Shown here piece by piece: positions 1 to 40,980 of a DNA stretch of 40,980 nucleotides. Source of the DNA: Gemmatimonadaceae bacterium. GTDB lineage: Bacteria > Gemmatimonadota > Gemmatimonadetes > Gemmatimonadales > Gemmatimonadaceae. The DNA lies in the NCBI GenBank assembly GCA_025934075.1, contig JAICYT010000005.1:1-40980 (forward strand), given 5' to 3'. The notes under the pieces are model-generated. The model worked only from the letters and a program-made list of their open reading frames with translations, was not told the origin of the DNA and did no database searches. A program made the position numbers and the translations under genes. Within the stretch, counting starts at the first letter, position 1, and every line of letters starts with the position of its first letter.

Positions 1-12
1 CAACCCAACGCG

Positions 13-60
13 TACCACCGTACCACCGTACCACCGTTCCACCGTTCCACCGTTCCACCG
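13..60. repeat. 8-bp tandem repeat, 6 units (3x TACCACCG then 3x TTCCACCG)
   Basis: Read directly: taccaccg taccaccg taccaccg ttccaccg ttccaccg ttccaccg, just upstream of the first CDS. Confidence 0.95.
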
Positions 61-74
61 CATAGCTTTAAGCC

Positions 75-1529
75 ATGCCCCCAAGCGTCGCGAAGATCAA
101 TCAAGAGCTCGCCGATAGCCTCGCTGCGATCGTCGGGGATCGCCGCGTGCTGTTTCGGCCCAGTGAGCTGCTCACGTATGCCTCGGATGGCTTGCCGTCG
201 TATCACAAACAGCCAGGCTTAGCGGTGTTCCCGGGAGCGCGCGACGAAGTCGTCGCGATTGTGCGCGAGCTCGCCCGACGCAAGGTGCCGTTCGTCCCGC
301 GCGGCGCCGGGACCGGACTTTCCGGCGGAGCACTCGCTGACGGCGTCGTGCTGATCGGGCTGAATCGGTTGAGCCGCATTCTGTCGGTCGATGCCGAGAA
401 CGGGCTCGCGATCGTGGAACCGGGTGTGGTGAACGTTGCGCTGAGTCGCGCCGTTGCGGCGGTCGGTCTTCACTACGCGCCCGATCCATCGAGCCAGGCA
501 GCGTGTACGATTGGGGGCAACGTGGCGGAGAACGCAGGCGGCCCGCATTGCCTCAAGTACGGTGTGACGACGAATCACGTCGTCGCACTGACTGTGGTAT
601 TGCCGGATGGCGAAGTGGTTTCGCTTGGCAACGCTGACGGCGAACGCGAAGGCTACGATCTCGTTGGAGCCTTCGTCGGGTCGGAAGGTTGCTTCGGCAT
701 TGCGCTCGACATCACGGTGCGGCTGTCGCGCAATCCAGAAGCCGTGCGAACATTGTTGGCCGACTTCATGTCGATCGACGAAGCGGCGCGTGCGGTGTCG
801 GCGATCGTGGCGACGGGTATCATTCCCGCCGCGCTCGAGATGATCGATCAGGCCACGATTCGTGCCGTCGAATCATCGATTTACGCCGCGGGATATCCGA
901 CCGACGCAGCGGCGGCGTTGCTGATCGAAGTAGATGGCGCCGCGACCGGATTGGAGCATGACGTCGCCACGATCGAAGCGTTGTGCAAGAACGGCGGCGC
1001 GCGAACGGTCCGGATCGCGCGCGACGAGACTGAGCGCGCGCGGCTCTGGCAAGGACGCAAGAAGGCGTTCGGCGCGATGGGACGAGTGTCGTCGCATCTC
1101 GTGGTACAGGATGCGGTCGTGCCGCGAACGCGATTACCCGACGTGCTGGCCGAGATTCACGGCATCGCGCAACAGCATCGACTGCGTGTCTGCAACGTGT
1201 TCCATGCCGGCGATGGCAATCTGCATCCCAACATCGCGTACGACGCGTCGGATGCGGATGAGACGGCGCGCGTGCACGTCGCGATGAAGGAGATCATGAC
1301 CGCGTGCGTGAGAGCTGGCGGCACCATTACGGGCGAGCATGGCGTCGGTTTGGACAAGCTTCCGTACATGGAACTGATTTTTTCGAGCGACTCGCTCGCA
1401 GCCATGTGTGCGTTGCGGGAAGTGTTCGATCCGGATCGACGTGCGAACCCGGGCAAGGTCGTTCCTGTGCACAGCTGCCGTGAGTGGCACGCAGCGCCGG
1501 CTGCCCGGCGGGCGGTGGCCACGGTATGA
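75..1529 (+). CDS. glcD: FAD-linked oxidase, glycolate oxidase subunit GlcD-like
   Basis: FAD_binding_4 motif PRGAGTGLSGGAL, C-terminal GEHGVGLDK; followed by GlcE- and GlcF-like genes. Confidence 0.9.
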   Translation: MPPSVAKINQELADSLAAIVGDRRVLFRPSELLTYASDGLPSYHKQPGLAVFPGARDEVVAIVRELARRKVPFVPRGAGTGLSGGALADGVVLIGLNRLSRILSVDAENGLAIVEPGVVNVALSRAVAAVGLHYAPDPSSQAACTIGGNVAENAGGPHCLKYGVTTNHVVALTVVLPDGEVVSLGNADGEREGYDLVGAFVGSEGCFGIALDITVRLSRNPEAVRTLLADFMSIDEAARAVSAIVATGIIPAALEMIDQATIRAVESSIYAAGYPTDAAAALLIEVDGAATGLEHDVATIEALCKNGGARTVRIARDETERARLWQGRKKAFGAMGRVSSHLVVQDAVVPRTRLPDVLAEIHGIAQQHRLRVCNVFHAGDGNLHPNIAYDASDADETARVHVAMKEIMTACVRAGGTITGEHGVGLDKLPYMELIFSSDSLAAMCALREVFDPDRRANPGKVVPVHSCREWHAAPAARRAVATV

Positions 1530-2662
1530 CGACGATCGCCGTCGACTCGGTCGCCGCCTTGTGCGAGCGCGTCCGCGAGGCAGCTGATCGACACGCACCG
1601 CTTCGCGTGGTCGGTCGCGGAACGTGGCTCGACGCGGGGCGACCGGTGTCCGCGAGTGAATCGGTGTCGACGCGCGAGCTCGCGGGAATCACCCAGTACG
1701 TGCCGGGCGATCTCACGCTCACGGCGCGCGCCGGGACGACGCTCGACGAGATTCGACAGACGACCGCCGAGCACGATCAATGGCTCGCGCTCGACCCGCA
1801 TGGCGGCGATCAGGGAACGCTCGGCGCGACAATCGCGACCGCCTCGGCGGGTCCGCTTTCAACTTCGTTCGGTACGCCGCGCGATTTGACGCTCGGGGTG
1901 GAGTTCGTGACCGGCAGTGGCGTCGCGGTGCGCGGCGGTGGGCGCGTCGTCAAGAACGTCGCCGGTTTCGATCTGACGCGACTGCTGACCGGATCCTGGG
2001 GGACGCTCGGCGTGATCACCGAGGCGACCGTGCGGTTGCACGCGCGTCCAGAAGCCGACGAGTCGATCGTGATCAATCTCGGCGAGGCCGGCGTCGCCCG
2101 GACGCGCGAGCTATTGCGCCAACTGCCGTTCAGTCCATATGCCTGCGAGATCCTCAACGCGCCAATGGCGAAGAGGGTGCTCGACGTCGACAGCGTAGTG
2201 GCAGTCATTCGGCTCGGCGGCAACCGGGAAGCGGTCGCCGCACAGCGAGCAGCGTTCGCGGCGCTCGGTGCCGTTACCGACGTTGATGGCGACGTGTGGC
2301 CGCGACTGCGTACGACTGAGGACGCGGGGACGGTGGTGTTTCGCCTTTCGGCACGACCCTCGGAGATCGCGCGCGTCTGGAGTGCCGCGTCCGCGGCGGC
2401 GAGCGAGTGTCCGGGTACATTGGTCAGTGCAGCGCCCGCACGCGGAATCGTGCGCTGCATCGCACCAGGCGCTGCGCTCGACGCGTTGCGGAGCTGGTGG
2501 GCGCGACCACAACCCAATTTGACACAGATCGGCGAGCGGCTGCCGGCCGAGCTTTGGGCGACGTGTGGTTCGCCGACGGCGGACCGGATTTCATCAGGCA
2601 TCAAGCGAACGTTCGATCCACAGGGCGTGCTGAACCCGGGCATCTTTGGAGAACGCTCATGA
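1526..2662 (+). CDS. glcE: FAD-binding glycolate oxidase subunit GlcE-like
   Basis: FAD-binding oxidase motifs (GTLGATIATASAGPLSTSFGTPRDLTLGVEFVTGSG, GGRVVKNVAGFDLTRL); ATG at 1526 overlaps the glcD stop. Confidence 0.85.
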   Translation: MTTIAVDSVAALCERVREAADRHAPLRVVGRGTWLDAGRPVSASESVSTRELAGITQYVPGDLTLTARAGTTLDEIRQTTAEHDQWLALDPHGGDQGTLGATIATASAGPLSTSFGTPRDLTLGVEFVTGSGVAVRGGGRVVKNVAGFDLTRLLTGSWGTLGVITEATVRLHARPEADESIVINLGEAGVARTRELLRQLPFSPYACEILNAPMAKRVLDVDSVVAVIRLGGNREAVAAQRAAFAALGAVTDVDGDVWPRLRTTEDAGTVVFRLSARPSEIARVWSAASAAASECPGTLVSAAPARGIVRCIAPGAALDALRSWWARPQPNLTQIGERLPAELWATCGSPTADRISSGIKRTFDPQGVLNPGIFGERS

Positions 2663-3966
2663 GCGCGCCCGTCGTCGTTCCGTCCGAGTGTGCACTGCCG
2701 AATAGCCCGCTCGCTGGGGAACGTGCAGGTATCGACGCGTGCGTCCACTGCGGATTCTGCCTGCAGGCGTGCCCGACGTATCTCACGCTGGAGGACGAGA
2801 ACGACAGCCCGCGCGGCCGCATCGTGCTCATGCGGGCGTTGCTCGAAGGAACGCTTCAGCCCGAGAGCGAAAGCGTGGAGCGACACATCGCTCAGTGCCT
2901 CGGGTGTCGGGCGTGCGAGACGGCGTGTCCGTCGGGCGTACCATACGGACATTTGCTCGAGGCGACGCGAGCGACATTGGCCGAGCATCGGCCGATTCCA
3001 TTTGTGGCGCGGATGATTTTGTCGGTGTTCGAGCGACCGCGGCTTCTCGCGCTGGCAATGCTGGGCGGGAGGGTTCTGCGGGGCCTCGGCATCGCGCGGC
3101 TATTCGCGAAGCTACCCGGTCGTCCGGGGTTCGCGATGGCGATGCTGGCGTCGACGCGACGGTCGAATTCCAACGCGCGCGCTACACCGCGATCGACCGG
3201 AGCCCGCGGAAGCGTGGCATTGCTGACAGGCTGCGTCATGGAAGGATTGTTCACCGACGTCAATCGCGCCACGACGCGTGCGCTGGTCGTCAACGAGTAC
3301 TCAACGGCCGATGCACCCGGACAGGGTTGTTGTGGTGCGTTGCACGCGCACGCTGGCGACGTCGTCGCGGCGCGCCGCATGGCAAAGATCAACATCGAGG
3401 CGTTCGAGCGTGCCAATGCGGACTATATCTGCGTGAATGCCGCGGGGTGCGGCGCGATGATGAAAGAGTATGCGCACCTGCTGCACGACGAGCCGGCTTG
3501 GGCCGAGCGTGCAGCAGGCGTCTCGAGCAAGGTCCGCGATGTGAGTGAGTTGCTGACGACGGGAGGACGGCTCGAGCGCGGCGGGCCGGTGCGTCTGCGC
3601 GTCGCGTATGACGCACCGTGTCATCTAGTGCACGCGCAGCGGATCTCGACGGCGCCGATCGATCTCCTCCGAGCGATTCCCGAGCTCAGGCTCGTGCCGC
3701 TCAGCGAGAGCGAAGTGTGTTGCGGCAGCGCGGGCATCTACAATCTCGTCGAGCCCGAGACGTCGGACGTCGTGTTGGATAGAAAGCTGGCGAACATTGC
3801 GGCGGCGTCGCCCGAGGTTGTGGCAAGCGGCAACCCAGGCTGTTTGATGCAGATTGGTGCCGGCCTGCTCCGTGCGGGATCGTCGATCCGCGCGTTGCAC
3901 CCGGTGGAGCTGCTCGACGAGAGCTACGCGCGGGATGTATCGGAGTCCCGCGAGTCGCACGACTAG
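2659..3966 (+). CDS. glcF: Glycolate oxidase iron-sulfur subunit GlcF-like
   Basis: Two 4Fe-4S motifs (CVHCGFCLQACP, CLGCRACETACP) and two CCG domains (GCCGALHAHAGD, CCGSAGIYN); ATG overlaps the glcE stop. Confidence 0.9.
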   Translation: MSAPVVVPSECALPNSPLAGERAGIDACVHCGFCLQACPTYLTLEDENDSPRGRIVLMRALLEGTLQPESESVERHIAQCLGCRACETACPSGVPYGHLLEATRATLAEHRPIPFVARMILSVFERPRLLALAMLGGRVLRGLGIARLFAKLPGRPGFAMAMLASTRRSNSNARATPRSTGARGSVALLTGCVMEGLFTDVNRATTRALVVNEYSTADAPGQGCCGALHAHAGDVVAARRMAKINIEAFERANADYICVNAAGCGAMMKEYAHLLHDEPAWAERAAGVSSKVRDVSELLTTGGRLERGGPVRLRVAYDAPCHLVHAQRISTAPIDLLRAIPELRLVPLSESEVCCGSAGIYNLVEPETSDVVLDRKLANIAAASPEVVASGNPGCLMQIGAGLLRAGSSIRALHPVELLDESYARDVSESRESHD

Positions 3967-4071
3967 CGCGTCAATGACCGTGGCGCGGGGTTGTCGCTAC
4001 GGTTTACTTACGAACATGATTGGTGTTGTCGTCCTCGAGTCAGCGCGGATGAGGGAGGAGGTGCTTGTTCA

Positions 4072-5142
4072 ATGACGAATCTGGACATCGCACCGCAGCG
4101 ACGCGGCACGACGCAGGAGATTGGCGGGCACGAGGTCGTGCTCGCGTACGCGGATGTGAACGCAGAATACGACGCGCTCCGAACCAACGCGATCGTCATC
4201 GACCGCAGTCATCGCGGACGCATCAGGTTCTTCGGCGAGAAGTCGGGTGAGGCACTTACCGGTCTCGTGACGAACGACGTCCTCGCGATGCATCCCGGGC
4301 ACGGCCAGTACGGCGCCGCCTTGTCTGCCAAGGGACGCGTCGTCGCGGATCTACGGATCTTCGCGAGCTCCGGTTCGTATCTCGTCGACGCGCCGCCGCG
4401 CGCTTGGGCGAGCTGGCTGGCGACGGTGAAGAAGTACGTGAATCCACGTCTGTCCGGCTATCGCGACGACTCGCACGCGATTCGAGATGTCGGAATTTTC
4501 GGTCCGCAGGCGCGCCGGATCGTCGCGGCCATCACGGCGCTCGACGCCGACGAGCTCGGGCAGCTAGCGCCGTATGCGCACATCGATGACGTCGCGGACG
4601 GCGTATCGGTCATGATCGCGCGCGCGCCGGACATCGGCGTGGAAGGATACGATCTCTTCGTGCCGTTCGAGCATTTCGATCGATTTTGGGAACGTGCAAT
4701 TACCGAAGGCGCGATGCCGGCGGGGCTCGATGCGTGGGAGATCGCGCGCGTCGAAGCTGGGCGTCCAGAGTGGGGCATCGACATCGATGACACGACAATT
4801 CCACAGGAAGCCAACTTCGACGAGCTCGATGCGATCTCGTACACGAAAGGCTGCTACATCGGGCAGGAAGTCGTCGCGCGCGTGCATTTTCGCGGGCATG
4901 TGAATCGGCATCTGCGTGGACTTCGCGCCGCCAGCTCGGACGCGCCGCCCACGGGCGCGCAGCTGATCGACGACTCCGGCAATCATGTGGGCGACGTGCG
5001 AAGCTCAGTCGGATCGCCGAGGTTAGGCGGAATTGCGATTGGCATGGTGCGACGCGAGGTCGCGCCAGGGAGCAGTCTGAACGCGAAGTGGGAAAGTGGT
5101 GAGCGGCGAGTGGATGTCGTGACGCTGCCCTTCCCCGCCTAA
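4072..5142 (+). CDS. ygfZ: Folate-binding YgfZ/GcvT-family protein
   Basis: YgfZ signature KGCYIGQEVVARVHFRGHVNR; GcvT-like fold sequence. Confidence 0.85.
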   Translation: MTNLDIAPQRRGTTQEIGGHEVVLAYADVNAEYDALRTNAIVIDRSHRGRIRFFGEKSGEALTGLVTNDVLAMHPGHGQYGAALSAKGRVVADLRIFASSGSYLVDAPPRAWASWLATVKKYVNPRLSGYRDDSHAIRDVGIFGPQARRIVAAITALDADELGQLAPYAHIDDVADGVSVMIARAPDIGVEGYDLFVPFEHFDRFWERAITEGAMPAGLDAWEIARVEAGRPEWGIDIDDTTIPQEANFDELDAISYTKGCYIGQEVVARVHFRGHVNRHLRGLRAASSDAPPTGAQLIDDSGNHVGDVRSSVGSPRLGGIAIGMVRREVAPGSSLNAKWESGERRVDVVTLPFPA

Positions 5143-6141
5143 GTGCCCAAGGCGCTCGTCACGGGTGCGACGGGTCTAGTCGGGTCGCACATCGTCGAGC
5201 GTTTGCTGGCGGATGGTTGGAGTGTTCGCGCGCTCGTGCGATCGGCGTCGAACGATCTCGCGTCGCTCGGAGTCGAGACGACACAGGGCGATGTTCTCGA
5301 TCGCGATTCGTTCAGTCGGTCAGCGGCGGGATGCGACGCGATCTTTCACACGGCAGCGGCGATCACGACGTCTGGCGGGTGGGAAGTGTTTCGACGTCTC
5401 AATGTCGATGGAACCACGAATGCGATCGCTGCGGCGGAGTCGTCGGGCGCGAGATTGCTGCAACTGAGTAGCGTCGCCGTGTACGGTCCGACGGCGCGGT
5501 ACAGTGGCCCGGGAAAAAAGACGAGTGAGGATATGGTGCTGGGTCCGTTGCCCGAGCGTGCGTACTACGCGCGATCGAAGCGCGAGTCGGAGGAGCTCGT
5601 GCTCGAGGCGCACGCGGTGGCCAGGATTTGGGCGACAGCGATCCGTCCCAATGTGATCTATGGTCCGCGCGACCGACAGTTTGTGCCGCGCGTCGCGAAG
5701 CTCCTCCGTCGCGGGATTGTGCCGATCATTGGCGGCGGACGTTCGATCTTTTCGGTGACGCACGCAGCAAACGTGGCCGATGCTGCCGTGCGCGCCGTCA
5801 TGTGCGACGGCGCCGGCGGCCGCGCGTACAACGTGGCCAACGACTACCCCGTCACGGTGCGGCGCTTCTTCGTGCTCGCGGGCGAAGGGTTGGGACGACG
5901 CGTGCGATTCGTCTCGATTCCATTGCCGGTGGCGAAAATTGCGTTCAAGGTCGTGAGATCGACGACGCGAGTCCTGACTGGCGGCCGGTTGAACGTGATA
6001 TCGAGCGCGTCGATTGGGTTTCTCACCGAGGACAATCCGTTCACGTCGGAGCGCGCCCGGCGAGAGCTAGGATGGTCGCCGACGGTGCGGCCCGAGCAAG
6101 GCATTCCGGAGGCCTTTCGTTGGTGGAAGACGCATCGCTGA
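5143..6141 (+). CDS. NAD-dependent epimerase/dehydratase (extended SDR)
   Basis: N-terminal TGATGLVGSHIVERL Rossmann motif, YxxxK (YYARSKRE); GTG start directly after ygfZ stop. Confidence 0.85.
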   Translation: MPKALVTGATGLVGSHIVERLLADGWSVRALVRSASNDLASLGVETTQGDVLDRDSFSRSAAGCDAIFHTAAAITTSGGWEVFRRLNVDGTTNAIAAAESSGARLLQLSSVAVYGPTARYSGPGKKTSEDMVLGPLPERAYYARSKRESEELVLEAHAVARIWATAIRPNVIYGPRDRQFVPRVAKLLRRGIVPIIGGGRSIFSVTHAANVADAAVRAVMCDGAGGRAYNVANDYPVTVRRFFVLAGEGLGRRVRFVSIPLPVAKIAFKVVRSTTRVLTGGRLNVISSASIGFLTEDNPFTSERARRELGWSPTVRPEQGIPEAFRWWKTHR

Positions 6142-6701
6142 TCGAGCGCACCGCGCTCAAAGAGTGGGCGGTGCTCGTCGACGCGATGGCGCGCGGCGAG
6201 ATCATCGCGATGATTCGGAAGGGCGGCATTCGCGAGCAGCGCGCCGGGTTCGCGGTGCGCCACGATCAGTTCCTGCTCTACCCGACCTTCTTTCACGAGA
6301 AGGCGAATGAAGTCGCGCCGAGGTTCCTGTCAGGCCTCGATCAGTCGCATTCGCGACGGCCTGTCGAGGGAACGATTCGCATCGACTACGTCGCGAGAGT
6401 GTTGGGGGTATGGGAGGTGACGTCGCTCGATCCATTGCGCGCCATCGAGGGTGAGCATGGCCTGGCGTGGAGCGCGGTGGAGTCGCGATTCAACTACAAG
6501 AATCGGCCGGGCGTGCAGGTCGTCGCGGTCGGGGTCGCGCGCTTGCCCGCGCCTGTCGTGGTTCCTGAGACGCGCCGTTATTTGGGGTGTGTGTCGTGGG
6601 TCGAGCTCGACCAAGGGATCGACGTATCGAATGCGGCGCCGGTGTTGGACGATGCCAGTTTGCTCATGCGCGTTGCCGTGTTGCGGAACGCGCTCGGCTA
6701 G
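6123..6701 (+). CDS. DUF1802 family protein
   Basis: ALKEWAVLVDAMARGEIIAMIRKGGIREQ...FLLYPTFFHEKAN resembles DUF1802; GTG start inferred, overlapping the preceding gene end. Confidence 0.7.
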   Translation: MEDASLIERTALKEWAVLVDAMARGEIIAMIRKGGIREQRAGFAVRHDQFLLYPTFFHEKANEVAPRFLSGLDQSHSRRPVEGTIRIDYVARVLGVWEVTSLDPLRAIEGEHGLAWSAVESRFNYKNRPGVQVVAVGVARLPAPVVVPETRRYLGCVSWVELDQGIDVSNAAPVLDDASLLMRVAVLRNALG

Positions 6702-6722
6702 CCGGGCCCCGAAGACAAGAAA

Positions 6723-6743
6723 GGCGCGACATGACGTCGCGCC
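6723..6743 (-). terminator. Rho-independent-type hairpin for the minus-strand lipoprotein gene (possibly bidirectional)
   Basis: GGCGCGAC-atgac-GTCGCGCC perfect 8-bp stem; minus strand continues TTTCTTGTCTTC. Confidence 0.7.
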
Positions 6744-6770
6744 CTTCGAGCACGTGGTGGTGCGTCGCGG

Positions 6771-6989
6771 TTACGGCTTCTTCTTGCCGGCCTTCGACGT
6801 GTCCATCTTCTTCGAGGTGTCCATCTTCATCGAAGTGTCCATCTTCATGCCAGTATCGGTCGCGGCAGCGGCCGGTGCGGGAGCCGGCGCCATTGCGGGC
6901 GTTGCCGTATCCTTTGCAGCTTCATCAGACTTCGAACAGGCGGTTGCGGTTACCGCGAGCACAGCGGCGACGAAAGCCAGGCGCTTCAT
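6771..6989 (-). CDS. Small putative lipoprotein with KMDTS tandem repeats
   Basis: MKRLAFVAAVLAVTATACSKSDEAAKD: signal peptide plus lipobox-like TAC; repeat tail MKMDTSMKMDTSKKMDTSK. Confidence 0.75.
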   Translation of the reverse strand: MKRLAFVAAVLAVTATACSKSDEAAKDTATPAMAPAPAPAAAATDTGMKMDTSMKMDTSKKMDTSKAGKKKP

Positions 6990-7312
6990 GACTATCTCCT
7001 GAAGAGTAGGTCGAATTGTACTTCCGCGTGGTCCGTGCACGCGATCTGGGCGCTCGGGTCGAGCGGCGAGAAAGTTACCGTACCCGGAGTGCGTGTCAAG
7101 GCACGGTTGGGCAAGTTCACATCGGGCAAACGTGTTTCCGTTAAGCGGTACGCATGAAATGACTCGGCACCGATGCACGCGCGCCCATCGCGGCGTTCGT
7201 TTAGTCGGAGGGCGGCGGCTGCACCTTCCGGACCACTGGCTGGCCCGTCACGTCGATCATTAGCTTGAACTTCGCTCGAGACCCGCGACACCAAGAGTAT
7301 TCGAGAGCCGCA

Positions 7313-9403
7313 ATGCCGAATCAAGCCGCTTCTGACAGCCACGTCGTTCGTGGCGCGTGCCCGCACGATTGTCCAGACACCTGCGCGATGCTCGTGACGG
7401 TGGAATCCGGGCGCGCCGTTCGGGTCGCAGGTGATCCAGATCACCCGTTCACGCGTGGCTTTCTGTGCGCGAAGGTGAACCGTTACGTCGAGCGTACGTA
7501 TCAACAGGACAGGGTCTTACATCCCATGCGACGCGTGGGCCCGAAGGGGTCGGGCCGGTTCGAGCGAACGACATGGGACAGCGCACTCGCCGAGATCGCG
7601 GAGCGATTGAACGACATCAGAAGCTCGAGCGATGGAGCTCAGGCGATTCTCCCGTATTCGTACGCGGGCACGATGGGGATGGTCCAAGGTTCCTCGATGG
7701 ACCGCCGGTTGTTCCACCGAATTGGCGCGTCGATGCTCGATCGCACCATCTGCTCCATGGCGGGCACGATCGGCATGCGGATGACCGTCGGGGCCAACGC
7801 CGGTGCGGACCCTGAAGGCATACCGAGCAGCGACCTGATTTTGCTTTGGGGAACGAACACCCTGACGGCGAATCCGCATCTCTGGCCGTTCGTGCTCGAG
7901 GCGCGCGAGCGCGGCGCCAAGGTCATCGCGATCGATCCAATTCGGACGCGAACCGCGGCCCAGTGCGACGAATGGATCGGAATTCGGCCTGGCACGGACG
8001 CCGCGCTCGCGCTGGGAATGATGCATGTGCTGTTCGGGCTCGGACTCGAAGACGCTGCGTACATCCGCGCGCACACGATCGGCATCGATCAATTGCGTAA
8101 TCGCGTGAAGGAGTATTCGCCCGAGCGCGTGAGCACGATCACCGGCGTTCCGGTCGAGACGATCGTTTCACTCGGCGAGCGATACGCGCGGTCGAAGGCA
8201 GCGTTCATTCGCGTCAACTACGGCCTGCAGCGTCACCGCGGCGGCGGCATGGCCGTGCGCACGATCGCGTGTCTCCCCGCCCTTACGGGTCATTGGCGGC
8301 GCGCTGGCGGCGGCGTGCAACTCTCGTCGAGCGCGAATTTCACGTTCGACAAGCGAGCGCTCGAGCGACCAGACCTGTCGCCGCCGGTTCGCACGATCAA
8401 CATGATCCGTCTGGGCGAAGCGCTGACGACGCGCGACGCTGGCGTAGGCGGTCCGCCGGTGCGGGCGCTCGTCGTCTACAACTCGAACCCGGCCGCGGTC
8501 GCGCCAGATCGAAATGCGGTGCTTCGCGGAATGGCGCGCGAAGATTTGTTCACAGTGGTACTCGAGCATTTTCAGACGGACACGGCGGACTACGCGGACA
8601 TTCTGCTGCCGGCGACGACGCAGCTCGAACACTGGGACGTTCACCTCTCGTACGGGCATCACTACGTCACGCTGAACCAGCCGTCGATAGAACCGTTGGG
8701 TGAGGCGCTGCCGAACAGCGAGATCTTCCGCCGGCTCGCGGCGCGCATGGGTCTCGACGAACCGATGTTTCGCGATGACGACGTGACGCTGATTCGCCAG
8801 GCACTCGGTGGCTCGCGCGGTCGACTCGAGGGAATAACGTTCGAGACGTTGTGCGAGAAAGGCTGGGTGCGACTCAATCTGCCGAAGCCGTATCTCCCGT
8901 ATGCCGACGGCGGATTCACCACGCCATCGGGCAAGTGCGAGCTCTATTCGCAGCGCATGGCGGACATGGGGCTCGATCCTTTGCCCGCGTTCACGCCGCC
9001 GTACGAGTTTCCGGAAGAGGTACCAGCGCTCGCGGAGCGATATCCGCTGACGCTGATCTCGTCACCGGCGCATCAATTCCTGAATTCGACATTCGTGAAC
9101 GTGGAATCACTGCGCCGCGCCGCGAACGAGCCGGAGTGTCTGCTGCATCCTGTCGATGCCGAGCGACGCGGAATTGCGGTGGGTGCGCGGGTGGTAGTGC
9201 ACAATGATCGTGGCGCGTTCACGGCGGTGGCGCGCGTCGAAGAAGGGATCAGGCCCGGGGTCGTGTGGGCGCCGTCGATCTGGTGGGGGAAGTTTGCCGC
9301 GGACGGCGCAAACGCGAACCAGACCACGTCGCAGCGAGAGACCGACATGGGGCATGGGCCGGTGTTCTACGACAACCTCGTGGAGGTTGGGCTGGCGGAC
9401 TGA
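7313..9403 (+). CDS. Molybdopterin oxidoreductase (formate dehydrogenase/DMSO reductase-like family)
   Basis: 4Fe-4S motif CPHDCPDTC...FLCAKV, central molybdopterin domain, C-terminal molydop_binding domain. Confidence 0.9.
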   Translation: MPNQAASDSHVVRGACPHDCPDTCAMLVTVESGRAVRVAGDPDHPFTRGFLCAKVNRYVERTYQQDRVLHPMRRVGPKGSGRFERTTWDSALAEIAERLNDIRSSSDGAQAILPYSYAGTMGMVQGSSMDRRLFHRIGASMLDRTICSMAGTIGMRMTVGANAGADPEGIPSSDLILLWGTNTLTANPHLWPFVLEARERGAKVIAIDPIRTRTAAQCDEWIGIRPGTDAALALGMMHVLFGLGLEDAAYIRAHTIGIDQLRNRVKEYSPERVSTITGVPVETIVSLGERYARSKAAFIRVNYGLQRHRGGGMAVRTIACLPALTGHWRRAGGGVQLSSSANFTFDKRALERPDLSPPVRTINMIRLGEALTTRDAGVGGPPVRALVVYNSNPAAVAPDRNAVLRGMAREDLFTVVLEHFQTDTADYADILLPATTQLEHWDVHLSYGHHYVTLNQPSIEPLGEALPNSEIFRRLAARMGLDEPMFRDDDVTLIRQALGGSRGRLEGITFETLCEKGWVRLNLPKPYLPYADGGFTTPSGKCELYSQRMADMGLDPLPAFTPPYEFPEEVPALAERYPLTLISSPAHQFLNSTFVNVESLRRAANEPECLLHPVDAERRGIAVGARVVVHNDRGAFTAVARVEEGIRPGVVWAPSIWWGKFAADGANANQTTSQRETDMGHGPVFYDNLVEVGLAD

Positions 9404-9426
9404 TTCTCGGATGGTTGGAGGTCATG

Positions 9427-9458
9427 GGCCGCACCGGAATGATTCGGTGCGGCCTTTT
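9427..9458 (+). terminator. Intrinsic terminator after the molybdopterin oxidoreductase gene
   Basis: GGCCGCACCG-gaatgatt-CGGTGCGGCC perfect 10-bp stem followed by TTTT. Confidence 0.8.
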
Positions 9459-9770
9459 CGCGTGCTCGGTTGTTCTTCGTGCCTCGACGGCTTGGACGGA
9501 TGCGGAGCTCGGACCTGGCCACCTGGAAGTGGTGTATACCACTTTCGTGCGGACATGATCGTCGAGTCCGTTCTCCTGTTGGAGCTACACGTCGGCCCAA
9601 CGGCGTCATTTGGGCGGCGGATTGTCACCAACGACCGAAAGATCGTTCCGTGAAAATCCGCGCAATCCGTGGCTGCTTCTGTTCAGGCCCTGGACTGGCC
9701 AATGAGACTTGCGCGGCCACAGTTCGGGCGCCTTCATTGCAGGAGACGCAAGTTAGGAAATGGAGATTCC

Positions 9771-11240
9771 GTGCACGCACATCCAGAAACTCTCGGCGCG
9801 CTCAAGCGCTCCCCACATGGTGTCCCCGATCGCGCATTTCGATCCGTCAAGGACGAGATGCGACAGAATCTGCTCGACCGGTTGTGCCAAGGCGGTACGC
9901 TGTTCGCCGGCGTGATTGGTTATGAAGAGACCGTCATGCCGCAGATCGTCAACGCGATCCTCTCCAAGCACAATTTCATCCTGCTCGGATTGCGCGGGCA
10001 GGCGAAGTCGAGAATACTCCGCGCGCTGGTCACGCTGCTCGACGACGCGATGCCGATCGTCGCCGGGAGCGAGATCAACGACAATCCCTTCGCGCCGATC
10101 TCCAAGTACGCGCGAAACCTGATCACCGAAGCAGGCGACGATACGCCGATCGCATGGGTCGGCCGCGAGAATCGATACGTCGAAAAGCTGGCGACGCCCG
10201 ACGTCACGATCGCGGACTTGATCGGCGATCTCGATCCGATCCGCGCCGCGCGCGGCGGGCACGTACTGTCCGACGAGCTGACGATTCACTACGGCATGCT
10301 GCCGCGCGCCAACCGGGGCATCTTCGCGCTGAACGAGCTACCGGACCTCGCGGGCAAAGTCCAGGTCGGGTTGTTCAACGTCATGCAAGAAGGCGACGTG
10401 CAGATCAAGGGCTACCCTGTGCGTCTGCCGCTCGACGTTCAGCTCTGCTTCACCGCGAATCCCGAGGACTATACCGCGCGCGGCAAGATCATCACGCCAC
10501 TCAAGGATCGCATCGGCAGCGAAATCTTGACACACTACCCCGAGACGGTCGAACTCGGCGTCGGCATCACGAAGCAGGAAGCCTGGACCGCGCGCGAGAA
10601 TCGGCCGGTGCGCATTCCCGATTTCATCTCCGAGGTCATCGAGCGCATCGCGTTCGAGGCGCGCACCGATCGCCGCATCGACAAACGGTCGGGCGTGTCG
10701 CAACGCATGCCGATCTCGGTGACGGAAAATGTCGTCTCGAACGCCGAGCGGCGCGCGATCATGACGGGCGACGCGGAAGTCGTTCCACGCATCTCGGACA
10801 TCTATGCGGCGCTGCCGGCAATCACCGGAAAGATCGAGCTGGAGTACGAAGGTGAGTTGATCGGCGGCGCAACGATCGCGCGTGAGCTCATTCGCCGCGC
10901 GGCCGACGCGACGTTCCAAGATCGCGCCGGCGGCGTCAACGTCGACGACGTGATCATGTGGTTCGACGAAGGCGGCGCGCTGCAAGTCGCGGAAGACGCA
11001 CGTGCTGATCTGGCGTTCAAGGGTTTCGAGGTCGTGCCCGATCTGTTGCGGATCGTCCATCGTGTCGGATTGTCGCCGGAAGACGATCCCGCGACGTCCG
11101 TCGCCGCGTGCGAGCTCGTGCTCGAGGCGTTGGTCGCGCGGAAAAAGATCTCGCGTTCCGATATCGGGCAATACGGTCGTGCCAATCCCGAGCCGAGGCG
11201 CCGACCGAACCAGGATCTCTTTGGTGGCGGACTGACGTGA
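9771..11240 (+). CDS. Magnesium-chelatase-like/MoxR-type AAA+ ATPase
   Basis: P-loop GLRGQAKSR, Walker-B-like GIFALNELPDL, sensor TANPEDYTARGKIITPLKDRIG; GTG start inferred. Confidence 0.85.
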   Translation: MHAHPETLGALKRSPHGVPDRAFRSVKDEMRQNLLDRLCQGGTLFAGVIGYEETVMPQIVNAILSKHNFILLGLRGQAKSRILRALVTLLDDAMPIVAGSEINDNPFAPISKYARNLITEAGDDTPIAWVGRENRYVEKLATPDVTIADLIGDLDPIRAARGGHVLSDELTIHYGMLPRANRGIFALNELPDLAGKVQVGLFNVMQEGDVQIKGYPVRLPLDVQLCFTANPEDYTARGKIITPLKDRIGSEILTHYPETVELGVGITKQEAWTARENRPVRIPDFISEVIERIAFEARTDRRIDKRSGVSQRMPISVTENVVSNAERRAIMTGDAEVVPRISDIYAALPAITGKIELEYEGELIGGATIARELIRRAADATFQDRAGGVNVDDVIMWFDEGGALQVAEDARADLAFKGFEVVPDLLRIVHRVGLSPEDDPATSVAACELVLEALVARKKISRSDIGQYGRANPEPRRRPNQDLFGGGLT

Positions 11241-11728
11241 CGCGAGACATCTCGGTTCGGCGTGCGCAGCTCGACGATCTTTACGCGATCGTCGAGCTGC
11301 GTCTCGCACAGCTCCGGGAGTACAATGACCATCCGCTGTACGGAAACCTTCGGCCCGATGTCGAGGACCGAGCGCACACGCTCTATCGTGCGCAGCTCAC
11401 CTCGACGCACGACACGATCTTCGTGGCTGAGATAGACGGTCGTATCGTCGGCGTGATGCGCTGCGTCGACACGCCGAGCTCTCCGCTGTTTTTTCCGGAG
11501 CGGTATTGCTACGTGTCGTCCGTGTACGTGCGACCGAGCGAGCGCAGGAAGGGCGTGTTGCGTGCGCTCCTCGCCGCGGCTGACCGCTGGTGCGAAACCA
11601 ATGGCATTGCCGAGATGCGTCTCCACAACTCGGCCAGTGCGGCCGTGGCGGAGCAAGCGTGGAGCGCGCTTGGATTCGAGATCGTCGAACATGTTCGACG
11701 ACGACCACTACCCGCGGCGACACACTGA
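11237..11728 (+). CDS. GNAT family N-acetyltransferase
   Basis: GNAT core SSVYVRPSERRKGVLRALLAAADRWCETNG; GTG overlaps the upstream stop. Confidence 0.8.
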   Translation: MTRDISVRRAQLDDLYAIVELRLAQLREYNDHPLYGNLRPDVEDRAHTLYRAQLTSTHDTIFVAEIDGRIVGVMRCVDTPSSPLFFPERYCYVSSVYVRPSERRKGVLRALLAAADRWCETNGIAEMRLHNSASAAVAEQAWSALGFEIVEHVRRRPLPAATH

Positions 11729-12369
11729 TGCCCGTCATCACGATCTCGCGCATGTATGGATCGGGCGGCTCCGAAGTCGCCGAGCGTGTCGCGCAAGCGC
11801 TGGGCTGGGCGTTGTTCGACAATGCCATGATCGACGCCGTGGCCGAGCGGTCGGGTCTCACCGTGGCTGAGGTATCGGCGCAAGACGAGCGTGTTCCATC
11901 GATGGCCGAGCGAGTGGCGGCCGCGCTATCGCTGGCGTCGCCCGAGATGATGCCGCCCGTTCCGTCGGGCCCGATGGAGACCACGGAAGAGCGCATCGTC
12001 GCTGTGACGCGCCGCGTGATCGAGGAGGCAGTGCAGATTGGCCCGGCGGTGTTCGTGGGACGCGGCGCACAATGCTTGCTCGCCGAGCGGAGCGACGCGC
12101 TGCACGTGTTTTGTTTCGCGCCACGGTCGGCCCTTCGCGCGTACGCGATCGAGAAGTTCAAGATCGGCATGGCCGAGGCGGATCGACGCATTGCCGATAT
12201 GAACAAGCAGCGCGAGCACTACGTGAAGCGCCATTGGAATCGCAACTGGCTGGCGCATGAGAATTACCATCTGTGCGTCAATACCGCGTGGTTGGGGCTC
12301 GACGGCGCGGCGGATCTGGTGCTGGAGGCGGCGCGGAAGCAGTTCGCAGTCACGCAGATTGGGGATTAG
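11728..12369 (+). CDS. Cytidylate kinase-like family protein
   Basis: MPVITISRMYGSGGSEVAERVAQALGW P-loop; overall architecture of the cytidylate-kinase-like family. Confidence 0.8.
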   Translation: MPVITISRMYGSGGSEVAERVAQALGWALFDNAMIDAVAERSGLTVAEVSAQDERVPSMAERVAAALSLASPEMMPPVPSGPMETTEERIVAVTRRVIEEAVQIGPAVFVGRGAQCLLAERSDALHVFCFAPRSALRAYAIEKFKIGMAEADRRIADMNKQREHYVKRHWNRNWLAHENYHLCVNTAWLGLDGAADLVLEAARKQFAVTQIGD

Positions 12370-12462
12370 TTGCTCGTTGCTAGTTGGCGCCTAGCAGCCT
12401 GAGCGAGGCGGATACCCATTCAGTTCGCGGGTGCTGCGTTCCCGACTGCGTTCAGACAAACA

Positions 12463-12493
12463 GGCCCTTCGTCGCTGCGCTCCTCAGGACGAC
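12463..12493. repeat. Candidate dispersed intergenic repeat (GTCGTCCTGAGGAGCGCAGCGACGAAGGGCC on minus strand)
   Basis: Resembles the recurrent bacterial intergenic sequence GTCATCCTGAGGAGCGAAGCGACGAAGG as I remember it; sits between convergent genes. Confidence 0.5.
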
Positions 12494-12515
12494 GGAGGCG
12501 CGGTCGATCGCCGAC

Positions 12516-13748
12516 CTATTGCACTGCGCGCAGCTCGGGGCGTCGCTCGAACGCCCAGTATGCGTAAACGAGCATGATGAGCGCGCCACCACCGATCGCC
12601 CACGACACACCGATGGCGTGCGCAACGCTTCCGGCGATCACGGATCCAATCACCTGAGAAAGCCCGACGACGATGAACGAGTACGCGGCCATCAGGCGGC
12701 CACGCAGCTCATTGGGGACGAGATGCTGCAGCGTCGAGTTGGCGACGGCGTTGTTGAGAATCATCGTGAACCCGACGCCGAGTAAAATCGGGTAAGCGAA
12801 TGCGGGGTTTCGAACGAGTGAGAAGGCGATGAGCAGCGTCGCGAATGCGTAGGACGCGTAAGACAACAGGCGTGTCCGACGAACTCGATCCGCCACCGCG
12901 GCCAAGGTCAACGCACCAGTCACTCCGCCGATTCCGACGCATGCCAGCATCGCGCCATATCCGCCGGCGCCGAGCCCAAGTTGATCGCGGGCGACAACGG
13001 GCATGAGCGTGAGGTACGGAACGCCCAAGATCGAGTACACCGCCACGAAGCGCATGAGTGCCGAGATGGACGGTGTGTCGCGCATGTAGCGGACGCCCTC
13101 ACGAATACCTTCGAGCGGCGAGGCCAGGTGTTCAGGCGCGGTCCACTCCGGCAATCGAATGAGGAAGAGTCCGACCAAGACGGTGATATAGCTGAACGCG
13201 TTGACGCCGAAACACCACGACAGTCCGGCCTTCGCGATGATCACCGCTCCGACGCTCGGCCCAACGACCCGAGCGATGTTGAATCCACTCGAGTTGAGCG
13301 CGATGGCGCCTGGCAGATCATCGCGTCCAACGAGCTCGATGATGAGCGACTGCCGCGCGGGAATCTCGAAGGCGGTGACGAGTCCGTTGACAGTCGCGAG
13401 CACGAGAAGCCAGCCAATGGTCACGTGTCCGGACCACGTGAACCACCAGAGCGCCACTGCCTCGAGTGCCAACAGTGTCTGAGCGATTTTGACGAGGCGG
13501 AGCTTGTCCGTCCGGTCGACGAACACTCCGGCGTGCAGGGAGAACAGCAGGATCGGCAACGATTGCGCCGCCGCAACGAGGCCGACGAGGAACGCGCTAT
13601 TGGAAAGCTCTAACGCGAGCCAGCCTCGGGCCATCGTCTGCATCCACGTCCCGATCAGCGACAGCGTTTGACCGAACCAGAACAGCCGAAAGTTTCGGTG
13701 GCGCTGCAGCGTGCGGAATGGATTGAGCGACGCGGGGGCATGGGGCAC
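12516..13748 (-). CDS. MFS transporter
   Basis: About 12 hydrophobic helices; LSLIGTWMQTMARGWLALELSNSAFLVGLVAAAQSLPILLFSLHAGVFVDRTDKLRL typical of MFS permeases. Confidence 0.88.
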   Translation of the reverse strand: MPHAPASLNPFRTLQRHRNFRLFWFGQTLSLIGTWMQTMARGWLALELSNSAFLVGLVAAAQSLPILLFSLHAGVFVDRTDKLRLVKIAQTLLALEAVALWWFTWSGHVTIGWLLVLATVNGLVTAFEIPARQSLIIELVGRDDLPGAIALNSSGFNIARVVGPSVGAVIIAKAGLSWCFGVNAFSYITVLVGLFLIRLPEWTAPEHLASPLEGIREGVRYMRDTPSISALMRFVAVYSILGVPYLTLMPVVARDQLGLGAGGYGAMLACVGIGGVTGALTLAAVADRVRRTRLLSYASYAFATLLIAFSLVRNPAFAYPILLGVGFTMILNNAVANSTLQHLVPNELRGRLMAAYSFIVVGLSQVIGSVIAGSVAHAIGVSWAIGGGALIMLVYAYWAFERRPELRAVQ

Positions 13749-13838
13749 GGGGGGAATTTACGTGGCTCGCTCGCGCTGCGCCGCTGACATGGCACTCTCT
13801 CGCCCCGAAGGGTATTCTTCGAGACAGGAGGGCCCATC

Positions 13839-15119
13839 ATGCGGTTCCATACCTATACCAAGTTCAGCCCCGAGCTCGCGGACGCGATCGATCTCCAATC
13901 GCTGCTCGACAAGCTCGCCGATTTCCTGCTGCAGTCTGGATTCGCCGGCGGCGACAACCAGTCGTACTACGGCTGGGACGGACAAGACGAGGGCAATCGC
14001 TCGCTCGATGCGCTCAAGCAGGCGATTCTCGACGCGCTCATGGAGAGCGGACAGTTCACGCCGGAGATGCTCGAAGCGCTCCGGGGTGGTGACGATGAAG
14101 AAGGCCAAGCCAAACTCGCCGAGTTGCTCGACAAACTCGTCCAGCGTTTGATGGAAGAGGGTTACCTCAACCTCGAGAACGCGCCGCAGATGCCGGCTGG
14201 TCATCAACCCGTCACCGGTCCGGGAAGCCTCGCCCAAGCCGCCGCGCGCGACGTCCAGTTCAATCTCACTGAGAAAGGCATCGACTTCCTCGGCTATAAG
14301 ACTTTACGAAATCTCCTCGGGTCGCTCGGGCGCTCGAGCTTCGGCAGCCACGATACGGCGTATCTCGCGACCGGCATCGAGTCCGATGGCTGGAGCAAGT
14401 CGTACGAATTCGGAGACGTCTTGAACATCGACGTCAACGAGACGCTCAAGAACTCGCTCGCCCGCACCGGCAAGATCGAAGTCCCGATGGATCTCGACTA
14501 CAGCGATCTCATGGTGCGCCAAGCCGAGTATCGTTCGTCGTGCGCGACGGTGCTCATGCTCGACTGCTCACATTCGATGATTCTGTACGGCGAGGATCGC
14601 TTCACGCCGGCGAAGAAAGTGGCGCTTGCGCTGACGCATCTGATTCGGACGCAATTCCCCGGCGACACGCTCAAGGTCGTGCTCTTCCACGACTCAGCCG
14701 AGGAGATCCCGTTGGCGACGCTCGCGACGGCGCAGGTTGGCCCGTATCACACGAACACGGCGGAAGGTTTGAAGCTCGCGCGTCGGTTGCTGATGGGACA
14801 GAAGAAGGACATGCGACAGATCATCATGATCACCGACGGCAAGCCAAGCGCGTTGACGATGCCGAACGGTCAGATCTACAAGAACTCGTTCGGGCTCCAC
14901 ACGACCGTCATTGCGCAGACGCTGCGCGAGGTGGCAAACTGCCGCCGCGCAGGGATCATGATCAACACGTTCATGCTGGCCCGCGATCGCACGTTGATCG
15001 AATTCGTGAAGCGTGTATCGCAGATCAGCCGCGGCAAGGCGTACTTCACGTCGACAATGACGCTCGGGCAATTCATCCTGATGGACTTCCTCAAGCGAAA
15101 GACGAGGAAGGTCGGGTAG
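13839..15119 (+). CDS. von Willebrand factor type A domain protein
   Basis: Intact MIDAS: DCSHS, T in NTAEGL, D in ITDGKPS; partner type of the AAA+ ATPase at 9771. Confidence 0.85.
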
Positions 15120-15155
15120 GATTTCTTCGCGGCGCTCAAGACGAGAGCGATACCG

Positions 15156-16166
15156 CTACAACTCCCGATTCAGAATCCGTTGCAGCGTGCCCATGTCGAG
15201 ATTGCCGCCGCAGAAGATGATGCCGACGCGCTGGCCAGCGAGTTGGTCGCGGAGCTTCGGAAGCGCCGCGAAGCCCATCGCGCCGGCACCCTCGACCAAG
15301 TTGTGCGTGACTGAAAGAATCACGCGGAGCGACTCGGCGATCTCCGCATCGGTGACCGTCACGAAATCGGCGAGCCCCGCGAGCAGGGTCGGGAACGTCA
15401 GATCGTATGTCGAGCGCGTCGCGACGCCCTCGGCAAACGTGTCGGCGCGCGGCGCGGTGAGCCGTTGGCGCGCGTGCCATGAATCGTGAATCGCGGATGC
15501 GCCTGCTGCCTGCACGCCATATACGGCCGCGTTCGAGGAGAACGCGCGCGCGACCGTGAGCGCGCCGACCGCCTGCGACCCGCCGCCCACCGCGATGATC
15601 AGTGCGTCCAGCTCTGGCTCTTGCTCGAGGATTTCGAGCGTCATCGTCCCGGCGCCGGCGATGATGCGGGGATCATTCGTCGAGTGCGCGACGACGCGAC
15701 CATCGCGCTCCGCGATGCGCAGCATGACTGACACCGCCTCGTCGTAGTCGCGACCTTCCTCGATGACGGTTGCCCCGAGCGCGCGCATCGTCGCGTTCTT
15801 GTCCGGGTTGTTTCCGGCCGGGACGCATACGACGGTGTCGACATCGAGCAAGGTGCCACCGTACGCGATTCCCTGGCCGTGATTGCCGGTCGAGGCCGCG
15901 ACGACACCACGGCGACGTTCTTCGTCGGTGAGCGCGGTCATGAACGACAACCCATTACGGATCTTGAACGAGTTGGTCGGCTGGTGGTTCTCGTGTTTGA
16001 CGTAGACATCGACGCCGGCGCCAATGAGAGCGCTCAATTGCGAATAGCGTCGAAAGGGTGTTGGCGAGATGTAGGACGAGATTCGATCGCGCGCGCTCTC
16101 GATGTCAGCGAGCGTGATCGGCCAGGCCTTGCTCACATCCATTGTGCTGGTCATGCGTGTCGTCAC
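15156..16166 (-). CDS. Threonine/serine dehydratase (PLP-dependent, no ACT domain)
   Basis: PLP lysine motif TNSFKIRNG, STGNHGQGIAYGG, GGGSQAVG. Confidence 0.88.
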   Translation of the reverse strand: MTTRMTSTMDVSKAWPITLADIESARDRISSYISPTPFRRYSQLSALIGAGVDVYVKHENHQPTNSFKIRNGLSFMTALTDEERRRGVVAASTGNHGQGIAYGGTLLDVDTVVCVPAGNNPDKNATMRALGATVIEEGRDYDEAVSVMLRIAERDGRVVAHSTNDPRIIAGAGTMTLEILEQEPELDALIIAVGGGSQAVGALTVARAFSSNAAVYGVQAAGASAIHDSWHARQRLTAPRADTFAEGVATRSTYDLTFPTLLAGLADFVTVTDAEIAESLRVILSVTHNLVEGAGAMGFAALPKLRDQLAGQRVGIIFCGGNLDMGTLQRILNREL

Positions 16167-16167
16167 T

Positions 16168-17567
16168 CTAGTCTGGAAGCGGTGTCGATACCAGCACCGC
16201 CGTCACGGCGAGGACGAGAGCACTGACGATCAGCTCCATCGTCGCCGTCCGCTGGAAACGAAATTTGGTGTCGGCGTCCCACGGCGGGGAGACGACCTTT
16301 CGCCAATGATACCAGCCGAACAGTAAGATCACGCAGACGACCGCCGTCTTGAGCAGCAGCAGGCCGCCATACAGCGTCGTACGCAACTGACCGAAGCTGC
16401 TCAACCGCAACCAAGCCGCGACGATCGCGCTGATGATGACGAGCGCCACGCATTCGACCGCTGCACCGTGATACGCGCGCATGAGTTGGAAGCCTGCTTG
16501 CGGACGATCGCCGTCGCCAATGACGCGCAGCGATGGAAGACCTGAGAGCAGCACAGCCACAAGTCCGCCGATCCAACCACCGGCGCCGAGGTAGTGCGTG
16601 ATGTCCGTCGCGACCGCGAGCGCAAGGTGTCGCGATGCGCCGGAGTGACCCGTCAACGCGTCGCCGGTGCATACGGCCACGATTCCGATTGCGGCAATCG
16701 TCCAACCGCTCACCGCCGCACGCGCGACGAAAAGGCCAATCAGCAACACGATCGCGCCCGCGGCCCCAACGGCCCAGCCATGTCCCCAGCGCGTGTCGCG
16801 GACCACGGTGAGGACCGCGCTCATGCGGCCGCCAGCTTCGCTTGGCACGAGCATCGACTCCGCGACGACGCGCATGAGCGTTGTGATGATGAACAGCGTG
16901 AGGGCAGCCTGCGCGAGGCGTCGGGCACGCTCCGCCGCTTCGGCAGTGAGCGGGTCGGCCCAATTCGAGCCGGGAAGCACGACAAGCCGAAAGATGATGG
17001 CGCCGATCATCGTGATGACTGAAACGAGCTCGGCCCAACGAACGGCGGTCGAAAAGCTCGCCATCGGCGCGACTTCCACAGGCGCGTTGGCGCCCGTCTT
17101 CGACGATTGTGCCGTTGGTGCTTGGGGTCCGGACGGCGGAGTTGCTGGAGAGGTTTGCGACGGCGGCGCCGTGATAGGAGCAACGGCTGCGGCATTCAAT
17201 ACCGTGAACGTAAATCGCCCGGAGCTCGCGTGGCCGTCGGCCGCGGCAGTCCGCCAAATCACGGTGTACCGACCGCGCGTCATTTGACCCGAAATCGGAA
17301 TCGTCAGGGTCGACGCATTACCCGGTGGCTTGGAAGTGGCGCCGAGCGAGACGGCCGTGCCGGCTGAGTCAACGAGCTGGATGGTGGTGAATTGGAGCTC
17401 GGGCGGTTCCGAGAAAACCAGCGTGACAGTCGAGGGCGGGGCGTCGAGCTTGGCATTGGCCGCCGGAGTACTGCGTATCAGTCGCGCGTGCGCGAACAGA
17501 AGCAGCGGTGTCGCAAGAATCGCCAACGCCGCGAATACCGTCGCGAGCGATCGTCGTTTGAGCACAT
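16168..17567 (-). CDS. CopC-CopD fusion (copper resistance domain plus membrane domain)
   Basis: Signal peptide then HARLIRSTPAANAKLDAPPSTVTLVFSEPPE (CopC), Pro/Ala-rich linker, multi-TM CopD region; start codon uncertain. Confidence 0.85.
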
Positions 17568-17674
17568 GAATTTGCACTCGCAAAGATGGTTCGATCGTCG
17601 ACCATTGCGCAATTCCGCCAAGTCCGTGGATCGCAGCTAGATTGTCCCGACCTGTGCCTCTGGCAACGACATCG

Positions 17675-18313
17675 ATGCTTTCCTCCACTTCCCTTCTGCT
17701 CCTGGGATTCGTTCTTGGCATGCGCCACGCGACCGACGCCGATCATGTCGTCGCCGTGACGACGATCGTCAGCGATCGCGCGTCGCTGTGGAGCGCGAGC
17801 GCGGTCGGTGCGCTTTGGGGAATCGGGCACACCGTGACGATTCTCCTCGTCGGGGGAGCGATCGTCGTGTTTCGGTTGACGATTCCGCCGCGACTGGGTC
17901 TCGCGATGGAGTTCGCCGTCGCGCTGATGCTCATTGCACTGGGCGTGATGAACCTTCTTCGAGGGCAACGACGTCGCACTGCGCCGAGTACAGCGCGGCC
18001 GGTAATCGTGGGTTTCGTGCATGGCCTGGCCGGGTCGGCGTTCATCGCATTGTTGGTCGTCGCCGCGGTGCCTGGTGCCTGGCTCGGGCTTGGCTATCTG
18101 GCGCTCTTTGGGCTCGGCACGATCGCCGGCATGGCGCTCATCACGCTGACGATCGCCGTGCCATCGACGCTGGCGACGCGACGCTTCGGAGTGATGCAAG
18201 GCGCGTTGCGATTGGCGAGCGGCGTCGCCAGTGTCGCCTTCGGGCTATTCCTGGCAGGTCAAGGCATCGCGGCAGGACTCTTCTCCGCGCTGCCCCAGTG
18301 GACGCCGCGGTGA
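17675..18313 (+). CDS. NicO/UreH-like nickel/cobalt transporter family protein
   Basis: HX4DH motif in GMRHATDADHVVAVTTIVSDR; about 6 TM segments; start uncertain (17642 also possible). Confidence 0.8.
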   Translation: MLSSTSLLLLGFVLGMRHATDADHVVAVTTIVSDRASLWSASAVGALWGIGHTVTILLVGGAIVVFRLTIPPRLGLAMEFAVALMLIALGVMNLLRGQRRRTAPSTARPVIVGFVHGLAGSAFIALLVVAAVPGAWLGLGYLALFGLGTIAGMALITLTIAVPSTLATRRFGVMQGALRLASGVASVAFGLFLAGQGIAAGLFSALPQWTPR

Positions 18314-19047
18314 CCGCCCGAGTGAGCCGGCGCGCGGCGTCGGCCACTTCATCGATCGCGCCCGAGGTCCGACTTGGCTTCGGACGCCAACTTCGCTCGT
18401 GGTACCGCCGGAATGCGCGCGATCTTCCGTGGCGACGCACGCGTGATCCGTATCAGATTCTCGTGTCGGAGCTGATGCTGCAGCAGACGCAGGTTTCGCG
18501 GGTCGTCGTCAAGTACAGTGAGTTTCTAGAGCGATTTCCGACCTTGGCGCACGTGGCGCGCGCGAAGCCCGCGCGTGTGATGGAAGCGTGGGAAGGTCTC
18601 GGCTATTACGCTCGCGCGCGCAACCTGCATCGCCTCGCGCGCGAAGTGACGAGCGCAAATGGCGCCGACGGCGCGTCAGTCGGACAACTGCCGTCGGAGC
18701 CCGAAGCGTTGCGAGCACTGCCCGGGATCGGCGCATACACGGCCGGTGCCGTCGCATCGTTTGCTTACGAGCGACGAGCGGCGCTGGTGGACACGAACGT
18801 CGCGCGAGTACTCAAGCGCGCGTTCGTGCCGAACGTGCAGATCAAGACGACGAGAGGCCAGCGCACCATTTGGGGAATCGCGGACGCGATGCTTCCACGC
18901 ACGGGACGGGTGACATGGACACACAATCAGGCGTTGATGGAGCTCGGCGCATTGGTCTGCACGGCTCGGATCGCCCACTGCGATCGATGTCCTGTTCGGT
19001 CGTATTGTGTGACGGGATCGAAACCTTCGGGACGTCGCGCACCGTAG
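18310..19047 (+). CDS. mutY: MutY-like A/G-specific adenine glycosylase, short form
   Basis: VSELMLQQTQV, HhH LPGIGAYTAGAV, catalytic D in VDTNVARVL, 4Fe-4S C-X6-C-X2-C-X5-C; no C-terminal NUDIX-like domain. Confidence 0.85.
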   Translation: MTARVSRRAASATSSIAPEVRLGFGRQLRSWYRRNARDLPWRRTRDPYQILVSELMLQQTQVSRVVVKYSEFLERFPTLAHVARAKPARVMEAWEGLGYYARARNLHRLAREVTSANGADGASVGQLPSEPEALRALPGIGAYTAGAVASFAYERRAALVDTNVARVLKRAFVPNVQIKTTRGQRTIWGIADAMLPRTGRVTWTHNQALMELGALVCTARIAHCDRCPVRSYCVTGSKPSGRRAP

Positions 19048-19088
19048 TGCCGGCATGACTTGACGGGCGCTTCGTCCGGGGAGGGATC

Positions 19089-19400
19089 GTGGATCGGCAG
19101 ATTTTTGCGATGGTGTTGGATTTCGTCGCCGGCGTTGTTGGCATGGGGTGTCTCACGGGCGTCCTGATCACCTGGATGAAGTGGCGACGCGGGAAGCCGT
19201 TGCCAACGCCAGAGCTCATGCAGCGGTTGAACGAGATCGCCGACCGGGTCAACCGGATCGAGACGGCCGTCGACGCCACGGCCATCGAAGTGGAGCGCAT
19301 CTCCGAAGGGCAGCGCTTCACCACTCGTCTGCTTGCCGACCGAGCTGGGGCGCCCGCGCTCGTCGATCAGGCACCCGGCGGCTCGACGAATCGACACTAA
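19089..19400 (+). CDS. Hypothetical membrane-anchored coiled-coil protein
   Basis: One N-terminal TM helix then heptad-like LNEIADRVNRIETAVDATAIEVERI. Confidence 0.55.
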   Translation: MDRQIFAMVLDFVAGVVGMGCLTGVLITWMKWRRGKPLPTPELMQRLNEIADRVNRIETAVDATAIEVERISEGQRFTTRLLADRAGAPALVDQAPGGSTNRH

Positions 19401-19530
19401 CGTCCAGGCTCATCTCTAGAGCTCGGCCCCCTGTCGTAGTCGGTTGCGAGACTCCGCGGCCACTTAGATTACGCCTCACATAAGACGGAGTGTCTACGCT
19501 CCGTCTCGAACTCTCTGGGAGATCGTGAGC

Positions 19531-20943
19531 ATGGGCAACACGCAGACTGCGCCCGCACCCGCACCCGCCGCTGCCGGGTCGCCGCCATCGGGCGAGCTTA
19601 AGCAAACGGGCACTTTGGAAATCAAAGACTCGCGCACCGACAAGGCGTACTCCGTTCAGATCGTGCAAGGCGGAGTCGAGGGCGACACGGCGACGCGCGC
19701 GATGGACCTTCGTCAAATCAAGACCGCGCCCGACGAATTCGGCTTGATGACTTATGATCCAGCGTTCATGAACACCGCGTCGTGCAAGAGCGCGATCACG
19801 TTCATCGATGGCGACAAAGGCATCCTTCGCTACCGCGGATATCCAATCGAGCAGCTCGCCGAGAAGGCGACATTCCTCGAGGTCGCATGGCTTCTGCGTC
19901 ACGGTGAACTGCCGGCGCAAAAGGAATACGATCAGTGGGTGCGTGACATCACGTTCCACACCTACGTCCACGAGAACATCAAGACCTTTTTGCAGGGCTT
20001 CCGCTACGACGCGCATCCGATGTCGATGCTCTGCTCGACCGTCGCCGCGCTGTCGTCGTTCTATCCCGAAGCGAAGAACATTCACGATCCCGATCAGCGG
20101 AACATCTCGATCATCCGTTTGCTCGCGAAGCTGCCGACGCTCGCCGCGTTCTGCTACCGCCACATCAAGGGTCTGCCATTCATCTATCCCGACAACGATT
20201 TGAGCTACGTCGAGAATTTCCTGTCGATGGTGGCGCGGATGTCGGAACCCAAATACGAAGCGAACCCCGTGTTTGTGAAGGCGCTGGAGATTCTCTTCAT
20301 CCTGCATGCGGATCACGAGCAGAACTGTTCGACGAACGCGGTGCGCGCCGTCGGCTCATCGCAAGTCGATCCATTCTCGGCGATCGCCGCCGGTGTGGCA
20401 GCGTTGTATGGGCCGTTGCACGGCGGTGCGAACGAGCAGGTTCTGAGAATGATCAATGAGATTGGTCATCCCAAGAACGTCCCGGCGTTCATCGATGAGG
20501 TGAAAGGCGGAAAGGGCGGGCGCTTGATGGGCTTTGGCCATCGCGTGTACAAGAGCTACGATCCGCGCGCCAAGATCGTGAAGGCGCTCGCCGACGAAGT
20601 GTTCAAGCAAGTCGGAATGGACAAGGACCTCGAGATCGCACTCAAGCTCGAGGATGCCGCGTTGCACGACGATTACTTCGTTTCGCGCAAGCTCTATCCG
20701 AACGTCGATTTCTATACGGGCCTGATCTATCGCTCGATGGCGTTCCCCACGGACTTCTTCACCGTGCTGTTCGCGGTGGCGCGAACGGCGGGTTGGCTCG
20801 CGCAGTGGGAAGAGTTGCTGAATGACAAGGAGCAGAAGATCGCGCGTCCCCGGCAGATTTACGTCGGGTACGGCGAGCGTCCTTATCAGAGTAAGCTTGC
20901 CCAGCGGTTTCCGACGCTCAAGAAGGATGCGCTCCGAAAGTAG
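19531..20943 (+). CDS. gltA: Citrate synthase
   Basis: ITFIDGDKGILRYRGYPIEQLA, PLHGGANEQVL, GFGHRVYKSYDPRA; GTG at 19525 is an alternative start. Confidence 0.95.
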   Translation: MGNTQTAPAPAPAAAGSPPSGELKQTGTLEIKDSRTDKAYSVQIVQGGVEGDTATRAMDLRQIKTAPDEFGLMTYDPAFMNTASCKSAITFIDGDKGILRYRGYPIEQLAEKATFLEVAWLLRHGELPAQKEYDQWVRDITFHTYVHENIKTFLQGFRYDAHPMSMLCSTVAALSSFYPEAKNIHDPDQRNISIIRLLAKLPTLAAFCYRHIKGLPFIYPDNDLSYVENFLSMVARMSEPKYEANPVFVKALEILFILHADHEQNCSTNAVRAVGSSQVDPFSAIAAGVAALYGPLHGGANEQVLRMINEIGHPKNVPAFIDEVKGGKGGRLMGFGHRVYKSYDPRAKIVKALADEVFKQVGMDKDLEIALKLEDAALHDDYFVSRKLYPNVDFYTGLIYRSMAFPTDFFTVLFAVARTAGWLAQWEELLNDKEQKIARPRQIYVGYGERPYQSKLAQRFPTLKKDALRK

Positions 20944-21025
20944 TGGGCGCGCACGGAATGAACGGCTGAACGGCCATTGAAATGCGGGCTCGCGCAAGAA
21001 GTCGCACTCACGCGCGACGAGACGC

Positions 21026-21503
21026 TCACGATGACTTCGACTGGGCGAGCTTGCGAACGATCTCGTATTCGCGGGGCGTCACGGGCTGAACCGACAATCG
21101 GCCGAGTCGGACGAGCGCCATCTGCTCGAGACCTTTCGTCTTCTTCACTTCGTCCAGCGTCACCGGCCGCTCCAGTGCCTCGATTGCGCGGAGGTCGACC
21201 ATGACCCACGTCGGATCGTCCGGCTTGCTCTTCGGATCGAAATGCGGATCCTTGGGATCGAGCGCGGTCGGGTCGGGGTATGCCTCACGGACGACCTCCG
21301 CGACGCCAACGATGGCGCTCGGCACGACGCTCGAATGATAGACCAGCACGAGGTCGCCTTTCTTCATCGAGCGAAGGTGATTGCGGGCCGCATAGTTGCG
21401 GACGCCATCCCAACGACTCGTCTTTTTCGGACTTGCAACTAGATCGTCGAATGAGAAGGTGCTGGGCTCGGTTTTGACGAGCCAGTATTGGTGATTGGGC
21501 ATT
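21026..21503 (-). CDS. EVE domain-containing protein
   Basis: YWLVKTEPSTFSFDDLV...WDGVRNYAARNHLRSMKKGDLVLVYHS. Confidence 0.9.
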
Positions 21504-21559
21504 TGGTAGGGACCGTTGGTGGTGTATTCAGCGAATCGGGACGATTGATTTTCCAAGCG

Positions 21560-23764
21560 ATGAACAACGCCGCCAACCTTCGACGCCGCGCGACGCACTC
21601 GAGCGTCGTCCGCTTCGCTGCGCTCACGGTGCTCACGGTGCTCGCCTCGAGCACGCTCGGCGCGCAGACCGGGCCGTCGCTGCCACTCAAATATCCTGCG
21701 ACGCCGCGCGGAGTCCAGTCGGACGACGTGGGCGGAATCCACCTGGCCGATCCATACCGCTGGCTGGAGTCGGTGACGTCGCCAGAAGTCCACAACTGGC
21801 TCGCGGCACAGGATGCGGTCACCGAAATGTATCTGTCCCAGGTGCCCCGCCGCGCCGAGCACGCGGACCGAGTGCGGCGGTTCGCGCTGTATCCCAAGCT
21901 GAGCGCACCGTTTGGCGGCGGCGAACGACTGTTCTTCTTCGAGAACAGTGGGTTGGAGAATCAACCTGCGCTGTACGTGCAGGATCGCCGCGACACGCCG
22001 GCGCGTGTGCTGATCGATCCGAATGCGTTCTCGAACGACGGTTTGATCGCGATTGTCGATCAGTCGGCATCGCCCGACGGCCGGTACCTCGCATACGCAG
22101 TGTCGACGCAAGGATCGGCGTGGCGCGAGGTACGCGTGCGCGATGTTCGTTCTGGTCAGGATTTGAGCGACGAGCTTCGCGGAATCAAGGACTCGCCGCT
22201 GTCGTGGACGAAAGACGAGCGCGGGTTCTTCTACATCCGATCGGGCGGCGGCACTGCGCCGCCGGCGAACCCACTCGCGCCAGACGGGAGGCCGCGTCTC
22301 TACTACCATCGCGTCGGCCAGAAACAGTCGGACGATCGATTGATCTATGAGGCAGCGGACCATCCCGACTGGCAATTGCATGTCGATGTCAGCGAGGATG
22401 GTGAGTATCTCGTAATCGCCGCGCGATCCGGCGCGGGAACGGAGGCTCCGAACCGACTCTACTTCATCGATCTCGACAACCCAAAGCATCCGAACCTTGG
22501 AGCGCCGCTCGTCAAGTTGTTCGACACCGCCGATGCGTTGTACGAGTTCGTTTCGAGCGACGGGCCGCTGTTTTTCATTCGAACGACGAAAGACGCTCCG
22601 CGCGCGCGCGTGGTCGCGGTCGATATCAATTCGCCCGATCCGGATCACTGGACCACGGTGGTTCGCGAGACGTACGACCCGCTGATCGGTGCACTGCGCG
22701 TCGACGACCGCATCATTGCTCATCGCTTACATGACGCGCATTCGGTCCTCGAGCTGTATTCGTTCGACGGTGGCGCCCGCGGCGTGGTTCCACTTCCTGG
22801 CCCTGGTATCGGAACCGTCGCGGAGCTTCACGGACGCAGCGAGGATCGCGAATTCTATTTCACGTACTCATCCGTGCTGCAGCCGCCGAGCGTGTATCGG
22901 TATGATTTGGACGGTAAGAGCGCGATTCCCTATCGATCGGCGCGTCCGGATACCGCTCTCAGTCAGTACGAGACGACGCAGCTCTTCTATACCGGCAAAG
23001 ACGGAACTCGCGTTCCACTATTCATCACGGCGCGGCGTGGCATCGCGCTCGACGGCACACATCCGACGCTGCTTGCCGGCGACGGTGCCTTTCAGGTGCC
23101 TAACACTCCGACGTATTCACCGCTCGTGGCGGCATGGCTCGAGACCGGCGGAGTGTACGCCGTCGCGAACGTGCGAGGTGGCGGCGAGTATGGGCGTGCC
23201 TGGCACGATGCGGGGAGCGGAGCACGCAAACAGACAAGCGTCGACGATTTCGTCGCGGCGGCGGAGTTCCTGATCGATCAGCGGTACACGCGTCGGTCGT
23301 TGCTTGCGATCAGCGGCCGTGGAAACGGCGGCCTGCTCGTTGGCGCGGCGATGACGCAACGGCCCGATCTCTTTGCGGCGACGCTGATCGACGCCGGGCT
23401 CTTGGACATGACGCGGTTCAACCGATTCGCGGGCGGCGCTGCGTGGACGCGAGAATATGGATCGCCCGACACGCCCAACGATTTGCGCACCATGCTCGCC
23501 TATTCGCCGCTGCAGCATGTCAAGGCGGGCACGGCTTACCCGGCCACACTGATCACGGTCGGCGATCACGACGAAGTCTTCACGCCGGTCTCCAGTTACA
23601 AATTCGCCGCGGCGATGCAGGCGAGTCAGGCCGCCCAAGCGCCGGTGTTGTTACGTGTGCAGCAGAATGTTGGATTCGGCCCGAGCACGCCGCTCGAGAA
23701 AGAGCTGGCGATCGCCGCCGACCGTCTCACGTTTCTTTCGAGCGTGCTGCACATGGTGCGTTGA
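21560..23764 (+). CDS. Prolyl oligopeptidase (S9A)-like protein, predicted catalytically inactive
   Basis: Signal peptide; YPATPRGVQSDDVGGIHLADPYRWLE, GGGEYGRAWHDAG conserved; nucleophile motif GGSNGG reads GRGNGG and GHG reads GFG. Confidence 0.85.
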   Translation: MNNAANLRRRATHSSVVRFAALTVLTVLASSTLGAQTGPSLPLKYPATPRGVQSDDVGGIHLADPYRWLESVTSPEVHNWLAAQDAVTEMYLSQVPRRAEHADRVRRFALYPKLSAPFGGGERLFFFENSGLENQPALYVQDRRDTPARVLIDPNAFSNDGLIAIVDQSASPDGRYLAYAVSTQGSAWREVRVRDVRSGQDLSDELRGIKDSPLSWTKDERGFFYIRSGGGTAPPANPLAPDGRPRLYYHRVGQKQSDDRLIYEAADHPDWQLHVDVSEDGEYLVIAARSGAGTEAPNRLYFIDLDNPKHPNLGAPLVKLFDTADALYEFVSSDGPLFFIRTTKDAPRARVVAVDINSPDPDHWTTVVRETYDPLIGALRVDDRIIAHRLHDAHSVLELYSFDGGARGVVPLPGPGIGTVAELHGRSEDREFYFTYSSVLQPPSVYRYDLDGKSAIPYRSARPDTALSQYETTQLFYTGKDGTRVPLFITARRGIALDGTHPTLLAGDGAFQVPNTPTYSPLVAAWLETGGVYAVANVRGGGEYGRAWHDAGSGARKQTSVDDFVAAAEFLIDQRYTRRSLLAISGRGNGGLLVGAAMTQRPDLFAATLIDAGLLDMTRFNRFAGGAAWTREYGSPDTPNDLRTMLAYSPLQHVKAGTAYPATLITVGDHDEVFTPVSSYKFAAAMQASQAAQAPVLLRVQQNVGFGPSTPLEKELAIAADRLTFLSSVLHMVR

Positions 23765-23854
23765 GGACGATACCGTCGAACACCGGGCGTTGAATACGCT
23801 AGAGCTCTGGTCGCGCGCCTTGCTGTGGTTTGCTTGTGCGGTCACCTTTCGCGC

Positions 23855-24436
23855 ATGAGCGTGCTCGCGACCTACGCCGCAGTCGTGGCGACGATCAAAG
23901 CAGGTTTGTTCTACGTTGCGGGCGCGCTCGCTGCGGTTGCCGCGGTCGACTGGGCGGTTCGCACGCGTCGCATTAGTCCATTCAGCCGGACCGCGCGCGT
24001 TTTTCGCGGGCGCGTTGATCCACTCGTCGCTCCGATCGAGCGTGTCGTCGTCAGAGCGGGCGGCGTATCGGCATCGGCACCCTGGTGGGCGCTCGTCGCC
24101 GTGGCGATTGGCGGCATCGCGCTCATCGGCGCGCTGGGTCTGATCTACAACGTCTTGTTCCAGATCGTGGCGATCAGCCAGGAGCCACGGCAGGCGCCGA
24201 TGACGTTGTTGTCATGGGCATTCTCGATCCTGAAGCTCGCGCTGTTAGTGCGTGTCTTCTCATCGTGGCTTCCGATTTCGCCGTACTCCAGGTGGATTCG
24301 TTGGTCCTACGTGCTCACGGATTGGATGATCGTGCCATTGCGCCGCGTGGTGCCCTCGATTGGAATGATCGACATCACGCCAATCGTCGCGTGGCTGGGA
24401 ATCGTCGTCATTCAATCGCTACTCGGAATTCCGTGA
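23855..24436 (+). CDS. YggT family membrane protein
   Basis: LLVRVFSSWLPISPYSRWIRWSYVLTDWMIVPLRRVVPSIGMIDITPIVAWLGI. Confidence 0.85.
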   Translation: MSVLATYAAVVATIKAGLFYVAGALAAVAAVDWAVRTRRISPFSRTARVFRGRVDPLVAPIERVVVRAGGVSASAPWWALVAVAIGGIALIGALGLIYNVLFQIVAISQEPRQAPMTLLSWAFSILKLALLVRVFSSWLPISPYSRWIRWSYVLTDWMIVPLRRVVPSIGMIDITPIVAWLGIVVIQSLLGIP

Positions 24437-24735
24437 TGCCGCTTCGCGTGACCGAAGGGGACGGCCGAGTTCGGTTTTCGGTTCGTGTTCAGCCGCGCGC
24501 TTCGCGAAGCGAGGTCGTCGGAGTGCATGGTGACGCACTGAAGGTTCGCCTCTCTGCACCGCCCGTAGACGGGGCCGCCAACGCCGCGCTCGTAGAATTT
24601 CTCGCTGAAGTCTTCGCGGTAGGGCGGCGTGATGTTAGAATACTCGCCGGCGAGGCCTCGCGATCAAAGATCGTGGAGATCGAACGAATCACCGAACGCG
24701 CAGTGCACGACGTCGCCGAACGCACGGCGCGCTGA
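24436..24735 (+). CDS. DUF167/YggU family protein
   Basis: VRVQPRASRSEVVG...LKVRLSAPPVDGAANAALVEFLAE; overlaps yggT stop. Confidence 0.9.
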   Translation: MPLRVTEGDGRVRFSVRVQPRASRSEVVGVHGDALKVRLSAPPVDGAANAALVEFLAEVFAVGRRDVRILAGEASRSKIVEIERITERAVHDVAERTAR

Positions 24736-25151
24736 TGCCGAAAGACATGACCCAGATTCTTTTGGTCGGCACAGAGCTCCCACTACTCGAAGGCTTGGCG
24801 CAATCATTCGCCGCCTTGGGGTTCGCGCCTATCGTTGCCCAGTCGGTGCATGAGGCCCGCGAGCTTGCCGTGCAGCATCCACCGCTCATCGCGGTGATCA
24901 GCCGTGGGCTAGCGGCACCGGCGACCACCGACACGCTGAGCATTCCACTCGCACCAGGTGGTGCGCTCGTGCTCTATCGCGTCGTTGGCAGTCCGCTCGT
25001 GACGTTGTCGCCGTCGGTGCAGCGCGTGGTGCTTGCCGATCTCACGCTTCCTCTGGAGCGGAATCGCCTCATGGCGCTGGTGCAGCACCTTGGCGAGCGA
25101 GCCAAGATGACGGGGCGAGGGCGAGAGCCTGAGAGCAGGGTGGAGGGTTGA
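24735..25151 (+). CDS. Degenerate response-regulator receiver-like protein
   Basis: CheY-like pattern QILLVGTELPLLEGLAQSFAALGFAPIVAQSVHEARELAVQHPPLIAVISRG without the expected acidic residues. Confidence 0.5.
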   Translation: MPKDMTQILLVGTELPLLEGLAQSFAALGFAPIVAQSVHEARELAVQHPPLIAVISRGLAAPATTDTLSIPLAPGGALVLYRVVGSPLVTLSPSVQRVVLADLTLPLERNRLMALVQHLGERAKMTGRGREPESRVEG

Positions 25152-25279
25152 AGGTGAAGGCGAGCGAGGACTGACCGACCATCGGCGAGCATCGACAGCC
25201 CCGTCGTCGCACCCCGCCGAGCCGGTTGGCCTCTGGCAACCCATTCCGCCCGTCATTACACTACATATCACATCCGATT

Positions 25280-25328
25280 CGTGGCGATTTAAGGGCAAAT
25301 TGCGGCCACGTAAAACATTCCGCTAAAA
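25280..25328 (+). promoter_or_regulatory. SAM-II (SAM_alpha)-like riboswitch candidate upstream of metH
   Basis: CGTGGC GATTTAAGGGCAAATTGCG GCCACG TAAAACATTCCGCTAAAA: perfect 6-bp P1, GATTT loop, TTGC, and 3' CGCTAAAA match remembered SAM-II conserved elements; P2 pseudoknot only weakly supported by eye. Confidence 0.68.
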
Positions 25329-25333
25329 CGCCG

Positions 25334-25370
25334 GCCCGAGCGCTTGCGTTGCGGGCATTTTTCTTTTTTT
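25334..25370 (+). terminator. Intrinsic terminator/attenuator in the metH leader
   Basis: GCCCG-AGCGCTTGCGTTG-CGGGC hairpin (inner AGCG/CGTT also pairs) followed by ATTTTTCTTTTTTT. Confidence 0.8.
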
Positions 25371-25380
25371 CCGCACCCCG

Positions 25381-28300
25381 ATGGCTCAGCTAACCGACTC
25401 AACCGCACCGACGGCATCGAAAAACGACGGATCGCCGAGCGGGTATCTCGACGCGATCGCGAAGCGTGTGATCGTGTTCGACGGCGCGATGGGGACGAAC
25501 ATTCAGCGACATCACCCGACGCCGGAAGATTTCGGCGGAAAGTCGCTCGAGGGTTGCAACGATCATCTGGTTCTGACCCGACCCGACATCATCCAGTCGA
25601 TCCACGAATCGTTCCTCGCCGTCGGTTGCGACGTCGTCGAGACGTGCACCTTCCAGTCGACGCCCCATCGTCTTCGCGAGTGGGGAATCGAGGAGAAGAC
25701 GCGCGACATCAACGTCGCCGCCGCTCGATTGGCCCGCGCCGCCTGCGACAAGTACTCGACGCCGGACAAACCGCGATTCGTCGCCGGCTCGATCGGGCCC
25801 ACAGGTCTGCTTCTCTCGAGCAACGACCCCGTCCTCTCGAACACCACCTTCGCGGAGCTCGAAGAGAATTATTACGCGCAAGCCAAGTATCTCGTCGAAG
25901 GCGGAGTGGACGTTCTGCTCATCGAGACATCGCAAGACATTCTCGAGGTGAAGGCCGCGGTCGCCGGGTTCGAGCGGCTGTTCGTCGAGATTGGCCGTCG
26001 CGTCGCGATCCAAGCGCAAGTCACACTCGACACGAGCGGACGCATGCTGCTCGGCACCGACATCGCGAGCGCGATGACGACGCTCGAGGCGTTGCGCGTC
26101 GATGTGATCGGTCTCAATTGCTCGACGGGCCCCGAGCACATGCGCGAGCCGATTCGATATCTCGCCGAGAATGCGATTCGACCTGTGTCGTGCATTCCGA
26201 ACGCGGGCTTGCCGCTCAACACCGGCACGGGCGACGCGATCTATCCACTCGAGCCCGAGCCGATGGCGCAAATGCTCGGCGAATTCGTCGAGCAGTTCGG
26301 GGTCAGAATCGTGGGTGGATGTTGCGGAACGACACCCGAGCATTTGAAAGCGATTGTGGAGAGGATAGAAGGCAGCCGCACACCTTCCCTCGGCACTCCA
26401 CGCTCCACCATCCACCCTGGCGCAATTCGCGGCTCCAAGGTCCCACGCGCCTCCTCCGCCATGCGCGCCATCGACTTCGATCAAAATCCGAAGCCGCTGC
26501 TCATCGGCGAACGCGTCAACGCGCAGGGATCACGCAAGGTCAAACGGCTCCTGCTCGGCGATGACTACGACGGAATCGCGACCGTGGCGCGTGAACAGGT
26601 GGAATCGGGCGCGCACGTCCTCGACGTGTGCGTCGCCGTCACCGAGCGCGGCGACGAAGCGGAGCAGATGGCGAAAGTCGTCAAGCTGCTGTCGATGACC
26701 GTCGAGACGCCCATCATGGTCGACTCGACGGAAGCCAGCGTCATCGCGACCGCGCTCGAGACGATTCCGGGGCGCGCCATCATCAACTCCATCAACATGG
26801 AGAATGGTCGCGAGCGCATCGACCGCGTCGTGCCGCTCGCCAAGAAACACGGCGCGGCCCTCGTCGCGCTCACCATCGACCCCGAGGGCATGGCGAAGAC
26901 GCGCCAGCGGAAGCTCGAGGTCGCGAAGAAGATCTATGACATCGTCGTCGGCGAGTACGGCCTCAAGCCGGAGGATCTCATCTATGACGATCTCACCTTC
27001 ACGCTCGCGACCGGCGACGCCGAATGGATCGACTCGGCCGTCGAGACGATCGAAGGCATCCGGCTCATCAAACGCGAACTTCCCGGCGTCTACACGAGCC
27101 TCGGCGTGTCGAACGTGAGCTTTGGTCTCGCGCCGGACGCGCGCGCCGTCTTGAATTCAGTGTTCTTGCATCACTGTGTCGAAGCGGGGCTCGACATGGC
27201 GATCGTGAACCCTGCACACGTGCAACCGTACGCGGAGATTCCGGCCGACGAGCGCGCGCTCGCCGATGATCTGGTGTTCAATCGCCGGCCCGATGCGTTG
27301 CAGCGTTTCATCGAGCACTTCGATCAAAAGGCGAATGGAGAGTCCGCCGACAGCGCCCGCGCTGGCGGCGTTCAAATAGATGCATCCAGTGAACTCGCGC
27401 CTCCGGCGCGAGTTCACTGGATGGTGGTGCACCGAAAGAAGGAGGGCATCGAAGCCGCGCTCGATGCCGCGGGCGTACGCGAGAACCCAGTGCGCGTGCT
27501 GAATGACGTGTTGTTGCCGGCCATGAAAGAAGTCGGCGACAAATTCGGTGCCGGTGAGCTCATTCTGCCGTTCGTGCTGCAGTCCGCCGAGGTGATGAAG
27601 AAGGCGGTGAAGCATCTGGAACAGTTCTTGGAGCGCGCCGAAGGATACACCAAGGGACGCGTCGTGTTGGCGACCGTGTATGGCGACGTGCACGACATCG
27701 GCAAGTCGCTGGTCAACACGATTCTCTCGAACAATGGGTATACGGTTTACGATCTGGGCAAGCAGGTTCCGGTAAACACCATCATCGAGAAGGCGCTCGA
27801 GGTGAACGCAGACGCGATCGGATTGTCGGCGCTGCTCGTGTCGACGTCGAAGCAGATGCCGTTGTGCGTGCAGGAGCTCGATCGTCGTAGCTTGGACATT
27901 CCGGTGTTGATTGGCGGCGCCGCGATCAATCGCCGCTTTGGGCGACGCGCGTTGTTCGTCGAAGGCGACCGGGCGTACGAGTCCGGCGTCTTTTATTGCA
28001 AGGATGCATTCGAGGGGCTGGAGACGATGGATCGTCTTCAGGACGACGAGACGCACGACACGTTCGTCGCGAAGCTGCTCGACGATGCGCGGACGGACAA
28101 GTTCTTGCACACGAATGTTGGAAAGGATACGTCGTCGGGCAACGCCGGCGGCGAGCGGAGCGACGTTACTGCCGACAACCCGGTGCCATCGGCGCCGTTC
28201 TTCGGCGCACGAACGCTCAACGATATCCCGCTCGACGAAGTCTTCGCGCTGCTCGATCTCGACGAACTCTATCGACTGCAGTGGGGCGCCCGTGGATCGG

Positions 28301-28965
28301 GACCGGAATACGAGGCGACTGTCCGCAAAGAATTCGAACCCACACTCGCTCGACTCAAGGAATCAGCAAAGTGTGATCGTTGGCTCCAACCGCGTGCGGT
28401 GTACGGGCTCTTCCCTGCTCAGTCACTGGCGAACGATCTGGTCGTATACGATCCCGCTGCGTATGCGGCAGACGGCACGACGCGAGAGATCGCGCGCTTC
28501 CATTTCCCGCGCCAGGAAGGGCGCGAGCGGCTCTGCATCGCTGACTATTTCCGGTCGACCGGGTCGACGGACGTCGACGTCGTCGCGTTCCAGGTCGTGA
28601 CGGTCGGTGATGCCGCAACCGAGCGATTCCAGACGTTGCAGAACTCCGGCGAGTATACCGAAGCGTTTTACGTGCATGGATTGGCAGTGGAGACCGCGGA
28701 AGCCGTCGCAGAGTGGATGCACCGAAAGATTCGTCACGATCTCGGTGTTCCAGCCGGTCAGGGTAAGCGGTATTCGTGGGGCTACGGCGCGTGTCCGGAT
28801 CTCGAGGATCACGCGCAGGTGTTCAAAATCTTGCCAGTTGAAAGCGAGCTCGGTATGCAGCTCACGAGTGCATATCAACTGATCCCCGAGCAGAGCACAG
28901 CGGCGATCATCGTGCATCACCGCCAAGCGAAGTACTACGCCGTGCGGGGCGAAGGAGCAAAATAG
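25381..28965 (+). CDS. metH: Cobalamin-dependent methionine synthase MetH
   Basis: Homocysteine methyltransferase (GGCCGTTPEH), pterin-binding (INSINMENGRERI), B12 motif DVHDIGKSLV, activation domain (GYGACPDLEDH). Confidence 0.95.
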   Translation: MAQLTDSTAPTASKNDGSPSGYLDAIAKRVIVFDGAMGTNIQRHHPTPEDFGGKSLEGCNDHLVLTRPDIIQSIHESFLAVGCDVVETCTFQSTPHRLREWGIEEKTRDINVAAARLARAACDKYSTPDKPRFVAGSIGPTGLLLSSNDPVLSNTTFAELEENYYAQAKYLVEGGVDVLLIETSQDILEVKAAVAGFERLFVEIGRRVAIQAQVTLDTSGRMLLGTDIASAMTTLEALRVDVIGLNCSTGPEHMREPIRYLAENAIRPVSCIPNAGLPLNTGTGDAIYPLEPEPMAQMLGEFVEQFGVRIVGGCCGTTPEHLKAIVERIEGSRTPSLGTPRSTIHPGAIRGSKVPRASSAMRAIDFDQNPKPLLIGERVNAQGSRKVKRLLLGDDYDGIATVAREQVESGAHVLDVCVAVTERGDEAEQMAKVVKLLSMTVETPIMVDSTEASVIATALETIPGRAIINSINMENGRERIDRVVPLAKKHGAALVALTIDPEGMAKTRQRKLEVAKKIYDIVVGEYGLKPEDLIYDDLTFTLATGDAEWIDSAVETIEGIRLIKRELPGVYTSLGVSNVSFGLAPDARAVLNSVFLHHCVEAGLDMAIVNPAHVQPYAEIPADERALADDLVFNRRPDALQRFIEHFDQKANGESADSARAGGVQIDASSELAPPARVHWMVVHRKKEGIEAALDAAGVRENPVRVLNDVLLPAMKEVGDKFGAGELILPFVLQSAEVMKKAVKHLEQFLERAEGYTKGRVVLATVYGDVHDIGKSLVNTILSNNGYTVYDLGKQVPVNTIIEKALEVNADAIGLSALLVSTSKQMPLCVQELDRRSLDIPVLIGGAAINRRFGRRALFVEGDRAYESGVFYCKDAFEGLETMDRLQDDETHDTFVAKLLDDARTDKFLHTNVGKDTSSGNAGGERSDVTADNPVPSAPFFGARTLNDIPLDEVFALLDLDELYRLQWGARGSGPEYEATVRKEFEPTLARLKESAKCDRWLQPRAVYGLFPAQSLANDLVVYDPAAYAADGTTREIARFHFPRQEGRERLCIADYFRSTGSTDVDVVAFQVVTVGDAATERFQTLQNSGEYTEAFYVHGLAVETAEAVAEWMHRKIRHDLGVPAGQGKRYSWGYGACPDLEDHAQVFKILPVESELGMQLTSAYQLIPEQSTAAIIVHHRQAKYYAVRGEGAK
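27383..27423. repeat. Perfect palindrome inside metH (19-bp arms, 3-nt loop)
   Basis: CATCCAGTGAACTCGCGCC-tcc-GGCGCGAGTTCACTGGATG, arms exact reverse complements. Confidence 0.95.
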
Positions 28966-30869
28966 TGCCTTCCCAGTCCAAGCTTCAGCGTCTTCTCGAC
29001 CCCAATGCCATCGTCATCTTCGACGGCGCCATGGGCACGATGCTGTACAGCAAGGGCGTGTTCATCAATCAATGCTATGATGAGCTGAACGTTCGTGCGC
29101 CCGACATGGTCCGCGACGTTCACAAGCAGTATGTCGCGGCCGGCGCTGAAGTGATCGAGACCAACAGCTTCGGCGCGAATCGCCTCAAGCTCACGCAGCA
29201 TGGCTTGCAGGATCAAGTGCACGAGCTCAATCGTTCCGCCGCCGTGTTGGCGCGCGAAGCCGCCGGCGACCGCGCGCTCGTCGCAGGTGCGGTTGGACCA
29301 CTCGGCGTACGCATCGAGCCGTACGGACCGACGAGTGCCGACGAGGCGTGTTCGATATTTCACGAGCAGTTGATTGGGCTCAAGGACGGCGGCGTCGATC
29401 TGTTCATTCTCGAGACGTTCAGCGACCTCCAGGAGATCGAGCAGGCGATTCGGGCGGCGCGTTCGGTCGATCCCAGCTTGCCGATCGTCGCGCAGATGAC
29501 CGTTGGCGTCGACGGACGAACGCCGTATGGCGCGACGCCTGAGGACGTCGCGCGCTCGCTCGACAGTTGGGGCGCGGACGTCATTGGTCTCAACTGCTCC
29601 GTCGGGCCGCAGACCATTCTCGAATGCATCGAGAAGATGTCGCCGCACACGCGCAAGAAGTTGAGCGCGCAGCCAAACGCCGGGATGCCGCGCGACGTTG
29701 GCGGTCGCAGCATGTACATGGCGAGCCCAGAATACATGGGCACGTATGCGCGGCATCTCGTGCAAGCCGGAGCCAAGGTGGTGGGCGGATGCTGTGGCAC
29801 GACGCCCGAGCACATTCACTCGATGGTCGAAGGTGTGCGACCGTTGAGTCCACGAATCGCGGGCGGTGGCGCTCTCGACCTCTCGCACAATGGTGGCGCG
29901 ACTGGGAGCGGTGTGAGTGCAACGATCACTGAGCCTCGCGCGCCGGCGGCTGACGGCGTGCCGCCTGTGCCACTGGCTGAGCGCTCCAAGTGGGGACGCA
30001 AGCTCGCGATGGAGGAATTCGTCACGTCGGTGGAGATCGTGCCGCCGCGCGGCGTCGACGCGACGCGCATGCTCGCCGACGTCGGGCGGCTGAAAACCGC
30101 GGGCGTCGATGCGGTGAACGTCCCCGACGGACCACGGGCGCAGAGCCGGATGGGCGCGCTGCTTACCAGTGTGCTCATCGAACAGCAAGTCGGCATCGAG
30201 ACGGTGACGCACTATGCCTGTCGCGATCGCAACCTGCTGGGCATGCTGAGCGATTTGTTGGGAGCGGCGGCGGTCGGACTTCGCAACGTGCTCGTGGTGA
30301 CGGGCGATCCGCCGAAGATGGGTCCTTATCCCGATGCGACTGCCGTATTCGACGTCGACTCGATCGGCTTGACGAATTTGATTCGCAATCTCAATCGCGG
30401 TCTCGATCCCGGCGGCAATGCGATCGGGAAGCCGACGTGTTTTGCCATTGGCGTTGGCTGCAATCCCGTCGCGATCGATCCCGCGCAGGAGCTCAAGCGC
30501 TTCGAGTGGAAAGTCGACGCCGGCGCGGAGTACGCGATCACGCAACCGGTATTCGATGCGGCGCAGCTCGAGCGGTTCCTCGCGTCGATCGCGCATGTGC
30601 GGATCCCGGTCATCGCGGGAATCTGGCCGCTGGTCTCGGTGCGCAATGCGGAGTTCCTCGCCAACGAAGTACCGGGCGTGACCGTACCACAGAGCATCAT
30701 CACGCGAATGCGTCGCGCGAACGAGAAATCGAAGGAGCACGCCGTGGCGGAGGGCGTCGCGATCGCGCATGAAATGTTCGATCGCGTGAAAGGCGCCGTC
30801 GAGGGCGTGCAGGTTTCGGCACCATTCGGTAAGGTCGAACTCGCGTTGAAGGTCTTCGAACGGAGCTGA
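28965..30869 (+). CDS. Bifunctional homocysteine S-methyltransferase/methylenetetrahydrofolate reductase (YitJ-like fusion)
   Basis: N-terminal DGAMGTMLYSKG...GGCCGTTPEHI; C-terminal MTHFR (VEIVPPRGVDATRML, CRDRNLLGMLSDLLGAAAVGLRNVLVVTGDPPKMG, AEYAITQPVFD). Confidence 0.92.
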   Translation: MPSQSKLQRLLDPNAIVIFDGAMGTMLYSKGVFINQCYDELNVRAPDMVRDVHKQYVAAGAEVIETNSFGANRLKLTQHGLQDQVHELNRSAAVLAREAAGDRALVAGAVGPLGVRIEPYGPTSADEACSIFHEQLIGLKDGGVDLFILETFSDLQEIEQAIRAARSVDPSLPIVAQMTVGVDGRTPYGATPEDVARSLDSWGADVIGLNCSVGPQTILECIEKMSPHTRKKLSAQPNAGMPRDVGGRSMYMASPEYMGTYARHLVQAGAKVVGGCCGTTPEHIHSMVEGVRPLSPRIAGGGALDLSHNGGATGSGVSATITEPRAPAADGVPPVPLAERSKWGRKLAMEEFVTSVEIVPPRGVDATRMLADVGRLKTAGVDAVNVPDGPRAQSRMGALLTSVLIEQQVGIETVTHYACRDRNLLGMLSDLLGAAAVGLRNVLVVTGDPPKMGPYPDATAVFDVDSIGLTNLIRNLNRGLDPGGNAIGKPTCFAIGVGCNPVAIDPAQELKRFEWKVDAGAEYAITQPVFDAAQLERFLASIAHVRIPVIAGIWPLVSVRNAEFLANEVPGVTVPQSIITRMRRANEKSKEHAVAEGVAIAHEMFDRVKGAVEGVQVSAPFGKVELALKVFERS

Positions 30870-30870
30870 G

Positions 30871-31590
30871 GTGACGCCGGTCAAGCACAACCTCGTCGCA
30901 CTGGGATCGGCCGCAGTGCTCGCGGTTTATGCCGCGGGCTACTCTCGAACGCGCGCCGCGGCCGCCCAATACGAGATGCAATCCGAGAATCGCCGACCGC
31001 GGCGGGCGTCACCGTCACCAGCGCAGGCCGCGGCGGCGACTCCAGCTGCGACGGTCGCTGCAGCGACTCCGGTACGCGCAGACACGGTCCGCGACATTAG
31101 ACCCGCCCACGTTGCCGCGGCGACGCCGACAACAAAGCACCCCAGCTCCGCAACGCACGCAATCATCGAGGCAACAAAGCACGAGGACACGACCGCGACG
31201 AAACCGACGTCCGACACGACTACGTCACGCGTCACCGCTCCGCCCGCAACACCAGCGCCTGACTCGGCAAAAGCCGTTGCGGCTCAAACGACAGATTCGG
31301 CGACGAACACTGCGGGCAACGCCGCAGCGGCGTACAAGGACGGCACTTACTCGGCCTGGGGGACGTCGCGACACGGCGACATCGAGGCGACGGTGCTGAT
31401 CAAAGGCGGAAGAATCGAAGCCGCGATCGTTAGCCAATGTCTCACGCAGTACTCGTGTTCGTTGATCTCGGAGCTCCCGATTCAAGTGGTGTTACGCCAA
31501 AGTCCGGAAGTCGACTTCGTTTCCGGCGCGACGCAAAGCACCAACGCGTTCTATTACGCAGTCGTCAACGCGCTGAAGAAAGCGAAGTGA
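30871..31590 (+). CDS. FMN-binding domain protein with N-terminal TM anchor and Ala/Thr/Pro-rich stalk
   Basis: YKDGTYSAWGTSRHGDIEATVLIKGGRIEAAIV...VDFVSGATQSTNAFYYAVVNAL (FMN_bind; flavinylation motif SGATQS). Confidence 0.85.
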   Translation: MTPVKHNLVALGSAAVLAVYAAGYSRTRAAAAQYEMQSENRRPRRASPSPAQAAAATPAATVAAATPVRADTVRDIRPAHVAAATPTTKHPSSATHAIIEATKHEDTTATKPTSDTTTSRVTAPPATPAPDSAKAVAAQTTDSATNTAGNAAAAYKDGTYSAWGTSRHGDIEATVLIKGGRIEAAIVSQCLTQYSCSLISELPIQVVLRQSPEVDFVSGATQSTNAFYYAVVNALKKAK

Positions 31591-32552
31591 CCGACGCGTA
31601 CGTCCGCACCGTCGCCTCGATGGGCACGGTCGTCACCGTGCATATCGTCGGACGTGGCCCGAGGCGCGTCGAACGAACCGAATTGGAACACGGCGCGTCG
31701 AGCGCGCTGGCCTGGTTCGAAGAAGTCGAGCAGGTATGCTCGCGGTTCGATCCGGAGAGCGAGCTGAGTCGGTTGTCAAAGCAGATCGGCTCCCGCGTGC
31801 CAGTGAGCGACTTTCTCCTCGAGGTGGTGCACTTCGCTCTCGCGGTCGCGGAAGAAAGCGGAGGCGCCTTCGATCCGACGCTCGGCTTGCAGCTCGAGGC
31901 GAGAGGGTTCGACCGTGAGTATCGGAGCGGCGCGGTCGTACGCACACCCCTCGAGTCTGACGACGCCGCGAGCTATCGCGACGTCGAGCTGGACGTCGAT
32001 CAGAAAACTATCATGCTGGGCCGGCCGCTCCTGCTCGATCTCGGCGGCGTGGCGAAGGGGCTCGCGATCGATATGGCCGCGCGCGAGCTCGAGCAGTGCT
32101 CGTTCGAGAATTTCGCCATCGACGCGGGCGGCGATTTGTATCTCTCGGGACACAACGCCGATGACAAACCCTGGTCGGTCGGCATCCGTCATCCGCGTCA
32201 TGACGGTGAGATATTCGAGACACTTCGGGTCTCGAATGTCGCAGTGTGCACTTCGGGCGACTATGAGCGGCGTGCACCGGGCGAGCCGGAGGAGCACCAC
32301 ATCGTCGATCCACGCACGAAGACGCCGGCGATTGACGCGGCGAGTGTGACCGTTGTCGCCCCTTCGGCGATGGTCGCTGACGCGCTCGCGACTGCCGCGT
32401 TCGTGCTCGGCCCCATCGAGGCGCTCGATTGGCTCGAGCGCCACGGCGTCGACGGAATGATCATTACACCGTCGCTCGAGCGAATTGCGACGCAAGGCAT
32501 GCGCGGCGAGTATTGCGTCGAGCGTCGGTCGTCGCCCGATTCCGTCGTGTGA
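31587..32552 (+). CDS. apbE: FAD:protein FMN transferase ApbE
   Basis: SRFDPESELSRLSKQ, GGAFDPTLG, LDLGGVAKGLAID, IDAGGDLYLSG, ADALATAAFVLG. Confidence 0.92.
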   Translation: MTDAYVRTVASMGTVVTVHIVGRGPRRVERTELEHGASSALAWFEEVEQVCSRFDPESELSRLSKQIGSRVPVSDFLLEVVHFALAVAEESGGAFDPTLGLQLEARGFDREYRSGAVVRTPLESDDAASYRDVELDVDQKTIMLGRPLLLDLGGVAKGLAIDMAARELEQCSFENFAIDAGGDLYLSGHNADDKPWSVGIRHPRHDGEIFETLRVSNVAVCTSGDYERRAPGEPEEHHIVDPRTKTPAIDAASVTVVAPSAMVADALATAAFVLGPIEALDWLERHGVDGMIITPSLERIATQGMRGEYCVERRSSPDSVV

Positions 32553-33337
32553 CGTTTCGTCGGTTCTTCCGAACGCCGAAGGGCATGGCGCTCATCGTCC
32601 TCGCGCTGCTGGCGATTCTCGCCAGCACGGGTGAAGGATGGCAACTCGTCACGCCGCGACTTCTCGCCGCCATTGGGCCGGCGATGTTGATCGACGCGGT
32701 GATTCTCCGCGGAATCAAAGGCAAGTGGTTCTTTCCGAGCGGCGCGTTGTTGACCGGCTTGATCGTCGCGATGATCTTGACCCCTCGCGAGCCGTGGTAC
32801 GTCGAGGCCATCACTTCGGTGATTGGAGTGCTCAGCAAGTACGCCGTGAGAGTTCGCACGGCGAACGTCTTCAACCCGGCGGCCCTCGCGCTCGTCGCCG
32901 CGTTTTACATGTTCCACACCGCGCAAAGCTGGTGGGGCGCGTTGCCCGAGATCTCGCCGATCGCGTTAGCCGTGCTCATCGCCAGCGGCGCGTTCATCGC
33001 GTACGAGGTCAACAAGATTCCGGCGGCGCTCGCGTTTCTGGGCGCATACTATGCGCTCGCGACGATTTCGGCGTTCGCCGGCGATCCGCGGCGGGTTGCC
33101 CAGCTGTACCGCCCGCCCGATCTGCACGCTGCGTTGTACTTCGCCTTCTTCATGGTCACCGATCCACCGACGTCGCCGCCGAAACACCGGGATCAGCTCG
33201 TGTTCGGCACCATCGTCGCGTTGGCGAGCTTCGCGGCATTCGAGTTGATCGGAGCCGTGTACTTTCTGCTCGCGGGACTCCTCGTTGCGAACGCGTGGGA
33301 AAGCTGGCGGCGGGTGCGACAGCGGGCGCGCCGATAG
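32549..33337 (+). CDS. RnfD/NqrB-like membrane protein
   Basis: FPSGALLTGLIVAMILTP, ANVFNPAALALVA, FFMVTDPPTSPPKHRDQLVFG resemble RnfD/NqrB motifs; multiple TM helices. Confidence 0.75.
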   Translation: MTFRRFFRTPKGMALIVLALLAILASTGEGWQLVTPRLLAAIGPAMLIDAVILRGIKGKWFFPSGALLTGLIVAMILTPREPWYVEAITSVIGVLSKYAVRVRTANVFNPAALALVAAFYMFHTAQSWWGALPEISPIALAVLIASGAFIAYEVNKIPAALAFLGAYYALATISAFAGDPRRVAQLYRPPDLHAALYFAFFMVTDPPTSPPKHRDQLVFGTIVALASFAAFELIGAVYFLLAGLLVANAWESWRRVRQRARR

Positions 33338-33448
33338 ATCCCCGTAAATCTCGATGTGGCGCACGGCGGGTTCAGACATACATTGTGAAGCGCGTGGCCG
33401 GCGGCGTGGCTGCCATGCCGGTCTCGGAGAGTCCGCCCGCTTCTCTGA

Positions 33449-33754
33449 GTGGACACAAGCCGAATGCCCTTGGATCGATCGCCGACCAATCACGTGAGCT
33501 ACTGGGCTTCCTCCGAGGGTCACGCTCGGGCTATCGTCGACGACCACGGTGTCGAGTGGGAAGTCTACGACGAAGGTACGTGGAGCATCCAGCTCGCCCT
33601 CGACTGGGACATGCTGCCACAGACGAGCAATCCTGGCCTGCTCTTCGTGTCCGACATCGGACGTCGACGATTATGGCCATGCCCCGAGGCATGGCAATCG
33701 TTGGGCGACGCCGATCTACTCGGCCTGCTCGCTCGAGCGAAGGCGCTCAACTAG
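33449..33754 (+). CDS. Small hypothetical protein
   Basis: Open frame with plausible soluble composition (WASSEGHARAIVDDHGVEWEVYDEGT); no family recognised. Confidence 0.5.
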   Translation: MDTSRMPLDRSPTNHVSYWASSEGHARAIVDDHGVEWEVYDEGTWSIQLALDWDMLPQTSNPGLLFVSDIGRRRLWPCPEAWQSLGDADLLGLLARAKALN

Positions 33755-33785
33755 CGGGGTGCGAGTCTGCGACGAAGTTCGGGCA

Positions 33786-34508
33786 CTAACTTGCCGCGAG
33801 CACTTCGCCGAGTGCGTCGAACCGGTCTGACCACTCCTGCTTGATTCGCTCACCCGTTGCTCGGTCGGGAAGCTTCGTGTGCTCCACGGCGACGTAGCTC
33901 TTCGACGCGCCCTTGGGGAAGAAGCCGACAGCAACGATCCCACCGTCCGGCCAGCCAAGACGCATGGACTTCGGCCGCGTCGCCTTACGGACCTTCACGC
34001 CAGGCTCTCTCAGCCACCGCTGACGCGCTCGCGCGTTGGTCCACGCATCGAACAACGTCGTCACCGGCACGTTGTAGGTTCGTGATTTCGAGATCTGGAA
34101 TGTACCGTTGCGCTGCTGGCCGCGAGCGCGAAGGCCCTTGATGCGCTCGTAGCCGACGGCGACGGTTTGAGTCCACCATGAGCCAACCTCGTATTTCTCT
34201 TGCACGAGCTTGGCGATGTCGCGATGTGACATCTTGTCGGCGCCGTAGTGGTCCAGCGAGCGCACCCAACGTTCCCACGTGCAGCCTGTGCTCTCCTTCA
34301 GCTTCTCGTCGCTCATGCCGGCGATCGTGGCGAACTCTCTGGGATCGGGCGCTGAAAGAGTCTTCGAAAGCGCCGTGGAACCTCCGCCATCGCGGGACGG
34401 ATTTGTTTTGGGCTTGCGCAGTATTTGTGCGCGGGCGGCGGTATACGCTTCACCCGTCTTCTGCATGCGAGCGCGAACGAGACGCTTGAGATCCTTCTGG
34501 CGAGGCAT
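33786..34508 (-). CDS. DUF4287 plus SRPBCC/AHSA1-like domain protein
   Basis: TGCTWERWVRSLDHYGADKMSHRDIAKLVQEKYEVGSWWTQTVAVGYERIKGLR followed by SRPBCC-like segment. Confidence 0.75.
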   Translation of the reverse strand: MPRQKDLKRLVRARMQKTGEAYTAARAQILRKPKTNPSRDGGGSTALSKTLSAPDPREFATIAGMSDEKLKESTGCTWERWVRSLDHYGADKMSHRDIAKLVQEKYEVGSWWTQTVAVGYERIKGLRARGQQRNGTFQISKSRTYNVPVTTLFDAWTNARARQRWLREPGVKVRKATRPKSMRLGWPDGGIVAVGFFPKGASKSYVAVEHTKLPDRATGERIKQEWSDRFDALGEVLAAS

Positions 34509-34731
34509 CGTCGTATCTCCTTTGGATACACCACGGGCCACCCCCCAGCAGCGCACCCGAGGTGACGCAAAGGACTGACGACACGAATCCGGGAGTCTGC
34601 CCCCCTTTGCCTCGCACGGATTCCGGCTGGGGCGGAATCGCTCGAGGTTCGGCGCGGATCGACGCCGGAGACACGATGCACGATTTCAGGACCAACGTCA
34701 ATAGACCGTATCTAGCGATATATTGAAGTCC

Positions 34732-35115
34732 ATGCGCGCGATTCTGCTCATCGACCACGGCTCCGTCCGCGAAGAAGCGAACCACATGCTCGCCTCCGCC
34801 GCAGATCTCTTACAGCAGATGCTCGGCGACGCCGTCCAGGTGCACTACGCCCACATGGAGCTCGCCGAGCCGACGATCGCTCAAGGGTTCGCCGCGTGTG
34901 CGCGCGACGGTGCGACTGAAGTCATCGCGTTTCCCTATATGCTCTCGCCTGGCAAGCACGTGACGCGCGACATCCCGCGTCTCGTCGCCGAGGCCGCGCG
35001 TGAATTTCCTGGTCTCAGCTATCGCGTGACCGACGCGTTCGGCGTTCACGAAAAGCTCGCCGAGTTGATCGCGCTGCGGGCAGGCCTCGAGATCATCGCG
35101 CCAACAAACTCCTAG
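34732..35115 (+). CDS. CbiX-like small sirohydrochlorin (cobalto)chelatase
   Basis: MRAILLIDHGSVREEAN...VHYAHMELAEPTIAQGF...PYMLSPGKHVTRDIP. Confidence 0.8.
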   Translation: MRAILLIDHGSVREEANHMLASAADLLQQMLGDAVQVHYAHMELAEPTIAQGFAACARDGATEVIAFPYMLSPGKHVTRDIPRLVAEAAREFPGLSYRVTDAFGVHEKLAELIALRAGLEIIAPTNS

Positions 35116-35135
35116 TAAGCGCGTCCATCGCCCAC

Positions 35136-36308
35136 ATGCCAAACGATCTTTCGCTCGCCTCGTCGCACGCGCCCCTCACATCGCTGTCCGACGACGAGAC
35201 GCTGTTTCGCGACGCCGTTGCCGGATTCGCCAACGAGGAAGTTCGCCCGCGGGTGCAGCAAATGGAGCGCGACGGCAAGATCGATCCGGCGCTGATCAAG
35301 AAGTTCTTCGAGATGGGATTGATGGGCATCGAAGTCGCCGAACAATACGGCGGCGCCGACGGCTCGCTCTTCATGGTCGCACTCGGCGTCGAGGAAATCA
35401 GCAAAGTCGATCCGGCCGCGGCCATTTTGATGGACGTTCAGAACACGCTCGTCAATTACCCGATTCGCTCCTACGGCAGCGACTACATCAAGTCGACATA
35501 TCTGCCGCAGCTCACCGGCGAGAAGGTCGGAGCGTACGCGCTCTCGGAGCCGTCGTCCGGGTCGGACGCGTTCGGCATGCAAGCGCGCGCCGAGCAGCGC
35601 GGGGATGGCTGGATTCTGAACGGTCGCAAGATGTGGATCACCAATGGCGCCGAGGCGCAGATCTACGTCGTGTTCGCCAACGCGAATCCGTCGGCGGGCT
35701 ACAAGGGGATCACGGCGTTCGTCGTCGAGCGCGGCTTCAAGGGCTTCGCGGTCGGCAAGAAGGAAGACAAGCTCGGCATTCGCGCGTCCAGTACGACTGA
35801 GCTCATCCTCGACGACGTCGAAGTCCCGAACGAGAACGTGCTCGGCCCGGTCGGACAGGGCTACAAGATCGCGATCGAGACGTTGAACGAAGGGCGAGTC
35901 GGCATCGGCGCACAGATGATCGGTGTCGCGGCAGGCGCGCTTCAGGCGGCGACGGAGTACGTGAAAGATCGCTCGCAATTCGGAAAAAAGCTGGCCGACT
36001 TTCAAGGCATTCAATTCCAACTCGCGCAAGCGCGTACCGAGCTCGAGGCCGCTCGTCTCATGGTCTACAACGCGGCGCGGCTCAAGGATTCCGGCAAGGA
36101 CATCGCGATGGAAGGCGCGATGGCAAAGCTGTTTTCGTCCCAGGTCGCCGAGCGCGTGACGTCGATCTCGCTCGAGCTGTTCGGCGGTTACGGCTACACG
36201 AAGGATTATCCGGCGGAGAAGTTCTATCGCGATGCGAAGATCGGCGCGATCTATGAAGGCACGAGCAACATGCAGCTGCAGACGATCGCGAAGGCGATGC
36301 TCAAATAG
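35136..36308 (+). CDS. Acyl-CoA dehydrogenase
   Basis: YALSEPSSGSDAFGMQARAE, WITNGAEAQIYVVFA, FGKKLADFQGIQFQLA, GGYGYTKDYPAEKFYRDAKIGAIYEGTSNMQL. Confidence 0.95.
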   Translation: MPNDLSLASSHAPLTSLSDDETLFRDAVAGFANEEVRPRVQQMERDGKIDPALIKKFFEMGLMGIEVAEQYGGADGSLFMVALGVEEISKVDPAAAILMDVQNTLVNYPIRSYGSDYIKSTYLPQLTGEKVGAYALSEPSSGSDAFGMQARAEQRGDGWILNGRKMWITNGAEAQIYVVFANANPSAGYKGITAFVVERGFKGFAVGKKEDKLGIRASSTTELILDDVEVPNENVLGPVGQGYKIAIETLNEGRVGIGAQMIGVAAGALQAATEYVKDRSQFGKKLADFQGIQFQLAQARTELEAARLMVYNAARLKDSGKDIAMEGAMAKLFSSQVAERVTSISLELFGGYGYTKDYPAEKFYRDAKIGAIYEGTSNMQLQTIAKAMLK

Positions 36309-36326
36309 CGGTGGAACGGTGGAACG
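36309..36326. repeat. 8-bp tandem repeat CGGTGGAA x2 (reverse complement of TTCCACCG at window start)
   Basis: Read directly between acyl-CoA dehydrogenase stop and the next ATG. Confidence 0.9.
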
Positions 36327-37304
36327 ATGAAAGCGATCAGAGTTCACGAAACGGGCGGGCCCGAAGTCCTAAAGCTTGACGAGCTTCCCGATCCAACGCC
36401 GGGGCCAGGCGAGCTGCTCGTCGACCTCGAGGCGATCGGCGTCAACTTCATCGAGATCTACCAGCGAGAAGGGGCCTATTCTCTTCCGCGGCCATTCACT
36501 CCCGGCGCCGAGGCTGCCGGGATCGTGCGTGCGCTTGGCGCGAACGTAACCGGATTTCGGGTTGGTGATCGTGTGGTCTCGCAGCGTATGAAGGGCACCT
36601 ACGCCGAGCGCGCGCTGGTCGCGGCGGAATTCGCCGTTCGAATTCCCGATGGCGTGAGCAGCAAGGTCGCGGCCGCGGTGTGTTTGCAAGGTATGACCGC
36701 GCATTATCTCGCGACGTCGACGTTTCCGCTCGCGCGCGGTCACAAGGCGCTCGTGCAGGCGGCGGCCGGCGGAGTTGGACTTCTGCTCTGTCAGATCGCG
36801 AAGAAGCGCGGAGCTTTCGTGATCGGCACTGCGTCGACCGAGGCAAAGCGCAAGCTCGCGCACGGGGCCGGCGCCGACGAAATGATCGACTACACGACGG
36901 AAGACTTCGCCGCCGCGACCCGACGCATCACGGGTAACGTCGGTGTCCACGTGGTGTACGACTCTGTGGGCAAGTCGACATTCGACAAGTCGCTGGACAG
37001 TTTGGCCAAGCGCGGGATGATGGCCCTATTCGGGCAGTCGAGCGGAGCCGTACCGCCGTTCGATCCGCAGATACTCAATCGGAAAGGCTCATTGTTCCTG
37101 ACCCGACCGACACTCAACCACTACCTCGCGACCCGCGATGAGTTGCTCGCACGCATGAATGATCTGTTCGCGTGGGTCGAATCGGGAGAGTTGTCGGTGC
37201 GGATCGGCGCGGAGTTCCCGCTCGAGAAAGCAGGTGATGCGCACGCCGCACTGGCGTCGCGAAAGACGACGGGCAAAGTAATCCTTGTTCCGAGTCGCAC
37301 ATGA
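36327..37304 (+). CDS. NADPH:quinone oxidoreductase (zinc-less MDR)
   Basis: MKAIRVHETGGPEVLKLDELPDPTPGPGELLV, AAAGGVGLLLCQIAKKRGAFVIGT. Confidence 0.92.
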   Translation: MKAIRVHETGGPEVLKLDELPDPTPGPGELLVDLEAIGVNFIEIYQREGAYSLPRPFTPGAEAAGIVRALGANVTGFRVGDRVVSQRMKGTYAERALVAAEFAVRIPDGVSSKVAAAVCLQGMTAHYLATSTFPLARGHKALVQAAAGGVGLLLCQIAKKRGAFVIGTASTEAKRKLAHGAGADEMIDYTTEDFAAATRRITGNVGVHVVYDSVGKSTFDKSLDSLAKRGMMALFGQSSGAVPPFDPQILNRKGSLFLTRPTLNHYLATRDELLARMNDLFAWVESGELSVRIGAEFPLEKAGDAHAALASRKTTGKVILVPSRT

Positions 37305-38119
37305 ACCTCGCCGTCGCCCTGCCACTCGTCGTCGGCGCGGCGTTCGGAACCGTCGCATCGAGCGCGACGGCGCAACGGTCTGCATCGCGAACCAAGCAAG
37401 CTGTCGTTCGAGTGTTCGTTGTCGATTCGGCGGGATCAGCGGTCACGGCCGCCGACCTTGCGGTGGTTCGCGGCCTCAACGCCATAATCGCGCACGGTTC
37501 GACCGATCAATATGGTCGGGCGACGATCGGCTTCGCCTCGGACGACGGCGAATACGACATTGTCGTGCGCAAAATCGGGTACCCGCGAAGCGACCGCGTC
37601 TTCGAGATGGGCTCGCGCGATACGATTTCACTCTCCATCGTCGTGCCGCCGCCATCGGCCAAGACACTCGACGCGGTCAAGATCACCGCAAAGGAAGATC
37701 TCAAGACGAAAATCTATTCGATCGACGCCGACGCGATTGCCGCCAGCACGCGACCGCTATTCACGTCGTGGGACATCATCACGAAGCTGCGCCCCGACAT
37801 GGCCGGTGGACGCGCGCCGTGCAACGGCGATCGGATCAATCTCTGGGTGAACGGATCGCGAATCCGATTCGTTCCTCGGAACGACATGGCCGTAGCCCGC
37901 GAGCACATTTCGCGCGGCCAGGCAGTGTCCGGGATCTCCGACATCGTGTTCGCGCTCTATGAGATCGAGCCGGAGCACATCGCCGAGATGCGATTCCGTG
38001 ATTGCTTCGACACGACGGTGCCCGACGTCGGCGGGTCGAATGCGCTCTTCATCGTACTCAAGCCGGGCGTAGTCTACGAGCCGGGAGTCGGCAGCGTCGT
38101 CGCGGACAAGTGGCCGTAA
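37301..38119 (+). CDS. Secreted protein with carboxypeptidase-regulatory-like and TonB-plug-like segments
   Basis: Signal peptide; RVFVVDSAGSAVTAADLAVVRG...GEYDIVVRKIGYPRSDRVF; later plug-like WDIITKLRPDM...ISDIVFALYEIEPEHIAEMRF. Confidence 0.6.
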   Translation: MNLAVALPLVVGAAFGTVASSATAQRSASRTKQAVVRVFVVDSAGSAVTAADLAVVRGLNAIIAHGSTDQYGRATIGFASDDGEYDIVVRKIGYPRSDRVFEMGSRDTISLSIVVPPPSAKTLDAVKITAKEDLKTKIYSIDADAIAASTRPLFTSWDIITKLRPDMAGGRAPCNGDRINLWVNGSRIRFVPRNDMAVAREHISRGQAVSGISDIVFALYEIEPEHIAEMRFRDCFDTTVPDVGGSNALFIVLKPGVVYEPGVGSVVADKWP

Positions 38120-38181
38120 CAATCGTCGCGCGCAGAGTGCGCCACCAACCTTTCCCGAAACCTCCAACCTGCCTCTATCGA

Positions 38182-39858
38182 ATGATGACCGACGAGCGCG
38201 ATGACGAACGTGCACAACCGCTGACCCGGCGCAATTTCGTCGCAGCGACGATCGCCGGTGTAGTCGTGACGCGACACGGTCGACTCGATCTCGGCCAGTC
38301 TCCGAAATCTGCGTTGCCTGCACCGCCGTTCGCTCTCGAGGAGCTGACGATCGATGATCTCCAGTCCCGCATGCGGTCCGGCAGCGAAACATCGGCGTCA
38401 CTCACACGGCAGTACATCGAACGGATCGGCGCCATGGATCAGAGCGGTCCCGCAATCAACGCGGTGCTCGAGCTGAATCCGGACGCCGAAGCAATTGCGG
38501 CGCGGCTCGACGGCGAGCGAAAGTCGGGGAAAGTGCGCGGGCCGCTGCACGGCGTTCCGGTGTTGATCAAGGACAACATCGACACGGCCGACAAGATGCA
38601 TACGAGCGCTGGTTCGCTCGCACTGGCCGGCAACATCGCCGCCAGAGATTCGTTTGTCGCCGAGCGATTGCGAGCGGCTGGCGCGGTCATCCTCGGCAAA
38701 ACGAACTTGAGTGAGTGGGCGAACTTTCGCTCGACGCATTCCACGAGTGGATGGAGCGGTCGTGGCGGCCAGACGCGAAATCCGTACGCGCTCGACCGAA
38801 CGCCATCGGGCTCGAGCTCCGGATCTGGATCGGCGGCGGCAGCGAGCTATTGCGCCGTCGCGATCGGCACGGAGACCGATGGTTCGGTGACATCGCCGTC
38901 GGCGGCCGCGGGGCTCGTTGGCATCAAGCCCACAGTCGGATTGATCGGACGTTCGGGCATCATTCCGATCGCGCACAGCCAAGACACCGCGGGTCCGATG
39001 ACGCGCACCGTTCGCGACGCCGCGATTCTGCTCAGCGCGCTGACAGGCGTCGACCCTCGCGACGTCGCAACGAAAGCAAGCGCGGGACATTCACTCGTCG
39101 ATTACACGACCGCGCTCGACAGAAACGGGTTGCGCGGCGCGCGCATCGGAGTCGCTCGCAAGCAGTACACGGGCTATCACGTCGAGACGGACAAGCTGCT
39201 CGCATCCGCGATCGATCTCATGAAGCAGCATGGCGCGACGATCGTCGACCCCGCCGACATCGCCACGGCCGGCAAGACCGACGATTCCGAGTTCGACTTG
39301 TTGCTCTATGAGTTCAAGGCCGATCTGAACGCGTATCTGAGTCAGCTCGGGCCGAGCGTCGCCGTTCATTCACTGGCTGACGTCATCGCGTTCAACACAA
39401 AGAATGCCAGTCGCGAGCTACGCTACTTCGGCCAAGAGATCATGGAGCGGGCGCAGAAGAAAGGGCCGCTCACCGAGAAGAAGTATCTCGACACGCTCGC
39501 GAGCAATCGGCGTCTCATGGGCGCGCAAGGCATCGACGCGACGATGGCGAAATACAAGCTCGACGCGCTGGTTGCGCCTACGCAGGGACCGGCGGGACTG
39601 ATCGATCTCGTCAATGGCGATCCGGGTGGCGGCGGTTCATTCACGGCGCCGGCCGCGGTCGCAGGCTACCCGCACGTAACTGTGCCGATGGGGTTCGTGC
39701 GTGGGCTTCCGGTCGGGTTGTCGTTCGTCGGGCGAGCGTGGAGCGAGGCCACCTTGCTCAAACTCGCCTACGCGTTCGAGCAAGCCGCGCCGGCGCGCAA
39801 GAAGCCGACGTACGCAGCCACCGCTGACATCGGCGATACCCGTCGCGGCGCGCTCTGA
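38182..39858 (+). CDS. Amidase (amidase signature family), Tat-like signal
   Basis: RRNFVAATIAG; VLIKDNIDTADKMHTSAGSLAL; TPSGSSSGSGSAAAASYCAVAIGTETDGSVTSPSAAAGLVGIKPT. Confidence 0.93.
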   Translation: MMTDERDDERAQPLTRRNFVAATIAGVVVTRHGRLDLGQSPKSALPAPPFALEELTIDDLQSRMRSGSETSASLTRQYIERIGAMDQSGPAINAVLELNPDAEAIAARLDGERKSGKVRGPLHGVPVLIKDNIDTADKMHTSAGSLALAGNIAARDSFVAERLRAAGAVILGKTNLSEWANFRSTHSTSGWSGRGGQTRNPYALDRTPSGSSSGSGSAAAASYCAVAIGTETDGSVTSPSAAAGLVGIKPTVGLIGRSGIIPIAHSQDTAGPMTRTVRDAAILLSALTGVDPRDVATKASAGHSLVDYTTALDRNGLRGARIGVARKQYTGYHVETDKLLASAIDLMKQHGATIVDPADIATAGKTDDSEFDLLLYEFKADLNAYLSQLGPSVAVHSLADVIAFNTKNASRELRYFGQEIMERAQKKGPLTEKKYLDTLASNRRLMGAQGIDATMAKYKLDALVAPTQGPAGLIDLVNGDPGGGGSFTAPAAVAGYPHVTVPMGFVRGLPVGLSFVGRAWSEATLLKLAYAFEQAAPARKKPTYAATADIGDTRRGAL

Positions 39859-39875
39859 CGCTGGCGTCCGCGTTC

Positions 39876-40973
39876 TTGTGGGGATCGTTCGACGGCTTCA
39901 TCTTCCCTCGAGCCGATGATGACCAAAACCTACATCGAGTCGACGAAGACCGTGCGGAGTCTCAAACCGCAGTGACGCTCAACGCGAAAGCGTATCGCAT
40001 CGCCGAGCGGCGTTTTTGGATGCGGGCAGTCGGCGTCGTGCCAATGGAGCATGAGGTTGACCTCCCTGGACTCGGCACCAGCGTTCGCGTGCTCACACAT
40101 GGCGCCGGGCCAACGATTGTGTTGGTGCATGGTGGCTCCAACGCGGCGGCATCATGGGCGCCGCTGGTGAAACGTCTGGCCGACTTCCGCTGCGTTATGA
40201 TCGAGCAGCCGGGCGCTGGCTTGAGCGAGCCGGCGAAGAAAGGACCGCGCCGGGTGCGCGACTACGCCGTTCAGATGTTGCGCGAGGTGCTCGATGCGAT
40301 CGGGCTCGATCAGTCAGCGATCGTCGCGAGCTCATTCGGCAGCTACATCGCTCTCGTATTCGCCGCTGCGCACCCCGAGCGAGTCTCGCGGATGGTGCAT
40401 CTAGGAGCGCCAGCGCTCGTTCCCGGTGTGCGTACACCGCTCCCGTTGCTGGCGCAATCATTTCCGATCGTTGGATCCGTGCTGCGCCATCTTCAGAAGC
40501 CATCGCTCGAAGGGTCAGCGCGCATGCTCGGCCAAATGGGACACGAAGCCGCGAGCCTCTCGCGTCCTGACATCATGGATATGCTCAAGTGGTACGCCGC
40601 GCTCAGCACGTACACGCCGACCCGTGAGAATGACGCGACGCTGTGCGGTCGCGTTCGGCGTCGTGACCTATTGTCGATGACGGATCTTTCATTGATCGCG
40701 ACACCGATGTCATTCTTTTGGGGTGAACGAGACACCTTCGGCGCGCCCGATGCCGCGCGCACGCTGGTGGACGCGATACCCAATGCGCGCCTCGAAATGG
40801 TGCCGGACGCCGGTCACCTGCCGTGGATCGACGCGTCCAAGAGAGCGGCGGAACATCTCGCGGCGTTCATGGCGCCGCGCCGTACGCTGTCGCGCAGAAG
40901 TCGGTCCGTCCGAGGACGCGTATCGCGATCCGCGGCGACCCCAAAAAGCTCGGCGGTCCTGAGAGTCGTTTGA
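39876..40973 (+). CDS. Alpha/beta hydrolase
   Basis: VLVHGGSNAAASW, nucleophile elbow ASSFGSYIA, GERDTFG, AGHLPWID; start uncertain. Confidence 0.85.
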   Translation: MWGSFDGFIFPRADDDQNLHRVDEDRAESQTAVTLNAKAYRIAERRFWMRAVGVVPMEHEVDLPGLGTSVRVLTHGAGPTIVLVHGGSNAAASWAPLVKRLADFRCVMIEQPGAGLSEPAKKGPRRVRDYAVQMLREVLDAIGLDQSAIVASSFGSYIALVFAAAHPERVSRMVHLGAPALVPGVRTPLPLLAQSFPIVGSVLRHLQKPSLEGSARMLGQMGHEAASLSRPDIMDMLKWYAALSTYTPTRENDATLCGRVRRRDLLSMTDLSLIATPMSFFWGERDTFGAPDAARTLVDAIPNARLEMVPDAGHLPWIDASKRAAEHLAAFMAPRRTLSRRSRSVRGRVSRSAATPKSSAVLRVV

Positions 40974-40980
40974 TTCGCCA

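Follow-up and report, generated by a model that had tools for sequence, protein, structure and literature searches.

A SAM-II riboswitch with a closely following intrinsic terminator in the metH leader of a Gemmatimonadaceae bacterium

The window analyzed here is a stretch of 40,980 nucleotides from a Gemmatimonadaceae bacterium (GenBank assembly GCA_025934075.1, contig JAICYT010000005.1, positions 1 to 40,980 of the forward strand). The forward strand carries metH (25381-28965), which encodes a cobalamin-dependent methionine synthase of 1194 amino acids (TIGR02082, 1109.8 bits, cutoff 1010.85). The next gene on this strand encodes a bifunctional homocysteine S-methyltransferase/methylenetetrahydrofolate reductase (HMT/MTHFR; 28965-30869; NF006396, 734 bits, cutoff 453). 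Its GTG start codon shares one base with the metH stop codon, and the two genes are predicted to share one operon. The closest metH proteins come from Gemmatimonadaceae genomes, in agreement with the impression, in an earlier sequence-only reading of the window, that the host is not alphaproteobacterial. The same reading had proposed a SAM-II-like element at 25280-25328. The motif does lie there, while the feature as a whole is larger, running from about 25270 to 25370 and comprising a 5' flank, an aptamer, and a terminator.

The whole window was compared with all of Rfam 15 using cmscan, and the only match at gathering level was to RF00521 (SAM_alpha, the SAM-II class) at 25271-25346 on the forward strand. 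This match scores 42.5 bits, where the gathering score is 36 (E-value 2.1e-6), and covers model positions 1-79 of 79. The covariance-model check suggested in the earlier reading therefore supports its SAM-II call. P1 is a hairpin at 25280-25310 on the forward strand, in which CGTGGC (25280-25285) pairs perfectly with GCCACG (25305-25310) over 6 bp; it is paired in all of the 67 distinct Gemmatimonadota copies used for pair counts. The loop L1 occupies 25286-25304 and contains GAUUU (25286-25290) and UUGC (25300-25303), and the GCUAAAA segment follows at 25322-25328. The letters quoted in the earlier reading were thereby all confirmed.

The pseudoknot spans 25294-25332 on the forward strand and was assessed by counting pairs across copies, with shuffling and sliding as controls. 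Its core consists of the pairs G25302-C25323, C25303-G25322, and G25304-C25321, which match those suggested by mutual information in PMC2258182. The 3-bp P2a, between GGC 25294-25296 and GCC 25330-25332, is a second segment that the sequence-only reading had omitted. Of the GCGG/CCGC pairing considered there, only 25302-25304 with 25321-25323 holds, since G25305 is part of P1; the other candidate, AAATTG/CATTCC, was rejected as lying in the wrong register. P2 had also been judged weak, which proved mistaken: in the corrected register 185 of 201 P2a cells are paired, compared with 37-110 of 201 after sliding by 1-3 columns, and while kinship among the sequences inflates these counts, the slide control has the same kinship. 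The two inner core pairs never vary across the 67 copies, hence uninformative as to covariation, and the third is formed in 54 of them. The outer P2a pair varies (G-C, C-G, A-U, G-U) and forms in 55/67 copies against a shuffle mean of 39.7, a count reached by none of 1000 shuffles. Comparison with relatives thus supports both the pseudoknot core and P2a, and the outer P2a pair covaries.

The element is widespread among related genomes. SAM-II is present in 57 of 60 relatives, a sample of 201 genomes from across the phylum has it in 138, and it was not found in 14 control genomes (0/14). There are 44 metH loci of the Gemmatimonadaceae type, one of which (L034) was left out for having too little upstream sequence. 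On the conservation check proposed in the earlier reading, every one of the 43 evaluable loci keeps the element before metH, as the strict motif in 41 and in divergent form in two (L045 and L055, with below-threshold scores of 34.6 and 23.9 bits). The Chloroflexota metH loci, searched by the strict motif only, gave no match. A chance resemblance, in which a stem happens to carry matching loop letters, might be entertained given that the motif is short and that the whole leader folds no better than shuffled sequence (z +0.99). It is nevertheless wholly improbable: the E-value of 2e-6 was obtained over the whole window against all of Rfam, and conservation of position at orthologous metH genes and in 57/60 relatives already refutes it.

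In deeper Gemmatimonadota-type metH loci, the leaders of L076, L081, and L085 fit RF01726 (SAM-II long loop) better than RF00521, though among the three only L076 passes the RF01726 threshold; another deeper locus, L102, carries RF00521. From these model fits, the three loci suggest that the SAM-II subtype has changed ahead of metH.

SAM-II precedes further methionine genes in the host and its relatives. The host genome has two copies, ahead of metH and metX respectively. The second is followed by the gene for a MetX-type homoserine acyltransferase (NF006449, 338 bits, cutoff 296) and then by the start of a putative PLP-dependent trans-sulfuration enzyme, named from sequence only. Other copies in the group precede metF, HMT/MTHFR, metX-like, and metY-like genes, several of them named on the same basis, and the targets metH, metX, metF, HMT/MTHFR, and metY-like form a coherent SAM regulon. 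Sequence does not reveal ligand specificity with certainty, so a variant aptamer with a SAM-II-like fold might answer another ligand, such as SAH or a related nucleoside. We regard this as very unlikely, given that the conserved SAM-II core bases GAUUU, UUGC, and GCUAAA are all kept in the window and its relatives, and that the targets supply methionine and SAM, for which repression by SAM is expected. Our reading is that the metH leader carries a genuine SAM-II riboswitch, predicted to bind SAM from its family membership.

Three observations lie outside this pattern. Locus L003 (G007:C13) has a divergent pair of SAM-II copies, at 14227-14302 on the reverse strand and 14510-14583 on the forward strand. 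One precedes panB (TIGR00222, above cutoff), a gene that falls outside the usual methionine regulon, and the other precedes an ATP-grasp-like protein without an NCBIfam match. Genome G047 has both SAM-I (C279:1529-1625) and SAM-II (C215:707-780) above threshold, whereas no species in a 2007 survey had the two together (PMC2258182); this draft is about 80% complete, and contamination is a possible explanation. Finally, a Sinorhizobium medicae plasmid carries a SAM-II copy (L114, 1201-1266) whose core reads GTCTAAA instead of GCTAAA. The annotation shows no methionine gene immediately after this copy, which is possibly an orphan.

Immediately downstream of the aptamer is an intrinsic terminator (25334-25370, forward strand). 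It consists of a hairpin at 25334-25356 (-13.7 kcal/mol), with the outer stem GCCCG/CGGGC, and the U-tract UUUUUCUUUUUUU at 25358-25370. It starts 1 nt past P2a and stops 10 nt short of the metH start, and was also marked by a separate scan. A hairpin and U-tract are found behind 61 of the 67 copies, compared with 16 of 384 control stretches. No Shine-Dalgarno sequence was seen at metH, nor within or beside the aptamer, when the sequence was read. The terminator arrangement and the lack of a visible Shine-Dalgarno therefore favor transcription termination, the mode described for most SAM-II riboswitches (PMC6061858, PMC1273637, PMC2258182). The aptamer might instead control translation, with the SAM-bound fold hiding the start region and the hairpin and U-tract being incidental; a minority of SAM-II members (the metX type) act at the level of translation, with a short P2a of 2 bp (PMC6061858), and P2a here is only 3 bp. 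This alternative is unlikely in view of the missing Shine-Dalgarno in or next to the aptamer, the 48 nt separating P2a from the metH ATG, and the terminators behind 61/67 copies. What the analysis establishes is family membership, conservation, backing for the pairs of the pseudoknot, and the presence of the terminator. On these grounds, and taking SAM binding and the direction of control from the family, the metH leader is very probably a SAM-dependent transcriptional OFF switch for the operon of metH and HMT/MTHFR. Most likely, it shuts metH off once SAM, the end product, is in good supply.

The 5' flank points to where the transcript may start. The octamer ACATCCGA at 25270-25277 on the forward strand is the window's version of a conserved sequence, ACAAYYGA, which is matched at 7 or more of 8 positions in 52 of 67 relatives and in 3 of 384 controls. 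In Gemmatimonadota copies it lies 1-5 nt, rarely up to 9 nt, before P1, and it is not present in the four rhizobial SAM-II copies examined. A TANNNT box occurs 4-9 nt upstream of the octamer in 33 of 60 relatives, compared with 4 of 384 control stretches. In the window, a weak sigma-70-like promoter candidate (25233-25262, forward strand) can be read, with CTGGCA at 25233-25238, an 18-nt spacer, and TACACT at 25257-25262; a consensus scan did not pick it up. The octamer is probably at or just past the transcript start. A search for partners that could pair with ACAAYYGA gave, as its leading candidates, matches to loop positions that do not vary, with no covariation; the motif may simply be the transcript start.

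A mechanism can be proposed from these features. Transcription would begin near 25269-25270. With ample SAM, P1 and the P2/P2a pseudoknot would form in the aptamer (25280-25332), removing L1 from competition, and the terminator at 25334-25370 would form ahead of metH; the SAM-bound aptamer is compatible with this terminator because the two do not overlap. When SAM is scarce, P2 would open and free L1 to hold part of the ascending arm of the terminator. In the window, a speculative antiterminator of this kind would pair GGGC 25293-25296 with GCCC 25334-25337, and RNA polymerase would then read into metH.

Folding places limits on the second half of this scheme. Under pseudoknot-free folding, the probability of the terminator in the window is 0.98 in the apo state and 1.00 with the aptamer imposed, and the means over 61 leaders are 0.83 and 0.98, respectively. 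A strong nested apo antiterminator was sought in the window by folding and not found, which tells against this part of the scheme. An alternative stem, GGCG/CGCC (25283-25286/25329-25332), was discarded, as it breaks the aptamer and leaves the terminator intact. In leaders L002, L003, L017, L029, and L031, GCCGCC in L1 complements GGCGGC in the terminator arm. Across diverse leaders, pairing between L1 and the terminator arm averages -9.1 kcal/mol, compared with -7.8 kcal/mol when permuted (8/5000). In metH leaders, it does not beat permutation (4726/5000), and such pairing was rejected as a general rule for want of support in this group. We consider it rather doubtful that the Gemmatimonadota leaders are a distinct variant combining all of an L1-to-terminator antiterminator without SAM, a 3-bp P2a abutting the terminator, and an ACAAYYGA motif taking part in switching.

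By every structural feature checked, the element belongs to SAM-II. With the RF00521 metA type of Agrobacterium and rhizobia, it shares P1, the conserved loop bases, the UUGC/GCUAAA core, the pseudoknot, a downstream intrinsic terminator, and a methionine-gene context. It differs from that type in its host phylum, Gemmatimonadota, and in the placement of the terminator, which in Gemmatimonadota copies lies 0-8 nt, mostly 0-4 nt, past P2a. The ACAAYYGA flank likewise sets these copies apart from the four rhizobial ones, and P2a has 3 bp here in contrast to 5 bp in 60% of SAM-II (PMC6061858). Within Proteobacteria, SAM_alpha was reported only in Rhizobiales and Rhodobacterales, with the targets metY, metA, metX, hom, metC, and metW (PMC4239095); metH, the target in the window, is not among them. 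The SAM-II long loop (RF01726) has the same aptamer architecture and occurs ahead of metH-like genes in the deeper loci; the window copy passes the gathering threshold of RF00521 but not that of RF01726. SAM-V closely resembles SAM-II in its pseudoknot core and SAM binding (PMC6061858). It is, however, translational and hides the Shine-Dalgarno in P2a, whereas the window has a terminator, no Shine-Dalgarno was seen, and the match is to RF00521 and to no SAM-V model.

SAM-II has already been noted outside the alphaproteobacteria, in other proteobacteria and Bacteroides (PMC1273637, PMC2258182), and its occurrence in another phylum is therefore no surprise in principle. Our literature search found no paper linking SAM-II or SAM riboswitches with Gemmatimonadetes, Gemmatimonas, or Gemmatimonadota; such absence is not proof, and SAM-II seems to have attracted little attention in this phylum even though the class is well known. 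Mildly new are its abundance in Gemmatimonadota, metH as a main target, the short P2a with abutting terminator, and the octamer 5' of P1. A riboswitch class usually called alphaproteobacterial is now found in most sampled genomes of another phylum, and this gives a probable account of the regulation of these B12-dependent methionine synthase operons. In addition, the coupling of the SAM-II aptamer to termination was called not experimentally established in the 2007 survey (PMC2258182), and the 67 natural leaders, with their compact terminators, are good material on this subject.
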